From contig JAINDK010000052.1 of NCBI GenBank assembly GCA_019931185.1, forward strand, positions 1-64,000: a DNA stretch of 64,000 nt, read 5' to 3'. The DNA comes from Bryobacter sp. CoA8 C33. Its GTDB lineage: Bacteria; Acidobacteriota; Terriglobia; Bryobacterales; Bryobacteraceae. The notes under the pieces were generated by a model. The model searched no databases and was not told the origin of the DNA. It worked only from the letters and a program-made list of their open reading frames with translations. Position numbers and translations under genes: made by a program. Positions 1 to 64,000 of this stretch are shown in pieces (position 1 is the stretch's first letter; every line of letters begins with the position of its first letter).

Positions 1-67
1 CGTTGGCCCACGCCTCCAGGGTCGTTCGCTGTTCAGCGGAGAGTTCAATTGGCGGAGCAACGCGCAT
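1..67 (-). mobile_element. IS630-family transposase, N-terminal end (cut by window edge)
   Basis: Reading the minus strand from the ATG at 67-65 gives 22 residues, beginning MRVAPPIELSAEQR and ending LEAWAN before the window edge. This matches the usual opening of IS630-type transposases, which place a short Leu/Glu-rich helix just before the first helix-turn-helix. Only this end is visible, so the DDE domain, the terminal repeats and the TA target duplication cannot be checked. The neighbouring 68-250 stretch is much richer in AT than the rest of the window, which fits the flank of a mobile element. Family assignment rests on recognition of the N-terminal pattern alone. Confidence 0.6.
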
Positions 68-188
68 GAAAGTCCAGCACCTCAATTGTAGAGGCGTCGG
101 AAATTCGATACTGGTTACCATTAGCGAAGCACTACACTAGAACAGCCTTATAGAGCAAATTGCAAAGTGAATTAATAAATAATTATCA

Positions 189-218
189 TTATAAGTGAAT
201 TGATTCACAAACTTATAA
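189..218. promoter_or_regulatory. AT-rich dyad, operator-like
   Basis: Two nested inverted repeats lie here: GTGAAT-TG-ATTCAC (195-208) and TTATAAGT (189-196) with ACTTATAA (211-218). The surrounding 150-235 segment is strikingly AT-rich compared with the rest of the window. The dyad is about 135 bases upstream of the gene at 352 and could be an operator or upstream element for it, or part of the end of the IS630-like element. Bases 68-188 show no convincing coding sequence. Confidence 0.35.
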
Positions 219-351
219 CTTGTATTTCTCCTCTGTTTTCTTTGGTCTGCACCAAAATTTCGCTTTGCTCGTTTTCGCGACTGATGTTCTGGACCTCGGT
301 AGTGGAGCCCCGCTCCTCCTGCCTGAACAAATCTGATACTCCGAGGATTTC

Positions 352-861
352 ATGAACGAAACCGGCATGTTCCCGATCAACGATCTCTATCTTTTTCCTT
401 TTTTTCAATCACGCGATGAATACTTCCAGGCTACGGGCGAAGAGGCCCCAGTCTGGGATCCGTCAAAGCCTGTCAAGGGCTGGTTCGACCCAGCTGCCCG
501 CAATACCAACCGCCGCACTTTTCTATATGACGTTGTTTTGATGTATGACAAGAACGGCATGGTGCTCTCCGACGCGCAGGGTTTTCCCCAAACTGAGCAA
601 TTGGCGCTTCTCCGCGAAGACGCTGGGCGCGTCAATATGCTTCCCCGCGAAACGATGGTCGATTACGGACCTGGCTCCAAAGTCGCTCCTATCCCCGTCC
701 CGATGCGTCCGCTTAAGGAGACTGAAGAACTCGTCTTCACCTTTGGCGGTGTCGTCGCCGTTCGCCTGAAAGATTTCTATAAGAACACGGTCAATGCTTT
801 CACAACTGCCGACCGGCGCTTGTTGGAAAAGATTGCCCAAAAGCTTGGCGTAACAGTCTAG
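352..861 (+). CDS. Hypothetical protein, 169 aa
   Basis: I do not recognise this protein. It has no signal peptide or membrane segment and looks cytosolic. The N-terminal half is rich in aromatic residues and has a FFQSRDEYF stretch; a mid-region segment (YDVVLMYDKNGMVLSD) looks like a beta hairpin, and the last 30 residues are probably a helix. The ATG at 352 is preceded by a GAGG at 343-346 with good spacing. The gene is monocistronic: a strong hairpin terminator follows directly and the next gene is convergent. It lies between a transposase end and the molybdenum hydroxylase cluster, so it may be accessory. Confidence 0.7.
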   Translation: MNETGMFPINDLYLFPFFQSRDEYFQATGEEAPVWDPSKPVKGWFDPAARNTNRRTFLYDVVLMYDKNGMVLSDAQGFPQTEQLALLREDAGRVNMLPRETMVDYGPGSKVAPIPVPMRPLKETEELVFTFGGVVAVRLKDFYKNTVNAFTTADRRLLEKIAQKLGVTV

Positions 862-863
862 AA

Positions 864-900
864 AACAAAGCCCCCATGCTCGCGCATGGGGGTCTTTGTT
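864..900. terminator. Bidirectional intrinsic terminator
   Basis: Perfect stem CCCCCATG (871-878) with CATGGGGG (885-892), extended by AACAAAG (864-870) pairing with CTTTGTT (894-900) across a one-base bulge. The T-rich right arm follows the GC stem, so it should stop transcription from the gene ending at 861; the A-rich left arm supplies a T tract on the other strand, for the minus-strand gene ending at 989. Confidence 0.85.
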
Positions 901-910
901 TGGGTGCGGA

Positions 911-938
911 CCCTATACATTTGGGGAAATGTATAGGG
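911..938. repeat. Perfect 12-bp inverted repeat with GGGG loop
   Basis: CCCTATACATTT (911-922) and AAATGTATAGGG (927-938) are exact reverse complements around a GGGG loop. It lies 11 bases beyond the terminator, between convergent genes. There is no T tract on either side, so it is not a classic terminator. It may be a protein-binding site, an mRNA 3'-end stabiliser, or the end of a miniature mobile element. Bases 939-988 show nothing else. Confidence 0.6.
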
Positions 939-988
939 GGGGTTGGGAGCTTTTGGAATTCGTTACCGTTCCTCTTCCCTATCTGAAT

Positions 989-1669
989 TCAGTCTACCAT
1001 AGGAATTTCAAAGTTTGCAACAAATGCCGATCTTTTTTCTGGCATCGACCAATTCGTACCCAAACCCTTTCCTGTAAACGTGTTAGCGAGCGTGTAGCCA
1101 GCCATCGCATGTACAGTCGGGGTCAGCGGCGCATAATAAGTCGATTCATGCCGGCAAATCTGGTCGGTCGAGACAATCGGCCTCGTCTCGATCGATGCTA
1201 ATTCACCAGCTGTCAATTTCGCTCGAACGCTATGCAGGTTGTTGTTCGCAAATGTCAAACTAATCGGCCGTGTCTCAACGGCAACCACTTCGGCAAATAA
1301 CTCCCCACCCATCCGCTTCGCGAATTTCACCAGCGCCGAACGCTGCGGAGCACTAGCCTTTTCATCGACAATCAGAACTGCCTTTGCTGGATTCACCGGG
1401 TTGGCAATGTCACCCAGCGTCGAGGTGGCGCGAATCACTCCCACCACACCCAAGCCCTTGAGGGAAACTCCATCCACCATGCCTTCATCGATCTTCCAGC
1501 CCATGACGGCCAAGTCCCCGACCAGATTGATTTCCGAATTCGCATAGCATGCACCGGTATACACATCCGCGTTGCGCGCTTCAATGTAAGAGCCTGTGAT
1601 TTTCGTCTGCGGCAGGGTTGCTGCCGTGGCGAGGGAGACCGTGAGAGCAAAACCGACTAGCGTCTTCAT
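989..1669 (-). CDS. Secreted DUF1326-family protein
   Basis: 226 aa. A signal peptide (MKTLVGFALTVSLATAATL) is followed by a DUF1326-type domain: LPQTKITGSYIEARNADVYTG, then a Cys (CYANSE), a conserved DLAVMGWKIDEG segment and a VLIVDEKASAPQR segment. Molecular function of the family is not established. The frame stays open upstream to 1876, but that part is the shadow of the gene at 1692-1913; the ATG at 1669 gives a proper signal peptide and has a GGAA upstream. It is the last gene of the minus-strand molybdenum hydroxylase cluster, which suggests a link to that exported enzyme, by context only. Confidence 0.75.
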   Translation of the reverse strand: MKTLVGFALTVSLATAATLPQTKITGSYIEARNADVYTGACYANSEINLVGDLAVMGWKIDEGMVDGVSLKGLGVVGVIRATSTLGDIANPVNPAKAVLIVDEKASAPQRSALVKFAKRMGGELFAEVVAVETRPISLTFANNNLHSVRAKLTAGELASIETRPIVSTDQICRHESTYYAPLTPTVHAMAGYTLANTFTGKGLGTNWSMPEKRSAFVANFEIPMVD

Positions 1670-1691
1670 CTTCCATTTCCTCAATTTGATT

Positions 1692-1913
1692 CTACAACGG
1701 TTGATAGCACTTCCGCGTCTCGTTGCAGTCATACTCGTCCACTGCCTTTGAGTCCGGTCCGAGGCATTTTTGCGTGTTGTGACACCAAAACAATCGATCA
1801 TTCGAGTGCGGAACCGTCGGATCCCATTCCGCTTCGATAAACATCCCTTTCCAGCGCAGCATGGCGCAGCGGTCATCGTCCCGGTCGAGACGTACGATTC
1901 CCGGTAACTCCAT
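1692..1913 (-). CDS. Small Cys-containing conserved protein, 73 aa
   Basis: Small soluble protein with four Cys residues, in the pattern RCAMLRWKGMF, FWCHNTQKCLGPD, EYDCNE and KCYQPL near the C terminus. Spacing resembles a compact metal- or disulfide-stabilised domain. I have the impression of similar small proteins with an FWC...T...GPD pattern in Acidobacteria, but cannot name a family. A clear AAGGAG lies about 10 bases before the ATG. It sits 23 bases after the FAD-subunit gene and 22 bases before the DUF1326 gene, so it is probably co-transcribed with both. Confidence 0.65.
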   Translation of the reverse strand: MELPGIVRLDRDDDRCAMLRWKGMFIEAEWDPTVPHSNDRLFWCHNTQKCLGPDSKAVDEYDCNETRKCYQPL

Positions 1914-1936
1914 CTCCGTCTGACTCCTTCCGCGGC

Positions 1937-2911
1937 CTAAGCCTTGACCCCAACCGCTTCAAGCAAAGCCCGCTTCACGGCCACTCGCGCCAGTTGGATC
2001 TTGTACGCATTCTGGCTCAAAGCCTTGGCGCCCTTGACGGCCGCTTCGCCCACCGCCATCGCTAAATCGGCCGTAACAGCCTTGCCGATCAGCGCCTGTT
2101 CCGCCCCGGCGGCATGGCGCGGCGTCGGGCCAACATGACCCAACACGATATTCGCCGCCGTCACGGCCGTCCCCTTCATTGTTAGATTAACGCTCGCCGT
2201 CACCAACGGCCAATCCAGGGCATCCTTTTGGCGCACTTCGTAGGTCGCGTTCTTGCCGGCCGCCGGCAAAACCACTTCCGTAAGGATCTCATTTGGCAGC
2301 AAAGCAATCTCACGAGCCTCATTGGATTGGGGCGCCACAAAGAACTTCGCCGCCTCCAACTCCCGGCTTCCCGCCGCGCTTACAAGCTTCACCCTCGCAC
2401 CCAGCGCCACCAGCGCCGGGCCCAGACTCGAAGCACTCACAAAATGCGCCCGGCCTTCCGGGAAGATCGCGTGATACTTGTTTTCTCCATCAGCCACTAA
2501 ACTCTTGCCATCCTTTTCGCCCAGCACGCCGTGGCCCAACCGAAAATACCAGCAACGCGGGCGCTGACAAAGGTCGCCCCCGACAGTCCCCATGTTGCGG
2601 ATCTGCGGGCTCGTCACCCCCATCACCGCCGCATACAGACTGGGATAGCCTTGGCGTACCAGCGCACTGTTCGCCAACTCATCAAAGGTCACAGTCGCCC
2701 CAATACGCAGCCCGGCCCCACTCTTCGTAATCCCCCCCAATTCCTTGATGTTCTTTATGTTCACCAGCCGCTTGGGGCTCATCACATAATCCTTCATCAA
2801 GCCGAGCAGATCCGTTCCTCCCGCCAGCACAACCGCGTCCGTCCAGGAGGAAGCCAGTGCGGCTGCCGCTTCCTTTAGACTCGTTGCGTTCACATACTCA
2901 AAGTTGTTCAT
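1937..2911 (-). CDS. Molybdenum hydroxylase, FAD-binding subunit (CoxM/XdhB-like)
   Basis: 324 aa. It contains the FAD-binding domain of molybdopterin dehydrogenases. The pyrophosphate loop AGGTDLL lies near residue 30 and a second glycine motif (IRNMGTVGGDLCQRPRCWYFR) near residue 105; the C-terminal part matches the CO dehydrogenase flavoprotein C-terminal domain. It passes electrons from the Fe-S subunit to FAD. The middle Cys cluster (LCQRPRCWYFR) resembles the extra 4Fe-4S-type insert of the PaoB/HcrB group, but I count too few Cys to be sure. The ATG overlaps the stop of the large subunit (TAATG), so the two are translationally coupled. Substrate unknown. Confidence 0.9.
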   Translation of the reverse strand: MNNFEYVNATSLKEAAAALASSWTDAVVLAGGTDLLGLMKDYVMSPKRLVNIKNIKELGGITKSGAGLRIGATVTFDELANSALVRQGYPSLYAAVMGVTSPQIRNMGTVGGDLCQRPRCWYFRLGHGVLGEKDGKSLVADGENKYHAIFPEGRAHFVSASSLGPALVALGARVKLVSAAGSRELEAAKFFVAPQSNEAREIALLPNEILTEVVLPAAGKNATYEVRQKDALDWPLVTASVNLTMKGTAVTAANIVLGHVGPTPRHAAGAEQALIGKAVTADLAMAVGEAAVKGAKALSQNAYKIQLARVAVKRALLEAVGVKA

Positions 2912-5061
2912 TAGGCGCGGCTCCTTTCCATGTTCTTGCCATACAGCGCTGTCAGCACATGATCCGGACTCAGCGGGACGCGCGGCACGCGCACACCGAT
3001 CGCATTCGCCACGGCATTGGAGATGGCCGCGATGGTCGAAATCGCCGCCGGCTCACCAAGCCCGATCACCCCACGCTTGTCGTTGTCCGGGTGGACATCC
3101 ATGTGGACCACTATCTCTCCGATATCTTTGATTCCAGACAGCTTGTAGAACTCCATGTCCGCATTCAGCACGCGGCCAAGAGTTTCATCCATCACCCGCT
3201 CTTCCATCAGCGCACCACAAATGTTCATGATCACGCCGCCCAGTACCTGGCTTTCCGCTGTCTTCGGGTTAATTACTAATCCACAATCCGCGACCGCCAC
3301 GACACGGTTCATTTTCACCACGCCCGTCTCGGTATCAACACTCACATCGGCGATTTGCACGCCTCCCGCTCCTTGCGTGTTCAGTCCCATCGGGTTCTTC
3401 GGATCATTCTTGCCCGTCGCCGAAATGGAGCTCACCCCCAACTTCTGGCAGGCCGCCTTCCAGCCAATCGACTTTGATGGATCCCCCTTCACCTGTATCT
3501 TGCCGCCAACCGCTTCCAGGTTTGCCGGATCCGCTTTCAGCGAAGGCGCTACTTTCTGGAACAGCTCTTCGAGAGCATGGACCGCCGCCTTGCGCGTAGA
3601 AGACGAAACACCCCCGACCGTCGTGGAACCACCAGAAGGTCCGCTAACCGGGTAGGAGTTATCACCAATCTTAACTTTGATATCGGGAACCGTGAGTCCC
3701 AGTGTTTCCGCGGCAACCATCGCCACTACAGTCCGGGTTCCCACACCAAGATCCTGCGTGCCTTGCTCCAACTCAACGCTGCCATCCGGATTGATCTTCA
3801 CCCGGCATTCGCTCGGATGACCCGCGCCCCCCCACGTCGACATCGCAATGCCGAGGCCGCGCTTGATATGACTCTTGCCGCTATCGCCACGCGGATGCCA
3901 TAGCTTTTTCCATTCCGCCATCTCTTGCGCCAGACGAATCTGCCGCTCATAGAGCGGAGCCCGCGCCGTAAACCCAAGGTTCTTCACTAGCACCTCGGCC
4001 GGATCCATATGAATCTTCGCGGCAAAATCCTCGATCGCCGCGAAAGTCAGAAAACAAGCTTGCTGATGATTCGGCGCCCGCCAGGCCCGCGCTCCACCAG
4101 CGTTCACGGAAATCGCGGCATGATTCAACCGGCGATTCGGAATCCCGGTGTAAATGTACGGAATGGGCGGCATGCCACCCCCCGTAAAGCCACCCGTCGC
4201 CCAACTTTCACTCTGCCAAACCGTGATCGCGCCATCCTTCTTGCCACCTACCTTGATGTTGGCGTAAGCCGATGGACGAACTCCCGCGATCGTCAGTTCG
4301 GTCGCCCGGTCCAAGAACAACTTCACCGCCTTGCCGCCGGAATCCTTCGATAGCCGGGCGCACTCCGCACCCCAAATATCGGATGGAAACTTCGAGCCAA
4401 ATCCGCCGCCCATGTAGTCCATCGATACATGAATCTGCGACGCCGGAATCTTCAGTTGCTGAGCCAGATCGCCCGCTACCGTCGAAACTGCCTGCGAAGA
4501 AGGCCAGTACTCCATCCTGTCGCCCTTCCACTCGATCACCTGACCGTGGGGTTCAAGACAACTATGCGCTAGCACGGGGATGGCATAGTAGCCTTCGGCC
4601 ACCGCATCGGCCGCCTTCAACGCCTCATCCACGTCGCCCGTAGTCTGTTCGCCAGCGGGCTTGGCCCGCGTTCCGGCCTGCGACTTCCTCTCTTCGGATA
4701 CAAAATGCGGCAGCGCCCTGTATTGCACCTGGATCGCTCGCATCGCGTCAATCGCATGCTGCTCGGTATCGGCGGCCACCCAGGCAATCTCCGCCCCCGC
4801 CCATTGGATCTCCGTACCAGCGGGCGCCGTGACGCGGATCGCGCTCACTCCCGGCATTTTCTCCGCCTCGCTTGTGTTAATGCTCTGAATCGTACAGTGC
4901 GCATGCGGAGAGGTAAGAATTGCTCCAAACAACATCCCTTCCCGATTCACGTCGCTCGGATACTTCGCCCTCCCGCTCGACTTGGCGAACCCGTCCAGAC
5001 GGCTATGGGGCTTTCCCATAACCTTCCGCTCATTCATTGGTGGCCAGGAGTAATTAGGCAT
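2911..5061 (-). CDS. Molybdenum hydroxylase, molybdopterin-binding large subunit
   Basis: 716 aa, xanthine dehydrogenase/aldehyde oxidase large-subunit family. It has the N-terminal a/b hammerhead domain (residues about 15-130) and the Moco domain with MGGGFGSKF, a RAPN motif in the cofactor region, GGSTTVGG, and the catalytic glutamate in GLGEPAA (Glu670). It is shorter than most XdhA/CoxL proteins and begins without a signal, as expected if it hitch-hikes through Tat on the small subunit. Closest in feel to periplasmic YagR/PaoC-type aldehyde oxidoreductases. It overlaps the Fe-S gene by 8 bases. Substrate cannot be told from sequence; an aldehyde or N-heterocycle is likely. Confidence 0.92.
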   Translation of the reverse strand: MPNYSWPPMNERKVMGKPHSRLDGFAKSSGRAKYPSDVNREGMLFGAILTSPHAHCTIQSINTSEAEKMPGVSAIRVTAPAGTEIQWAGAEIAWVAADTEQHAIDAMRAIQVQYRALPHFVSEERKSQAGTRAKPAGEQTTGDVDEALKAADAVAEGYYAIPVLAHSCLEPHGQVIEWKGDRMEYWPSSQAVSTVAGDLAQQLKIPASQIHVSMDYMGGGFGSKFPSDIWGAECARLSKDSGGKAVKLFLDRATELTIAGVRPSAYANIKVGGKKDGAITVWQSESWATGGFTGGGMPPIPYIYTGIPNRRLNHAAISVNAGGARAWRAPNHQQACFLTFAAIEDFAAKIHMDPAEVLVKNLGFTARAPLYERQIRLAQEMAEWKKLWHPRGDSGKSHIKRGLGIAMSTWGGAGHPSECRVKINPDGSVELEQGTQDLGVGTRTVVAMVAAETLGLTVPDIKVKIGDNSYPVSGPSGGSTTVGGVSSSTRKAAVHALEELFQKVAPSLKADPANLEAVGGKIQVKGDPSKSIGWKAACQKLGVSSISATGKNDPKNPMGLNTQGAGGVQIADVSVDTETGVVKMNRVVAVADCGLVINPKTAESQVLGGVIMNICGALMEERVMDETLGRVLNADMEFYKLSGIKDIGEIVVHMDVHPDNDKRGVIGLGEPAAISTIAAISNAVANAIGVRVPRVPLSPDHVLTALYGKNMERSRA

Positions 5062-5698
5062 TGCTTGCTCCTTTCACGCCCGCCCCGCCGCGCAGGGCCT
5101 TGGCTGCTTCCAGTACCGCCTTCCGCACCCCAACATACGTTCCACAGCGGCACAAATTACCGCCTAAGCCATCCTTAACCTGCTCATAGGTAGGATTCGG
5201 ATTCTTGTCGAGAAAACCCTTGGCCGCCATCACAAAGCCCGGTGTGCAATAACCGCATTGCTGCGCGTCGTTGTTCACGAAAGCGGGCACAATTGGATGC
5301 ACTTTTCCGTTTGCCGTCAGACTTTCAATCGTCTGAATCTGTTTGCCCTGTGCGTCGATTGCCAGGATCGTGCATGCATATTGCACCTTCGAGTCGACAA
5401 TCACCGTGCAGGCTCCGCACGTGCCGCGGTCGCAAACACGCTTGGCTCCCGTGTGGTCCAGCTTGCTGCGCAGCGTATCGAGCAGCGTCTCGCGCGGCTC
5501 AATTGCGGTCTTCATCGGCTTGCCGTTCACGGTCAGGGTCACCGGCACCGCCGCGGGCCCCAAGCTCTTGACAGAACTCTGTGCTGCCGCCTCTTCCGGG
5601 GTGGCCAATACGCTTACCGCACCAGCGCCGGCGCCAACTCCTTGCATGAAGCCACGCCGCGAAAATGGTTTTTTCGGTTTATTTTTTTGGGAATTCAA
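5054..5698 (-). CDS. Molybdenum hydroxylase, 2Fe-2S subunit with Tat signal
   Basis: 214 aa. Tat signal SRRGFMQG (Arg14-Arg15) followed by a small-residue hydrophobic stretch, so the enzyme is probably exported folded with its partners. The plant-ferredoxin domain supplies Cys89, Cys94, Cys97 and Cys109; the second [2Fe-2S] domain supplies Cys148, Cys151, Cys183 and Cys185 (CGYC and CRC). It is the first gene of the operon small-large-FAD. The start is TTG at 5698 with an AAAGGA upstream; an in-frame ATG further in would destroy the twin-Arg motif. Confidence 0.92.
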   Translation of the reverse strand: MNSQKNKPKKPFSRRGFMQGVGAGAGAVSVLATPEEAAAQSSVKSLGPAAVPVTLTVNGKPMKTAIEPRETLLDTLRSKLDHTGAKRVCDRGTCGACTVIVDSKVQYACTILAIDAQGKQIQTIESLTANGKVHPIVPAFVNNDAQQCGYCTPGFVMAAKGFLDKNPNPTYEQVKDGLGGNLCRCGTYVGVRKAVLEAAKALRGGAGVKGASNA

Positions 5699-5741
5699 GC
5701 GCGCATCTGTCCTTTCTGGATCTGATCAGCAATGGCGAATA

Positions 5742-5747
5742 TATCAT
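5742..5747 (+). promoter_or_regulatory. Candidate -10 box (TATCAT) for the methyltransferase
   Basis: TATCAT matches five of six positions of the sigma-70 -10 consensus inside an AT-rich patch between divergent genes. Transcription from here would give a leader of about 50 bases carrying the GGAAGG before the ATG at 5803. No clear -35 box was found. Confidence 0.35.
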
Positions 5748-5802
5748 AATGAGAATCAGGAGATTTCAGGCGAAAAGACGCCCGGAAGGTTCCTTCCCAC
5801 CG

Positions 5803-6543
5803 ATGAAGACCACAGATTACGGCATCAATAAGCCAGACCGCCTCCGCGGCCTTGCCATGGGCGGCTTCTTGCTCTTCGGCATGGGACTATCTCAGTACAT
5901 CGCCCTGCGCAACAGCGGCAAAGACTGGAGTGAAACCGTTTTGTTCGCTTGCCTATGGGTCGGCGTTCTACTGATCGCCGCCGCGGGCTTCATGCTATGG
6001 TCCAGCAAAAATGGCAAGATACAACTTGCCAGCAAAATGCTGGACGACCTCAAATGGAGTGGCAACGAAAAGGTACTTGACGTCGGCTGCGGCCGTGGCC
6101 TTCTTGCCATACTTGCCGCCCGCAAAATCCCTCAAGGCAATTCAGTCGGCATCGATATCTGGAGCCAGGAAGATTTGGGAGAAAACACGATAGAGGCTGC
6201 CAACGAGAACGCCCAAATTGAAAACGTCGCCGAACGGGTCCGCTTTGAGGACGGAGATGTCATGGACCTTCGCTACGGACCGAATGTCTTCGACAAGATT
6301 GTTTCCAGCTTTTGCCTGAGTTCCCTGAAATCAAGCAATGATCGCAGGAAGGCCCTTATCCAACTATTGAAACTGCTTCGCCCCGGAGGCGAGATCGCCA
6401 TCCTCGATACGCTTCATGCGGGTGACTACGGCAAGATTCTTGCCGAACAAGGCATGACAGACATCCGGCTCTCCCCAACCAAGTTCCTCTTCTGTCTTCC
6501 TGCCCGCTACGTCATCGCCCGCAAGAAAGACTATTCCGATTAG
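5803..6543 (+). CDS. Membrane-anchored class I SAM-dependent methyltransferase
   Basis: 246 aa. Two hydrophobic segments (about residues 17-37 and 48-67) precede a Rossmann methyltransferase domain. The SAM motif is [12 protein letters not shown], followed by an acidic residue in GIDIW and a post-motif EDGDVMDL. Such a layout is seen in uncharacterised bacterial methyltransferases fused to a two-helix anchor; the substrate is unknown. I chose ATG 5803 because a GGAAGG precedes it; an ATG at 5749 in the same frame would add a basic 18-residue tail. The next gene starts 8 bases after the stop and is likely co-transcribed. Confidence 0.8.
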
Positions 6544-6550
6544 GGACATT

Positions 6551-9178
6551 ATGTTTTACACCGCCGAAGGCATGCGCCTCGAGGAAGACAAGCGCCGGAA
6601 AAACCACTGGAGACGGTGGGGCCCCTATTTGAGCGAACGGCAGTGGGGTACCGTGCGCGAGGATTACTCCGCCCATGGCACAGCCTGGGATTATTTCCCT
6701 TTCGAGATCGCCCACCAACGAGCCTACCGCTGGGGCGAGGACGGCTTGCTTGGCATTTGTGACAATCATTGCCGTCTCTGCTTTTCCATTGCCCTCTGGA
6801 ATGGCCGCGACCCCATCCTCAAGGAACGCCTCTACGGCCTGTCCGGGCCCCTTGGCAGCCATGGCGAAGACGTCAAGGAACTCTACTACTACCTCGACGC
6901 CACGCCCACGGCTTCTTATCTCAAGGCCCTCTATAAGTACCCGCAACGCGAATACCCCTACCAGTTCATCCGGCAGTCCAACCGCCGGACCCGCAATCTG
7001 CCCGAATTCGAAATCTACGATACCGGCCTTTTCGACGACAACCGCTACTTCGACGTTAAGGCCGAATACGCCAAGGCTTCTCCTGAAGACATCCTGATCC
7101 GAATCACGGTTGACAATCGCGGACCGGATCCCGCTTCCCTGCAACTGCTAGGGCAGGTGTTCTTCCGCAACGTCTGGTCTTTCGGCCGCGGCCCCAGGCC
7201 GGATCTCGCCTACCATGGCGAAGGCCACATCCTCTTGCGCCACGAAGTACTTGGGGAATACGAATTGCTCGCTGAATCCGCCCACGAATTGCTCTTCACG
7301 GACAATGAAACGAATGCGGCCGCTCTTTATGGTCTTCCCCGCAATGGCAACTATTACAAAGACGCCTTCGGCGATTACCTCATTCATAACCGGCCTGGAT
7401 CCCTCAATCCAAGCCGTCAGGGCACAAAGGCAGCAGCGCGCTACACCCTCAGCATTCCCGCTGGGGCCTCCTCGGTCCTGCGGCTGCGGCTGCGGCGGCG
7501 CACCACGGCCGATTCATCGATTGACTTCGATGCCACTTTCGCCAAGCGCATCGCCGACGCTGACGAGTTCATGGATGCCGTGCTGTCACGCGGTGGCCGC
7601 CACAACTCGGCTGATGCCCGCCACATCCAGCGTCAGGCGGCCGCCGGTCTGATCTGGACCAAGCAGTTTTTCCACTTCGCCATCGAAGACTGGCTGAAGG
7701 GCGACCCTGGCCAGCCCGCCCCTCCCCCCAGCCGCAAACACGGCCGTAACTCCGAGTGGAAGCATCTCTTCAACGACGACATCATCTCGATGCCCGACAA
7801 GTGGGAGTACCCCTGGTACGCCGCCTGGGACAGCGCCTTTCACATGATCCCCTTCGCCTTGATCGATCCCGAGTTCGCCAAGCGCCAACTCAGCCTCTTC
7901 CTGCGCGAATGGTATATGCATCCCAATGGCCAGATTCCCGCCTATGAATGGGCATTGTCCGATGTCAACCCTCCCGTGCACGCTTGGGCCTGCTGGCGCG
8001 TCTATAAGATCGACGCCAAGCTCAACGGCAAGCCCGACACTGCCTTCCTTGAGAGCGTCTTCCACAAGCTCCTGATGAACTTCACCTGGTGGGTGAATCG
8101 CAAGGATAACTCCGGCAACAACATTTTCGAAGGCGGCTTTCTCGGCCTCGACAACATCGGCGTCTTTGATCGCTCGAAGCCGCTACCCACCGGCGGTTAT
8201 CTGGAACAAAGCGATGGCACCGCCTGGATGGCCATGTACTGTCTCAACATGCTCAAGATCGCCGTCCAGCTTGCCCGCTTCAACCCGGTCTACGAAGATA
8301 TCGCCAGCAAGTTCTTCGAGCATTTTCTCTACATCGCCGCCGCCATGAACGGCAGCGGAGAACATGGCCTCTGGGATAGCGAGGATCAGTTCTACTACGA
8401 CCGGCTCAAACTCCCCGGCGGCGTTCAATATCTCATGCGCCTGCGCTCTCTCGTTGGCTTGATTCCTCTGTTTGCCGTCGATACCCTCGAGCCGGAAGTC
8501 ATCGCCGCTCTGCCCGGCTTCCGCCGCCGCATGGAATGGTTCATTCAAAATCGCCCGGACCTGGCAGCCAACTTGGCTTCCATGACCCGCGAAGGCGTGG
8601 CGGAGCGCCGCCTGCTCGCTCTCGTTGGCCGTGACCGCCTTCGCGCCCTCCTCCGCCGCATGCTCGACCCCGCGGAGTTCCTCTCCGATTACGGCATCCG
8701 CGGCCTGTCGAAGTTTCACCAGCAACATCCTTTTGTTTTCCCCGTCGCAGGCGAATCCCACCGCGTCGATTACGAGCCAGCCGAGTCGCAAACCGGCCTC
8801 TTCGGCGGCAACTCCAACTGGCGCGGCCCGGTCTGGTTCCCCACCAACTATCTGCTCATTGAGAGCCTGCAAAAGTTCCACCATTATCACGGCGACTCCT
8901 TCACTGTCGAATGCCCAACCGGTTCCGGCAACTTCGTCACCCTGGATAAGGTCATCGCCGAACTCTCACGCCGCCTCTGCAACCTCTTCCTTGGCAACGC
9001 TCATGGCATCCGCCCCGCCATGGCGCACCACGAAAAACTCCGCACCGATCCTCACTTCAAGGACCACATCCTTTTCTACGAGTATTTCCACGGCGACAAT
9101 GGCCTGGGCCTCGGCGCGAGCCATCAAACCGGCTGGACCGCGCTCGTCGCCAAGCTCATCCAAAACATCGACTGCTAA
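6551..9178 (+). CDS. GH63-like glucosidase, 875 aa
   Basis: Large soluble protein of the bacterial GH63/MGH1-type glucosidase family, (alpha/alpha)6-barrel enzymes acting on alpha-glucosides. Recognisable parts are the N-terminal [19 protein letters not shown] block, [23 protein letters not shown] (first part), a central [20 protein letters not shown] block around residue 415 and a C-terminal [16 protein letters not shown] block around residue 755; acidic residues in the last two blocks are likely catalytic. No signal peptide, so probably cytosolic. AGGGA lies 4 bases before the ATG. The stop interlocks with that of the convergent phosphatase gene (CTAA). Substrate (for example glucosylglycerate or oligosaccharide) is not decided by sequence. 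Confidence 0.85.
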
Positions 9179-9636
9179 AGCGAAGCAGCCAAGCTGCGCA
9201 CCGCCATCTGAATTGTGCGAAAACAAGCTTCCAACTCCGCGTCGCGCCGGCAATAGGGATCTTCAATTTCTTTCTCGGCGCCAGGAATCAGGCTCGAAAG
9301 GTAGGCCAACTTCGGCCGTGCCTCGGGAAAGTCGCCCACGAGCAACTCCTCATTCAACTCATCCATGATGTACAGCCGGTCATAGCGCCGCACCAACTCA
9401 AGGCTCATGCGCGTTGCCCGGTGCCGGTCCAGGTTCAGCCCAAACTTCACGGCCATGCGCCGGGCGTTAGTCTCGGCGGCCTCCTCGGGATAAGCGCGCA
9501 CCCCCGCGCTGGCGAATCGAATGTCCCGCAGTCGCGGATTTACCGCCACCTCAGCCCGGAAACACGTTTCCGCAAAGGCACTTCGCATGATGTTGCCGTA
9601 ACAAATGAACAGAATCGATGGACGCACTTCACTCAT
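9175..9636 (-). CDS. Low-molecular-weight protein tyrosine phosphatase family protein
   Basis: 153 aa. The P-loop [11 protein letters not shown] supplies the C-x5-R catalytic motif, with Met replacing the second Cys usual in CxGNxCRS. The general acid is in [10 protein letters not shown] (the DP-Y motif). Family members dephosphorylate protein tyrosine or act as arsenate reductases; capsule/polysaccharide control is common for stand-alone bacterial forms. The ATG at 9636 overlaps the stop of the decayed amidase (ATGA), and the frame extends upstream only as shadow. Length is normal for the family. Confidence 0.85.
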
Positions 9637-10649
9637 ACCGCAAGACCCGCCGGCTTCTCTTTTCGCCAGCCCGTCCTGTCCTGGCAGCCCTTGGCCGATC
9701 GCGCCAGCATGCCATCTCCCGTACTCCGGCGGATCCCGCCGATCTTGTCCATTGTCCAACTCAGCGCCATTGCCCCCGTACGGGACCATCGACCAGAGGC
9801 CGGCCCCAATCCGTTCCCGCCGCATTGCGCCGAAGGACTCACAATCGGGCCCAAGGTCTCTCCCGAGGGAAAACGCCGCGAGCCTGGCAAACTCTGTTGA
9901 AAATTCCACGCCGTCTTGTTCATTCCGCCAAACCACAGCCCACCCATCTCATGGGCGCCCATCGACAGCTTGGCGCACAGCGCAGCCCCGGCCATATCCA
10001 GTCTCTCAATCACCGTCGCATTCGCATCGATCACCTGATCCCGGCATGGTTCGGCCCCCCATGTCGTCTTGTATCCTTTCACGGGAAAAAGTTTCTTGGC
10101 GCCATCCGGGATCCCATGCAGAGGGCCGCGATACCGGCACTGGTTCAATTCCGGATCCGCCCTCCGCGCCGGATCTAGCCCCAAATCCTCGGTCAAGCTA
10201 ATCGTGCACAGCAGCGCCGGCGAGTGACGCTTCAACCGCTCCAGATACATCCGCGTTAATTCCCGCGAACGGACTTTGCGCGCTTTTACCAATTCAGCCA
10301 GTTCCGTCACCGGCCGGAAGGCGAGTTCTTCCAAGTTCTTCCAGCCCGCTTGCTGCGGTGGCCGCGATGGTAAGAACCGACCCTTGCCGCGGCGCAGCGT
10401 CGCTCCCGGCAATACGGGTGAACACGTAAACGCCGGGTCTACGTCCGGGCTGATTTCAACCGCCCGCAGCTTCGCATACGTCGCCAGTTGCCGCTCCACA
10501 CCGGGCCGCATCATCTCGAGTTGCTCCGGCTTGAACTCCAGGCCCAGTAGCGCTAAGCCCTGCCTCGGCGGCTCCTCTCCCGGTTGCGTCTCGGCCGCCA
10601 CCAACGCCAGAGCGCCAGGCATCCATGCCGCCAGTTGTCCGCGCGTCAT
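9633..10649 (-). pseudogene. Decayed amidase (amidase signature family)
   Basis: The 338-codon frame matches an amidase-signature enzyme closely up to GIPDGAKKLFPVKGYKTTWG (with the family Lys at GAK, about residue 185) and on to KLSMG. The Gly/Ser-rich loop carrying the nucleophilic serine (normally GSSxGSA) is gone: residues about 251-262 read QQSLPGSRRFPS. Homology resumes with GETLGPIVSPSAQCG and SWTMDK, then collapses after IRRS, so the C-terminal 150-200 residues normal for the family are missing. The frame ends in the ATGA that starts the phosphatase gene. Without the nucleophile it cannot be an active amidase. Confidence 0.85.
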
Positions 10650-10652
10650 GGC

Positions 10653-11834
10653 TTAACGGGGAAACAGCGTTGAATAGGCCTCGAGATACTTAAGGCCCGC
10701 CCCGGTGTTGTAGATCACGATCTTTTCTTCCGGCTTCAGAAATCCGCTTTCGATCAGCCGTCTCACCGCCGCTACGCAAGCGGCTCCTTCCGGAGCGACG
10801 AACATCCCTTCCAACCGGGCCAGTTCCACACCCGCCGCCAGCGCCTCCTCATCCGAGATCGCAATCGCGGTCCCGCCCGATTCCCGCACTGCCTTCAGAA
10901 TCAGAAAATCCCCCAGCGGCTTCGGCACTCGCAGCCCGCTCGAAACCGTCTGTGCATTCTCATAGAACACACTGCGCTCGGCCCCTTCCTCAAACGCCTT
11001 CACGATCGGACGGCATCCCTCGGCCTGCACTGAGATCATGCGTGGCCGTTTTTCCGGGGCGATCCAGCCCAGCTTCTCCATCTCTTCAAAAGCCTTCCAC
11101 ATTCCGATCAACCCCACACCGCCCCCCGTGGGATACAGAATCACGTCCGGCAACCGCCACTGCAATTGCTCGGCCAACTCATAGCCCATCGTCTTCTTGC
11201 CTTCAATGCGATAAGGCTCTTTCAAGGTGGAAACCTCAAACCAGCCTTCGGCCTCCTTTCGCTCCGCCACGATCTTGGCGCAGTCGCTGATCAGGCCATC
11301 CACCAGCGTCACGTGGGCCCCAAAACTCTTGCACTCGATGAAGTTGCTATGCGGCACGTCCTTCGGCATGAAGATGTGACATTCGATGCCCGCTGCCGCC
11401 GCATATGCGGCCGATGCGCTCGCCGCATTGCCCGCTGAAGGAATCGCGATCTTGCCGATACCCAATTCCTTGCACATGGATAGAGCGCAACTCAGGCCAC
11501 GCGCCTTGAAGCTCGCCGTCGGATTCAGACCCTCGTCCTTCACCCAAAGATCCCGTGCTCCCACGGCCATTCCCAGCCGTTGCGTTCGCACGAGCGCCGT
11601 CATGCCTTCACCGAGCGTGACGATATTGGCCGGCTTCGTCACGGGCAATACCGGCGCATAACGCCACATGTTCGACGGCCCCGAGGAGATCCACTCCCGG
11701 TTCCATCCATCGCGCGCTTTCTCAAGGTCATAGCGCACGAGCAGCGGCCAGCCGTCGGGCGACAGATTCATTTTTTGCCCGGCGGGATAAGTCTTGCCCG
11801 TACCCGAGCATTCAAGGTGGGAAACAGTGGTCAT
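10653..11834 (-). CDS. thrC: Threonine synthase
   Basis: 393 aa PLP enzyme of fold type II that converts O-phosphohomoserine to threonine. The PLP lysine is in NPTASFKARG (about residue 109), the SAGNAASA loop binds the substrate, and the PTGGGVGL loop holds the cofactor phosphate. Length and motifs match the short bacterial ThrC type. The N-terminal segment with LECSGTGKTY resembles the rubredoxin-like start of this subgroup but keeps only one Cys. The amidase remnant begins 3 bases after the stop. The pathway partners (homoserine kinase, homoserine dehydrogenase) are not in the window. Confidence 0.92.
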   Translation of the reverse strand: MTTVSHLECSGTGKTYPAGQKMNLSPDGWPLLVRYDLEKARDGWNREWISSGPSNMWRYAPVLPVTKPANIVTLGEGMTALVRTQRLGMAVGARDLWVKDEGLNPTASFKARGLSCALSMCKELGIGKIAIPSAGNAASASAAYAAAAGIECHIFMPKDVPHSNFIECKSFGAHVTLVDGLISDCAKIVAERKEAEGWFEVSTLKEPYRIEGKKTMGYELAEQLQWRLPDVILYPTGGGVGLIGMWKAFEEMEKLGWIAPEKRPRMISVQAEGCRPIVKAFEEGAERSVFYENAQTVSSGLRVPKPLGDFLILKAVRESGGTAIAISDEEALAAGVELARLEGMFVAPEGAACVAAVRRLIESGFLKPEEKIVIYNTGAGLKYLEAYSTLFPR

Positions 11835-11866
11835 GAATTTGGCTAAAGAGCTATAGTAACGGAATC

Positions 11867-14740
11867 ATGAAATGGCCCCTGCTTCTACTGCTTTGCTCTT
11901 TTGCCATACTGCCTGCTCAGCAGAAGCAAGACGAGTCCTATACAGCCAGGATTCGTGAGTTCACCACCGACAAGATGTTTCTCACCGACCTGGTCGACCA
12001 CCTCCCGGACGGCGGCAAAGTACCCTCGCCCCATAAGGTGCTCGGCTACATCGCCGGCACACCCTACAAACTCACTCACGCCGCCAACGTCCACAAGTAC
12101 TTACGGGCTCTTGCTGCCGCCAGCCCCCGCGTCCAGGTCGTCTCCATCGGCACATCCGAGGAAGGCCGGGAGATGGTAGTGGCCCTCGTCTCCGACCAGG
12201 CGAACCTCGCCAAGCTCAACCGCCACAAAGCTCTGATGAGCCAGTTGGCCGACCCTCGCAAGACCAGTCCGGCGGCCGCGGCGGCCGCCATCAATGAAGT
12301 GGTTCCCATGTACTGGCTTACCGGCTCACTGCATTCCACCGAAACCGGCAGCCCCGAGATGCTCATGGAATTGGCCTACCGCCTTGCTGTCACGGAATCT
12401 CCTTTTATCGAAACGATCCGCAAGAATCTCATCGTCATGATCACTCCGGTCACCGACGTCGATGGCCGTGAACGCATGGTCGACCTCTACAACTGGCGGC
12501 GCGCCCATGAAAAACAACCTTCTCCGAGCCTCATCTATTGGGGTAAATACGTTGCCCATGACAACAATCGCGATGGCATGAATCTTTCCCTCGCCCTGAC
12601 CCGCAATGTCTGGAAGACCTTCTTCGAGTTCCACCCCCTCGTCCTCCACGACCTGCATGAGAGCGTACCCTTCCTTTATGTCTCCACCGGAATGGGGCCT
12701 TACAACGCCTGGTACGACCCCATACTGATCAGCGAATGGCAGAAGCTCGCTTATCACGAGGTCGAAGAGATGACAAAGCGCAACGTGCCCGGTGTCTGGA
12801 CACACGGTTTCTACGACGGTTGGGCCGCTAACTATATGTTCCTTGCCGCCAATGGCCACAATGCGATTGGCCGCTTCTACGAGACTTTCGGCAATGGCGG
12901 CGCCGACACGCGCCGCCGCAACGTTCCCTCAACAGCAACCACGCGAACATGGTTCCGCCCCAACCCCCCGCTGCCGGAAGTGAATTGGAGCATCCGCAAT
13001 AACGTAAACCTGCAGCAAAGCGGAGCGTTGCTGGCGCTCAACTACACGGCCCGTAATCGCACCGAGTTTCTCAATAACTTTTTCCAAAAGAGCCAGCGTA
13101 GTGTCGCCAAAGCCACCACCGAGGGGCCGGCCGCCTACATCGTTCCCGGCGATACACCGCGCCCCGCTCTCGCCGCCGACCTGATGCGCGTCATGGATCT
13201 GCAAGGTGTGGAAGTACATCGCCTCGACGCCCCCACCGAACTTGCGGCGAAGTCCGGTAAGCGCTCCTTCCCCGCCGGCAGTTACGTCATCCGCATGGAT
13301 CAACCTTACTCCCGCATGGCTGACATGCTACTTGACCTGCAGTACTACAGTGTTACCGACACGCGCCCTTATGACGACACCGGCTGGAGTCTCGGCTACT
13401 TGCGCAATGTCGAGACCGTGCGCATTCTCGACCAGGCTGTCCTCAAGGCGCCCATGACACGGATCCAGGGTGTACCCGAGACACCTTCCACCGTCAACGG
13501 GGAACCCACCGCCCCAGTCTGGGCTCTCAAATACAGCGCCGATCATAGCTTCGCCGGCTTCCGCTTCGCTCTCAAGGACGTCCCCATGTGGGCGGCTGAA
13601 ACCTCCTTTGAGGCCGCCGGCCAGAAGTTCAACACCGGGACGGTGCTGATCGAGGCCAGTGCCCTGTCCCGCGGCCGTCTGGAGCAGGCAGCCCGCGGCC
13701 TCGGCCTGAAATTCAGCGGCTTGCCCGAAATGCCCAAAGTTGCCCGCCACCCGCTTGCCGCCCCGCGGATTGCTCTCGTTCACACCTGGACCAATACGCA
13801 GAACGAGGGTTGGGTCCGCCTGGCCTTCGACTCGGCCAAGGTGCCTTACGACTACATCAGCGATCAGAAGCTGGCGCAAATTCCTGATCTTCGCTCCCGC
13901 TACGACGTGATCCTCTTTGGCCCCGTCAACGGCTCGAGCCAGCGTATCGTCAACGGCATTCCCAAGCGCCCCGGCGAAGCCGCTATTCCCTGGAAAGCCT
14001 CTGACCTCACCCCCAGCTTCGCCACCGCTCCGGATCAAACCGATGACATCCGCGGCGGCATGGGACTCGAAGGGATGCTGCATCTCCGCCGCTTTGTCGA
14101 AGCAGGAGGTCTTTTCATCACCATCGGCGGCAATGCTTCTATTCCGATCGACTATGGCCTCGTCGAAGGCATAACGATTCAGCCCACGCGTGATCTCCAG
14201 GTCCGCGGCAGCGTGCTACTCGGCCACCTCGCCGACAAACTCAGCCCGATTGTTTATGGCTTTGACGATTCCGTGCCCGTCTATTTCAATACAGCCCCGG
14301 CTTTTCAGGTGAATACGATGGCTGGGTTGGTCACTGGCCCTGCCCCCAGTACGGCCGAGGGACGCCCCACCGGCCGTGGCAGCCTGAACGATCCGGATGT
14401 GGTTCAGGGACGCCCTGTCCCCGCAGCCCCCTCTACCCCAGCCCCGGCCGAGGAAACAAACGAAGCCATGCGCGCCTTCCTGCCCCCAGCCCACCTCACC
14501 CCGCGCACCGTCCTGCGCTTTGCCGCCCCGCCCGATCTTCTCATCAGCGGCATGCTCGCCGGTGGCCACGAACTCGCCGGCCGCCCCGTCATTGTGGATG
14601 TTCCCGTTGGCCAGGGCCATGTTGTCCTGTTTGCCAATAACCCCATGTGGCGACACCAAACCCAGGGCTCCTGGCCCTTTGTTTTCAATGCCGCGATGAA
14701 CTTCGCTCATCTCTCCGCCGGGCGGTCCCCAGCCCAGTAA
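11867..14740 (+). CDS. Secreted M14-family zinc carboxypeptidase, 957 aa
   Basis: Signal peptide (about residues 1-18, ending PAQQ) followed by an M14 peptidase domain. The zinc HxxE is HSTE (His156, Glu159); further conserved parts are DVDGRE (about 197), HDNNRDGMNL (231) and HDLHES (His261/His264). The remaining 600 residues contain a likely class I glutamine-amidotransferase-like fold and a Pro/Ala-rich linker near residues 825-865. Similar large M14 proteins are common in Acidobacteria as exported peptidases. TATAGT lies 9 bases before the ATG, so the mRNA leader is probably only a few bases long. It diverges from thrC. Confidence 0.88.
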   Translation: MKWPLLLLLCSFAILPAQQKQDESYTARIREFTTDKMFLTDLVDHLPDGGKVPSPHKVLGYIAGTPYKLTHAANVHKYLRALAAASPRVQVVSIGTSEEGREMVVALVSDQANLAKLNRHKALMSQLADPRKTSPAAAAAAINEVVPMYWLTGSLHSTETGSPEMLMELAYRLAVTESPFIETIRKNLIVMITPVTDVDGRERMVDLYNWRRAHEKQPSPSLIYWGKYVAHDNNRDGMNLSLALTRNVWKTFFEFHPLVLHDLHESVPFLYVSTGMGPYNAWYDPILISEWQKLAYHEVEEMTKRNVPGVWTHGFYDGWAANYMFLAANGHNAIGRFYETFGNGGADTRRRNVPSTATTRTWFRPNPPLPEVNWSIRNNVNLQQSGALLALNYTARNRTEFLNNFFQKSQRSVAKATTEGPAAYIVPGDTPRPALAADLMRVMDLQGVEVHRLDAPTELAAKSGKRSFPAGSYVIRMDQPYSRMADMLLDLQYYSVTDTRPYDDTGWSLGYLRNVETVRILDQAVLKAPMTRIQGVPETPSTVNGEPTAPVWALKYSADHSFAGFRFALKDVPMWAAETSFEAAGQKFNTGTVLIEASALSRGRLEQAARGLGLKFSGLPEMPKVARHPLAAPRIALVHTWTNTQNEGWVRLAFDSAKVPYDYISDQKLAQIPDLRSRYDVILFGPVNGSSQRIVNGIPKRPGEAAIPWKASDLTPSFATAPDQTDDIRGGMGLEGMLHLRRFVEAGGLFITIGGNASIPIDYGLVEGITIQPTRDLQVRGSVLLGHLADKLSPIVYGFDDSVPVYFNTAPAFQVNTMAGLVTGPAPSTAEGRPTGRGSLNDPDVVQGRPVPAAPSTPAPAEETNEAMRAFLPPAHLTPRTVLRFAAPPDLLISGMLAGGHELAGRPVIVDVPVGQGHVVLFANNPMWRHQTQGSWPFVFNAAMNFAHLSAGRSPAQ

Positions 14741-14836
14741 AAAAGCTCTCCACGATTTGCCGCCGGCAAGCGTCCAAACTGGTGTGCGGGGTTGTTGGCG
14801 GAGTTCGTTTCGCCTAACCTTCGCCATATTTGCGTT

Positions 14837-16453
14837 ATGTCCACGGATCGGGCGCCTCTTAAGAACACCGAGCAGGAAGAAATCGACTCCCGCCGCCTAG
14901 CCTTGCGCTACCGCGCCGAGTTTATTGACCTCCGCAACGCCGAAATCGATCATGACCTGTTCCGCACGATTCAGGTCGATCTGATGTTCCGGTACAATTT
15001 TGTCCCGCTTCATGCCGGAAACGGAGTTCTCGAGATTGCTATCGCTGACCCGCGGAACCTTCAGCTGATCGACGAGCTTTCGAGCCTGCTGGGCAAGAAG
15101 CTCAAGATCAAGGTCGCCACGCTTAGCCAGATTTCCGACCGGCTTAAGAAAACCGAACAAAGCCAGCGCGTCCTCGAAGAAGTCACCGAAGGCTTCACGC
15201 TCGACGTCGTCAGCGATGAAGAGAACCCGGAAGAAACTCTGTCGATCGACAAGCTCAGCGCCGACAGCGATACCGCACCGGTCATCCGCCTTGTCGACAC
15301 CACGATCTTCAATGCCCTCGAGCGCCGCGCCAGTGATATTCATATCGAGACGCGCGATCAGGAAGTGGCCATCAAATACCGCATCGACGGCGTGCTGCAG
15401 TACGCCATGCCGCCGATTGCCAAGGACTGGCACTCGGCCATCATCTCGCGTATCAAGGTGATGAGCGAGCTCGACATCGCCGAGCGCCGCGTCCCTCAGG
15501 ACGGGCGTTTTCGCGTGCGCTATAAGGGGCGCCTGATCGACTTTCGCGTCTCCATCATGCCCACCGTGCATGGTGAGGACAGCGTCCTGCGCGTTCTCGA
15601 CAAGGAAAGCATGAGTGAGAAGTTCACCCGCCTCTCCCTCGATGTGGTCGGCTTCTCCGAGCGCGACATTACGAAATTCCGGCGTTATATCAAGGAACCT
15701 TACGGCATGGTTCTCGTTACCGGCCCCACCGGCTCGGGTAAGACGACCACACTCTACGCCGCGCTGAGCGAGATCCAAAACGACGAGGACAAGATCATCA
15801 CGATCGAAGACCCTGTCGAATACCAGCTCAAGGGCGTCACCCAAATCCCGGTCAATGAGAAGAAAGGCCTCACGTTCGCCCGTGGTCTCCGCAGCATCCT
15901 CCGTCATGACCCGGATAAGATTCTGGTCGGGGAAATCCGCGACCAGGAAACGGCCATCATCGCCATCAATGCCGCGCTCACCGGCCACCTCGTCTTCACT
16001 ACTGTTCACGCCAACAATGTCTTTGATGTCCTCGGACGTTTTCTCAATATGGGCGTCGAACCGTATAACTTTGTCAGCGCGCTCAACTGCATCCTGGCGC
16101 AGCGGCTTGTGCGGCAAATCTGTCCACACTGCAAGACGCCCATCAGCCACACGGAATCAGAGTTGCGCGACAGTGGCCTCGATCCGGCTGCCTTCCAGGG
16201 CGTAACTCTATACGAAGGCAAAGGCTGCTTTGAGTGTGGCGGTACCGGCTATCGCGGCCGTACCGCGATCCATGAATTGCTGGACCTCACCGAGGAAATC
16301 CGCGAACTCATCCTCGAGAGACGCCCCACATCCCAAATCCGCGCCGCCGCCCGCGGCCAAGGCATGAGCACTCTGAGGGAAAGCGCCCTGGAGCGGCTCA
16401 GCGAAGGGTTCACCACCCTCAAAGAGATAAACAAGGTCACCTTCGTCGAATGA
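14837..16453 (+). CDS. Type IV pilus/type II secretion assembly ATPase (PilB/GspE)
   Basis: 538 aa. N-terminal GspE/MshEN domain, then the RecA-like ATPase. Walker A is GPTGSGKTTT (about residue 296), with Asp box, Walker B LVGEIRD and His box TTVHANN. The C-terminal zinc knuckle is CPHC...CFEC (about residues 428-468). It powers pilin or pseudopilin polymerisation at the inner membrane. I start at ATG 14837: there is no Shine-Dalgarno, but CATATT stands exactly at -12 to -7, a leaderless arrangement. The stop overlaps the next gene (ATGA), opening a six-gene assembly operon. Confidence 0.93.
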   Translation: MSTDRAPLKNTEQEEIDSRRLALRYRAEFIDLRNAEIDHDLFRTIQVDLMFRYNFVPLHAGNGVLEIAIADPRNLQLIDELSSLLGKKLKIKVATLSQISDRLKKTEQSQRVLEEVTEGFTLDVVSDEENPEETLSIDKLSADSDTAPVIRLVDTTIFNALERRASDIHIETRDQEVAIKYRIDGVLQYAMPPIAKDWHSAIISRIKVMSELDIAERRVPQDGRFRVRYKGRLIDFRVSIMPTVHGEDSVLRVLDKESMSEKFTRLSLDVVGFSERDITKFRRYIKEPYGMVLVTGPTGSGKTTTLYAALSEIQNDEDKIITIEDPVEYQLKGVTQIPVNEKKGLTFARGLRSILRHDPDKILVGEIRDQETAIIAINAALTGHLVFTTVHANNVFDVLGRFLNMGVEPYNFVSALNCILAQRLVRQICPHCKTPISHTESELRDSGLDPAAFQGVTLYEGKGCFECGGTGYRGRTAIHELLDLTEEIRELILERRPTSQIRAAARGQGMSTLRESALERLSEGFTTLKEINKVTFVE

Positions 16454-17301
16454 GTTTGCTCACACAGCTGCGCGGTCTGATCGAAGAGCCACCACCGGCT
16501 TTTGCCTTTGAATTGAGCTCACTTGGTTTGGCTCACTGGCAGAGTGGAAATATCCGCTTCGACGCCTATCCGCGGGATTTCAACCCCCAGGACGCCTTGG
16601 CGCTCACCGAGTTCTTGGGCCGGCTTACTCCGGCGCCTACCGGCTCGCGTCGCCGCCCGGCTGCCCTGATACTTCCCGATTCAGCCGCTCGCGTCCTCAT
16701 AATGGACTTCGATCAGTTCCCTCGCAAAGCCGAAGAGCAACAGAGCCTGATTCGCTTCCGTCTCAAGCGCACGGTTCCATTTGATGTGGACACGGCGATC
16801 CTGCGCTTTGCCGTTTATCCCCGTGGCGGCGCCAAGGTTGATCTTCTAGTGGCAGCGATCGCCATCGAGACGCTGGCTCCTTATGAAACAGCCTTCCGCA
16901 ATGCTGGCTTTCATCCCGGTTGGATCACTCTGTCCGGGCTGAGCGCAGCCAACCTTTCCACGCCCAACAGCCTGACAATCAGGCTCAGCGGGCAGACACT
17001 CACACTCACTTACTTCACCGGCGAGGAGCTTCGCATCTTCCGCTGCCTCGAATTGCAGGAACTGAACCTGGAGGAGATCCTTAACCTCGTCGATCCGACA
17101 CTCGCTTACCTTGAGGACGAACACAAGACCAAGCCAGCCCGGGTTCAACTCTGCGGCTTGGGTAACATCGCGCCGGCGCTCTCCGGTCATCTGGGCGAGC
17201 ACTGGGGGCTTGAGTCTGAACCTTTACGCGGCCATCTCGGCGCCGTGGATGCAACGCAGGCCGGTCTCCATGGTTACCTCCAATCGATGGGGGCCCACTG
17301 A
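16450..17301 (+). CDS. PilM-like pilus assembly protein
   Basis: 283 aa, actin-like fold protein of the PilM/GspL-cytoplasmic type. Recognisable are the RRRPAALILPDSAARVLIMDFDQFP segment and EQQSLIRFRLKRTVPFD, which match the conserved strand and helix found in PilM and EpsL. It normally binds the N terminus of PilN on the cytoplasmic face and links the ATPase to the inner-membrane platform. The nucleotide-binding motifs are weak, as in diverged members. It overlaps pilB (ATGA) and is 2 bases from pilN. Confidence 0.8.
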   Translation: MSLLTQLRGLIEEPPPAFAFELSSLGLAHWQSGNIRFDAYPRDFNPQDALALTEFLGRLTPAPTGSRRRPAALILPDSAARVLIMDFDQFPRKAEEQQSLIRFRLKRTVPFDVDTAILRFAVYPRGGAKVDLLVAAIAIETLAPYETAFRNAGFHPGWITLSGLSAANLSTPNSLTIRLSGQTLTLTYFTGEELRIFRCLELQELNLEEILNLVDPTLAYLEDEHKTKPARVQLCGLGNIAPALSGHLGEHWGLESEPLRGHLGAVDATQAGLHGYLQSMGAH

Positions 17302-17303
17302 TC

Positions 17304-17876
17304 ATGCAGACCCGTATCGCTATCAATCTCGCCAGCGAGCCCTTTCGCCGCGACCGCGCTCTGCTTGTCTCCTCGATTTTGCTTGCCATTCTTTTGATAG
17401 CTGTCCTCGCTGCCCAGATTCTGCTCGTCTACCAGGAAACGACCCGGGCCGAACAGGCCCGAACCGAAGTGGCCCGCCTCGATTCCGCCCTCAGCCGCTC
17501 AGCCGCCGAGCGAGTCCGGCTCGAAAAATCTCTGCGCGAGGCGCAAAACGCGGAAGTCTTTGACCGCAACGTTTTTCTCAACACCCTGATCGCCCGTAAG
17601 GCTGTCAGTTGGACTCAGCTCTTCGCTGATCTCGAAAAAGTCATGCCCGGCTCGGTACGCCTGGTCAGCGTCCGGCCACAGATCACCACCGCCAATCAGG
17701 TCGTTCTCGACATGACTGTTGGCTCGCTTAGCGGTGAGCCTGTCGTCGACATGCTCATGCGGCTCGAAGCCTCGCCATTATTCGGCGCCACCACGATCAC
17801 CACCATGCTGCCTCCGTCGCAGAATGAAACCTTATATCGCTATCGTCTCAGCGTGAACTATGCCCAGCGGCCTTAA
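17304..17876 (+). CDS. PilN-like pilus assembly protein
   Basis: 190 aa. The N-terminal RIAINLASEPF motif is the PilM-binding segment (INLxxxPF). One transmembrane helix follows (about residues 24-44), then a coiled coil rich in Glu/Arg/Leu (45-80) and a ferredoxin-like periplasmic domain. This is the standard PilN plan of the inner-membrane alignment complex. It overlaps pilO by 17 bases. Confidence 0.88.
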   Translation: MQTRIAINLASEPFRRDRALLVSSILLAILLIAVLAAQILLVYQETTRAEQARTEVARLDSALSRSAAERVRLEKSLREAQNAEVFDRNVFLNTLIARKAVSWTQLFADLEKVMPGSVRLVSVRPQITTANQVVLDMTVGSLSGEPVVDMLMRLEASPLFGATTITTMLPPSQNETLYRYRLSVNYAQRP

Positions 17877-18444
17877 TCTAAAATCGATCGACTGGTCCAA
17901 CCCCGCCGTCTACATGCGGGCCGTGCTGGGGATCTTGCTGCTTGGCAATCTAGTCCTGCTCAGCCTCATGCTCTACCCGCCCGGAGGCAGCCTCGTCGAA
18001 CTGGAAGACCGTCTCATTTCCCTGCGCCAGCGCTCCCTCGAACAGAATCGTGCGCTGGAAGGGCTGCGCACCCTCACGACGCGAGTACGAGAGAGCCGTG
18101 CCGCGGGCGAAAAATTCCTTACCTCTTTCTTCATGGATCGCCGCAAGGCTGCCAGCACGATTGTGAGCGAACTTTCGAGCCTCGCCAAACAGGCCGGCAT
18201 CCGCCCCAAGGAACACAGCTTTGTTCTGGAGCCGGTTGAAGGCGCCGAGGATCTTTCGATCATGACCGTAAACGGTGCCTATGAAGGCTCTTACGCCGAT
18301 CTCATCCAGTTCCTGTTCCGCATCGATCACAGTCCTCGTTTCCTGATCATCGAGAATCTCAGCGCCGCCCCGCAACAGGCCCCGGGCATGTTGAATGTCA
18401 GCATCCGTTTCCACGTTTTCGTCAAGGAGGTCCCCGGCAGCTGA
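17860..18444 (+). CDS. PilO-like pilus assembly protein
   Basis: 194 aa. Short cytosolic start, one transmembrane helix (about residues 18-37), coiled coil with many Arg/Leu/Glu (40-75) and a periplasmic ferredoxin-like domain ending in a beta strand (LNVSIRFHVFV). PilO pairs with PilN and recruits PilP. Spacing to the next gene is 2 bases. Confidence 0.86.
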   Translation: MPSGLNLKSIDWSNPAVYMRAVLGILLLGNLVLLSLMLYPPGGSLVELEDRLISLRQRSLEQNRALEGLRTLTTRVRESRAAGEKFLTSFFMDRRKAASTIVSELSSLAKQAGIRPKEHSFVLEPVEGAEDLSIMTVNGAYEGSYADLIQFLFRIDHSPRFLIIENLSAAPQQAPGMLNVSIRFHVFVKEVPGS

Positions 18445-18446
18445 CC

Positions 18447-19190
18447 ATGGCCCTCGAAATGAAATTTGGCGGCGACCGCAAGCAGTTCATCACGCTTGGC
18501 GTGTTGGGCGTGATCCTCGCTGGCGTGATCCATATCAATTACTTCAGCGGTCCGGAGACAACAACGATGGCGCCGCTGCGTCCTGCAGCATTACCGCCCA
18601 TATCGAGCCACGTCCCTTCCCGCCCGGCCGACACTCGCAAAAAGGCGCAAGCCGAGCGCCGCGCCCAGGAGTTCCGCCCCCGCGTCGGCGCTGCCCGCCC
18701 GGAAGACCGCCTCGATCCAATGTCGATCGATCCCTCATTGCGCCTCGACCTTCTGACACGCCTTGAAAAGATCCAGATCAGCGGCGGCGCCCGCAGCCTC
18801 TTTGATTTTTCCAGTGTGTCCGCGGCGCCCGCGCCCACTACGCCCCAAGGTGCCCGCATTGTCGCTCCAGCGCGCCGGCCACAAACGGCGCCCAAACCGT
18901 TTATTGGCCCGATGCCGGAGCCTCCGCCCATTCCCAAGCCCGTTGTCCAGAAGCCCGTCGCTCCCCCCATCCCGTTGCGCTTCTACGGCTTTCTCGCGCC
19001 CCCGCGCGGCGGCCCCAAACGCGCCTTCTTTCTCGATGGAGAAGATATTGTCGTTGCCGGCGAGGGGGATCTCATCAAGAATCGCTACAAACTCATCCGG
19101 ATCGGCCTGAACAACGTCACCATGGAAGATACCCAGTTCGAGCAACAGCAGACCCTCCCGATTGTGCCCGACAATGGAGGAGGAGGCTGA
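18447..19190 (+). CDS. PilP/GspC-like periplasmic linker protein
   Basis: 247 aa. One N-terminal transmembrane helix (about residues 15-33), a long Pro/Ala/Arg-rich linker (45-170) and a small C-terminal beta domain (PIPLRFYGFLAPPRGGPKRAFFLDGEDIVVAGEGD...YKLIRIGLNNVTMED), read in two stretches. The latter is the homology-region domain of GspC/PilP, which contacts the secretin. By position and domain it completes a PilMNOP set. No secretin gene (PilQ/GspD) is in the window. Confidence 0.8.
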   Translation: MALEMKFGGDRKQFITLGVLGVILAGVIHINYFSGPETTTMAPLRPAALPPISSHVPSRPADTRKKAQAERRAQEFRPRVGAARPEDRLDPMSIDPSLRLDLLTRLEKIQISGGARSLFDFSSVSAAPAPTTPQGARIVAPARRPQTAPKPFIGPMPEPPPIPKPVVQKPVAPPIPLRFYGFLAPPRGGPKRAFFLDGEDIVVAGEGDLIKNRYKLIRIGLNNVTMEDTQFEQQQTLPIVPDNGGGG

Positions 19191-19197
19191 TTGGTTT

Positions 19198-20532
19198 ATG
19201 CGCCGGAGACAGCAACGCGGTTTTGCTCTGCTCTTTGTCTTTGCCCTTGCCGGCATCGTAGCGATCCTTCTCTATAACGAATTGCCCCGCGCCGTTTTCG
19301 AAAGCCAGCGCGCCAAGGAAGAACTTCTGGTCAACCGAGGGCAGGAATACCAGCGCGGCATCCAGCTTTACTACCGCAAGTTCCGTAAGTACCCCGCAAC
19401 GATGGAAGAGCTCGAGAAGTCGAGCGGTATTCGTTTTCTGCGCCGCCGCTACGTGGATCCCTTCAGTGGAAAAGACGACTGGCGGCTTGTCCATGTCGGG
19501 CCTACCGGCCAGTTCACCGATTCCAAGGTCATTAAGCCCCCACAGCCCGCGCAAGGTTCCTCCTTGAGCACATCGGCGGCCGATCCCAATCAGACGCCTC
19601 AGCAGGACCCCAATGACCCGGCGGTGCGCCGCCGCGCCAGTGACGTGAGTGCCAGCGAGATCGGCTCCAATCCGGCAACGAGCGCCTCTGCTGCTGGCGA
19701 TCCGAACCAACAGAACTTAGGGCCACCACCGCCTCCTGGGGCTATGACCAACACTCCCGGTTTTCCGGGCCGAACGATGCCGGGAGCGCCCCCCAGTTCG
19801 CCCTATCCGGCTTATTCCGTCGGAGGGGTCGGCAGCATGGGCAGTACCCCAGCCGCTCCGGGCCCATCCCTCAGTACGGGCCTGCCGAATACTTCTTTCC
19901 CCTCCGCCACCATCAGTTCGCAACAGGGCGGCATGCAACCAGTACCGATCCCCAATCTCAATTCTGGTGGTTTCCCGCAAAACACTCAACCTGGCCAGCG
20001 TCCCCTGACTGCCGAGCAGATCAGTCCCGCCCTCAACGTCATTCAAAACCTGCTCACCCGTCCTCGCACCCCTCCTCCCGGCATCGGTCAAGAAGGCGGC
20101 ATGGGTGCCAACCCTCTCGGACCCATGACCAATCCCGGCGGCACATTCCTGGCTGGCGGCCCCGCGGCCGGTGGCGGAAACGGGCAGTTCGGTGGCGGTG
20201 GAATTGCTGGTGTCGCCAGCAAGAAGGAGGGCAAGGGCATCAAAATCATAAACGAACGGGAACGAATCGAGGAGTGGGAATTCATCTACGACTGGGGTAA
20301 GGATCGCGGCGGCCGCCCCGGGCCCAACTCCCAGGGACAGAACCAAGTGCCCGGCGGGTTGAATCCCGCTCAAGGCATGGGAATGGGAATGGGAATGGGG
20401 ATGGGGATGGGCGGTGGCCAACAGCAACAACCGGGCTCCGGTTTTGGCAGCCGAGACCAGGGCCGCCAGCAGCGCCCACCCGGTGGCGGCGGCTTCGGCC
20501 TGCAACAACCTTTCGGGCGGCCACGCAATTGA
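19198..20532 (+). CDS. Atypical GspG/GspK-like pseudopilin with long low-complexity tail
   Basis: 444 aa. The start RRRQQRGFALLFVFALAG looks like a class III prepilin leader ending in Gly-Phe, but position +5 after the Gly is Phe rather than the usual Glu. The next part (YYRKFRKYPATMEELE, YVDPFSGKDDWRLV) is like the C-terminal half of PulG/GspG. Residues 120-444 are a Pro/Gly/Gln/Asn-rich tail unlike any pilin, with a (Met-Gly)6 run. I start at ATG 19198, which has AGGAGG about 12 bases upstream and puts the charged leader first. Role probably in the same machine; the tail may make it a surface or matrix protein. Confidence 0.75.
   Translation: MRRRQQRGFALLFVFALAGIVAILLYNELPRAVFESQRAKEELLVNRGQEYQRGIQLYYRKFRKYPATMEELEKSSGIRFLRRRYVDPFSGKDDWRLVHVGPTGQFTDSKVIKPPQPAQGSSLSTSAADPNQTPQQDPNDPAVRRRASDVSASEIGSNPATSASAAGDPNQQNLGPPPPPGAMTNTPGFPGRTMPGAPPSSPYPAYSVGGVGSMGSTPAAPGPSLSTGLPNTSFPSATISSQQGGMQPVPIPNLNSGGFPQNTQPGQRPLTAEQISPALNVIQNLLTRPRTPPPGIGQEGGMGANPLGPMTNPGGTFLAGGPAAGGGNGQFGGGGIAGVASKKEGKGIKIINERERIEEWEFIYDWGKDRGGRPGPNSQGQNQVPGGLNPAQGMGMGMGMGMGMGGGQQQQPGSGFGSRDQGRQQRPPGGGGFGLQQPFGRPRN
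20377..20412 (+). repeat. Six-copy ATGGGA/ATGGGG hexanucleotide array
   Basis: Three ATGGGA units are followed by two ATGGGG units and an ATGGGC, in frame, encoding (Met-Gly)6 in the tail of the pseudopilin. Copy-number change would alter length without shifting the frame. Confidence 0.9.
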
Positions 20533-21233
20533 CGCGCCAGCAGCAACTCAATCTCGGCCTCATTCCCGCCCGCAATCTCATGGAGTGTCTTTCTGTCGAT
20601 TTTGATCAGTTGCTATCGAGCGCGCTTCCCCAACTGGAACTGCCCTCTTGGCCGAAAAGCATTACCCGCAAGATCGCACTCGCCGCTTCCGCTGTTCATC
20701 AACAATATGGCAGCGCGGGAACCAGTTTGCTGGCTGAATCCCCCTCGGACACTCTGCGCGGGATTGCCGCAACCGCGACACAGCTTCCAGGCGGCCAATC
20801 TCTTTCCCTGCGCCTTGCCTCAATTCGTCCCTTCGCCGACGACTCCCATTTCGGCGTTAGGGAATGGGCTTGGATGGCGATCCGGCCTCATCTCGCCGCC
20901 GAACTGGATTCCGCAATTCAACTTCTCACACCCTGGACGCAAAACGAATCCGCGAACCTGCGTCGCTTTGCGGTTGAGTCGCTGCGTCCACGTGGCGTTT
21001 GGTGCTCCCACATTGAAAGCCTCAAGGCGGAGCCGCGGCGGGCTCTCTGCCTTCTCGATCCCCTTCGCGCCGATACCGAAAAATACGTTCAGGACAGCGT
21101 CGCCAACTGGCTGAACGACGCCTCCAAGTCCCAACCGGATTGGGTACGCTCACTGTGTGCCCGCTGGATTAGCGAGTGCCCCGTGCCACCAACAATACGC
21201 ATTGTTAAGCGGGCTTTGCGAAACCTAAGCTAA
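20529..21233 (+). CDS. AlkD-like DNA alkylation repair protein
   Basis: 234 aa all-helical HEAT-repeat protein. The signature is a block reading HFGVREWAWMAIRPHLA, then NLRRFAVESLRPRGVWC and KYVQDSVANWLNDASK, typical of the DNA alkylation repair enzyme (AlkC/AlkD) superfamily, which excises N3- and N7-alkylated bases without base flipping. The start is TTG 20529, overlapping the upstream stop (TTGA); an ATG at 20580 is the alternative and would lose 17 residues. It sits at the end of the pilus operon with no evident functional link. The stop interlocks with that of the convergent regulator (CTAA). Confidence 0.85.
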   Translation: MTRQQQLNLGLIPARNLMECLSVDFDQLLSSALPQLELPSWPKSITRKIALAASAVHQQYGSAGTSLLAESPSDTLRGIAATATQLPGGQSLSLRLASIRPFADDSHFGVREWAWMAIRPHLAAELDSAIQLLTPWTQNESANLRRFAVESLRPRGVWCSHIESLKAEPRRALCLLDPLRADTEKYVQDSVANWLNDASKSQPDWVRSLCARWISECPVPPTIRIVKRALRNLS

Positions 21234-21778
21234 ACCGCTACGAATCCGCGCCGGATTCCTTGCGTCACCGCCTCGGTTCGTGACCCGGCTTTCAGCTTCG
21301 TCATCAGCGAACTGACATGGAACTTTACCGTGTGTTCGGTAATGTTCAGCCGCCAAGCTATCTCTTTGTTTCCAACTCCTTCCGCCAGCAGTCCCAACAC
21401 CTCCCTTTCTCTGCTGGTCAGCAAAGCCTGTGTTCGGGAATCGACTGGCTCCGCCAGCGCTTCCACATCCTGTGCCGGCAAGACCAGAAACCCGGCCGCT
21501 ACCGCCTCGAGCGCCGCGCGAATCTCAAGCGGGCTTGCATTCGGCCGCAAAGCTCCGCGCACGCCTCGCCGCAACACCCCGGATGAGGGCTCTTCCGTAA
21601 GTAACACCACCGGCATCGGCCGCGGCTCATTTTCGATATCTTCCATCCGCCGGTCCGATAACAATACATCGGCAATCTCTCCCGACCGCGCCGCCTGCAT
21701 TCCCATTTGCTGTTCCAGCAAAGCGCGCAAGCCTGCCTCAACAACCGGGCTGGATGCATCAATTTTGACCTTAGTCAT
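21230..21778 (-). CDS. LuxR/NarL-type regulator with degenerate receiver domain
   Basis: 182 aa. The C-terminal LuxR-type helix-turn-helix is clear (LTSREREVLGLLAEGVGNKEIAWRL, then TVKFHVSSLMTKL). The N-terminal ~110 residues are a shortened receiver: the likely phospho-Asp survives in LLSDRRM, but the acidic pair at the start is reduced to one Asp and the conserved switch Lys is replaced (ALRPNASP instead of a YLLKDA-like segment). It may work without phosphorylation. No partner kinase is adjacent. A strong AAAGGAGG precedes the ATG. Confidence 0.85.
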   Translation of the reverse strand: MTKVKIDASSPVVEAGLRALLEQQMGMQAARSGEIADVLLSDRRMEDIENEPRPMPVVLLTEEPSSGVLRRGVRGALRPNASPLEIRAALEAVAAGFLVLPAQDVEALAEPVDSRTQALLTSREREVLGLLAEGVGNKEIAWRLNITEHTVKFHVSSLMTKLKAGSRTEAVTQGIRRGFVAV

Positions 21779-22142
21779 TCTGCGATCTCCCGCCTCCTTT
21801 CCCTCTTCTCGGATTTGCCGTCTTCTTTAACCAATTTGTATATTCCGTTCAACTCGTTGGATGCACCAAATCCACTTCGGTCGCTTCCGCTTCAATTCTT
21901 CTTGTTTCGTCAATAAATGAAAGCCAAGTGGCCGGGTGGCCATGGAGGGAATTGGCCACAATCGTCCGCTTGGCTGTTAGGGCAATATACCCTTCACCAT
22001 TGTGACGTTGAACGACCTGCTTTTGGTACTACTTTTGTAGAAATTTGTTTCAGACTCTACCCTTGCCGACTTTGCCGCACGCTCGCCCGACCGCCGGACA
22101 AAACTCGCCTGCTGGCACAGGTCTCGTTTACACTGTGGAAGG
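21779..22142. other. 364-bp intergenic region with nested inverted repeat
   Basis: No credible gene. Bases 21922-21933 (AGCCAAG then TGGCC) pair with GGCCA at 21954-21958 and CTTGGCT at 21969-21975, forming a long hairpin with a 10-base bulge. The region is less GC-rich than the flanking genes. TACACT at 22129-22134 lies 8 bases before the ATG at 22143 and is a candidate -10 box. A short structured RNA or regulatory leader is possible but unsupported otherwise. Confidence 0.4.
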
Positions 22143-22562
22143 ATGACGACTGAAGTCAAAACAAACGAAGCCACTCCAGGCTCCGCCAGGAGTTGGTTTG
22201 TGCCCGTGCTCCTGACCTGGATCGCCCCTGGCACAGGCTATTTCTTTCTGAAAAGTCCCAGCCGAGGGGCCTTGATGGGCGGGATCTCCTTGCTCATGTT
22301 TCTGCTGGGGTTGCTGATGCGTGGTGCTTTTTTCGACCCCCAAACAGGCGACCTCCTCACAACCGTGATTTACTGCGGCGGGTGGCTGGGAAACATGGCT
22401 AATGGCAGTCTTTATCTGCTGGCGAAAGCCCTTGGCTACAATGCCCCGGATGCTGCCGGCCATGTCATCGACTACGGAACCAAGTTCCTTGTCGGCTCAG
22501 GCCTGATCAATATTCTCGCCATGATTGACGTCTTCGAAATCGCCACCGGAAAGAAGAAGTAG
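22143..22562 (+). CDS. DUF6677-like inner-membrane protein
   Basis: 139 aa. Three hydrophobic segments (about residues 20-36, 46-64 and 75-95) and a C-terminal amphipathic part (DYGTKFLVGSGLINILAMIDVFEIATGKKK, in two pieces). The pattern resembles the DUF6677 family, known mainly from Acidobacteria, of unknown function. The ATG directly follows GGAAGG, which is too close to act as a Shine-Dalgarno; TACACT 8 bases upstream suggests a leaderless or near-leaderless mRNA. It is followed after 2 bases by another small membrane protein and probably forms a pair with it. Confidence 0.72.
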   Translation: MTTEVKTNEATPGSARSWFVPVLLTWIAPGTGYFFLKSPSRGALMGGISLLMFLLGLLMRGAFFDPQTGDLLTTVIYCGGWLGNMANGSLYLLAKALGYNAPDAAGHVIDYGTKFLVGSGLINILAMIDVFEIATGKKK

Positions 22563-22564
22563 CC

Positions 22565-22750
22565 ATGCCCAAAATGTCCCTTTCACATCTCGAAATGGCC
22601 ATCCTTTTCTCCCTGATGACCAGCATCGCTCTAGGCATCACCGGCAAGGCCACGCGCACCGACCAAATCCGATACGCTGCTTATTGTTTCGGATCCTTTG
22701 TCCTGGCGCTGTTCGGCTTGGGCTGGCTTATGTACTTCGGTCATCGCTAA
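22565..22750 (+). CDS. Small membrane protein, 61 aa
   Basis: Two predicted transmembrane helices (about residues 9-25 and 39-58) joined by a charged loop (GKATRTDQIRY). No family recognised. It starts 2 bases after the upstream stop and its own stop interlocks with that of the convergent gene in a CTAA, which supports it being a real gene. Confidence 0.65.
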   Translation: MPKMSLSHLEMAILFSLMTSIALGITGKATRTDQIRYAAYCFGSFVLALFGLGWLMYFGHR

Positions 22751-23589
22751 GGCTTTTCCTTCGGCGAGACCTTCTCACCCACTTTTTGGTACGCGCCCAG
22801 CTTGGAGTCGGCAAGATCAGGCCGGCGTATGCTGATCGATTCAACTTTTGTGTTCTCCGACCCCGGTCGAACCGTTACCAATTGTTGCTCGCGCAGCTTC
22901 AGTTCTCCTCCTGCCGTGCGCCCAGGCGCGGCCACTCCATAAATCGAGATCTCGCTCGTACTCGTTCCATCAGGGTTGACCATATCCAGCTTCACGCGCT
23001 GCCCGCTCAACTCCATCTTGCCAGTGGGCGCGTTCCGGTATTCCCGGGTCACTTCCTTCAGGCCTTTGCCGTCGGGACTTAGCTCTACAAACTCCCGTAC
23101 GGCTTCGACAAAATTGCCGTTGGCATCCCGAACGTACGTCGACCGGTTCGTCTTGGTGTTTTTTCCCGCGGCTATAGCCTCACTCTTCCTTCTTTCCACT
23201 TCAGTGAAGCCGCCGTTTACCGTGGACTGTTCAACAACCGTCGTCGTTAGCGTCTGCCTTCCCTGCTGCTGTGTCGTCTGCACCTGCCTCTCAGCAGCCG
23301 TCATCTTTCCGTTCAAATCGCTGCGGTATGTCGTCGACTCGACAATCGTTTCGCCGGACTCACCCTTTCGCTCCACTATTCGCACCTTCTCGGCAGGCAA
23401 CTTGTTGCCGTTCGCGTCCTTGCGTTCGATTGTCTCTTCGCTCACCTTGCCGTTGGGACCATTCTCCACTACCCGCCGCTCACGTTTCTCCTCGGGACTC
23501 GGCAGCAGCACCCTACGCCCGTCACTGTCATAAACATAGATCTGCCCGCTCAAAACCCCGCCTGCCAGCATCAGCAGCATTTTTCGCAT
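22747..23589 (-). CDS. Secreted repeat-rich hypothetical protein, 280 aa
   Basis: Short signal peptide (MRKMLLMLAGGVLSGQ) and then charged, beta-rich sequence made of loosely repeating units of about 30-40 residues with an (N/D)G(K/N) turn and an ER/EV strand: NGPNGKVSEETIERK, DANGNKLPAEKVRIVERK, DLNGKMTAAERQ, DANGNFVEAVREF and SPDGKGLKEVTREY. Function unknown; the periodic turns suggest an extended beta structure. A strong AAGGAGG precedes the ATG. It is divergent from miaB and monocistronic. Confidence 0.7.
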   Translation of the reverse strand: MRKMLLMLAGGVLSGQIYVYDSDGRRVLLPSPEEKRERRVVENGPNGKVSEETIERKDANGNKLPAEKVRIVERKGESGETIVESTTYRSDLNGKMTAAERQVQTTQQQGRQTLTTTVVEQSTVNGGFTEVERRKSEAIAAGKNTKTNRSTYVRDANGNFVEAVREFVELSPDGKGLKEVTREYRNAPTGKMELSGQRVKLDMVNPDGTSTSEISIYGVAAPGRTAGGELKLREQQLVTVRPGSENTKVESISIRRPDLADSKLGAYQKVGEKVSPKEKP

Positions 23590-23641
23590 ATTAGGCCTCC
23601 TTCGAGAAAAATCGTCGACCGGGACTCGTTTGTACAGTCTT

Positions 23642-23647
23642 TATAAT
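23642..23647 (+). promoter_or_regulatory. -10 box (TATAAT) upstream of miaB
   Basis: Perfect TATAAT hexamer ending 16 bases before the miaB ATG, giving a predicted leader of about 9 bases. No convincing -35 box at 17 bp. Confidence 0.55.
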
Positions 23648-23663
23648 AAAGTTTGGCTCGCAT

Positions 23664-25001
23664 ATGAAGAAGTTTTACATTGAAACCTTCGGCTGCCAGA
23701 TGAACGTGCATGACTCCGAAAAGGTCATTGGCACCCTCGTCGGCCGCGGTTATTCACAGGTAGAGACGCCGGATGAGGCTGATTTGTTGCTTTACAACAC
23801 CTGCAGCATACGGGACAAAGCCGAGCAGAAGGTCTTCAATCGCCTGGTCGAAATCAAGAAGCGGAGCAGGGACAAGGTTGTCGGCGTCCTCGGCTGCGTC
23901 GCCCAACAGGAAGGGGAGAAAATTTTTGAACGCGCTCCTCATGTCAGCCTCGTCGCCGGCTCAGCCAGCTACAACCGCCTTCCGGAAATGCTTGTCCAAA
24001 TCGAGACCGGCCATCGTCGCGTCACCGGACTCAGTCTCGAGACCGAAGACACCTTCGAGGTCCCCTTTACGCGCCGCGACAATCCGCACAAGGCCTTTCT
24101 CACCATCATCGAGGGCTGCGACAAGAGTTGCGCCTATTGCGTCGTGCCCATGACGCGTGGACCCGAGCGCAGCCGTACTAGTGCGAGTGTCCTCGATGAG
24201 GCGCGCCGTCTTGCCGCGGAAGGTTACACGGAGATCACCCTACTGGGCCAGAATGTCAATAGCTATCGCGACCCCTCCCCCGCCGGTCTCGATTTCGCGC
24301 AACTTCTCCGCCGGATCGGTCAGGTGGATGGACTCAGGCGCGTCCGTTTCACCACCTCTCACCCGCGCGATTTCGTAAAAGACATCATTGATGCCATCGA
24401 CGAAAACCCGATTCTTTGCAATCACATCCACCTTCCAGTTCAGAGTGGCTCGACGAGCATCCTTTCGCGCATGCAGCGGCTTTATACCCGTGAGGAATAC
24501 TTGCGCCGTATTAACTGGATGAAGAATGCCCGCCGGGATATTGCCATCACTTCCGACATTATCGTCGGCTTTCCCGGGGAAACCGATGCCGACTTTGAGC
24601 AAACCCTCCGCCTTCTCGAGGAAGTTCGCTACGACTCGATCTTCAGCTTCAAATACTCCCAGCGCCCGAACACTCCGGCGCTCCAGTACGAAGATCACCT
24701 GACAGAGGAAGAAAAGAGCCGCCGCCTCACCATCGTTCAGGAACGCCAGCGTCAGATCCAACTCGAGCGGAACGCCAACTATGTCGGTGCCATCGAAGAA
24801 GTGCATATCGATGGCTACAACCGGGCAACGCGCCAGTGGCTCGGCAAAACATCTCAGCACAAACAGGTTTGTTTCACTCATCCCATGCTGCCTGAGCCGG
24901 CTTCCGGCGGCGCCACGTTAGAAGGAACCTACCTGCCCGTTCGCATCACGCGCTCCGGACCGGTTTCCCTGGCTGGCGAGGCGGCGGTCCTCCCCAATTA
25001 G
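23664..25001 (+). CDS. miaB: tRNA-2-methylthio-N6-dimethylallyladenosine synthase
   Basis: 445 aa radical-SAM methylthiotransferase that converts i6A37 to ms2i6A37 in tRNAs reading UNN codons. The N-terminal UPF0004 domain carries the three Cys of the auxiliary 4Fe-4S cluster (FGCQMN, NTCSIRDKA, GCVAQ). The radical-SAM cluster is CDKSCAYC (Cys152, Cys156, Cys159), followed by RGPERSR and the TRAM domain at the C terminus. Length and motifs are canonical for MiaB rather than MtaB or RimO. Confidence 0.95.
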   Translation: MKKFYIETFGCQMNVHDSEKVIGTLVGRGYSQVETPDEADLLLYNTCSIRDKAEQKVFNRLVEIKKRSRDKVVGVLGCVAQQEGEKIFERAPHVSLVAGSASYNRLPEMLVQIETGHRRVTGLSLETEDTFEVPFTRRDNPHKAFLTIIEGCDKSCAYCVVPMTRGPERSRTSASVLDEARRLAAEGYTEITLLGQNVNSYRDPSPAGLDFAQLLRRIGQVDGLRRVRFTTSHPRDFVKDIIDAIDENPILCNHIHLPVQSGSTSILSRMQRLYTREEYLRRINWMKNARRDIAITSDIIVGFPGETDADFEQTLRLLEEVRYDSIFSFKYSQRPNTPALQYEDHLTEEEKSRRLTIVQERQRQIQLERNANYVGAIEEVHIDGYNRATRQWLGKTSQHKQVCFTHPMLPEPASGGATLEGTYLPVRITRSGPVSLAGEAAVLPN

Positions 25002-25058
25002 CTAGCTTTTTCTGTACCCTCGGGTCTGCTGTAATGGAATTGGAGCGAGCGTCATCCC

Positions 25059-25541
25059 ATGGAAGTTGAAATGAAAATCCGGACCCTCATGATGGACCCT
25101 GTCACCCAGATGCCGATTGTGGTGCTGCGCGACTCCTCAGGTGGTTCCATTCTTCCCATCTGGGTGGGCGTGTACGAAGCGAATGCCATTGCCCTCGAAA
25201 TCGAAAAAATCGCCACGCCACGCCCGATGACCCACGACTTGATCAAGACCATGCTTCTTGGCATGGATGCCCGAGTGGATCGTATTGTCGTCAATGAACT
25301 CCGTGATGATACCTTTTTTGCCGTCATCTGGATGGAAAAGGACGGCCAGATGATTAGTATCGACGCCCGCCCGAGCGACGCGCTCGCAATCGCTCTGCGC
25401 ACGGATTCGCCCATCTTCGTTGATGAGACAGTTCTGCTGAATTCCCGTCTGTCGGCCTCTCAGGAAAAAGGCAAGGATGAGGAACTCCGGCGGCTTCTCG
25501 AGAACTTAAACGAAGAAGACTTCGGCCGTTACAAAATGTAG
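25059..25541 (+). CDS. Bifunctional nuclease (BFN/DUF151) family protein
   Basis: 160 aa. The domain runs from about residue 3 to 130 and includes PIVVLRDSSGGSILPIWVG, ANAIALEIE, PRPMTHDL and RPSDALAIALR, all typical of the DUF151 family. Plant members have RNase and DNase activity; bacterial ones are mostly uncharacterised. A GGAG lies upstream of the ATG. It starts 57 bases after miaB, and the small gene at 25548 follows after 6 bases. Confidence 0.9.
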   Translation: MEVEMKIRTLMMDPVTQMPIVVLRDSSGGSILPIWVGVYEANAIALEIEKIATPRPMTHDLIKTMLLGMDARVDRIVVNELRDDTFFAVIWMEKDGQMISIDARPSDALAIALRTDSPIFVDETVLLNSRLSASQEKGKDEELRRLLENLNEEDFGRYKM

Positions 25542-25547
25542 GGCGCG

Positions 25548-25850
25548 GTGGAGGAAGTCCTGGCACGCTTGGCTGCCGCCAATATCGATTTTCTGACTGC
25601 CCTCGAGCTCACCACCCATTTCGTCGTGACCCGCGACGGATTCGTGGCCCTTATCGAGCGGCGGGAAGGTGGCTTCGGCAACATCGGGGCTCCAGGGCTT
25701 CTCTGCGAGCGCGGTGTGGCTCAGTTGATTTGGCGCGGAGAACAGGCATTTTTCATCGCCCGGGGCTTTGCCGAGCCAGCCACCCCCGAGCAGATCGAAG
25801 CGCTTCGCCGATTCGGCCGCGACGTCAAAAATTCTCTCGCCTCACAGTAG
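25548..25850 (+). CDS. Hypothetical protein, 100 aa (GTG start)
   Basis: Not recognised. Soluble a/b protein with a FVVTRDGFVALIERREGG hairpin, an NIGAPGLLCERG loop and a C-terminal helix ending in RRFGRDVKNSL. The GTG at 25548 is 6 bases after the DUF151 gene, implying co-transcription. A possible TPR-less single-domain roadblock-like or profilin-like fold cannot be judged by eye. Confidence 0.65.
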   Translation: MEEVLARLAAANIDFLTALELTTHFVVTRDGFVALIERREGGFGNIGAPGLLCERGVAQLIWRGEQAFFIARGFAEPATPEQIEALRRFGRDVKNSLASQ

Positions 25851-25883
25851 ACTGGCGCCGCTTCGAGCGATAGACTCTCCGCT

Positions 25884-26996
25884 ATGGATCGCAGAGCGTT
25901 TCTCTCCGCCGGCGTTGCCGCGGCTCAACTTCAGGCCAATGCCGCCGAATGGAAACCAGTCCCTCCCACCCCCGATCATCCCGTCGGAAAGAAGGGCAAA
26001 GGAAAACCAAAGCTCGGCACGCAGCATATCTCCGACGAGCCCACGCTGAAGGTCCTGAGCGGTCTTGGCGTGCACAACATCTGCAGCGGACTGCCTTCCC
26101 GCACCCTGGATGCCAACTGGAGTGTCGAGGGCTTGAACAAACTGCGCGAGCGCGTCGAGTCCCATGGAATACGGCTCGAAATGGTTCCACTGCCGCTCAG
26201 TTCTTCCCCGATTGCCCGTGCGGAGTACCCTGACATACTCATGGGCCGCAGCCCCCAGCGCGACAAAGCCATCGACGACATCTGCCAGATGATTCGTAAT
26301 TGCGCCAAGGCCGGTATCCCCGCGGTCAAATACAACATGAGCATTCTCGGCGTCGTCCGCACGGAAGCCACCAAAGGCCGGGGTGGGGCCACGCTTAGCA
26401 CCTTCAAGTACGCTGACGGCAAGCAGGATCCACCGCTCACCGAGGCCGGCCCCGTGCCGGCCGACGTCTATTGGGAACGCATCACCTACTTCCTCAACAA
26501 AGTCATCCCGGTAGCCAATGAAGAAAAGATTCGCATGGCCTGCCACCCCCATGATCCTGGCATGCCTCAGGGCAAAGGTTGGCGCGGAGTGGAAACCGTG
26601 CTCGGTAACGTCGAAGGCCTCAAACGTTTCGTCAGCATCCAGGAGAGTCCCTTTCATGGGCTCAATTTCTGTCAAGGCACAGTCAGCGAAATGCTCGCCA
26701 AGCCAGGTAAGGAAATTTACGATGTCATTCGTTACTTCGGATCCCGAGGCAAGATTTTCAATGTGCACTTCCGCAACATAAAGGGTGGCTTCCTCGACTT
26801 CCAGGAGGTTCTCCCTGACGAAGGCGACGTCAACATGCTTCAGGCCGCCCGAGTTTACAAGGAAGTTGGCTATAACGGCATGCTCATGCCGGATCACGTC
26901 CCCAAGATCGAGGGCGATACCGGCGGCCGGCAGGCTTTTGCCTTTGGCTACGGCTACATCCGGGCGATCCTTCAGGTAATTCAATCGGAAGGATAG
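25884..26996 (+). CDS. Mannonate dehydratase-family enzyme with Tat-like leader
   Basis: 370 aa UxuA-type TIM-barrel protein, which dehydrates D-mannonate to 2-keto-3-deoxygluconate in hexuronate breakdown. Metal and active-site motifs are visible: MACHPHDPG (about residue 213), [10 protein letters not shown] (about 261) and VHFRN (about 292). Before the barrel it has [19 protein letters not shown], a good twin-Arg leader with an A-x-A-like end, unusual for a normally cytosolic enzyme. TAGACT at -13 to -8 suggests a very short mRNA leader. Without biochemistry, a related sugar-acid dehydratase or isomerase activity remains possible. Confidence 0.82.
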
Positions 26997-27019
26997 TTCG
27001 TTCCAGCCTCCGCTCGCTC

Positions 27020-27025
27020 TATAAT
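27020..27025 (+). promoter_or_regulatory. -10 box (TATAAT) upstream of zinc-knuckle gene
   Basis: Perfect TATAAT, 17 bases before the ATG at 27043, giving a leader of about ten bases; an overlapping TAGAAT follows at 27026-27031. Confidence 0.5.
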
Positions 27026-27042
27026 TAGAATAGCTGTTACCG

Positions 27043-27486
27043 ATGGCGCGCAAGAATCCAATGGCAATCCGATGCCCGGATTGTGGCGGCAGGAATGTTC
27101 GCATGTCCCGATGGACCAACCGCGTTGACCAATTCCTGGACTTGCTTGGCATGCCTCCCATGCGCTGCATTGATTGTGGTTACCGCTGGCGCCACAGTCT
27201 CTGGCGCCTGCGGGAAGTTTTCCACGCACGATGCCCCCGCTGTTACCGTTTGGAGTTAGTCCATTGGGAAGAAACTTATTACCATATCCCCAGATGGTGG
27301 CGATTCTGCATCAAGCTGGGCGGAAAAAAGGTGCGCTGCAAGGTCTGCCGCCACAACTTCGTGAGTTTCCGGATGGTGAAAGGAATCCGCAAGTGGGTTG
27401 ATCCGGACCCTTCAAAGCCCATTGTGGAATCCACAATGTCCCTCAGCGAGGTGGACAGAGAACCGAAGCGGAATCAAGGCCTTTAG
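27043..27486 (+). CDS. Four-knuckle (CxxC) zinc protein, 147 aa
   Basis: Four CxxC knuckles in order: CPDCGGRN (about residue 12), CIDCGYRW (45), CPRCYRLE (65) and CKVCRHNF (101), so probably two zinc sites. Between them are Trp/Arg-rich stretches (WRHSLWRLREVF, HIPRWWRF), suggestive of nucleic-acid or membrane-surface contact. No named family recognised. The stop interlocks with the convergent gene in TTAG. Confidence 0.72.
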   Translation: MARKNPMAIRCPDCGGRNVRMSRWTNRVDQFLDLLGMPPMRCIDCGYRWRHSLWRLREVFHARCPRCYRLELVHWEETYYHIPRWWRFCIKLGGKKVRCKVCRHNFVSFRMVKGIRKWVDPDPSKPIVESTMSLSEVDREPKRNQGL

Positions 27487-28295
27487 TTCTGCTTCTTTTC
27501 CTCTCCGGGTTCGACCGAAATTTGAATTGGGTACATTTTTCCCGTCTGCGCCACCCCAACTCGCACCACCCGCGTGAACTTTTCCTTCAGGTTGCCAGGC
27601 TCGTAGCGAATCGTCAAGTATCCTTTGCCGGCCCGCGGAATCGTCTTCGAGCTAAGTGAGTATGTGATTTCTTCTCCCGGGGGCGTGTCGATAGTCAGCG
27701 CGACGGTTCCGGGCATCCCGTTGGTAAACTCAATCTTTTCCGAACCGGGCTTGCCCAATTCAAACTTCACGTTCTGGCGGTCCGGTTTGACCAACGCCAT
27801 CAGCTTATTCAGATCGAGTGCGGCCCCCATCATCCCCGTCGGAACCAGGGCTGCTTCGCCACTCTTCGGATTCGACTCCATCTTCCCGAAGGGCGTTTCC
27901 CGTAACTGATTCTTGGGCAGGAACCAGAACCACTCGCCCTCCTCCTGCTTCCACCATGTCTCTACCGGCTGTTTGATGTCCATCGCGCCCACGCCCATCA
28001 TCGCCATCGTTGTATCCACGAGTGTTACCACACGCGCCTCACGTCCTGATTCCGTGTAGTGGATCGCATCGACGGTGTACCCCTTGATCTTCTTCTTGGG
28101 CCAGGAGAAAAAGTCTTCCTTGGCCGACTCCGCCACGTAAGCATCGCTCAGGCGGTATCTTCCCTGTACGAATCCGTCCCAAAACTTTCCTACCCGCGCT
28201 TTCAGGGCAGCCTCTAAGTCAGGCGCCACTTTCGCCACTTCTTGCCCGGGCAAAACCAGGCACAAGCACAGCAATGAGAGAAACACTCTTCGCAT
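27483..28295 (-). CDS. Secreted hypothetical protein, 270 aa
   Basis: Signal peptide MRRVFLSLLCLCLVLPGQ. The N-terminal half (to about residue 135) looks like an NTF2-like or lumazine-binding-type load domain (GKFWDGFVQGRYRLSDAYVAES, EEGEWFWFLP); the C-terminal half is an immunoglobulin-like or choice-of-anchor beta domain with KIEFTNGMPGTVALTID and YLTIRYEPGN. No catalytic motif. Starting at 28295 gives a proper signal; the frame extends 8 codons further to 28319. Similar two-part secreted proteins are frequent in Acidobacteria. Confidence 0.7.
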   Translation of the reverse strand: MRRVFLSLLCLCLVLPGQEVAKVAPDLEAALKARVGKFWDGFVQGRYRLSDAYVAESAKEDFFSWPKKKIKGYTVDAIHYTESGREARVVTLVDTTMAMMGVGAMDIKQPVETWWKQEEGEWFWFLPKNQLRETPFGKMESNPKSGEAALVPTGMMGAALDLNKLMALVKPDRQNVKFELGKPGSEKIEFTNGMPGTVALTIDTPPGEEITYSLSSKTIPRAGKGYLTIRYEPGNLKEKFTRVVRVGVAQTGKMYPIQISVEPGEEKKQN

Positions 28296-28341
28296 CTTTA
28301 TTTCGATCCTAACACCCATTGACGCAACTCGACCGGTTTGG

Positions 28342-29406
28342 TTAGCGCCCGGGGACGAGCACTCCTTCTCGGATCTCGTCCGTGGCCCGCTGAATCACCC
28401 GGTCTCCCTCGGCCAAGGCGCCGTTCACTTCCACCAATTCCCCTTGAACGGCGCCCCGCCGCACTGAGACATACCGAGCCTTACCCTGTTCCACTTTAAT
28501 CACAAAGGTCCGCTCGGTGTTGGAGGCGACGGCCGTAACCGGAACCAGCAATGAATTCTGGGCGCTGCGCAACGGCCACTTGACTTCGGCATACATTCCA
28601 GGGGCTAGCGTTCCGGCCCCGTTGGCGGCCTCCAGTTCCACTGCCATCGTACGAGTAACCGGCTCAAGAGTGCGCGCCGCACGACTGACGATGCCGCCAA
28701 AGGTCTCCCCCGGCGCCGCGCTCACCACAAAGTTCACGCGCTGGCCCATCTTCACGCTCCCGGTATAATTCTCCGGCACGGCCACCACCACGCGAAGCCG
28801 TCCGAGTTGCTCCAGCTGAACAATCGGCCCCGCGCCAGGCCCCACCATGCCTCCCGGATGCAGCATCCGCTCGGTAATCACCCCGTCAAATGGCGCCAGA
28901 ACAGTCAGATACGCCGCCATCTCTTCGATTGCCTTCAGACGGGCCAATGCTGCTTCACGTGACAGATCCAGCGCCGCCACGGCAGCCTCGCCCGCTCTTA
29001 CAGCTTCTTCCGCTTGCAACAGTTCATTAGCCGCCACCGCACCCGCGGTTTGGCTCGCCAACTTCAGCCGCCGCGCCGTGCTTCCGGCGGCCTGCAGCCG
29101 CGCCCGCGCTTCGGTGGTTTGCGCGGCAAACGCGGCGGCTTGTGCGCGGGCCTCAGCCGCTTGCGCAGCCCACTCCGGCGCATCGATGCTCGCCAGACGC
29201 TGCCCTGCCTTGACCACGCTCCCCCGGTCCACCTCCACCGTCCGCAGGTAGCCAGCAATTCGCGCCATCACCGCCGTCGCCTGATAGGGGGCAATTTCGG
29301 CGGTCAACGTCACGAAGCGCTCCACCGGCTTGGCCGTCACTGCCACCGTCGATAGGCTCTGGGCCTCAAGCCCTGCAATCAGCGCCAAACTCCACATCCA
29401 CTTCAT
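28342..29406 (-). CDS. RND efflux periplasmic adaptor (MFP)
   Basis: 354 aa. Signal peptide MKWMWSLALIAGLEAQ, then lipoyl half-motifs (VMARIAGYLRTVEVDRGSVVKAGQRLASID), an alpha-helical hairpin rich in Ala (AAEARAQAAAF to about residue 150), and the matching second lipoyl half (LTVLAPFDGVITER) with beta-barrel and membrane-proximal domains. Together with the next two genes it makes a tripartite exporter. The ATG at 29406 overlaps the RND stop (ATGA); the longer upstream frame is a shadow of the RND gene. Confidence 0.9.
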   Translation of the reverse strand: MKWMWSLALIAGLEAQSLSTVAVTAKPVERFVTLTAEIAPYQATAVMARIAGYLRTVEVDRGSVVKAGQRLASIDAPEWAAQAAEARAQAAAFAAQTTEARARLQAAGSTARRLKLASQTAGAVAANELLQAEEAVRAGEAAVAALDLSREAALARLKAIEEMAAYLTVLAPFDGVITERMLHPGGMVGPGAGPIVQLEQLGRLRVVVAVPENYTGSVKMGQRVNFVVSAAPGETFGGIVSRAARTLEPVTRTMAVELEAANGAGTLAPGMYAEVKWPLRSAQNSLLVPVTAVASNTERTFVIKVEQGKARYVSVRRGAVQGELVEVNGALAEGDRVIQRATDEIREGVLVPGR

Positions 29407-32400
29407 GCTCGCTTCTCCCGCCGCAAGATGCTGTACAGCGCCGGCAAAACTACCAGCGTTGCTATTGTGCCCGTCAATAATCCACCCATCACCGCCCTTC
29501 CCAGAGGCGTCGTCTGGCTGCTGCCTTCTCCCCACCCCAAAGCCATCGGCGCCACACCGGCCAGCATCGCCGTCGCCGTCATCAAAATCGCCCGCAATCG
29601 CGCCCGCCCCGCCTCCGCCACGGTCCCGCCAGCTTCGGCGAAGCTCACAAACAGGATCGCATTTGCTATCGCGATGCCAAGCGCCATAATTGCCCCCAAG
29701 TAGCTCTGTATGTTGATGGTCCCGCCCGTCAACCAGAGGGCCATCAACGCCCCGCACAGGATACCCGGGCTCATCAACAACACCACACCCGCCAGGCGGA
29801 AGCTTTGAAACGCCGCTGCCAGCAAAAGAAAAACACTCCCCGCCGCTATCCACAGCCCCGTCTCCAAGCCGTTCACTGTCTCCCGCAAGGGGACTGCTTG
29901 GCCCTGTATTTGCACCGTGATTCCCCGCGGCGGCGCTCCGGCCCGCGCGACAGCAGTCTCAATTTGCGGTAGCGCCCGCCCCAAGGTTATCCCATGCAAA
30001 TTCGCTGCCACGCTCACCAACTTCTGGCCGTTGAAGCGCTCCACCACACCCATCATTCTGCCGTTCTTCATTGATACGATTTCCCCCGCCAGCGGCTGAC
30101 GGCTACCGTTCTTGCCGAGGTTTAGCCCCGCTAGATCCTCCACCGATTGCACCCGATTGGGGGGCAACTCCACTTGCACCTGAAAAGCGTTACCACTAGC
30201 CGGATCACGCCAATAGCTCGGCTCAATAAACCGGCTCGAACTCGTTGCCGCGACTAGACTCCGGGTTACTTCGAGCATGCTCAGCCCATGCTGACCCGCC
30301 CGGTCGCGGTCGATCCTCAGATCGAGCGTCGGATAGTCGTCAGGTTGCTGAATTTGCAGATCCCGCAAAAATGGCAGGCGCCGCATTTCCCGCTCGAGTC
30401 GGCGGGCGAATTCATAATCGGCCGCGAGACTCGGCCCCACCGCCAGCACCCGCACTGGCGTTGGCGAACCCAGGCTCATCACTTGGCTGATGATCTCCCC
30501 GCCTTCGAATAACACTTTCACACGCGGCATCCCGCTGGCAATCCGTTGCCGGATTTTCTCCTGCGCCTCCTCTAGATTGATCCCCCTGCCCGTCTTGATC
30601 GCCATGGTCAGTACTGCCTCATGCGGTCCGGTCGTGAACAGGTGTATCAGATTGACGGGATAACTCGAGGCATGGGCACCCACGAAACTGGTCGTCACCT
30701 CCACGGCCTCCGGCCCTACTGCTTCGCGCATCTGCCGCAGCGCCTCGAGCGCCAGCAATTCGGTTCTCTCAATGCGCGTTCCCGTCGGAGCAAAAAGCCG
30801 CATGCGGATCTGCCGCGCTTCGCCGGCCGGAAAAATCTCAAGCCCCAAGCGCTCCGGCAGCCAAAACAAACCGAGCCCGCAAATCAGCAGATACGCCAGC
30901 ACCACGCCATAACGCCATGCCACGATCTGATCCACCAGCCGCGCGTATGCCCGGCGATATGCCGGCTCCCGGATTTCGCCCCGCGGCCTCAGCCACCTTG
31001 ACGCCAGCACCGGCACCAGCGTACTGGAGAGCAAATACGACATTACCATCGCAAAGCCCACGGCCATTGCCAACGGCCCGAACAATTGCTTCCCCGCCCC
31101 GGTCATGAAATACGCAGGCAGAAACACACCCAGAATCGCGATCAGACTCAACAGCCGTGCCGCCGCCGTCCGTTGGCAAGCTTCCTTTACGGCCGACGCC
31201 ACGGCCACGCCTTCCCGCAACGAAGCGTTGATGTTTTCGATCTCCACCGTCGCCTCGTCCACAAGCACTCCGATCGCCAGCGTCAAGCCAGCCAGCGTCA
31301 TCAGATTAATCGTCTGCCCAGTCGCCCAAAGAGCAATCACCGCCCCCAGCAACGACACTGGAATCGTTGTGATCACAATCATTGCCGAGCGGGGATCGCG
31401 CAGGAACACCAGCACCATCACGCCTGTCAGCAGTGCGCCCAACAACCCCTCCCGCAACAGATTTCCAAGCGACTGCTCGACCACTGGCGTCTGATCGAGT
31501 TCGATCGATACCGACACATCCTCAGGCACCACCTTCTGGAAGGACGGCAGCGCCTCCCTTACCCGCCGCATTACTTCGAGCGTGGAGGCATCAGCGCGCT
31601 TTGTAATTGGTATGTACACCGTGCGCTTTCCGTTTACATGTGCGTAAGCGGTAAGAATATCGCTACCATTTTCAACCATGGCCACATCGCGAAAATAGAC
31701 CGCCGGGCCGGACCCACCCCGCAGAGGCGCATTTGCCAGTTCGCTCAAGTCCCCGCCAATCGTGGCATTTGTTGACGCGATCCGCGTCAGATCCCCCGTT
31801 CGCACCACACCACTTGGCGCCACTACATTTGCCGCCGCCACGGCCCGGATCACCTCCTCCGGAGCCATCCCATACTGCCGTAACTTCTGCGGGTCCAATC
31901 GCACCAGGATCGTGCGTTGCGCCCCGCCAAACGGCGGTGGAGCCGACACGCCCGGCAACGTGGCAAACAGCGGTCTGACACGGTTGATCGCGAAATCCTG
32001 CATCTCCGCCGGAGATCTTGTCTGGCTGGAAAACACCAGTTGTCCGATCGCCACGCTGCCCGCGTCAAATCGTGTCACGAACGGCGGCGCCGCCCCGGGT
32101 GGCATGAATGCCCGCGCCCGGTTCGCATACCCCACCACTTCGCTCAGGGCCGCGCTCATATTCACTCCGGCATGAAACGTCACCTTGATCAGCGCGGCGC
32201 CCTGTACACTGCGCGACTCAATTTGCTTGACGCCCGCCACATACAGCAGGTGGTACTCGTAATAGTAGGTGGCAAATCCATCCATCTGCGCTGGATCGAG
32301 TCCACCGTAAGGTTGCGCAATGTAGATGGCCGGCTCTCCCACGTCCGGAAAGATGTCGACGGCCATGCGCTTCACCACCAAGGCAGCGCCGATCAGAATC

Positions 32401-32459
32401 GCCAGCACCGCGACATACACGGTTACGGGCCGGCCCAACGCGAATAGCACCAGCCTCAT
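29403..32459 (-). CDS. RND-family inner-membrane efflux transporter
   Basis: 1018 aa with the two-fold AcrB plan: TM1, porter domain, TM2-6, TM7, second porter domain and TM8-12. Conserved features include the GTINIQSYLGAIMALGIAIANAI segment, and in the first half GQTINLMTLAGLTLAIGVLVDEATVEIENI; the latter has an Asp of the proton relay (GVLVDEATVEIEN). Lack of a full HME Glu pattern and the sequence feel suggest an HAE/metal-like divergent RND pump; the cargo is not predictable. Translationally coupled to tolC upstream (ATGA) and the adaptor downstream. Confidence 0.93.
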   Translation of the reverse strand: MRLVLFALGRPVTVYVAVLAILIGAALVVKRMAVDIFPDVGEPAIYIAQPYGGLDPAQMDGFATYYYEYHLLYVAGVKQIESRSVQGAALIKVTFHAGVNMSAALSEVVGYANRARAFMPPGAAPPFVTRFDAGSVAIGQLVFSSQTRSPAEMQDFAINRVRPLFATLPGVSAPPPFGGAQRTILVRLDPQKLRQYGMAPEEVIRAVAAANVVAPSGVVRTGDLTRIASTNATIGGDLSELANAPLRGGSGPAVYFRDVAMVENGSDILTAYAHVNGKRTVYIPITKRADASTLEVMRRVREALPSFQKVVPEDVSVSIELDQTPVVEQSLGNLLREGLLGALLTGVMVLVFLRDPRSAMIVITTIPVSLLGAVIALWATGQTINLMTLAGLTLAIGVLVDEATVEIENINASLREGVAVASAVKEACQRTAAARLLSLIAILGVFLPAYFMTGAGKQLFGPLAMAVGFAMVMSYLLSSTLVPVLASRWLRPRGEIREPAYRRAYARLVDQIVAWRYGVVLAYLLICGLGLFWLPERLGLEIFPAGEARQIRMRLFAPTGTRIERTELLALEALRQMREAVGPEAVEVTTSFVGAHASSYPVNLIHLFTTGPHEAVLTMAIKTGRGINLEEAQEKIRQRIASGMPRVKVLFEGGEIISQVMSLGSPTPVRVLAVGPSLAADYEFARRLEREMRRLPFLRDLQIQQPDDYPTLDLRIDRDRAGQHGLSMLEVTRSLVAATSSSRFIEPSYWRDPASGNAFQVQVELPPNRVQSVEDLAGLNLGKNGSRQPLAGEIVSMKNGRMMGVVERFNGQKLVSVAANLHGITLGRALPQIETAVARAGAPPRGITVQIQGQAVPLRETVNGLETGLWIAAGSVFLLLAAAFQSFRLAGVVLLMSPGILCGALMALWLTGGTINIQSYLGAIMALGIAIANAILFVSFAEAGGTVAEAGRARLRAILMTATAMLAGVAPMALGWGEGSSQTTPLGRAVMGGLLTGTIATLVVLPALYSILRREKRA

Positions 32460-33808
32460 GGGATCGGCCCTTCCACTCGCGCCAGAAAATCCGTCAGGTC
32501 TCCCTCCGCCACCGCCACAGCCAACCGCGCGCGCCAGATGCCCAAGCGCGCCAGCCGGTCATCCACTTCCGCCTGCAAAAGACTGCGCTCGGCATCCGCT
32601 ACTTCCGAAATGGAACTCAGCCCAGCCCGGTAGCGAGCCTCGGCCTGCGCCCTCGCCTCGCCGGCCGCTTTCCATTGAGTGGGCGTATTGCCCGAAACTC
32701 GCTTGGCTGCTTCAAATTGCGCCAGCGCCCGGTTTTTCTGCGCCTCCAGTTCACGGCGAAGTTGCTCCTGACGCGATTGCTCGGCCCGGCCGCGTGCCGC
32801 TTCGATCTCTTTGCGAATCCGCAGTCCGGGCAGGTCCATCAATGAGTAAGTCATCGTGAAACCAAGACCCCAGTTATAAATATTGGGCCCCAATCCGCTC
32901 CAAGCCCCACCGGTCGTGAAATCGGCGTTCGCTCCCGTCCCTCGCGCATAAAGGGTCGCCTGCGCGTTGAATCGGGGATAGAAGCTGCGCTCGATCACTC
33001 GCATGCGCGCCAGCGATTCTTTTTGCGCGAGCTGCAATTCCATCATTGCCGGATGCGTCTTGACTGCTGCTCCCGACTCCACGGAAACGGCTTCGAGCAG
33101 CCTGCCCCGCTGCAGTCGCAGCCCCCCCGGCGGAGTCCCCGCCAGGAACTGTGCGAGACTCGCCCGCGCCATGACCACGGCCGCCTCAGCCTGCGCCACG
33201 CCGCTCGCCGCCTGCGCCTGTTCGGCCTCAAGCCGCGAACGGTCGAGTCCCGGACGCAGTCCACTGTCCACCAGCGCGCCAACCGCCGGCAGCAGCTTGC
33301 CGATACGATCCACCACCCCTTGAGCCGCCACAAGTGACTCCTCGGCGGCAATCACCGTCAAGAATGCATCCGCCACCAGCGCCGCCATCTCAAAGCGAGT
33401 CCTCTCCAGGCTCGCCGCCGCCCGCTCCCGCGTCACTTCCGATACCGACGTATTCGCCCGCCGCAACCCGAAATCGAAGGGTTCCCAACTCACCAGAAAA
33501 CCGGTTGCCGTCCCCCATACGTTCGTCCCGGCATTGGCCGCCAGGGGCGGGCCCGAAATGGGCGAAATCACTTGTTGCTGCAGCAACATTCCATACACGT
33601 TATTCCGGGTGGCGCGGTTGACTTGCGCAATTGCATCCGCCTTCGGCAGGTATGCTAGGCGCGCCTGCCGCACCCCGGCCGCCGCCGCCCGCACCTGTTC
33701 CTCATTGACCCGGATCGACGGATACAGTTCCATTGCTTGCCGCACCGCCTCGGCCAGCTTCAATTCCTGCCCGCTCACCCCCGGCGCCCCCAGCGCCAGC
33801 AGCAGCAT
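32456..33808 (-). CDS. TolC-family outer-membrane efflux protein
   Basis: 450 aa. Two OEP repeats of mostly helical sequence (LAEAVRQAMELYPSIRVNEEQVRAA..., LAQKESLARMRVIERSFYPRF) and the C-terminal tail ending in LTDFLARVEGPIP. It forms the outer-membrane channel of the exporter. I start at ATG 33808 because it overlaps the lpxA stop (TGATG); this leaves a short leader (MLLLALGAPGVSGQ). The frame stays open upstream to 33898 within lpxA, so a longer leader starting elsewhere cannot be excluded. Confidence 0.88.
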   Translation of the reverse strand: MLLLALGAPGVSGQELKLAEAVRQAMELYPSIRVNEEQVRAAAAGVRQARLAYLPKADAIAQVNRATRNNVYGMLLQQQVISPISGPPLAANAGTNVWGTATGFLVSWEPFDFGLRRANTSVSEVTRERAAASLERTRFEMAALVADAFLTVIAAEESLVAAQGVVDRIGKLLPAVGALVDSGLRPGLDRSRLEAEQAQAASGVAQAEAAVVMARASLAQFLAGTPPGGLRLQRGRLLEAVSVESGAAVKTHPAMMELQLAQKESLARMRVIERSFYPRFNAQATLYARGTGANADFTTGGAWSGLGPNIYNWGLGFTMTYSLMDLPGLRIRKEIEAARGRAEQSRQEQLRRELEAQKNRALAQFEAAKRVSGNTPTQWKAAGEARAQAEARYRAGLSSISEVADAERSLLQAEVDDRLARLGIWRARLAVAVAEGDLTDFLARVEGPIP

Positions 33809-34593
33809 CAACCGCGCGCAATTCCCCGTTTGCTCGCGCGCACGAAGCGAGCCATGTGCCCGGCCAGCGGATGGCCGACTGCTTCCAATCGTTGGCATGC
33901 CTCTTCCTTCTTCAATCCGCTCCGGTACAGAATCCGAAAGCAGTTTTTCACTATACCAACCTCCTCCGCACTGAATCCCGCCCGCCGCAGGCCCACCATG
34001 TTGATTCCCTCCACTTCGACATCAAATTTCGAGTAGAGAAAAAACGGAGGCAAATCCGAGTTCACTCGCGTATTACCCCCCACCATCGCCAGCCGCCCTA
34101 TTTTCGAAAATTGATGCACTACCACACCGCCGGAAATAAATGCCTGATCCTCGACTTCCACATAGCCCGCCAACAGCGCGCAACTCGCCACGACAATCTG
34201 ATTGCCGAGGCGGCAATCGTGTGCGATGTGACCCGAGGTCATGATGAAGTTATGGTCCCCAATTACGGTCTCCGCCTCCGGTTTCGTCGCGCGGGAAACG
34301 GTGAAGTGCTCACGAATCTTGTTAAAGTTACCAATTCGCAGATAGCTCCGTTCCCCTTTGAAGTTCTTGTCTAGCGGATCCGTCCCCAGCACCGTGCCGG
34401 AGCTAATTTCATTGCCCTCCCCCATCTCCGTCCAGCGCTTCACATAGACGTATGGCTCCAGTACGCACCCTGGGCCGATACGAGTATCCGCTTCGATCAC
34501 GCAATATTCGCCAATCACGCATCGCGGCCCAACCTCAGCCTCGGGATGAATTCTTGCAGTCGGGGCCACACACGCCCCCGGGTCTATGGGCAT
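33808..34593 (-). CDS. lpxA: UDP-N-acetylglucosamine acyltransferase
   Basis: 261 aa left-handed beta-helix (hexapeptide repeat) enzyme for the first lipid A step, transfer of a 3-hydroxyacyl chain from ACP to UDP-GlcNAc. The catalytic segment GHIAHDC (about residue 120) keeps both histidines; the position of the E. coli LAGH histidine is Tyr here (LAGYVEVED). The C-terminal helical part (GLRRAGFSAEEVGIVKNCF) is standard. It heads a coupled set lpxA-tolC-RND-adaptor. The start has no Shine-Dalgarno; CATAAT stands exactly at -12 to -7, implying a leaderless mRNA. Confidence 0.93.
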   Translation of the reverse strand: MPIDPGACVAPTARIHPEAEVGPRCVIGEYCVIEADTRIGPGCVLEPYVYVKRWTEMGEGNEISSGTVLGTDPLDKNFKGERSYLRIGNFNKIREHFTVSRATKPEAETVIGDHNFIMTSGHIAHDCRLGNQIVVASCALLAGYVEVEDQAFISGGVVVHQFSKIGRLAMVGGNTRVNSDLPPFFLYSKFDVEVEGINMVGLRRAGFSAEEVGIVKNCFRILYRSGLKKEEACQRLEAVGHPLAGHMARFVRASKRGIARG

Positions 34594-34605
34594 AGTTAAA
34601 TTATG
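34591..34605. promoter_or_regulatory. Mirror-image divergent leaderless promoters of lpxA and lpxD
   Basis: The 15 bases CATAGTTAAATTATG contain both start codons and both -10 boxes. For lpxD, CATAGT (34591-34596) ends 6 bases before its ATG; for lpxA, CATAAT (34605-34600, minus) ends 6 bases before its ATG. Each -10 box includes the complement of the other gene's start codon. The gap between the genes is 9 bases, leaving no room for a Shine-Dalgarno. -35 boxes would lie inside the opposite gene; only a weak TTGAGC for lpxA (34626-34621) is visible. Confidence 0.65.
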
Positions 34606-35673
34606 CGCTTGGATGAATTAGCTCAACGCCTCGGCCTCGAACTGCAAGGCTCCCCCTCGATCATCGTGAACGCCGCGGCCGAATTGGAATCGGCCGGCGC
34701 CGCCGATATCGCCTTCGTCGGCCATCGTAAGTTCTTCGCCGCCGCCGCCCGCAGCGCTGCCGCCTGCCTCATCGTGCCGCCTGACTATCCTGAGTCCTCC
34801 CGTGCTCTGCTTCGCGCAATAGATCCCCGCGCCAGCTTCGCTGCTGCCTTGCGACTGCTTTACCCGCCCCCATCGCCCCCGCCCGGTATCCACCCCTCCG
34901 CCATCATCGACCCCTCCGCCCGAATTGGCAACGGTGTCTCCATCGGGCCGCAATCGGTCATCGAAGCGGATGTCGAGATCGGTTCCAATTCCGTGATCGG
35001 CTCGCATTGTTCGCTCGGCCGCGGCGTCCGCCTTGGCCCCGGCGCCAGGCTTCACCCGCGAGTCACCATCTACCCGGGTGTTTCCATTGGCGCCCGAGTC
35101 ATTTTGCATTCCGGTGTCGTACTCGGCGCCGACGGCTTTGGCTTCGCCCCCGTCGCGGGCCGCTGGGAAAAATTCCCTCAAGTCGGCGGCCTCACTCTGG
35201 GTGACGATGTCGAACTGGGCGCCAATACTTGCATTGATCGCGCCGCGCTCGGCCTCACCACGATCGGCAACGGCGTCAAGCTCGACAACATGGTCCACAT
35301 CGCCCACAATTGCCGCATCGAAGATCATGTCGTCATCGCCGCCCAAACCGGCCTGTCCGGCGGTGTCTCCGTGGGCCATCACGCCATCATCGGCGGCCAG
35401 GTCGGCATTGGCGACAAGGCGCGTATTGACAGTGGCGCGATCCTTGGCTCCGGCTGTGGTGTTCTGACCTCGAAGATTGTTCGCGCCGGAGAACCGGTCT
35501 GGGGTACGCCCGCCCGTCCGCTCAAGGAGTATTTGGCGCAGCTGGCTCAGTTGGCGCGGCTTCCCCAAATGCGGCAAGAACTTCAAGCCTTGCGGGCTCT
35601 GCTGTCATCGCCAGCGGCGCCGCCGGAATCTCAATCAGCAGTTCCAGCCGCGCCGGCTTCAAAAGATTCCTGA
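34603..35673 (+). CDS. lpxD: UDP-3-O-(3-hydroxyacyl)glucosamine N-acyltransferase
   Basis: 356 aa. N-terminal uridine-binding domain (residues 1-100), long hexapeptide-repeat left-handed helix (105-300) with the catalytic His in NMVHIAHNC (about residue 230), and a C-terminal helix (LARLPQMRQELQALRALL). It performs the third lipid A step. The final 152 bases lie opposite the 3' end of a convergent histidine kinase gene; the helix up to about 35610 is clearly native, so at least part of the overlap is genuine. Confidence 0.93.
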   Translation: MRLDELAQRLGLELQGSPSIIVNAAAELESAGAADIAFVGHRKFFAAAARSAAACLIVPPDYPESSRALLRAIDPRASFAAALRLLYPPPSPPPGIHPSAIIDPSARIGNGVSIGPQSVIEADVEIGSNSVIGSHCSLGRGVRLGPGARLHPRVTIYPGVSIGARVILHSGVVLGADGFGFAPVAGRWEKFPQVGGLTLGDDVELGANTCIDRAALGLTTIGNGVKLDNMVHIAHNCRIEDHVVIAAQTGLSGGVSVGHHAIIGGQVGIGDKARIDSGAILGSGCGVLTSKIVRAGEPVWGTPARPLKEYLAQLAQLARLPQMRQELQALRALLSSPAAPPESQSAVPAAPASKDS

Positions 35674-36280
35674 AAACGCTGGCTGCGTTCCGCTCGGCCA
35701 GCCGCTCAATACAATCGAGCGTCAGTTGTGCCCCCGCTGGCCACTCCAGGTCTTCGCCGCCGCTGCCCGCGCACCATGCACGCAACAAAACGACTCCACC
35801 CGGCAGGCTTCTCGTGGCAATTCCAGCCGCTGTTCCCGTCATGGCCAGCTCACGCATCAACCGCATCACCGCACGCACCATCCGCTGCCCTTGGCGCACA
35901 TCGAACAAGACCGGGGACGCGCTCAAATCCAGATTCCAGCCTCCGCGCGATCCTTCCTGTTGCCATTGCTCGAGCACATACTCGGTCACAATCTCATCAA
36001 GGTCGACAATCTCCGGTCGAGTCTCCACGCCACTCTCAATCGCCAGTGCGTCCTCAATCATCCAGCCGCTCTGCTCCACCATCTGCCGTACCCGCGTCAA
36101 TTGCTCTTTCACGCGCGGGTCGGCTTGCGGCAGAGATAGCTCGAGATAGTACGCGATAGACTCGATGGTGCTCAACGGCTGGCGCAACTCGTGCGCGAGA
36201 TTCACCAGAAGGGTTTCTTTCAATTGTGGCCTCAGGGGTGAAAACAGGTCTTGTGCCGGGGGAGCATTGTCAGTATACAT
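35522..36280 (-). CDS. Orphan histidine-kinase-like protein with degenerate ATPase half
   Basis: 252 aa. A HisKA dimerisation domain with H-box LVNLAHELRQPLSTIES (His30) is clear. The part that should be the HATPase_c domain lacks a readable N-box Asn (it reads RMVRAVMRLMRELAMT) and lacks DxGxG/GxG loops, so autophosphorylation is doubtful. No transmembrane segment and no response regulator adjacent. The 3' end overlaps lpxD by 152 bases, and the 5' end is 6 bases from a divergent gene. It could be a scaffold or phosphatase-like protein. Confidence 0.7.
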   Translation of the reverse strand: MYTDNAPPAQDLFSPLRPQLKETLLVNLAHELRQPLSTIESIAYYLELSLPQADPRVKEQLTRVRQMVEQSGWMIEDALAIESGVETRPEIVDLDEIVTEYVLEQWQQEGSRGGWNLDLSASPVLFDVRQGQRMVRAVMRLMRELAMTGTAAGIATRSLPGGVVLLRAWCAGSGGEDLEWPAGAQLTLDCIERLAERNAASVFRNLLKPARLELLIEIPAAPLAMTAEPARLEVLAAFGEAAPTEPAAPNTP

Positions 36281-36286
36281 AACTTC

Positions 36287-37543
36287 ATGACCCGCAGAAA
36301 CCTGCTCTACCTATCGCTGCCGCTCGCAGCCCAAAGCACCAGTAAGTACCGCACGGCGATCATCGGCGCCGGCTGGTGGGGCAATAACATCCTGCGTTGC
36401 GCCATGGAGGCCGGCCAATCCAAAATCGTCGGCATTGCCGACGTGGATGACCGCGCGGTCAAGAACACGAAGGCTGAGGTCGACAAGCTCACTGGTGACA
36501 AGCCCAATCATTACCGTGATTACCGCGAGATGCTTCAGCGCGAAAAACCTGAGATTGTGATCGTCGCAACTCCCGATCATTGGCATGCCCTGCCTACGAT
36601 TGCCGCTCTCAAGGCTGGGGCGCATGTTTACGTCGAAAAACCAATCTCTCATACCTTGCGTGAGGGCAGCGCCATGCTCCGTGCCGCCCGCGCCACCGGC
36701 CGTTTTATTCAAGTCGGTACTCATCGCCGCATGTCTCCGCATTGTATTTCCGGCATGGAGTTTCTCCGCAGTGGCAAGGTAGGCAAAATCGGCATGGTGC
36801 GCGCCTTCGTTGGCAGCGCCGGCGGCCCTGGAACGAAAACTCCCGATGAACCAGTCCCCGCCGGTCTCGACTGGGACGCCTGGTGCGGCCCAGCGCCCCT
36901 GCGCCCCTACAACCGCACGATCCATCCCCGCGGCTTCCGCCAGTTCATGGACTTTGCCAATGGCACCGTTGGCGATTGGGGGATTCACTGGTTCGACCAG
37001 TTGCTCTGGTGGACCGAGGAAAAATACCCCCGCCGTATCTTCTCAACCGGTGGCCGTTTCATTCGCCAGGACAACACCGATGCCCCCGATACCCTCATCA
37101 CTTCCTTCGAATTTGAAAGCTTCCGCTGCACCTGGGAACATCGCCTCTACGCCAATAACAACGCGGAAAAGGCCGCCATTGGCTGTTACTTTTACGGCAC
37201 CGAGGGCACTTTCCACATGGGCTGGCGCGATGGCTGGACTTTCTACCCCGCCGATGCGCGCAAGCCAAGTATTCATGTCGAGCCCCAACTGAATGCCCCC
37301 GACGGCCAGAACATTCGTGAGCTCTGGCGCGACTTCCTCGACGCCATTGCCCAAAAACGTCTTCCCGCTTGCGATATCGAAAAAGGCCACCAGGCGACGG
37401 CCATGAGCATGCTCGCCATTGCCGCTCTTCGCCACGGCTCCAGCCTCGACTGGGATGGCCGCAAAGAGATCATCACCAACGCGCCGACTGCGAACAAACT
37501 GCTGGAACGCCCTTACCGCAAGGGCTACGAATACCCCCGCTGA
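36287..37543 (+). CDS. Gfo/Idh/MocA-family oxidoreductase, exported type
   Basis: 418 aa. Twin-Arg start TRRNLLYLSLPLAAQ, then a Rossmann NAD(P) domain (AIIGAGWWGNNI) and the conserved EKPISHT (Lys of the active site), HRRMSP, GDWGIHWFDQ. Such Tat-tagged Gfo/Idh proteins are abundant in Acidobacteria and Planctomycetes and act on unknown sugars. I start at ATG 36287, leaving 6 bases to the divergent kinase gene; TATACA at -13 to -8 is the only candidate -10. ThiE-like gene follows convergently 3 bases after the stop. Confidence 0.85.
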   Translation: MTRRNLLYLSLPLAAQSTSKYRTAIIGAGWWGNNILRCAMEAGQSKIVGIADVDDRAVKNTKAEVDKLTGDKPNHYRDYREMLQREKPEIVIVATPDHWHALPTIAALKAGAHVYVEKPISHTLREGSAMLRAARATGRFIQVGTHRRMSPHCISGMEFLRSGKVGKIGMVRAFVGSAGGPGTKTPDEPVPAGLDWDAWCGPAPLRPYNRTIHPRGFRQFMDFANGTVGDWGIHWFDQLLWWTEEKYPRRIFSTGGRFIRQDNTDAPDTLITSFEFESFRCTWEHRLYANNNAEKAAIGCYFYGTEGTFHMGWRDGWTFYPADARKPSIHVEPQLNAPDGQNIRELWRDFLDAIAQKRLPACDIEKGHQATAMSMLAIAALRHGSSLDWDGRKEIITNAPTANKLLERPYRKGYEYPR

Positions 37544-37546
37544 AAC

Positions 37547-38059
37547 TCAGGCAAAAGAGGTGATGGCGGCAAAGCCAGCAGCCCCCGTGCCCGCGCACTC
37601 ACGCCACCGCTCGGCGTTCATCCCCCCAAGCGCCAGCACTGGTATCTTCACGCGCGCCGAGGCCTCGGCCAGCACGCCCGTACCCAAAACTGGCCCATAG
37701 CCAGGCTTCGAGGGGCTCTCAAACACCGGACTGAGATGTACGTAATCAGCCCCCTCCTGTTCGGCTATCACCACCTCGCTTACACTGTGGCAACTCACGC
37801 CGACTATCAACCGGACGCCAAAGCGCTCCTTCCATTGACGCGGCGCAATACGTCCTCCCGGCAGATGCACTCCGTCGGCGCCGCAGGCCAGACACACATC
37901 CACTCGTTCGTTAATCACCAGCAGTCCACTCCAGTTGCGCCGCCACCAGCGGGCTCGCTCGAGCAGTTCCCCCGCCTCGAGGTGTTTCGCACGCAAGTGC
38001 ACCACTTCGGCATCGGGCATCGTCCTGCCCACACCGGCGACAATGCAGTGCCGAATCAT
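37547..38059 (-). CDS. Thiamine phosphate synthase-like protein (ThiE/TenI)
   Basis: 170 aa, short for ThiE (usually about 210). It keeps the ThiE/TenI TIM-barrel pattern: LLVINERVDVCLACGADGVHLP (pyrophosphate/Mg region), GVSCHSVSEV, GADYVHLSPVFESPSKPG and LALGGMN. The N-terminal strand region is trimmed. It could be true ThiE or the non-enzymatic regulator TenI. The start overlaps the modC stop (ATGA). No thiamine riboswitch was seen upstream. Confidence 0.72.
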   Translation of the reverse strand: MIRHCIVAGVGRTMPDAEVVHLRAKHLEAGELLERARWWRRNWSGLLVINERVDVCLACGADGVHLPGGRIAPRQWKERFGVRLIVGVSCHSVSEVVIAEQEGADYVHLSPVFESPSKPGYGPVLGTGVLAEASARVKIPVLALGGMNAERWRECAGTGAAGFAAITSFA

Positions 38060-39126
38060 ACGAGCCGCAGCGATTCCACGGGAAACTTCAACACCCATTC
38101 GCGATGATGCCGGTTCCCGGCATACTCCTCAATCGGCATTTCCACGATCAGGCTCTCCTCAAAGTGCAACAACGCACTGCGTGGCGTCTCCGATGCACTT
38201 TCGAGATTCATCACCAGCGTCCCCTTCTCTACCTTGCCCATCTTTGGGCTCGCCAATATCTCATCCCGCCGCACGCACACCGTCACGCGATCCCCCAGCA
38301 ACCGTGCCGGATAATAGGGTCCTTCCAAATCGACCTCATTCCAACGGAGCCTGCTCCGGTTCGCCCCCGGGTCGAGATGCCGGATCTCAGCCGGCAACAG
38401 GTTGAACAACCCGAGCAATTCGGCCACCATCACACTGGCCGGCTGCTCCAGAATCTGCCGCGGCGTGCCCGTTTGCACCAGCCTCCCCCCCACCAGTACC
38501 AGCATCTGATCAGCAAGCAAAAACGCTTCCTCCAGGTCATGGGTGACCAGCAGCACCGGCACGGCAAACTCCGCCTGCGAAGCGGCCAGCGCATCATAGA
38601 AATCGTGCCGCAAGGCCGTATCCAGACCAACAGAGGGCTCATCGAGCAGCAGTATCTCTGGCTCCACCACCAGACAACGCGCGATCGCTGCTCGTTGTCG
38701 CTGCCCGCCGCTCAACTCCGCCGGCCGCCTTTCGGCCAACTCCCCTAACCGGAAAATCTCTAGCAGCTGCCCGACCTTGCGATGCCGCTCGAGCTTCGGT
38801 AAACGCGCCGCCGCCAGAGCCAGATTCCTCCGAACCGTCAAATGGGGAAACAACGCCGGCCGCTGGAAAAGATAACCGCATCCTCTCTGTTGTGGCGGCA
38901 AGGCGACCCCTGTGCCTACGTCGGCCAGCAAACGGTCATTTAGCAAAACCCGCCCTGCATCCGGGCGCGAAAAGCCCGCAATCAGATCGAGCGTCAGCGA
39001 CTTACCCGACCCGCTTGGCCCAAACAGCACCGTAACTCCCGGACCGGCTGTGAAGTTCACATTCAACTCGAAGCCCGGGCAATCCTTCGTCGCCTTATAA
39101 CGCTTTTGCAGCCTCGCCTCAAGCAT
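38056..39126 (-). CDS. modC: Molybdate ABC transporter ATP-binding protein (ModC-like)
   Basis: 356 aa. ABC ATPase with Walker A FGPSGSGKS, signature ELSGGQRQR, Walker B LLLDEPSVGLD and the switch His in LVTHDLEEA; a C-terminal domain with two TOBE-like beta modules for molybdate/oxyanion control follows (about residues 230-357). It pairs with the permease gene directly upstream. A GTG at 39129 precedes the ATG and could add one residue. Confidence 0.88.
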   Translation of the reverse strand: MLEARLQKRYKATKDCPGFELNVNFTAGPGVTVLFGPSGSGKSLTLDLIAGFSRPDAGRVLLNDRLLADVGTGVALPPQQRGCGYLFQRPALFPHLTVRRNLALAAARLPKLERHRKVGQLLEIFRLGELAERRPAELSGGQRQRAAIARCLVVEPEILLLDEPSVGLDTALRHDFYDALAASQAEFAVPVLLVTHDLEEAFLLADQMLVLVGGRLVQTGTPRQILEQPASVMVAELLGLFNLLPAEIRHLDPGANRSRLRWNEVDLEGPYYPARLLGDRVTVCVRRDEILASPKMGKVEKGTLVMNLESASETPRSALLHFEESLIVEMPIEEYAGNRHHREWVLKFPVESLRLV

Positions 39127-39129
39127 CAC

Positions 39130-39795
39130 TTAGCCCCTCAGCGCCCCAGGCGCTTGCATCCGGTTCGCCGCCCAGACAATCACCAACCCCAGAGCCGACA
39201 CAATCAGCACCAGATTCCGGGCCACCTCTCCCTGGCCCGACTCCACCGCTTGATAGATCGCCACGCTCAAGGTCTGGGTCTTGCCCGGTATATTACCCGC
39301 GATCATCACCGTCACGCCAAAATCTCCGAGGCTTCGCGCGAACGCGAGCACGGTCGCCGCCAGCACCCCACGCCGCGCCAGCGGCAGCACAATCCGCAAG
39401 AAGATACGCCATTCCGGCATACCCAGGCTTCGGGCTGCTTTAACATACAAGGGATCAACGCCTTCAATCGCCGACCGCAAATACTTGATCAGCAACGGGG
39501 CCGAATGCACCACCGCGGCCAGCACTGCCGCCTTCGGCGTGAATACCAGTGGCTCACCTGCCAGGGCTTCCCATGCCTTTCCCAACCAACTCTCCCGCCC
39601 TGCGACAACCAGCAAATAGTAGCCCAATACGGTCGGCGGCAAAACCAGCGGCAGACTCGTCATAGCATCCAGTGCTTCTTTGCCAGGAAAGTCGAGCGCA
39701 CTCAAGGCCCAAGCCGTCACCAGGGCCAGCACAAGCGAAATCCCCGTCGCCAATAGCGCCACCTTGAGGCTCAGCCAGAGCGGAAACAAGTCCAC
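39130..39795 (-). CDS. modB: Molybdate ABC transporter permease (ModB-like)
   Basis: 221 aa, five to six transmembrane helices and the EAA-type cytosolic loop EGVDPLYVKAARSLGMPEWRIF, typical of ModB. I start at GTG 39795 (VDLFPLWLSLKVALL), just after the ThuA stop at 39797; the frame extends to 39831 inside that gene. modB-modC supply molybdenum, consistent with the molybdenum hydroxylase in this window. The periplasmic binding protein ModA is not adjacent. Confidence 0.88.
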   Translation of the reverse strand: MDLFPLWLSLKVALLATGISLVLALVTAWALSALDFPGKEALDAMTSLPLVLPPTVLGYYLLVVAGRESWLGKAWEALAGEPLVFTPKAAVLAAVVHSAPLLIKYLRSAIEGVDPLYVKAARSLGMPEWRIFLRIVLPLARRGVLAATVLAFARSLGDFGVTVMIAGNIPGKTQTLSVAIYQAVESGQGEVARNLVLIVSALGLVIVWAANRMQAPGALRG

Positions 39796-39796
39796 G

Positions 39797-40621
39797 CTAG
39801 TTCGCCGGCCGCGGCCGGGGCGTTGCATCACCTTCGGTCAGCTTCAATGCCCACTTGATTGCTTCCGTGTACATCTTGCGGATATCCGGCCGGTTCAAAG
39901 CTTGATCATGATGGCCGAAAGTCGAATAAAACACGCGGCCATTCCCGTAGTTCTTCACCCATGCCACGGCGAAATCACCATCTGTCCGGCGAATGTTCTT
40001 TGCCTTCATATCCAGCTTTGTTTCATCAAGCCGCGCCAGCACCCGCACCTTGTCCCGTGAATAGGCCCGCGCCTGATAGATCTCGTCGTTGATCACAAAC
40101 GCCTTCGGAAAGTGCGAGGTCGCCGGATGTTCCCGGTCTTCCACAATCACCGGCGCATCAAACGTGTTCCAGGGGTGGCTGTCAAAATAGCCGCCCACCA
40201 TCTCGCCATACTCCGGCCATTGGTAGTTTGTATCGATCGCCGTATGCCCGCCGATAAAGCCCTTTCCATCGTCCTTGACAAAGCTGAGCAGCGCCGCTTT
40301 CTGTTCCTCGTCCATCACCAGTTCTCCCGTGGTGTGAAAGTACACAGCGTCGAAGTAATCAAGATTCTTCTTGTTTCCGCCCAGCTTCTTCTTCGTGATG
40401 AATTCGCAGCTCGTCTGAATGTAGGTATCCCACAACCCCGTCTCTTTGCCGAGGTCATAAATCATGTGCATGGCCGTCGAGGTGGCGTCATGATGAAAGC
40501 CCCTCGTTTCGCCAATCACCAGCACCTTCTTGCGCTTGATCTGCGGCTGGGCCAGCCCGCAGGTGGTCAGTGCACTCAGCATCAACAACAGGGCGGCCAT
40601 GCCGCGAAAGATGGTTTTCAT
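39797..40621 (-). CDS. Secreted ThuA-domain protein
   Basis: 274 aa. Signal peptide (MKTIFRGMAALLLMLSALTTCGLAQ) and a ThuA (trehalose-utilisation/glutamine amidotransferase-like) domain: VLVIGETRGFHHD, YFDAVYFHTTGEL, GFIGGHTAIDTNY, GGYFDSHPW and GRVFYSTFGHHDQ. ThuA-like proteins in Acidobacteria and Planctomycetes are linked to sugar turnover without proven activity. A CGGAG precedes the ATG. It is divergent from the next gene and leads the modB-modC-thiE run. Confidence 0.88.
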   Translation of the reverse strand: MKTIFRGMAALLLMLSALTTCGLAQPQIKRKKVLVIGETRGFHHDATSTAMHMIYDLGKETGLWDTYIQTSCEFITKKKLGGNKKNLDYFDAVYFHTTGELVMDEEQKAALLSFVKDDGKGFIGGHTAIDTNYQWPEYGEMVGGYFDSHPWNTFDAPVIVEDREHPATSHFPKAFVINDEIYQARAYSRDKVRVLARLDETKLDMKAKNIRRTDGDFAVAWVKNYGNGRVFYSTFGHHDQALNRPDIRKMYTEAIKWALKLTEGDATPRPRPAN

Positions 40622-40669
40622 AAGCAACACTCCGAAGGGAGATCATAACGCAGATGAAATACTGGTAGT

Positions 40670-41650
40670 TTGCAACCCACACTCACTCCCGTCCGCATCG
40701 CCGTCGCCGGGGCAGGCGCTTTCGGCCGCAATCACATTCGCGTTCTCAAGAATCTCCCCGGCGCCGAGCTCACCGGCATCTATGACATCGATCCCGCCTG
40801 CGCCGCGGCGGCCGCCGCTGAATTCTCCGTCCCCGTTCTTGACTCCCTCGACGCCCTCCGCGCCGGATCGGACGCAGCCGTCGTCGCCGTGCCCACCCAA
40901 GCCCATGCCGCCGTCGGCACGGCTTTGCTCGCCGCCGGCCTCGATGTTCTCATCGAGAAACCCATCGCTCCCGATCTTCAATCCGCCCGCCAATTGCTCG
41001 ATGCCGCCTCTCACAACAAGCGCATCCTCCAGGTCGGCCACCTCGAGCGCTTCAACCCCGCCATTCTCGCCCTCGAACAAGCCCTCACGCTCCCGCTCTT
41101 TTTTGAAATCCATCGCCTCAGCGTCTTCACTCCCCGCAGTCTCGACGTCGACGTCGTGCTCGATCTCATGATCCACGACATCGACATCCTTCTCGCCCTC
41201 ACCGGCAAAGAGCCCACCTCCATCTCCGCGGCCGGCATTCATATCCTCAGCGAAAAGGTCGACATCGCCAATGTCCGCATGGAGTTCCCCGGAGGCGTCA
41301 TCGCCAACCTCACCGCCAGCCGCGCCTCCACCGAAAAAGTCCGCAAGCTCCGCGTCTTCCAGCCCGGCTCCTACCTAAGCCTCGACTATGCCAAGCAGGA
41401 ACTCTTCGGCATCGAAGTCGGCCCCCAGCGCCAGGTCCGTCTCAAACCCTATCGCGTCGAAAAGGATGAACCGCTCCGGGCCGAACTCGCGTCTTTTCTA
41501 ATGTGCGTGCGCACGCGCCAGACTCCCCGCGTTGACGGCGTTGCCGCCACGCGCGCCCTCAAACTCGCCCTCGAGGTCATGGATAGAATTGAATTACACG
41601 CCGATGTCGTGGCGCAAACCCTGAAAGATGCCGGTTACCCTGCCTTCTGA
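40670..41650 (+). CDS. Gfo/Idh/MocA-family oxidoreductase, cytosolic
   Basis: 326 aa. Rossmann motif VAGAGAFGRNHIRVLKNL, VAVPTQAH, the EKPIA active-site Lys and GHLERFNPA; the C-terminal fold follows. GHLERFNPA is common in the UDP-GlcNAc 3-dehydrogenase (GnnA)-like branch near lipid A genes in other phyla, but that role is only a hint here. The only start fitting the fold is TTG at 40670; AATACT at -12 to -7 may be a -10 box. It overlaps the TonB-like gene by 23 bases. Confidence 0.85.
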   Translation: MQPTLTPVRIAVAGAGAFGRNHIRVLKNLPGAELTGIYDIDPACAAAAAAEFSVPVLDSLDALRAGSDAAVVAVPTQAHAAVGTALLAAGLDVLIEKPIAPDLQSARQLLDAASHNKRILQVGHLERFNPAILALEQALTLPLFFEIHRLSVFTPRSLDVDVVLDLMIHDIDILLALTGKEPTSISAAGIHILSEKVDIANVRMEFPGGVIANLTASRASTEKVRKLRVFQPGSYLSLDYAKQELFGIEVGPQRQVRLKPYRVEKDEPLRAELASFLMCVRTRQTPRVDGVAATRALKLALEVMDRIELHADVVAQTLKDAGYPAF

Positions 41651-42659
41651 TTCCACAGACCGGCCCCTCGATGATCTCAATCTCATCCGGGATTGGGATC
41701 AGGATTCCTACCGGCCCCGCCTCGGGCTCGCCGGCTCCTTGTCTGTCTTGGTGCACGCTGTATTGGGATTGGCTGTCTTCATGGCCCCCCGTAGCATCTT
41801 CGAGAGCAATCCTCCGTTGCCGATTGACGCCCGGGTCGTGGAACGCAAGGTCACGACTCTGGTCGCCCCCCGATTTGAGCTCACACAAAAGGAGCCCAAC
41901 AAATCCCCGATCAAGCCGGAGGTAAATCTGGACGATTTGACCGCCAGCCTCCAGAACCGTCGCGCCCCCCGCACCTACGTCCCACCCCCCACCGCGCCCC
42001 GTAAGGAGCAGGACGCCCCCCGCCCGGTCGAAGCGCCCCCTCAGTTGGAGACGACAGCCCCGGATGCCCGCCCACTCGCGCAACTCGGCGCCCCGCAATT
42101 GCCTCAGATCGAAGCCCGGGCCCTCGAAAACAAGCGCAGCCCCTTTGAAATCGCTGGCCAGACAACCGGCGCCAAGAAGGGCCCGGAGGACGGCCGCATC
42201 CCCGTCATGCAGCGCCAATCTGTTGATGAATTGATGCGCCAAAGTATCCAAGGGACTCCTGGCTCCTCCGGCCAGGTCGTCACCGATATCCCCTCACAAT
42301 CCAATCCCCTCCAGCCTCAAAGTCAGATCGGCTCCGCGCTCGAGCTCTTGAGCGACCCCCAGGGCGTCGACTTCCGTCCCTACATGAAACGCATTCTCGC
42401 CATCGTACGCCGCAACTGGTTCGCCGTCATTCCGGAAAGCGCCCGGTTCGGCCGCCGCGGCCGCACGCTGATTCAGTTCTCCATTAGCAAGGATGGCCGT
42501 GTCCCCAAGCTGGTCATCTCCGGGCCTTCCGGCGCCGAAGCCCTCGACCGCGCCGCCGTCGCCGGCATCAGCGCCTCTAATCCCTTTCCACCCCTTCCCG
42601 TCGAATTCAAGGGTGAGGTCATCCGCCTCCAGTTCGCCTTCTCCTACAACATGCAATGA
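41628..42659 (+). CDS. TonB-like energy transducer
   Basis: 343 aa. A 20-residue cytosolic start, one transmembrane helix (SLSVLVHAVLGLAVFM, about residues 36-52), a long Pro-rich periplasmic linker (60-230) and a TonB C-terminal domain (RRNWFAVIPESAR, VPKLVISGPSGAEALDRAAVAG, NPFPPLP, LQFAFSY). It transfers proton-motive energy to outer-membrane receptors; no ExbB/ExbD or receptor is adjacent. It overlaps the genes on both sides (23 and 4 bases). Confidence 0.86.
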   Translation: MPVTLPSDSTDRPLDDLNLIRDWDQDSYRPRLGLAGSLSVLVHAVLGLAVFMAPRSIFESNPPLPIDARVVERKVTTLVAPRFELTQKEPNKSPIKPEVNLDDLTASLQNRRAPRTYVPPPTAPRKEQDAPRPVEAPPQLETTAPDARPLAQLGAPQLPQIEARALENKRSPFEIAGQTTGAKKGPEDGRIPVMQRQSVDELMRQSIQGTPGSSGQVVTDIPSQSNPLQPQSQIGSALELLSDPQGVDFRPYMKRILAIVRRNWFAVIPESARFGRRGRTLIQFSISKDGRVPKLVISGPSGAEALDRAAVAGISASNPFPPLPVEFKGEVIRLQFAFSYNMQ

Positions 42660-42883
42660 GCCGGCCCAAACTTCTCACCGGCCTTGCCGCTTACGCACTC
42701 CTGGTTCTTGCCGCCAGCTTCACCCTGAGCGGCAGAATGCTCTGGGCCGTCTGGGTTCTCCTAGGCGGGCTCGCGCTAAAGACTCTGATCGCGGCCCAGC
42801 AGCTTCGCACCCAACATGCCACCCAAACTGGTCAGCGTCGTGGCGCCGACGAAGTAAATCCCCATGAACAAGAAAATCGATAG
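42656..42883 (+). CDS. Small membrane protein, 75 aa
   Basis: Two hydrophobic segments (about residues 8-22 and 28-45), followed by a basic/polar tail. The ATG overlaps the TonB-like stop (ATGA), which favours a real gene. Its last 108 bases lie opposite the 3' end of the convergent zinc-ribbon gene, and that tail (QHATQTGQRRGADEVNPHEQ) is probably unconstrained. Function unknown. Confidence 0.55.
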   Translation: MSRPKLLTGLAAYALLVLAASFTLSGRMLWAVWVLLGGLALKTLIAAQQLRTQHATQTGQRRGADEVNPHEQENR

Positions 42884-43438
42884 CCCCAACAGCAGAGGGT
42901 TTTCGAACAATTCCTTCAGTCGCGCCAGATCGGCCTCGGAAAAACTTCCCTTCAACGCCGTTTCCTGCAGTTTCTGAAATTCCCCACTCTCGAGCGCCGG
43001 CACAATGCTGACGGTGAACAGCACAAGAAACAAGGCAAACAAGAATACTCCGGTTATCCAGCCCATTCTTGCCCCAGCCAATACCGTTAAGGCCTGCCCC
43101 GTCCGCCGCCGGTAAAACCAGACGCTCAACACGCCAGCCAACACGGTCAGAACCACGATTCCCAGCAAGGATACTCCGCCCAGGTTCGCCAGCGGCATCA
43201 GCAGCGTCATGGACAGCGCCGCCACCAGCAAACCCACTCGCACCGCCGTTCCATTGCTGAAGCTGATCTCCGGCTCGGCATGGTGCAACTCCACGCGGTC
43301 GAGCAGTTCCTCCACCTCACGGGGCGCCTCATCCGGTTCCGCCTCCCCTACCGGCGCCTCAAACACTGGCTTGCCACAACGGTGGCAAAATCGCGCTCCT
43401 TCAACCAACCGCGCCCCACAGGTGCAAACTTCACTCAC
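42776..43438 (-). CDS. Zinc-ribbon membrane protein, 220 aa
   Basis: N-terminal zinc ribbon (CTCGARL...FCHRCGKPV, about residues 5-24), an acidic linker, then four hydrophobic segments (about residues 65-83, 88-106, 122-145 and 180-205). Family not recognised; zinc-ribbon plus helices is common in bacterial membrane proteins of unknown role. Monocistronic and convergent with the gene above. Confidence 0.75.
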   Translation of the reverse strand: MSEVCTCGARLVEGARFCHRCGKPVFEAPVGEAEPDEAPREVEELLDRVELHHAEPEISFSNGTAVRVGLLVAALSMTLLMPLANLGGVSLLGIVVLTVLAGVLSVWFYRRRTGQALTVLAGARMGWITGVFLFALFLVLFTVSIVPALESGEFQKLQETALKGSFSEADLARLKELFENPLLLGLSIFLFMGIYFVGATTLTSLGGMLGAKLLGRDQSL

Positions 43439-43489
43439 ACCTTCATCGTATCAACGCGGGCAGTCACGTTATCCTAGCGGATTAACGCT

Positions 43490-44461
43490 ATGCCACAGCT
43501 CAATCTGCTTGTAATCGCCGACCCGGAAGGACGTTACCTCCAACTTCTCGATCAACTGGGCGGCGCCATCTCCTACGAGGTCACCAAGGACGCCGCTCGC
43601 GCCGAAGCTCTGGCGCCTCAAGCCGACCTGATCCTCACTGGCGTTGGCGCTTCCGCCACTGTCATTCAGGCCGCCATCGCCAAGGCCAGTCAACTCAAAT
43701 GGCTTCACGCCCTATCGGCCGGCGTCGACCACATCATGGCCACCCATCTTCGCCAGAGCTCCATTCCCGTCACCAACGCCAAAGGCGCCTATAGCCCCTC
43801 TCTCGGTGAATACTGCCTCGCCGCCATGCTCTTTTTCGCCAAGGATCTCCGCCGTATGGTCAATAGCCAAAAAGCGGGCCGCTGGGACGTTTTCGATGTC
43901 AACATGCTCGAGGGCCGCACGCTCGGCATCCTCGGCTATGGCGACATCGGCCGCGCCGCTGCCCTCCGCGCCAAGGCTTTCGGCATGAAGATCATTGCTC
44001 TCCGCCGGCGCCCGGAAAAATCCGCGTCCGACGGCGTCGCCGATGAAATCTGGGGCCTCGACCGCAAGCTCGAACTCATGGCCACCAGCGACTTTATCCT
44101 GCTTGCCATGCCCAACACGCCCGAGACAAAGGGTATCGTCGCCGGCCCAGAACTCCGCGCCATGAAGTCCAGCGGCGTCATCATCAACCTCGGCCGTGGC
44201 AACGCCATCGATGAGCCTGCCCTCATTACCGCCCTTACCGAGAATTGGATCCGCGGCGCAGCCCTCGACGTCTTCGAAGTCGAACCCCTCCCCGACGGTC
44301 ACATCTTCTATCAGCTCGACAATATCCTCGTCAGCGCCCACACCGCCGATCACACCTCCACTTGGCTGGAAGACTCCATGCACATCTTCCTGCGTAACTT
44401 CGCCCTCTATCAGCGGGGCGAAGCCCTCGAAAATCTGGTCGACAAGGGGGCCGGCTACTGA
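43490..44461 (+). CDS. D-2-hydroxyacid dehydrogenase family protein
   Basis: 323 aa. NAD-binding GYGDIGRAAALRA (about residue 147), the substrate Arg in INLGRGNAIDE (about 234), the Glu in FEVEPLPDG (about 265) and the catalytic His in VSAHTADHT (about 284). The N-terminal substrate domain has ALSAGVDHI. Reduces 2-keto acids such as glyoxylate or hydroxypyruvate. The stop overlaps the next start (TGATG), so it is coupled to the threonine-dehydratase-like gene; together they may handle hydroxy-amino acids. Confidence 0.9.
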   Translation: MPQLNLLVIADPEGRYLQLLDQLGGAISYEVTKDAARAEALAPQADLILTGVGASATVIQAAIAKASQLKWLHALSAGVDHIMATHLRQSSIPVTNAKGAYSPSLGEYCLAAMLFFAKDLRRMVNSQKAGRWDVFDVNMLEGRTLGILGYGDIGRAAALRAKAFGMKIIALRRRPEKSASDGVADEIWGLDRKLELMATSDFILLAMPNTPETKGIVAGPELRAMKSSGVIINLGRGNAIDEPALITALTENWIRGAALDVFEVEPLPDGHIFYQLDNILVSAHTADHTSTWLEDSMHIFLRNFALYQRGEALENLVDKGAGY

Positions 44462-45411
44462 TGCAACCCACAGCCCTTGACGTCCGCTCCGCCGCCGTCC
44501 GCCTCACCGGCTTCACCCACCGCACGCCCGTTCTCACCTCCCGCGGCCTCAATCAGGCAACGGGTCTCGATTGCTACCTGAAGTGTGAAAACTTCCAGCG
44601 CACCGGCAGTTTCAAGCTCCGGGGCGCTACCAACTTCATTCACCAGATCCCTGCCGAAGACCGTCCCCGGGGCGTCGTTGCCTTCTCGAGCGGCAACCAT
44701 GCTCAGGCTGTCGCTTATGCTAGCCGCACCGCCGGCATCCGCGCCACCATCGTCATGCCCTCGGATGCGCCAAAGACGAAAATCCACAACACCCGCGACA
44801 TGGGAGCCCAAGTCGTCACGTATGACCGCCTCCTCGAAGACCGCGAAGCCATCGGCCTCGCCATCGCCGAGGAAACCGGCGCCACCCTCATTCCGCCTTA
44901 TGATCATCCTTGGACCATCGCCGGCCAAGGCACTCTCGCCCTCGAGTTGCTTGAGGAAGTCCCCAACCTTGACGCTCTCCTCGTCTGCCTTGGCGGTGGC
45001 GGTATGTTGAGCGGCTGCGCCCTGATTGCCAAGGAAATCAACCCCGCCATCCGCCTCTTCGGTGTCGAGCCCGCTCTCGCCAACGATTTCGCGCTCAGCC
45101 TCAAGGCGGGCCATCCCGTCCGTGTCGACGCGAGCGCTACCATCGCCGATGGCCTCCGCACTCCCCAGCCTGGCAACATCACATTCCCCATCATCCAGCA
45201 CCTCGTCGAAGATGTCCTCCTCGTCTCCGAAGAAGAAATTCTAGACGCCACGCGCTATTGCCTGACCCGCCTGAAAATCGTCGCCGAACCGAGCGGCGCT
45301 GTCTGTATCGCCGCCGCGATGTCCGGCAAATTGCCCACCGGTATCGAGCGCATCGGCCTCGTCGTCAGCGGCGGCAACGTCGATCTCGATTTCCTCACGA
45401 CTCTGGCCTAA
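44461..45411 (+). CDS. Threonine/serine dehydratase-like PLP enzyme
   Basis: 316 aa fold type II PLP enzyme. PLP Lys in FQRTGSFKLRGA (about residue 53), SSGNHAQAVAYA (79), the phosphate loop GGGGMLSG (181) and C-terminal PSGAVCIAA. Length lacks the regulatory ACT domain, as in catabolic TdcB or threo-3-hydroxyaspartate dehydratase / serine racemase. The substrate is not settled. It converges with the CoA-transferase gene with a 17-base overlap. Confidence 0.9.
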   Translation: MQPTALDVRSAAVRLTGFTHRTPVLTSRGLNQATGLDCYLKCENFQRTGSFKLRGATNFIHQIPAEDRPRGVVAFSSGNHAQAVAYASRTAGIRATIVMPSDAPKTKIHNTRDMGAQVVTYDRLLEDREAIGLAIAEETGATLIPPYDHPWTIAGQGTLALELLEEVPNLDALLVCLGGGGMLSGCALIAKEINPAIRLFGVEPALANDFALSLKAGHPVRVDASATIADGLRTPQPGNITFPIIQHLVEDVLLVSEEEILDATRYCLTRLKIVAEPSGAVCIAAAMSGKLPTGIERIGLVVSGGNVDLDFLTTLA

Positions 45412-46669
45412 GCCAATAGCTTTCTCGCTCGAGGCCCTCGCGGAAATCCGGGTGAGCGATCGAAATCATCAGCCGGGCGCGCTCGCGCATGTTCTTCCCA
45501 TGCAGATTCACCGCGCCGAATTCGGTCACCACCCAGTGCACATCCCCGCGCGAGGTCACGACTCCCGCCCCTGGCTTAAGCCGGCTCACGATCCGCGACA
45601 TCTTACCGTCCTTCGCCGTCGAAGGCAAACACACAAATGGCATCCCACCCTCACTGCGCGCGGCTCCGCGGATGAAATCGACCTGTCCACCTATGCCGGA
45701 AAAAGGCATCTCACCCAGCGAATCGGCGCATACCTGTCCGCTCAGATCTACCTCGATCGCCGCATTCACGGCGCATACGCGAGGGTTCCGCGCGATCTGA
45801 AACGGATCGTTCGTGTAGCGCGCTTGGCGGAATTCAAAAATCGAGTTCTCGTCGATAAAATCAAGCAGTTTCCGCGAACCCAGCACAAACCCAGCCACTA
45901 CCTTGTTCGGGTTGATTGCTTTCCGGCTGTTATCGATCACGCCGCTTTCGAGTAATGGGATGATCCCATCGGAAAACATCTCGCTGTGCACCCCCAGATA
46001 GCGATGATTGCCCAATAGCTTGAGAATCGCGTCCGGTATTTGCCCGATGCCCAATTGCAACGTCGCCCCGTCCGGAATCAGCCCCGCCACGTGCCGCGCG
46101 ATCGCCTCATGCTCGGCCAACGGCTCCCGCACCTCCAACTCCGCCAGGGGAAAATCTCCTTCGACGAATACATCGATCTCCGACACGTGCAGAAATGTAT
46201 CGCCATGCGTTCGTGGCATCCGCGGGTTCGTCACCGCCGCGACATACTTCGCCATCTTGGCCGCTGTCAGGGAGACATCCACGCTGGGTCCCAGGCTCAC
46301 AAACCCATTACGGTCTGGCGGAGTCACCTGCAATAGCGCCACGTCGAGCGGCATCGAGCCATTGAGAAACATCGCCTCGATTTCGCCCAGAAAGATCGGA
46401 ATGACATCGCCGCGGCGTTGCTGCACGGCCCGCCGTACATTCGCCCCAACAAACAGCGCATTGTGCCGGAAGCTTTGCCGGTATTCCGCTTCCGCATACC
46501 GCGCCCTCCCCATCGTTGCCAGATGCACAACCTCCACATCCCGCAGCTCCCCGGCCCGGTCCGTCATTGCCTCCACCAGCGGCTCTGGCTCAGCACACCC
46601 CTGATGCAGATAAACCCTCTGGCCGGACTGAATCCATTTCACGGCTTGCGCCGCCTTAAGCCACTGCAT
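45395..46669 (-). CDS. Acetyl-CoA hydrolase / 4-hydroxybutyrate CoA-transferase family
   Basis: 424 aa class I CoA-transferase. Motifs: QRVYLHQGCAEPEPL (N-terminal CoA region), GATLQLGIGQIPDAIL, and ENSIFEFRQARYTND, where the Glu of FEFR is the likely nucleophile; then GIGGQVDFIRGA near residue 330. Transfers CoA between acyl-CoA and a carboxylic acid. ATG 46669 has GATACT exactly at -12 to -7 and a GAAAGG immediately before the start. Physiological acid unknown. Confidence 0.9.
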   Translation of the reverse strand: MQWLKAAQAVKWIQSGQRVYLHQGCAEPEPLVEAMTDRAGELRDVEVVHLATMGRARYAEAEYRQSFRHNALFVGANVRRAVQQRRGDVIPIFLGEIEAMFLNGSMPLDVALLQVTPPDRNGFVSLGPSVDVSLTAAKMAKYVAAVTNPRMPRTHGDTFLHVSEIDVFVEGDFPLAELEVREPLAEHEAIARHVAGLIPDGATLQLGIGQIPDAILKLLGNHRYLGVHSEMFSDGIIPLLESGVIDNSRKAINPNKVVAGFVLGSRKLLDFIDENSIFEFRQARYTNDPFQIARNPRVCAVNAAIEVDLSGQVCADSLGEMPFSGIGGQVDFIRGAARSEGGMPFVCLPSTAKDGKMSRIVSRLKPGAGVVTSRGDVHWVVTEFGAVNLHGKNMRERARLMISIAHPDFREGLERESYWLRPES

Positions 46670-46695
46670 CCTTTCAGTATCCGCCGCAATCGCCT

Positions 46696-47613
46696 CTAGC
46701 TAGTCGCCGTCATGGTCATCGTGTAGCGGATCTTGCGAGTACTCCTCGCCGGCAGCCAGACGGCGGTAGGCGCCCCCCACATCAGTCCTCTCGTCGCCCG
46801 CCGGAACCGGAACTCCGGATACGGGCTCGCGCCAAACTCAATTCCCCATGTCATGGTCCGCCCCTTCCACGGCGCGTAGGTCCGCCCGTGATTTTCTTCC
46901 CAAATCCCCAGCCAGGGAAAATCCTGTAGATTCCATTCGTAGCCGATTCGCAGCCCAAGCCGCGGGTTCGTCACCTTCACCCCTCCCTTGGTCAGCAAAT
47001 GCGTGTGAAAGTCCGAGGTCGCCACCGCCGACGGGTAGCGCCGGTCTTTCCATTCAAACTCCCCCTCGTTCAACTTCGCGCTGCGTGCGATCGGCGCCTC
47101 CACAACCGTCACCCCGCGCTCGACGAACGGTGGCCCGAGCGTCACATGCTCCTGCCACGCCACATGCCGGTCAAAGGCGAGCAGGTTCTCCACCGTCTCT
47201 ACGAAATGCACGCGATTGCCTTCGAGTTCGATCTGGCGCTGCACCTTTAGCTGCGACATCGGCAACGTCGCCCGCAGTTCCGCATCATATTGAACTACGG
47301 AGGCCTCTCCGTGCACCGTGTAGCCGGCCCGCGCTTCTTCCTCCGAGGGCGGTCCGAAAAAGTCGATGCACCAATTGTGGCCGAGAATTCCCGAAAGCAA
47401 CTGCGCCTCCGGCCCTTCTCCGTACTCTGGATGTTTCGACCGGTCGTATCGTAACGGATCGATTGTTTTCCAAGGTGGCGTCCAGAGCGGGTTCAAACGC
47501 TTGCCCTTGTGGTGGATCTCGGCGATGTGCCCTCCGCCGGCCACTACCGTTACGCGCAGTTGCTCGTTCTCCCATTGATAGGCCGCCCGGCCCAAATACT
47601 CAACTGTTTTCAT
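46696..47613 (-). CDS. Galactose-mutarotase-like protein (aldose epimerase fold)
   Basis: 305 aa. Beta-sandwich pattern of the galactose mutarotase superfamily: YQWENEQLRVTVVAGGGHIAEIHH at the start, HFVETVENLLAFDRHVAWQEHVTLGPPF in the centre (His-rich active-site strand) and RIGYEWNLQDFPWLGIWEE toward the end. It probably binds a sugar or polyol; whether it epimerises is unknown. The frame extends upstream, but ATG 47613 fits the fold and leaves 19 bases to a divergent gene. Confidence 0.75.
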   Translation of the reverse strand: MKTVEYLGRAAYQWENEQLRVTVVAGGGHIAEIHHKGKRLNPLWTPPWKTIDPLRYDRSKHPEYGEGPEAQLLSGILGHNWCIDFFGPPSEEEARAGYTVHGEASVVQYDAELRATLPMSQLKVQRQIELEGNRVHFVETVENLLAFDRHVAWQEHVTLGPPFVERGVTVVEAPIARSAKLNEGEFEWKDRRYPSAVATSDFHTHLLTKGGVKVTNPRLGLRIGYEWNLQDFPWLGIWEENHGRTYAPWKGRTMTWGIEFGASPYPEFRFRRATRGLMWGAPTAVWLPARSTRKIRYTMTMTATS

Positions 47614-47632
47614 TGCGTAATAGCATATCTCT

Positions 47633-48226
47633 ATGGCACCGTGGCTGGCGATCCTCACCCTCCTGACCGTCACTCCCTTCTGGGAAAGCTCCGAAGCCCG
47701 CGACTGGTCTGAGGAACAACTGCTTGATTTTTTCGGCAATTCTCCTTGGGCGCTACCCGCCCAATCCTCCAACGCCTCCGACGGCGTTCTCACCTTCCTC
47801 GCCACCGCCAAGCCCGTACAACTGGCTGAAATCGAACAGCGCCGCCGCCGCATCAAGAAACTGCCTGGCATCGATCCGGTCGCCGATCCCGCGTGGGACG
47901 AATATCAGGAATTCCTCGCCCGTGACGGCGCCCGCTACATCGTCCTCGCCGTTGCCATCCCCATCAACGCGACCATGGATGCCGCCGAAATGGCCAACAT
48001 GGAAAACGAATCCGTCCTCCGCCTCGGCAAACGCAAGATCCGCATGAGCGGCTACTTTCCCCCCAGCCCCACTGACCCCTACACCCGCCTCATCTTCCCC
48101 CGCGAGGATGCAGCCACGGTGAAGGAACTCCTTTTTGAACTCTTTATTCCCGGCGCCGGTGCCCCCTACCGCCACGTCTTCTACACCACCAAGAAATTGA
48201 GCTACCGCGGCAAGCTCGAAATGTAG
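47633..48226 (+). CDS. Secreted hypothetical protein, 197 aa
   Basis: Short hydrophobic leader (MAPWLAILTLLTVTPFW), possibly a signal or anchor, then a domain starting ARDWSEEQLLDFFGNSPWA that resembles GWxTD-type or other Acidobacterial secreted proteins, with a beta-rich part (YIVLAVAIPINATMD, RKIRMSGYFPPSP, FPREDAATVKELLFELFIPG). No family named with confidence. TAGCAT stands at -12 to -7 and there is no Shine-Dalgarno. Its 3' end overlaps the convergent aminotransferase by 25 bases. Confidence 0.7.
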   Translation: MAPWLAILTLLTVTPFWESSEARDWSEEQLLDFFGNSPWALPAQSSNASDGVLTFLATAKPVQLAEIEQRRRRIKKLPGIDPVADPAWDEYQEFLARDGARYIVLAVAIPINATMDAAEMANMENESVLRLGKRKIRMSGYFPPSPTDPYTRLIFPREDAATVKELLFELFIPGAGAPYRHVFYTTKKLSYRGKLEM

Positions 48227-49374
48227 CCACGCAGCCGCTCCATCGCTGGCTCCAGCACGCTCCGGTCCGCCGCATAACAGATCCGGATTGCCCCTTCTCC
48301 TCCCGGGCCAAACGCCACTCCCGGCGCGATCCCCACTTGCGTCGCATGCAAGCAATCTTTCGCGAACCCAAAGGAATCCTTCAATCCTTCAATCGCCGGA
48401 AACAGATAAAATGCCCCTTCCGGTCGCGGAATCGTTACCCCTGGCAAGTTCCCCAACTGCTCCACGCAATAGTCCCGCCTCGCCCGCAACTCCGCCTTCA
48501 ACTCCGTCACAAAGCTCTCGCCCGCCCGCAGCGCCGTTTCCGCCGCCCGCTGTGTAAACCCCGCCGGACAGGACACGTGAAATTCGTTCAACTCCATCGC
48601 CCGCTTCACCAGATCCCGCCGCCCCACAATCCAGCCCAGCCGCCACCCCGTCATGCAATACGCCTTCGAAAAACTTTGCACCACAAACACGGCATCCCCC
48701 GGCTCGGTCAGCCGCAAAATGCTCGCCGCATGATCCTGTTCATAGGTCAGCCGCTCATACACCTCATCAGCCAGCAGCCACAACCGGTGCCGCCGCGCGA
48801 ATTCAAGCAGCCGCCGCTGCTCATCTTCTGTCGCCACCCATCCCAGCGGATTCGATGGCGAGGTATAGAGCAACAGCCGCGTACGCTCATTCACCGCTCC
48901 TTCCATCGCCTCGAAATCGATCCCGTAGCGGCCTTCCACCAGCGGTTGCGCGATCTCTACAGCCTGGCCCCCAATCAGCCGCACAATCTGCGCTCCGTTC
49001 GGCCAGGCCGGGGTCAGTACAATCGCCTCATCACCAGGGTCGAGTACACACCGAATCCCAACATGCAGCGCCTGCACCCCGGATGCCGTCACCAACACCT
49101 CACTTCCCGCGTCCACCTTCACTCCCTGCAGCCGCTCATAGTGCTCGACGATCGCTTCGCGCAAACTCAACAGCCCGGAATTCGAGGTGTAAAAGGTATA
49201 CCCTTCCCCCAAGGCGCGCTCCAGCGCTTCCTTGATGAATAACGGCGTCGGCAAATTCGATTCCCCAAAGTACAGCGGATACACCTTCTCCATCTTCATC
49301 GCCATCTCGGCGATCGCCCTCACCCGCGAATACTCCACCCCCGCCGCAACCGGCGCAATCCCCGGCCTCAGCAT
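48202..49374 (-). CDS. Class I/II aminotransferase
   Basis: 390 aa fold type I PLP enzyme. The PLP Lys is in SFSKAYCMTGWRLGW (about residue 230), with Asp and Tyr of LLADEVYERL, Asn of TSPSNPLG and Arg near the C terminus (IRICYA). Similar enzymes convert aspartate, alanine or aromatic amino acids. Its ATG lies within the end of purF (overlap of 7 bases), so it is co-transcribed with the purine genes; the link is not obvious. Confidence 0.9.
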   Translation of the reverse strand: MLRPGIAPVAAGVEYSRVRAIAEMAMKMEKVYPLYFGESNLPTPLFIKEALERALGEGYTFYTSNSGLLSLREAIVEHYERLQGVKVDAGSEVLVTASGVQALHVGIRCVLDPGDEAIVLTPAWPNGAQIVRLIGGQAVEIAQPLVEGRYGIDFEAMEGAVNERTRLLLYTSPSNPLGWVATEDEQRRLLEFARRHRLWLLADEVYERLTYEQDHAASILRLTEPGDAVFVVQSFSKAYCMTGWRLGWIVGRRDLVKRAMELNEFHVSCPAGFTQRAAETALRAGESFVTELKAELRARRDYCVEQLGNLPGVTIPRPEGAFYLFPAIEGLKDSFGFAKDCLHATQVGIAPGVAFGPGGEGAIRICYAADRSVLEPAMERLRGYISSLPR

Positions 49375-50780
49375 CGCACTTTAGCCGTCATCAACTCTTC
49401 AATATTCACCAGATGTGTTGGATAATTGCCCGTATAGCAGGCGTAGCAGTATTCCTGCTTGTCATCCTCAACGGCCTCACTCAACGCGCTCAACGGCAGA
49501 TAACCTACGCTATCGGCTTCCGTGAACCGCCGGATTCCCTCGAGATCGTTATTCGCCGCAATCAACTCTCCCTTGGTCGGCGTATCCACGCCATAAAAAC
49601 ACGGAGATACCGTCGGGGGACAGGAAATGCGCAGATGCACTTCCTGGGCGCCCGCACTGCGCACCATGCGCACAATCTTCCGCGACGTCGTCCCGCGCAC
49701 CAGCGAATCATCCACCAGCACCACTCGCCGCCCCTCGAGCAAATGGCGAACCGGATTCAGCTTCAGCTTCACACCAAAATCGCGAATCGTCTGCGATGGT
49801 TCGATAAAAGTCCGCCCCACATAATGGTTCCGAATCAAGGCCTGCCGGAATGGCAATCCCGACTCCGCCGCATAGCCAAGCGCCGCCGCCACCCCGGAGT
49901 CCGGCACCGGCACCACAATATCGGCTTCCGCCGGACAAGTCCGCGCCAACAGCCGCCCCATCCGTTCGCGCGATTGAGCGATCGACTTGCCAAACACAAG
50001 CGAATCCGGCCGCGCGAAATAAACATGCTCAAACACGCAGTGCGACCTTTCCGCCACCGGCGCATACCGCTCCCGCGTCAGCCCCTCCGGCCCCACGATC
50101 ACCATCTCTCCCGGCTCCACATCCGAGATGTAAACCGCGTTAATCAGATCAAAGGCACAAGTCTCACTCGCGAAAACATAGGCGATCTTGCCCCCGCTCA
50201 TCTCCAGTTGCCCCATGGCCAGCGGCCGGAATCCGTTCGGATCCCGCGCGACAATCAATCGGTTCTCCGCGAGGAATACTAGTGAAAACGCCCCCTCCAA
50301 CTGCAACAGCGCATCCCGCAGCGCCCCCGCCATCGTCTTCTCTCGCGAGCGCGCTACCAGATGCAGAATCACTTCCGTATCGCTCGTCGCCTGAAAAATC
50401 GATCCGTCCCGCTCCAAATCATTCCTCAATTGCGCCGCGTTCGTGATGTTTCCGTTATGCGCCACCGCAATCGGCCCCTTATTGCACCGCACCGAAAACG
50501 GCTGCGCGTTCAGCACCACCGTATCCCCCGCCGTCGAATATCGCGTATGCCCGATCGCCCCGTCCCCCTTCAACTCGCTCAACACCGGGTTCGTGAATAT
50601 GTCCGCCACATGCCCCATCGCCTTGTGGCAGATAATCTCGTCCTCATGCAGAGAAGCGATCCCCGCACTCTCCTGCCCGCGATGCTGCAGCGCATGCAGC
50701 CCCAGATTCGCCAGCTTCGATGCTTCGGGGTGTCCATAAATCGCAAACACACCGCATTCGTCATGAAACTTGTCAAACAT
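49368..50780 (-). CDS. purF: Amidophosphoribosyltransferase
   Basis: 470 aa. An N-terminal glutaminase with catalytic Cys9 ([11 protein letters not shown]) after an 8-residue propeptide, and a phosphoribosyltransferase with the PRPP loop [15 protein letters not shown]-terminal [10 protein letters not shown] suggests the Fe-S ligand type of PurF found in Bacillus subtilis. First step of purine synthesis: PRPP + Gln to phosphoribosylamine. It overlaps purL by 8 bases. Confidence 0.95.
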
Positions 50781-52995
50781 GCAAGGCCTCCTCGAGCGCT
50801 CGATCCCACCGGTGGTGAAGCTTATCGGTTGAAACGGAGATTACTTCATGCGAATTCAGACGGATCTTCAATAGCCCTTCCACCGTGCGCCCAATCCACA
50901 GCGCCTCCACCCCATGCCGCGCCGCGATCGCCTCCACTTCGGCCCTGCGCTCAGTGGCGATCAAAACGCGCGACGGCCCTTCATGATACAAAGCGATTTC
51001 CGGCCGCAGCCCGCTTTCAAAACTCACCTCGGCGCCCACGCCGCCCAGGCTTGCCTCAGCCAGCGCCACGGCGATGCCGCCTTCACCCAGATCATGCGCC
51101 GCCCGCGCCAGCCCGCCGACGACCACCTCGCGCGTTGCTGCCTGTACTGCCTTCTCGCGCTCCATATCCAACTTGGGCGGCACACCCCACAAGCTCTTCA
51201 ATACCTGCTTGGCGTATTGCGTCCCGCCCATCTCCTGATCGCTCGCTTGCCCCAGGCCCCCAATCAACAGTACATCGAGACCGGCCGCGGGAAATTTCAT
51301 CCCCACCGGCGGCGCCGTCCCCAGCAGCCCAACAATGCCCACCACGGGCGTCGGGAAAATCGATTCGCCCAGGGTTTCGTTATAGAGACTCACATTTCCG
51401 CCCGTAATCGGCGTATCAAAAAACGCGCATGCCTCCGCCAGCCCTTCGATGCCTTCCACCAGTTGCGCCATGATCTCCGGTCGCTCCGGGTTTCCGAAGT
51501 TCAGATTGTTTGTCGCCGACACCGGCAGCGCTCCCACAGCCGACAAATTCCGGCAACACTCCGCCACGATCAGCTTCGCGCCCTCCCGCGGATCGAGATA
51601 GCAATAGCGCCCGTTACCGTCGAGCGACATCGCCACCGATATCCCCGTCTCCTTGATTCGCACAATGGCGGCATCGCCCCCTGGTCCCGCCAGCGTATTG
51701 GTCTGCACCATGTAGTCGTACTGCTCCCAGATCCAGCGCTTCGAGCAGAGGTCCGCGCTCCCCATCAAGCCGAGCAGATCCGCTTCGAGGTTTGAGCTGG
51801 CGAATTCCGGCGCCTCGTAAGGCGCCGTCCGGTAGGGCTTCGTGTACGGGCGATGATAGAGCGGCGCCTCGTCAGCCAGATCCCGGTTCCGGATCTCAGC
51901 CACCACCACCCCGTTGTCGCGCACGCGCAGCATCCCGTCATCGGTCACCGTGCCGATCACCGCGCTCTCGAGGCCCCACTTGTCAAACACTGCGAGAATC
52001 TCACCCTCGCGTCCCTTCTCGGCCACCAGCAGCATGCGCTCCTGCGACTCCGAGAGCATAATCTCATAAGGCGTCATGCCGGTTTCCCGCTGCGGTACGT
52101 GCTTCAGGTCAAAGTCGATCCCTGTGCCGGCCCGGGATCCCATCTCGCTCGTCGAGCAGGTCAACCCGGCGGCCCCCATATCCTGTATGCCAACCACCGC
52201 ACCCGTCCTCATCGCTTCCAGGCACGCCTCGAGCAACAACTTCTCCATGAACGGGTCGCCCACCTGAACCGTCGGGCGCTGCTGCTGAGAGGCCTCCGTA
52301 AACACGTCCGAGGCCATCGATGCCCCATGAATTCCGTCCCGCCCCGTCCGCGCTCCTACGTAGATCACCGGGTTCCCCACGCCGGTGGCCCGGCCATAGA
52401 AAATTTCATCGTGCCGGAACACACCGAGGGCAAATACGTTCACCAGCGGGTTGCCGTCATAGCTATCCTCGAACACCGTCTCACCGCCCACCGTCGGCAC
52501 GCCAAAGCAGTTGCCATAGTGCGAGATCCCCTGCACCACCCCATCCAGAATCCGCCGGTTCCGCGCCCCGTTCTCCAGGCTGTCCAGAGGACCAAAGCGG
52601 ATTGCATCCATCACCGCGATCGGCCGCGCCCCCATCGTAAAGATATCGCGCAGAATCCCCCCCACGCCCGTAGCCGCTCCTTGAAATGGTTCGATAAAGC
52701 TGGGGTGATTGTGCGACTCGATCTTAAAGGCGATCGCATATCCCTCCCCAATGTCGATAATCCCCGCATTCTCCCCCGGGCCCTGCAACACTCGCTCGCT
52801 CCGCGTCGGCAGTTTCTTCAGGTGCACCTTCGAACTCTTGTAAGAGCAGTGCTCGCTCCACATCACCGAAAAGATCCCCAACTCGGTCAGGTTTGGGTCT
52901 CGCCCCAGCAACTGCTGGATCTTTTCATACTCGCCCCGGGTCAGCTTGTGCTTCTTCAGCAGGGCGTCTAGTGCGTTCGAATTGGGTTCACTCAT
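50773..52995 (-). CDS. purL: Phosphoribosylformylglycinamidine synthase, large subunit (small type)
   Basis: 740 aa, the small PurL of Gram-positive type that needs PurQ and PurS. Visible are [13 protein letters not shown] (active-site His), [33 protein letters not shown] and the second ATP-grasp-like half with [10 protein letters not shown]. It makes FGAM from FGAR, ATP and ammonia delivered by PurQ. The ATG overlaps the purQ stop (ATGA). No purS was found nearby. Confidence 0.95.
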
Positions 52996-53666
52996 CGGGA
53001 AAGAGAAGCGTATGCGCTCACAATCGATTCAAATACCGCCAGGCCATCCGTGCCCGGCATTAACGGATCCGCCACCCGTTCCGGGTGTGGCATCATCCCC
53101 ATCACGTTCCGGCCAGCCGACAAAATTCCTGCAATATCTCGCAGCGATCCGTTCGGATTCTCCACATAACGGAATACCACCCGGTCCTCCGCCTCTAACT
53201 CATCCAGTACCTGCGCCTCGGCCGTGTAACAGCCTTCCCCGTGAGCAATCGGCACCTGGATCACCTGCCCCTCCTTCAGCCGGTTGGTAAAGGCCGAAGC
53301 ACTCGTCGCCGTCTCAAGCCCCACGGTCTTGCAGATAAACCGCATTCCTTGATTCCGGATCAGCGCCCCGGGCAGTATCTGTGCCTCTGTCAGAATCTGA
53401 AATCCGTTGCAGATTCCTGCAACCAGCCCGCCCGCGTCGGCGAACTTCTTCACCGCCTTCATCACCGGCGAAAAGCGCGCAATTGCTCCACAGCGCAAGT
53501 GGTCGCCGTAGGAAAATCCTCCCGGTAAGATCACTGCATCCAATTGGCTCAGGTTCTCGCTGTCGTGCCAGACAAAATCCGCTTGCTGCCCGAGATTGCG
53601 CGTGACTGCATAGTATGCGTCGTGATCGCAATTCGAGCCGGGAAACACTACGACTCCGAATTTCAT
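52992..53666 (-). CDS. purQ: Phosphoribosylformylglycinamidine synthase, glutaminase subunit
   Basis: 224 aa class I glutamine amidotransferase. The nucleophile is the Cys in GICNGFQIL (about residue 86), with the His-x-Glu near the C terminus (MPHPERV). It supplies ammonia to PurL. First gene of purQ-purL-purF-aminotransferase. A candidate -10 (TAGAAT) lies 13 bases before the ATG on the minus strand; no Shine-Dalgarno other than the CCCCC run, so a short leader is likely. Confidence 0.94.
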
Positions 53667-53692
53667 GGGGGGAAACTCGATTCTAACAGAAA

Positions 53693-53713
53693 GGGCCGCT
53701 CTCAGAGCGGCCC
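53693..53713 (-). terminator. Intrinsic terminator
   Basis: GGGCCGCT (53693-53700) pairs with AGCGGCCC (53706-53713). Read on the minus strand the stem is followed by TTTCTGTT, so it ends the gene at 53739-53963 before purQ. Confidence 0.8.
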
Positions 53714-53738
53714 TGGGGGGTCTAAATTTCGATTTCGT

Positions 53739-53963
53739 TTATGCCGTGGCAGCCTTCTTGCGTGCCGCCCGCTTCTTCTCCGCCGGCGGTTGACGATCAC
53801 TCTTTTTCAGGTTCGGTTGCACGATCGACAGTACGAACTTCTTCTCACCCTGCTCATCAAACTTGATGCGGATGGAATCTTCCGTGCATTCCAGCACCGA
53901 TCCAAGTCCAAACTTGGGGTGCTCCACCTGCGCGCCGGTGGCAAAAGCGGGTTTTGCGGCCAT
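53739..53963 (-). CDS. Small conserved protein with GxxVxHxxFGxGxV motif, 74 aa
   Basis: Beta-rich Tudor/CarD-like segment with FATGAQVEHPKFGLGSVLEC, the same motif found at the C terminus of UvrD/PcrA helicases and in DUF3553-like proteins, then a Lys/Arg-rich tail (KKRAARKKAATA). This could bind RNA polymerase or nucleic acid; stand-alone function unknown. A strong GAGGAG precedes the ATG and a terminator follows. Confidence 0.78.
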   Translation of the reverse strand: MAAKPAFATGAQVEHPKFGLGSVLECTEDSIRIKFDEQGEKKFVLSIVQPNLKKSDRQPPAEKKRAARKKAATA

Positions 53964-54018
53964 TTCAAGGAGCTCCTCTAGAGGATAAACTTTTCTTATT
54001 CTAGCAAATTGCCGTCAT

Positions 54019-54369
54019 ATGTCCAACCAGCTCAATCCTCTAATCCGCATCCGCGCCTTTTGTCTCAATTCGCCCGGCACCACCGAGGTGCTCCAATTCG
54101 GTCACCCCTTCTTCAAAGTTCGTGATAAACCCTTCGCGATCTATTCTCATCAGTCCGGCCAAAAGCTAAGCATCAAGGTCGAAAAACAGTCCCAGCCCAT
54201 CTTTCTCGCCGATCCCCGCTTCCGCAAAACGCCTTACCTAGCCCGCCATGGCTGGATTAGTCTTGCCCTCCCGCCTTCCCCCGATTGGGAAGAATTGGAA
54301 GAACTCATCGAGGGTAGCTACCTGTTCGTTCAATCCTCTCTCAAGAAGGCGAAGAAGAAGCAAAAATAA
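54019..54369 (+). CDS. MmcQ/YjbR-family DNA-binding-like protein
   Basis: 116 aa. The fold pattern is typical of MmcQ/YjbR: VLQFGHPFFKVRDKPFAIYS at the front, LSIKV in the middle and RHGWISLALP...DWEELEELIEGSYLFV at the end. Family members have a double-wing DNA-binding-like fold and unknown role. Divergent from the gene at 53739-53963. Confidence 0.85.
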   Translation: MSNQLNPLIRIRAFCLNSPGTTEVLQFGHPFFKVRDKPFAIYSHQSGQKLSIKVEKQSQPIFLADPRFRKTPYLARHGWISLALPPSPDWEELEELIEGSYLFVQSSLKKAKKKQK

Positions 54370-54372
54370 CCC

Positions 54373-54401
54373 TTGACTTCGCCTCTTCTTCGCTTTACTC
54401 T
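54373..54401 (+). promoter_or_regulatory. Candidate sigma-70 promoter for DUF72 gene
   Basis: TTGACT at 54373-54378 (five of six to the -35 consensus), a 17-base spacer and TACTCT at 54396-54401 (weak -10). Confidence 0.45.
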
Positions 54402-54427
54402 GAACTTCAAGCGAAGGAATGGCGAAT

Positions 54428-55303
54428 ATGACTCTCCCTCAAACAGGCCCCATTCATTGCGGACCCTCCGGCTGGGCCCATCCCCAATGGCAGGGTCTCT
54501 TCTACCCTGCGTCCCGGTCCAAGGACTTCCACCAGTTGGCCTTCGCCGCCCGCTTTTTCAATACAGTCGAGCTCACCAGCAGCTTTTTTTCCCCGCTTCG
54601 CTCCGAACATAGCCGCCTTTGGAGCTATCAGGTCCGTTCAAATCCCGCCTTTCAGTTCACGGCTCGCGCCTGGCGCAAACTCACCTTCGAAGCCTCGCCG
54701 GCTCCCCAGGAAATCTCCGCCTTCCGTGAAGGGCTCCGCCCGCTCGAAGAAGCCGGTAAGCTTGGCGCCGTGCTGCTCCAATTTCCCACTGCCTTCCGTT
54801 TTACGGCGGAGAATCGCACTCGTTTTCTGCATCTGCGCCGCGAGTTGCGCTCGCTGCCTCTGGTAGCCGAGTTCCGTCACGCCTCCTGGATGGAAGAGGA
54901 CGCCCTCGCCCTACTGATCGATTCCCACACGGGCTTCTGTAACATCGACCAGCCCGACCATGCCCGCGCCATGCCGCCAACAGCCTTTCTCACCAGCCCC
55001 ATTGCTTATACCCGCTTGTGCGGGCGCACATTCTCCGGCCCTTACCGCTATACAAGCGAAGATCTCGAAGACTGGGCACAGCGCATTCGGAAATCCAGTC
55101 GCCATGCCCGCCGCTCCTTCGTCGTGCTTGCCAACGGTGCCGGCCCGCACACCCTCGTCAATACTTTTCAGATGAAATCACTTTTGGGGTTGGCCACCGT
55201 CCGGGCGCCGCATGAACTCGTGCGGCGCTTCCCGGGCGAACTCGGGGCCTTCCGTCCCGACCGTCCTCTTCAGGCCGGTCTTTTCGACACGGTCGCCGCC
55301 TAA
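54428..55303 (+). CDS. DUF72-family protein
   Basis: 291 aa TIM-barrel-like DUF72 protein. Signature IHCGPSGWAHPQWQGLFYP, FFNTVELTSSFF, LPLVAEFRHASWMEEDA and YTRLCGR. Function unknown. GAAGGA lies 9 bases before ATG 54428, so I prefer it over an ATG at 54419 which directly abuts the GAAGGA. Convergent stop interlock (CTAA) with the gene below. Confidence 0.88.
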   Translation: MTLPQTGPIHCGPSGWAHPQWQGLFYPASRSKDFHQLAFAARFFNTVELTSSFFSPLRSEHSRLWSYQVRSNPAFQFTARAWRKLTFEASPAPQEISAFREGLRPLEEAGKLGAVLLQFPTAFRFTAENRTRFLHLRRELRSLPLVAEFRHASWMEEDALALLIDSHTGFCNIDQPDHARAMPPTAFLTSPIAYTRLCGRTFSGPYRYTSEDLEDWAQRIRKSSRHARRSFVVLANGAGPHTLVNTFQMKSLLGLATVRAPHELVRRFPGELGAFRPDRPLQAGLFDTVAA

Positions 55304-55581
55304 ACCACTCCCCGCGCCTCCAGTTCGCGCAACAGTTGCCCCACGGCATCGGTGTGTTCTCCCTCGCCAGGCAAAACCATTACCCAGTCGATGTCCTCCC
55401 GGAACTCCCGTGTTGTGATGACCCAATCCCCTGGCAGCGGTGGCGATAATCCCAGCAAATCCTCAACCGACGGAAAGGTCCAGCGCCGCACCAGATACCG
55501 CGCCATCTCCCGGTCCGGCTTCAGGCCGCGCACGAGAAAGTGGTTGTCTCCACAAACAATCAGTCCAAGTGGGGTGAGCAA
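55300..55581 (-). CDS. Hypothetical protein, about 93 aa, start uncertain
   Basis: Not recognised. Coding character is good: NHFLVRGLKPDREMARYLVRRW, PSVEDLLGLSPPLPGDW and an acidic end (EHTDAVGQLLRELEARGVV). The frame begins in the tRNA gene, which rules out the furthest start at 55608; I use TTG 55581, but other non-ATG starts are possible. The CTAA interlock with the DUF72 gene favours reality. Confidence 0.5.
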   Translation of the reverse strand: MLTPLGLIVCGDNHFLVRGLKPDREMARYLVRRWTFPSVEDLLGLSPPLPGDWVITTREFREDIDWVMVLPGEGEHTDAVGQLLRELEARGVV

Positions 55582-55596
55582 AACAAGAAGGAGGAA

Positions 55597-55671
55597 TGGT
55601 AGCGCCAAGGGGAATCGAACCCCTGTTTAAGCCGTGAGAGGGCTCCGTCCTAACCGCTAGACGATGGCGCC
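55597..55671 (-). tRNA. tRNA-Glu (anticodon CTC), CCA encoded
   Basis: Read on the minus strand: acceptor GGCGCCA with 3' partner TGGCGCT (G1-U72 wobble pair), D arm TC-GTCTAGCGGTTAGGAC, anticodon stem GAGCC/GGCTT with loop CTCTCAC giving anticodon CTC, and T arm with GTTCGAATC. The 3' CCA is encoded (55599-55597). This is the CATCGTCTAG...CTCTCA pattern of bacterial tRNA-Glu. It reads GAG. Confidence 0.93.
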
Positions 55672-55730
55672 ACGCTGACCAATACGTTTATTCTAGCAAA
55701 GCCACGCCAGCTTGTGACCATACTCTAGCT

Positions 55731-56687
55731 ATGCGGCTTCTGGCCTCCTTCGTTCTCTCCCTCCCGCTGTTTGCTCAAAACCCTGGCTGGACTAGCGAAC
55801 GCGAATATGCCAATGTCCACGTCACCTTCGAATACAAACTGGCCCAATGGGCGGAAGCCGCCTTCGTCCTGCGTACCCCCAGCATAGGCCGGCCCGTTCA
55901 GCAGGGCATCGCCGTTTTCTTAGCCCATGACTTCCATCGCCGGCCAGGCTTGTACACCACCGGTGCCCTCGCCGGCCGGCAAGCTCCGCTGCAGCTGCTT
56001 CCCCCCAGCTTCGACCAGTGGCACAAACTCGATATCACTTTGAACGGAAACCAACTCACGGTTCTTCAAGACGGCGAGCTTCTACAGCGCGCCACACTCC
56101 CACACCAGTTCCTCCTCCCTGGCTATCTCCACTTCGCCGACCTCCTCCACCAATACGAAGTCCGCAACTTCTCAGTCCGCGAACTCCCCGATACAACAAC
56201 TTTCCTCAAACAATGGAAGCCCTGGCGGCTGCGTGATGGCGGTTCCTGGCAAACCGGACCCGACTGGGCCACCGGCGCCGATGGCCATGGCATCCAATAT
56301 GCTGCCCCCCTGCTCAGCAACTTCCTGTTCGCCGCGGAAATCAAATCCAGCAACAACGCCAACGGTGGCATCTTTCTGCGCGGTCACCCTGTCAAGGAAC
56401 GCCACCGCGGCGTCGAAGTCCAAATCTACTCCCCTCTCGATTCGGTCTTTCCCACTGGGTCCATCTACGGCATCGAGCGCTCTCGCATCGCCAGTCCCAC
56501 CGAAGGCCGCTGGTTCTACCTCCAGATTCTCGTCATCGGCCGCGAATGCAGGGTCTGGGTTGACGGTGTCGAGGTAGCCCACACCACGCAACTGCCTGAG
56601 TTCCCGGCCTTCGGACAAATCGGCCTCCAGATCCATATGGACAAAACGCAAATCGAATGGCGGCGCCTGCGCGCGCTCACGCTTTAG
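55731..56687 (+). CDS. Secreted DUF1080 protein with two tandem domains
   Basis: 318 aa. Signal peptide (MRLLASFVLSLPLFAQ). Two jelly-roll domains of the 3-keto-disaccharide hydrolase (DUF1080) type: the first about residues 20-150 (FEYKLAQWAEAAFVLRT, GIAVFLA, WHKLDITLNGNQLTVLQDGE), the second about residues 165-315 (WKPWRLRDGGSWQTGP, FAAEIKSSNNANGGIFLRG, FYLQILVIGRECRVWVDG). Some members hydrolyse 3-keto-glycosides. CATACT stands at -12 to -7 and no Shine-Dalgarno is seen. Confidence 0.82.
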   Translation: MRLLASFVLSLPLFAQNPGWTSEREYANVHVTFEYKLAQWAEAAFVLRTPSIGRPVQQGIAVFLAHDFHRRPGLYTTGALAGRQAPLQLLPPSFDQWHKLDITLNGNQLTVLQDGELLQRATLPHQFLLPGYLHFADLLHQYEVRNFSVRELPDTTTFLKQWKPWRLRDGGSWQTGPDWATGADGHGIQYAAPLLSNFLFAAEIKSSNNANGGIFLRGHPVKERHRGVEVQIYSPLDSVFPTGSIYGIERSRIASPTEGRWFYLQILVIGRECRVWVDGVEVAHTTQLPEFPAFGQIGLQIHMDKTQIEWRRLRALTL

Positions 56688-58017
56688 GCCGCGGCCAGTC
56701 CGCACTCTCCACCCGCGCTTTCTCGAACAACCCCGTTAACTCCCGCACTACTTCCGGCTTCCGGGCCGCCAAGTCCGTCTGTTCGCCCAGGTCCTGGCTC
56801 AAGTCGAACAATCTCACCTCGCCCGTCTTCTCGCGGATACACTTCCAGTCCCCTTTACGCACCGCCTGCGCAAATCCCCCTTCATGAAATTCCCAGTAGT
56901 AGTAGGGGTGCGTCTTCTTCGCTTTCCCCCGCCACACCTCCATCACATCCATCCCGTCAATTCCCTTTGGCGCGCTCGCCCCCGCCACCCCCGCCAGCGT
57001 CGGCATCACATCCCAAAACGCCCACGGCGTATCGTTCACCGTCCCGGCGGGTATCCGCCCCGCCCACGCGGCAATTGCCGGCACACGGATCCCCCCCTCC
57101 GTCAACGACCGCTTGATCCCCTTCAACGGCCCGTTCGAATCAAAGAATGCATGCTTGTGCCCACCCTCCTCGTGCGCTCCGTTGTCCGACGTGAAGACGA
57201 TTAGCGTGTTCTCGTATAGTCCCTTCTCCTTCAACTTGTCCACCAATTGCCCCACCTGCCGGTCCAGCCGGCTCACCATCGCCGCGAAGTTTCTCTCTAC
57301 CTGGGGCCAGTTCTTTCCTCCGTATGGGGCATCCTCTGGCACCTCCTGCCCGTTGCCCGTATCCCGCCCCAATTCATTATTGGTATGCGGGATCACCGAC
57401 GTGTAGTAAAGGAAAAACGGCTGCCCCGCCCTTTGTCCGTCGAGCCACTTCATCGCCTGCCCGTGGATGACGTCGGGCGCGTAATCGCGCCGCCGCGTCC
57501 CCGTGTTCCCCACCAGTTCCACCAATGTGTCATTGTGCAGCAGCGCCTCCGGATAATACTTGTGCGCGTGCGTTTGTGAATAAAATCCAAACCACTCCTC
57601 CCACCCCTTCTTCGTCGGGTAGCCCGCCGTCCCCAGCGCCCCCAGCGCCCACTTCCCAAACATCCCCGTCCGGTACCCCGCCCCCTTCAACACCTCGGGG
57701 ATCACCACATCCTCCTTCCGCAGCACCAGCTCATTCTTCCCGTTCCCCCTCACCCGCCCATGCCCCGTGTGATAACCCGTCATCAACGCACACCGGCTCG
57801 GCGCGCACACCGTCGACCCCGCATAAGCCGAAGTGAATCGCGTTCCCGCCGCCCCCAGCGCATCAATGTTTGGTGTCGCAATTTCCTTTTGTCCGTAACA
57901 CCCCAGATCCCCGATCCCCAGATCGTCCGCCAGCACAAACACCACATTCGGCTTCGACCTGCCTTGAGCCAACCCAAGAGCCCCAACACTGCCCGCCAAC
58001 CATTCACGTCGCGTCAT
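56677..58017 (-). CDS. Type I sulfatase, exported
   Basis: 446 aa. Probable Tat or Sec leader (MTRREWLAGSVGALGLAQG). The formylglycine motif is VCAPSRCALMTG (Cys in CxPSR, about residue 71); metal ligands NVVFVLADDLGIGDLG (start) and FTSDNGAHEEGG (about residue 274), with GKWALG. It hydrolyses sulfate esters, probably of polysaccharides. No dedicated formylglycine-generating enzyme in the window. TAGGAT stands at -12 to -7; no Shine-Dalgarno. The 3' end overlaps the DUF1080 gene by 11 bases. Confidence 0.9.
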   Translation of the reverse strand: MTRREWLAGSVGALGLAQGRSKPNVVFVLADDLGIGDLGCYGQKEIATPNIDALGAAGTRFTSAYAGSTVCAPSRCALMTGYHTGHGRVRGNGKNELVLRKEDVVIPEVLKGAGYRTGMFGKWALGALGTAGYPTKKGWEEWFGFYSQTHAHKYYPEALLHNDTLVELVGNTGTRRRDYAPDVIHGQAMKWLDGQRAGQPFFLYYTSVIPHTNNELGRDTGNGQEVPEDAPYGGKNWPQVERNFAAMVSRLDRQVGQLVDKLKEKGLYENTLIVFTSDNGAHEEGGHKHAFFDSNGPLKGIKRSLTEGGIRVPAIAAWAGRIPAGTVNDTPWAFWDVMPTLAGVAGASAPKGIDGMDVMEVWRGKAKKTHPYYYWEFHEGGFAQAVRKGDWKCIREKTGEVRLFDLSQDLGEQTDLAARKPEVVRELTGLFEKARVESADWPRPKA

Positions 58018-58041
58018 GGGAGTATCCTAACCCCAATCCGC

Positions 58042-58179
58042 CTACAAATCTTCCGGCTTCAGCCCGGTCTTCTTCGAAATTTTCGCCAGAATCGCTGAAC
58101 TCAACTCATCCCCATCGTGAAAAGAGAACGGGTAGTCCACCTAACCGTTTTTCTTCAGGATTCGATGCGAGATAACCGT
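58042..58179 (-). pseudogene. HicA-like toxin remnant
   Basis: In one minus-strand frame ending TAG at 58042 I read SHRILKKNG, a stop (58141-58143), then VDYPFSFHDGDELSSAILAKI and SKKTGLKPEDL. The second part resembles the end of HicA-type mRNA interferases (PFHxGxEL then helix then TGL); the first looks like their opening VxKxLxxxGF. About 20 residues seem deleted between the two, including the catalytic GSH. No HicB partner is left. It starts 5 bases after the caspase fragment. Confidence 0.45.
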
Positions 58180-58183
58180 CCTC

Positions 58184-58687
58184 TCATGCCGCCAACCCGC
58201 CAGCCCCACTCCGCGACGACGCTGGAAAAGATTTATTCCTGCAAGCATCCAGTACCAGCAACCGAACCAAAGCCGGACTTTCCTCAAGACGCTGCCGCAC
58301 CGGATCCGCCGTCAGCGTCTCATACTCGGCATCCGTCATGCTCTCCCCGGTAAAGTCCACGGGCACAAGATAATTCCGCTCTTTGATCTGTAACCCATGC
58401 CCAGAGAAATAGAAGAAAGCCAAGTCCCCCTTCCGTAACCCCGCCGCAAAAGAATTCAACGCCGTCCGCATCTGTTTGAAGTTCGCATCCCTTATAGTCG
58501 TCACCTCAAAGCCCAACGTGCGCAGTGTCCTCTCCATCGCCAAAGCATCGTTCAAAGGATTCTTCAGCTTCCCCACACTGTAATTGGCATTCCCAATCAC
58601 CAGGGCCATCCGTCGCTCCACCGGCACCACTTCCAAATCCCGCGTCCTTTGCGCCTGCCCCGCTATCACCACAATCAACATCAACAT
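58184..58687 (-). pseudogene. Truncated caspase-like (peptidase C14) protein
   Basis: 167 codons from ATG 58687 (MLMLIVVIAGQAQ; signal-like). A caspase p20-type domain follows: RRMALVIGNANYSVGKLKNPLNDALAMERTLRTLGF in two parts, FFYFSGHG (catalytic His) and LLVLDACRNKSF (catalytic Cys). The frame stops at AGGLAA, where other members continue for 50-100 residues or more. Both dyad residues are present, but the p10-like part is missing, so it is probably a fragment cut by the same deletion that made the adjacent HicA remnant. The frame is open to GTG 58750; start uncertain. Bases 58751-58846 hold nothing recognised. Confidence 0.7.
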
Positions 58688-58846
58688 CAATTGCAGCTCA
58701 CCACCTCCCGCCATACAACTCAAACTCTGAAGAAACAGCCGTAGCTCCACCCGCCTTAAGAAATTTGCAGGAACAATGAACCGTGCGAATACTAACTCAA
58801 CTTCTCGTCACTTGCCTCTTGCCACAAATCGAACGATTGTCAAGAC

Positions 58847-59059
58847 ATGCTCGTGCCAATCACGCCGGAACAAGAAGCTCAGCTCTCCCGGATTGCTGCC
58901 AAGCAAGGAGTCGACCCCTCGTTTCTGGTGAAGCAAGCTGGTCTTCAATAGCTCGCTGAGGAACGCGACTTCCGCGCAGCCGTCCGCGAAGGCATCGCGG
59001 AAGCGGATGGCGGCGAGTGGCGCGATAGCACCGTTGCTATCGCCAGCCGACCCTTGTAA
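58847..59059 (+). pseudogene. Antitoxin remnant (in-frame TAG)
   Basis: A 70-codon frame from ATG 58847 to TAA 59057-59059 with a TAG at 58949-58951 (codon 35). Translation: MLVPITPEQEAQLSRIAAKQG, then DPSFLVKQAGLQ, stop, LAEERDFRAAVREGIAEADGGEW. This is the pattern of ParD/addiction-module antitoxins (LTPEQE...A...G; FRxAVREGIxxAD-GE). One substitution would restore it. It is directly followed by a ParE-like toxin remnant. Confidence 0.7.
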
Positions 59060-59252
59060 AAATCTACGATTTCATCCGTTCTTTGGTGGCATTTCCGCAA
59101 TAGGCTCCCTTGGCTAGGAACCGGATACCAAAGAGCTGCTCTTCCTTCCCCTTCCTTACATCGCCGTCTACCGCATCAAAGACAAAGTCATCCAAATCAT
59201 CCGCGTCCATCACACCTCCCGCCTCTCACTCCACCACCCCCACTCGGTATAA
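59059..59252 (+). pseudogene. ParE/RelE-type toxin remnant
   Basis: The last half is clear in one frame: EPDTKELLFLPLPYIAVYRIK and DKVIQIIRVHHTSR, ending TAA 59250-59252, the C-terminal strands of ParE toxins. The front half is in another frame (KIYDFIRSLVAFPQ, with a TAG at 59100-59102), so it has a frameshift, a stop and probably an internal deletion of about 20-30 residues. With the antitoxin before it, this is a dead type II module. Confidence 0.65.
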
Positions 59253-59263
59253 ACTATCCCCCA

Positions 59264-60832
59264 ATGCTCGACACGGCCATCATCGTCATCTACTTCCTCA
59301 TCGTCTTCGCCATCGGCTATTACCATTCCCGCAACGAACGCAATACTCGCGATTACTTCCTCGCCGGCGGCAATGTCGGCTGGGTCGCCATCGGCGCCTC
59401 CCTGTTTGCCACCAACATCTCGAGTGAACACTTCATCGGCCTGGCCGGCTCCGGCGCCTCCACCGGCCTCGCCGTCGGTTGCTACGAGTGGTCCGCCAGC
59501 TTCTGTCTCTTCATCCTCGGCTGGCTCTTCGTGCCCCATTACCTCAAGAGCAAGGTCTACACCATGCCCGAGTTCCTCGAGCGCCGCTTCGGCTCCAACT
59601 GCCGCTGGTACCTCACCATCATTTCCCTCATCGCCTACGTCTTCACCAAAATCTCCGTCTCCCTCTTCGCCGGCGGCATCCTCATCCGCGAAGTCTTCGG
59701 CTGGGACTACATGACCACCGCCATCTTCCTCGTCCTCGCCACCGGTGTCTACACAGTCTTCGGCGGCCTCGCCGCCGTCATCTACACTGACCTCTTCCAG
59801 GCCGTTCTCCTCCTGGCCGGCGCCGTCATCCTCAGCTACCTCGGCCTCGACAAAGCCGGTGGCTTCGAAGGCCTCCGCGCCGCCCTCCCCCCGGACTTCT
59901 TCCACATGATCAAGCCCATCGATCACCCCGTCTACCCCTGGATCGGCACCACCCTCGGCACCCTCATCCTCGGCATCTGGTACTGGTGCACAGACCAGGT
60001 CATCGTGCAGAAAACCCTCTCTGCCCGCGGTGTCGAGGACGCCCGCAAGGGCGCCTTCTTCTGCGCCGGCCTTAAGATCCTCCCGCTCTTCCTCCTCGTT
60101 CTCCCCGGCCTCTGCGCCAAAGCCATCTGGCCCAACGAAGTCACCGGTGACAATGCCTACCCCCTCCTCGTCACCCGCCTCCTACCCCCCGGCCTCATGG
60201 GCCTCATGGTCGCCGCCCTCCTGGCCGCCCTCATGAGCAGCCTCTCGAGTGTCTTCAACTCCTGCTCCACCCTCATCACCATGGACATCTATAAGAAGCT
60301 CCATCCCACCGCCAGCGAAACCAAGCTCGTCAACGTCGGCCGCATCGCCACCGGCGTCATCGTCCTCATCTCCATCGCCTGGATCCCGCTCATCCGCGGT
60401 CTCAACAACGAGGTCTACCAATACCTCCAAAGCGTCCAAGCCTACGTCGGCGCTCCCATCACCGCCGTCTTCCTCACCGGCATCCTCTGGCGCGGCGCCA
60501 CCCAAAAAGCCGCCTTCACCACCCTCGTCGCCGGCGGCCTGCTCGGCGCCGCCCGCTTCACACTCGACATCCTCCACAATGCCCTCAAAGTCGACCTCGG
60601 CCCCCTCAACGCCCTCGTCCAATTCAGCTTCCTCAACTACTCCATCCTCGTCTTCTTCCTCTGCGTCTTCCTGATGTACTTCATCAGCCGCGCCTCCACT
60701 CCCAAACCCCATTCCGAGCTCGAAGGCCTCACAATCGTTCCCGGCGGTGCCCTCGCTGGCTCGAAAAGTGAAATGATATTTACCGTAATCATCGGCGCCT
60801 CCACAGTCGCCCTTTGGATCCATTTCTCCTAG
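59264..60832 (+). CDS. Sodium:solute symporter (SSS family)
   Basis: 522 aa, about 13-14 transmembrane helices. Typical SSS blocks: FAIGYYHSRNERNTRDYFLAGGNVGW (TM1-2), ATNISSEHFIGLAGSGASTGLAVGCYEW, MPEFLERRFG, YTVFGGLAAVIYTD and LAALMSSLSSVFNSCSTLITMD (Na+ site serines). Imports a sugar or sugar acid; the galactonate dehydratase 10 bases downstream points to galactonate or a related aldonate. TATAAA lies 10 bases before the ATG and there is no Shine-Dalgarno. Confidence 0.92.
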   Translation: MLDTAIIVIYFLIVFAIGYYHSRNERNTRDYFLAGGNVGWVAIGASLFATNISSEHFIGLAGSGASTGLAVGCYEWSASFCLFILGWLFVPHYLKSKVYTMPEFLERRFGSNCRWYLTIISLIAYVFTKISVSLFAGGILIREVFGWDYMTTAIFLVLATGVYTVFGGLAAVIYTDLFQAVLLLAGAVILSYLGLDKAGGFEGLRAALPPDFFHMIKPIDHPVYPWIGTTLGTLILGIWYWCTDQVIVQKTLSARGVEDARKGAFFCAGLKILPLFLLVLPGLCAKAIWPNEVTGDNAYPLLVTRLLPPGLMGLMVAALLAALMSSLSSVFNSCSTLITMDIYKKLHPTASETKLVNVGRIATGVIVLISIAWIPLIRGLNNEVYQYLQSVQAYVGAPITAVFLTGILWRGATQKAAFTTLVAGGLLGAARFTLDILHNALKVDLGPLNALVQFSFLNYSILVFFLCVFLMYFISRASTPKPHSELEGLTIVPGGALAGSKSEMIFTVIIGASTVALWIHFS

Positions 60833-60842
60833 GAGTATTCCC

Positions 60843-62090
60843 ATGAACCCCACCTCTCGCCGCCACGCTGTCCGTACCGCGTTTGCTTCCATGGTCGCCG
60901 CCGGCTCCGCCATGGCCCAACGCAAGGATGTCCCCGTACCCGCCAAGGACAACCTCAAGATCACCAAGCTCGAGACAATTCTCGTCAAACCCCGCTGGCT
61001 CTTCTTGAAAATTCACACCAACGCCGGTATCGTCGGCCTCGGTGAACCCGTCGTCGAAGGCCGCGCCCTCACCGTTGCCACCGCCATCAAGGAAATCGAA
61101 CCCTACCTCGTCGGCAAGGACCCCCGCCCCGTTGCCCACCACTGGCAGGCCATCTACCGCCATGCCTTCTACCGCGGCGGCCCGGTCCTCACCAGCGCCC
61201 TGTCCGGCATCGACCAGGCCCTCTGGGACATCAAGGGGAAAGCTCTCGGCGTTCCCGTCTACGAACTCCTCGGCGGCCCCACCCGCAACCGCGTCCGCGT
61301 CTATGCCCACGCCGGCACTCCCGAAGTCATGCGCGAGCAAATGGCCAAAGGCTTCACGGCCTTCAAAACCGGCCCCATGGGCAGCCACGGCAAGAATCCT
61401 TCCGGCCCCAACCGCAACAACTTCCACCGCTACATGGAACCCCCCGCCGAAGTCGACTACATCATCGAACGCTTTGCCGAACTCCGCAAAGCCGTTGGCG
61501 ATAAGGCCGATATCGGCATCGACTTCCACGGCCGCGTCGGCCCCGCCCTTGCCAAGGTCCTCATCAAAAAGCTCGAACCCTACAACCCCATGTTTGTCGA
61601 AGAGCCCATTAACTGCCAGGACCACGACCTCATGGCCGAGATCGCCCGCGGCACCCACATCCCCATCGCCACCGGCGAACGCGTCTTCACCAAGTGGGGC
61701 TTCAAGGAAGTCCTCGAAAAGCGCGCCGCCACCATCATCCAACCCGACCTTTGCCACGCTGGCGGCATCACCGAAGTCCGCCTCATCGCTGGCATGGCCG
61801 AGGCTTACTACGCCGCTATCGCGCCTCACAACCCGCTCGGCCCCATCTCCCTCGCCGCCGGCCTGCAAATCTCCGCTTCCATCCCCAACTTCCTCATCCA
61901 GGAACAGGTCTCCCTCGGCGAAGGCTACCTCAAGAACCCCCTCAAGGTTTCCAACGGCTACCTCGAACTCCCCACCGCCCCCGGCCTCGGCGTCGAGCTC
62001 GACGAAAACGCCATGGCCGACAAAATCGGTCACGACTGGCGTAACCCCGAAACCTACGACTCCTTCGACGGCTCCGTTACCGACTGGTAA
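60843..62090 (+). CDS. Galactonate dehydratase-family enzyme with export-like leader
   Basis: 415 aa enolase-superfamily enzyme of the mandelate racemase/galactonate dehydratase group: D-galactonate to 2-keto-3-deoxygalactonate. Metal ligands DFHGRV (about 222), EEPIN (about 248) and ATGERVF (about 274), catalytic His of DFH and of APHNPLGP (about 324). A leader MNPTSRRHAVRTAFASMVAAGSAMAQ with twin Arg and A-x-A precedes the enzyme, unlike cytosolic DgoD. TAGGAG lies upstream. Co-transcribed with the symporter; followed by a terminator. Confidence 0.88.
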   Translation: MNPTSRRHAVRTAFASMVAAGSAMAQRKDVPVPAKDNLKITKLETILVKPRWLFLKIHTNAGIVGLGEPVVEGRALTVATAIKEIEPYLVGKDPRPVAHHWQAIYRHAFYRGGPVLTSALSGIDQALWDIKGKALGVPVYELLGGPTRNRVRVYAHAGTPEVMREQMAKGFTAFKTGPMGSHGKNPSGPNRNNFHRYMEPPAEVDYIIERFAELRKAVGDKADIGIDFHGRVGPALAKVLIKKLEPYNPMFVEEPINCQDHDLMAEIARGTHIPIATGERVFTKWGFKEVLEKRAATIIQPDLCHAGGITEVRLIAGMAEAYYAAIAPHNPLGPISLAAGLQISASIPNFLIQEQVSLGEGYLKNPLKVSNGYLELPTAPGLGVELDENAMADKIGHDWRNPETYDSFDGSVTDW

Positions 62091-62117
62091 ATCACCAGCC
62101 TCGCTTCAACCATCACC

Positions 62118-62143
62118 AAAGGGGAGCCTCGCTCCCCTTTTTC
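62118..62143. terminator. Bidirectional intrinsic terminator
   Basis: GGGGAGC (62121-62127), loop CTC, GCTCCCC (62131-62137), flanked by AAA and a T run (62138-62142). It ends the symporter-dehydratase operon and probably the kinase-like locus on the other strand. Confidence 0.9.
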
Positions 62144-64000
62144 TATTCCACTCCACACCTTCGCAACATACTCCCCAATAACTCTTCCTGCCCCTGCATC
62201 GCCCAGCGATACGAGGCCCCAGCTTTCTTCCGCCACTCCCCCGCCCGGCGGTACTCCTGACACCCTTCTCCCCCCAAGCCTTCCTCCAACCTTCCCCGGT
62301 ACAACGCCAGTTCCATCTCCACCCCGGCACTGAACTCAACCCCAAATTTTCTCAACCACTCCACTTCCTCAACCAACAGCTCCTTCGCTTTCTCCCAATG
62401 CTTTTTCGCCAACATCAACCCGGCCCACGCCCGCATCGGATACAGCAACGACTGCCGCGCAAACACATTGCTCGGATCCGCCTGCGCCATGGCCTTGCGC
62501 AACTCATGGCCCTCCTCAAAGTACTTCTCCGCGCCCGTCCGATCCCCGGCCCACTCCAAAGCATTCGCATAGGCCACAAGGCTGAAGCCTAAATCCACCC
62601 GCGCACCGGCGTCCGTCGCATCCTCCTTTAACCTCTGCCGGTCCAGCCTCAGCGCCTCCCCGGCATGTAAGAGCGCCCCCTTCCCGTCTTTCGGATTGAT
62701 TAAGTGCTTATGCACCAGCGCCATGTCCCGCATCGACTCCTTGTCCCGTGGGTTCTTCTGGAGGTTCCGCCCAAACCACTCCATGGCCTTTTCAAAACTC
62801 GCCACCTCGTTACCGTGCGACTGCGCCCGGATGAAGTAATAACTCCCAATTGCCCGGTTCAGGCGGTAGTCGTCCCCCACCCGTCGCCACATCTGCATCC
62901 ACCGCCGTTCATACTCAAGCCACACCTCCCCTCCAGGCTTTCCCAATCGCGGCCAACCCTCATACTCCGAGAAAAACTTCGCTTCCCATTAAGCCCGCGC
63001 CCGCGCGGCATGATTTGGGTCGCGCTCGGAAAGCTCCTGCCACAAAGCCATCGCTTATGCCTGTTCCTCCCGCGCCCGCGCCGCATTCCCCAGATTGCCG
63101 CCACCCCCGGCGAACAACTCGGCCAGTTGAAGATGCGCCGTCGCCTGCAGGTCCTTGAGCAGCAGCATGGTCCTGTCCGATCCCTTCAGCCCTTCCCATT
63201 TCCTGAGCAGGTTTTCGAGCATGCGAACGCTCACCTCCATTCCCCCCGAAAGCTTCGACACATCCGTTCTCGCCGCTTCGATGGCACTGTTAAATACACG
63301 CAGCATCTCAAGCGTACTCGCCTCGGTTAACGCACTCATCTTTCGCGCCAACTCCGCCTGCTGCTCCGCCCGCTGCCGCTCTCTCGCCTACACAGGCCGG
63401 CCCTCCAAACACCGCTCCAGATCCCCCGCCAACTCACCCACGCTTCGATACCGCAACTCCGGCTCCATCGCGACCGCCTTCCTCAACACCGCCATCAACT
63501 CACCACCCACTCCCGCCTCCGGCAAGCGAAACCGCCCCGCTTCTTCTAACACCTGCCTCAGCCCCAGTTGGCTCCACCTCCTTGCCCTCTCTCCCGTCAT
63601 CATCTCGTATAGAATCAGCCCCAGCGAATACACATCCGTCAGCGTGCTCACCATCTCCCCGCAAATCTGCTCCGGACTCGCATAATCCACACTGAACGCC
63701 CGCCGCAGCGTCATCGCTGCCTCCTCGCCCTGTTCATTGAGAATCTTCCCGATCCCAAAATCCAGCAGCTTCGGCTCCCCCTCCGCCGTAACCAGCACAT
63801 TCTGCGGCTTCAGATCCCGATGGATCACTAGATTCGCATGTGCATACTCCACCGCCCCGCAAATCTTCAAAAACAGCCGCACCTTCTCGCCTATTCCGTA
63901 TTCGCCCGCCCCCAACGCCTCGAGCAACGGCCGTCCCTCCACGTACTCCATCACAAAGTTCGGCGCATCCCCAGCCCCGCGCTCACATCCAGCAATCGTG
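62143..64000 (-). pseudogene. Ser/Thr protein kinase with TPR C-terminal region, three in-frame stops, cut by window edge
   Basis: A single minus-strand frame runs from the window edge to the stop at 62143 with no frameshift, but is interrupted by TAG 63388-63390, TAA 63055-63057 and TAA 62989-62991. The kinase part has the hinge FVMEYVEG, catalytic loop HRDLKPQN, DFGIGK, SPEQICG (APE-like) and the final RYRSVGEL. The first stop falls just after the kinase domain (ECLEGRPV-like end), the other two in the TPR-rich sensor region (NLQKNPRDKES, DPSNVFARQSLL). Translation across the stops stays continuous (QRAEQQAELARKMSALTEAS; LWQELSERDPNHAARARA). Confidence 0.85.

Follow-up and report, generated by a model that had tools for sequence, protein, structure and literature searches.

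The window analysed here, a stretch of 64,000 nt taken as a whole, comes from a genome of Bryobacter, a soil bacterium of the Acidobacteriota, and contains two divergent genes whose starts lie 9 bp apart. On the minus strand, a paralogue of lpxA (33808..34593) encodes a UDP-GlcNAc O-acyltransferase of 261 aa and starts at the CAT of 34591-34593; on the plus strand, a paralogue of lpxD (34603..35673) encodes a UDP-3-O-acyl-glucosamine N-acyltransferase of 356 aa and starts at the ATG of 34603. The two start codons and the intergenic gap between them, AGTTAAATT (34594..34602), together read CATAGTTAAATTATG (window 34591-34605), and the distance from ATG to ATG is 10 bp. Each end of this segment can be read as a -10 element for the gene at the other end: CATAAT (34600..34605, minus strand) is the predicted box of lpxA and CATAGT (34591..34596, plus strand) that of lpxD, each hexamer beginning 12 bases upstream of the start it would serve. 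The lpxA box contains the lpxD start codon and the lpxD box contains the lpxA start codon; on this point, as on the 9-bp divergence, a preliminary description of this DNA was exact. A Shine-Dalgarno (SD) site is found at neither start. Two further features overlap the junction: a conserved block of 26 bp, GGGTCTATGGGCATAGTTAAATTATG (34580..34605), which runs from codon 6 of lpxA through the start codon of lpxD, and an inverted repeat read from the sequence over the lpxA start, CTATG-GG-CATAG (34584..34595).

Both proteins pass the curated cut-offs of their families, LpxA with 273.4 bits against TIGR01852 (cut-off 231.05) and LpxD with 309 bits against TIGR01853 (cut-off 242.5). Solved LpxA structures are matched with E<=1e-37, the GHIAH region being aligned, and solved LpxD structures with E=2e-67. 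Alignment with these solved homologues begins near the first residues, supporting both start calls, and homologue alignment rules out alternative starts further downstream in either gene; the lpxA start has the same position in every relative aligned. The genome contains two lpxA, two lpxD, one lpxC and one lpxB. The second lpxA (39% identical; G000:C67:73246-74019, L008 7241-8020) lies on another contig in a co-directional cluster, fabZ-lpxA-lpxI, whose outer genes we take to be fabZ and lpxI from the starts of their proteins, judged by eye. This canonical-looking cluster leaves uncontradicted the earlier remark that such genes are usually co-directional. The second lpxD (32% identical; G000:C62:16531-17529, L009 7532-8530) lies on a third contig, and nearly all relatives in the class keep both lpxD types. 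The divergent genes are a second, old pair and not the only lipid A acyltransferases: with a second lpxA and a second lpxD present, they are not the sole source of either activity. As to their neighbours, TolC-like and RND-pump genes (window 29403-33898) follow lpxA on the same strand, an order that recurs in congeners and in some members of the family; the longest TolC frame, which runs into lpxA, is probably overextended. Downstream of lpxD, a convergent HisKA-like gene (35522-36280, minus strand) overlaps its 3' end by 152 bp (window 35522-35673), and a homologue of this gene lies near lpxD in the other congeners.

The boxes were scored with a -10 matrix trained, under a -10 prior, on the non-SD, first-in-operon genes of a congener (G006); the promoters it was trained on are predicted, not mapped, and the genome statistics draw on 1.2 Mb from G006 plus about 0.37 Mb from G000. 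An unconstrained EM motif search had returned a Shine-Dalgarno motif instead of a -10. CATAAT of lpxA scores 5.1 bits, as do 0.16% of random positions, and CATAGT of lpxD 3.6 bits (0.9% of random positions); both score best at offset k=12 among the offsets 9-23 tested. Since the opposite ATG already dictates CAT, the fair chance is only 1.3% for lpxA and 7% for lpxD. CAT-N9-ATG occurs 14 times in the window against 14.1 expected, which is the chance level; a fuller pattern, CATARW-N3-ATTATG, composed after the site was seen, has one match in the window and none in 100 shuffles. In the 1.2 Mb of G006, TANNNT is most frequent at -12 relative to predicted ATG starts (24 against a background of 4.6), with a shoulder to -22. 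Leaderless genes amount on average to 13.3% in Acidobacteria, their signal lying about 12 bp ahead of the start (PMC3160421). The lpxA gene shows both marks of such genes, a -10 box about 12 bp upstream and no SD, and its CATAAT is the same hexamer in all congeners, a good box in every genome. The lpxD gene also lacks an SD; its box is fair here (CATAGT) and weak in six congeners (CATAAA, which lacks the T at -7 found in 97% of strict leaderless-like genes, a set itself selected by score). A hexamer abutting the lpxD ATG, TAGATT/TAAATT, was considered as a -10 and rejected, since its transcripts would lose the start codon. At the junction, neither a -35 nor an extended -10 could be recognised, nor was a sigma-70 -35/-10 pair, a terminator or an Rfam family found. 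Taken alone, these sequence statistics make a modest case; the comparative evidence makes a strong one.

Eight genomes of the genus were compared, in seven of which the junction is assembled. The gap is 9 bp in all seven, and six read AAATAGATT. The 26-bp block, GGGTCTATGGGCATAAATAGATTATG, is identical in six genomes and agrees at 23/26 positions in the source genome; no other copy within three mismatches was found in the eight genomes, a second match in G003 being most likely the overlap of two contig ends. The palindrome was rejected as the conserved feature: the other congeners lose its middle, and what is kept is the boxes and their spacing. All this is found between genomes that are far apart: identity is 75-84% for LpxA and 59-72% for LpxD, fourfold sites agree at 23-52% (23-43% in lpxA), and synonymous sites are saturated. 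Codons 2-5 of lpxA, which lie under the predicted lpxD promoter, read CCC ATA GAC CCG in each of the six genomes in this comparison; of 109 degenerate columns, only four hold an invariant codon, and three of these are codons 2, 3 and 5, the rare ATA among them. This freezing is confined to the clade with the 9-bp gap: the synonymous identity of codons 2-5 is 1.0 there, against 0.37-0.40 in relatives whose gaps measure 16-29 or 30-160 bp, where these codons vary above the gene average. Since lpxA is predicted to be leaderless in the wider-gap relatives too, being translated without a leader does not by itself account for the frozen codons; an overlap with the predicted lpxD promoter does. On the lpxD side, freezing is moderate (rank 6 of 298 windows) and weaker than on the lpxA side. 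The proposal of mirrored, overlapping leaderless promoters therefore draws support from the gap kept in 7/7 genomes, from boxes placed at -12 and from DNA frozen beyond the needs of the proteins.

The 26-bp block is longer than two -10 boxes require, a hint of a further element that might be an operator over the repeat TATG-GG-CATA. Carried further, this would make the frozen block mainly a protein site, bound by a regulator of both genes and laid over ordinary promoters, a reading that we consider unlikely. In its favour, 26 bp are identical in six genomes, TATG-GG-CATA is present in all congeners with TATGGGCATA inside the conserved block, and the conserved rare ATA at lpxA codon 3 forms one arm of the inverted repeat. 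However, the absence of other copies of the block within three mismatches in the eight genomes means that no regulon was found, and the outer arms are not spaced alike in all species: where the source genome has CTATG-GG-CATAG, the congeners have TCTAT-N8-ATAGA around the same inner TATGGGCATA.

The wider family places the 9-bp form in a history. We gathered 87 divergent lpxA-lpxD junctions, some records being present in both collections, and used the 73 distinct ones for tallies. In Bryobacteraceae, the gap of the divergent lpxA-lpxD pair is mostly 16-135 bp and holds a symmetric TATSATA box, which in its typical form reads as a -10 on both strands. The lpxA genes of the family lack an SD in all but two cases and have a -10 box that in most of them lies between -12 and -14. 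For lpxD, a gap below 30 bp goes with a box at -11 to -14 in 15/27 junctions and with an SD in only 3, and a gap of 30-150 bp with an SD in 19/26. The forms with a 9-bp gap make up one clade (support 100/100), whose sister has a 22-bp gap and a TATGATA box. Contraction of a wider symmetric-box divergent promoter is therefore the likely origin of the Bryobacter 10-bp form. Conservation of the gap, which the preliminary description had put forward as a check, is thus borne out in the genus, where the gap is fixed, but not across the family, where it varies while wide-gap forms keep a shared symmetric box.

These comparisons also bear on the lpxD side of the junction. The leaderless promoter could be directional and serve lpxA alone, the 9-bp gap being kept for lpxA's sake, while lpxD would be transcribed, with an SD-less leader, from an unrecognised promoter inside lpxA. 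The weak CATAAA of six genomes speaks for this, as does the reach of the frozen block into lpxA, a possible seat of such a promoter. Yet no -10-like hexamer upstream of lpxD at k=9-23 beats the one at k=12, and lpxD orthologues with slightly wider gaps have TATSAT at -11/-12; a promoter for lpxA only is, we think, quite unlikely.

The predicted design is not unique to lpxA and lpxD: conserved divergent pairs with gaps of 9, 10 and 11 bp share it. In G006, 12 of 143 divergent pairs have a gap of 0-29 bp, as called by a home-made gene caller that undercounts and missed the lpx junction itself. A pair with a DUF4953 metalloprotease has a gap of 10 bp in 8/8 genus genomes (L250-L256, L258), its junction reading CAT ACT GGYT ATT ATG or close to it, and a pair with a metallo-beta-lactamase fold has a gap of 11 bp wherever both genes were found (L260-L266, L268). 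In both, the boxes and opposite start codons are constant and most changes fall between them, the footprint that a bidirectional leaderless model predicts. A further pair, at CATAATCGCAATATG, has a gap of 9 bp in four Bryobacter genomes (L278, L300, L301, L302); one of its proteins presumably begins as a MATE-efflux type, a resemblance recognised by eye, and its partner is a protein of about 485 aa. Across the eight genus genomes, the pattern CATANT-N3-5-ANTATG has 41 matches against 12 for the reversed control. Two long open frames begin exactly at both ATGs in 7/8 of the genus sites sampled (L271-L278), and in 2/22 sites outside the genus. Two observations stand beside these counts. The family member G020 has 15 sites of this pattern against 5 for the control, the most of any genome searched. 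In G006 (L232 6728-8249), a Memo-like gene and a pterin-4a-carbinolamine dehydratase gene diverge across a gap of 19 bp, with a symmetric TATCATA box that resembles the lpx junctions of the family.

We propose to read the junction as a bidirectional leaderless promoter whose two start sites lie 10 bp apart, and put the probability of this reading at roughly 0.7. It is built on the sequence, the conserved gap, the synonymous freezing, the position of the boxes and the recurrence at other pairs; start sites, leaderless translation and competition between orientations are what it predicts. RNA polymerase would bind one stretch of about 30 bp in either of two orientations, one at a time, and would begin transcription at the A of each ATG, on opposite strands 10 bp apart, giving two mRNAs without leaders. 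Each start codon, read on the other strand as CAT, would supply positions -12 to -10 of the opposite -10 element, and with them the A at -11 and the T at -10, so that the gap would need just three suitable bases at each end. It is the 10-bp spacing that lets two start codons and two -10 boxes (CATAAT and CATAGT) share letters, and a usable -10 element is present on each strand of the shared DNA, the lpxD side being weak. The ancestor would have been a wider divergent promoter around a symmetric TATSATA box, whose contraction to the 10-bp geometry became fixed in Bryobacter and froze the first lpxA codons with it. More tentatively, and with the odds somewhat against it, mirrored leaderless promoters sharing start codons might be a recurrent, selected architecture of Bryobacter in which the two proteins are made in a ratio set by the orientation of the polymerase. 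On that same doubtful footing, translation start, transcription start and polymerase recognition might then form one inseparable element.

The preliminary description went further in function, suggesting that the two acyltransferases could be mutually exclusive or balanced at one site. Polymerase competition would then be the purpose of the junction, a switch or ratio-setter for steps one and three of lipid A synthesis. The geometry does allow one polymerase at a time, and competition between directions is real in E. coli when one of them is strongly activated; only then do bidirectional promoters compete there, the five tested showing no competition at basal level (PMC12825309). Exclusion at the lpx junction is therefore hypothetical, and the second copies of lpxA and lpxD weaken its purpose. 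Many wider-gap relatives, moreover, give lpxD an SD leader of its own, and the same layout joins unrelated genes. Competition as the function is thus very unlikely: the promoter reading of the preliminary description is largely supported and extended, and its regulatory reading is not supported. As for mere chance closeness of two genes with no functional junction, CAT-N9-ATG is indeed common by chance, but the exact gap in 7/7 genomes despite saturated synonymous sites, with codons frozen in the 9-bp clade only, makes it hardly credible.

Bidirectional promoters are common and have been found by start-site mapping; Warman et al. (2021) reportedly described them in prokaryotes including E. coli. 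Where leaderless genes abound, as in this genus, promoter geometry would be readable from start codons alone and traceable through evolution. The lpxA/lpxD junctions illustrate this with a wide family of symmetric-box promoters and a clade contracted to 10 bp, its neighbouring codons frozen. They also offer natural, testable cases of promoter DNA within two coding regions and, possibly, of genes for two enzymes of a single pathway competing for polymerase. In bidirectional promoters, transcription diverges from starts that lie 7-25 bp apart on the two strands, and the -10 is symmetric (PMC12825309; PMC10268837), and the start-site spacings preferred in E. coli are 18, 10 and 23 bp (PMC12825309). 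Assuming leaderless starts, the lpxA/lpxD junction matches the preferred spacing of 10 bp, and several family members come near 18-23. Unlike the E. coli promoters, both products are predicted to be leaderless, so that start codons, start sites and -10 boxes would share letters and the gene starts would reveal the spacing; PMC12825309 makes no mention of leaderless genes. With the leaderless genes of bacteria, known in Acidobacteria, lpxA shares a -10 signal about 12 bp upstream and the lack of an SD (PMC3160421), and lpxD the lack of an SD, with a weaker box at that position; here, two such predicted genes are interlocked back to back. Compared with the canonical lpxD-fabZ-lpxA operon, the enzyme families are the same, whereas this pair is divergent, without fabZ and a second copy.
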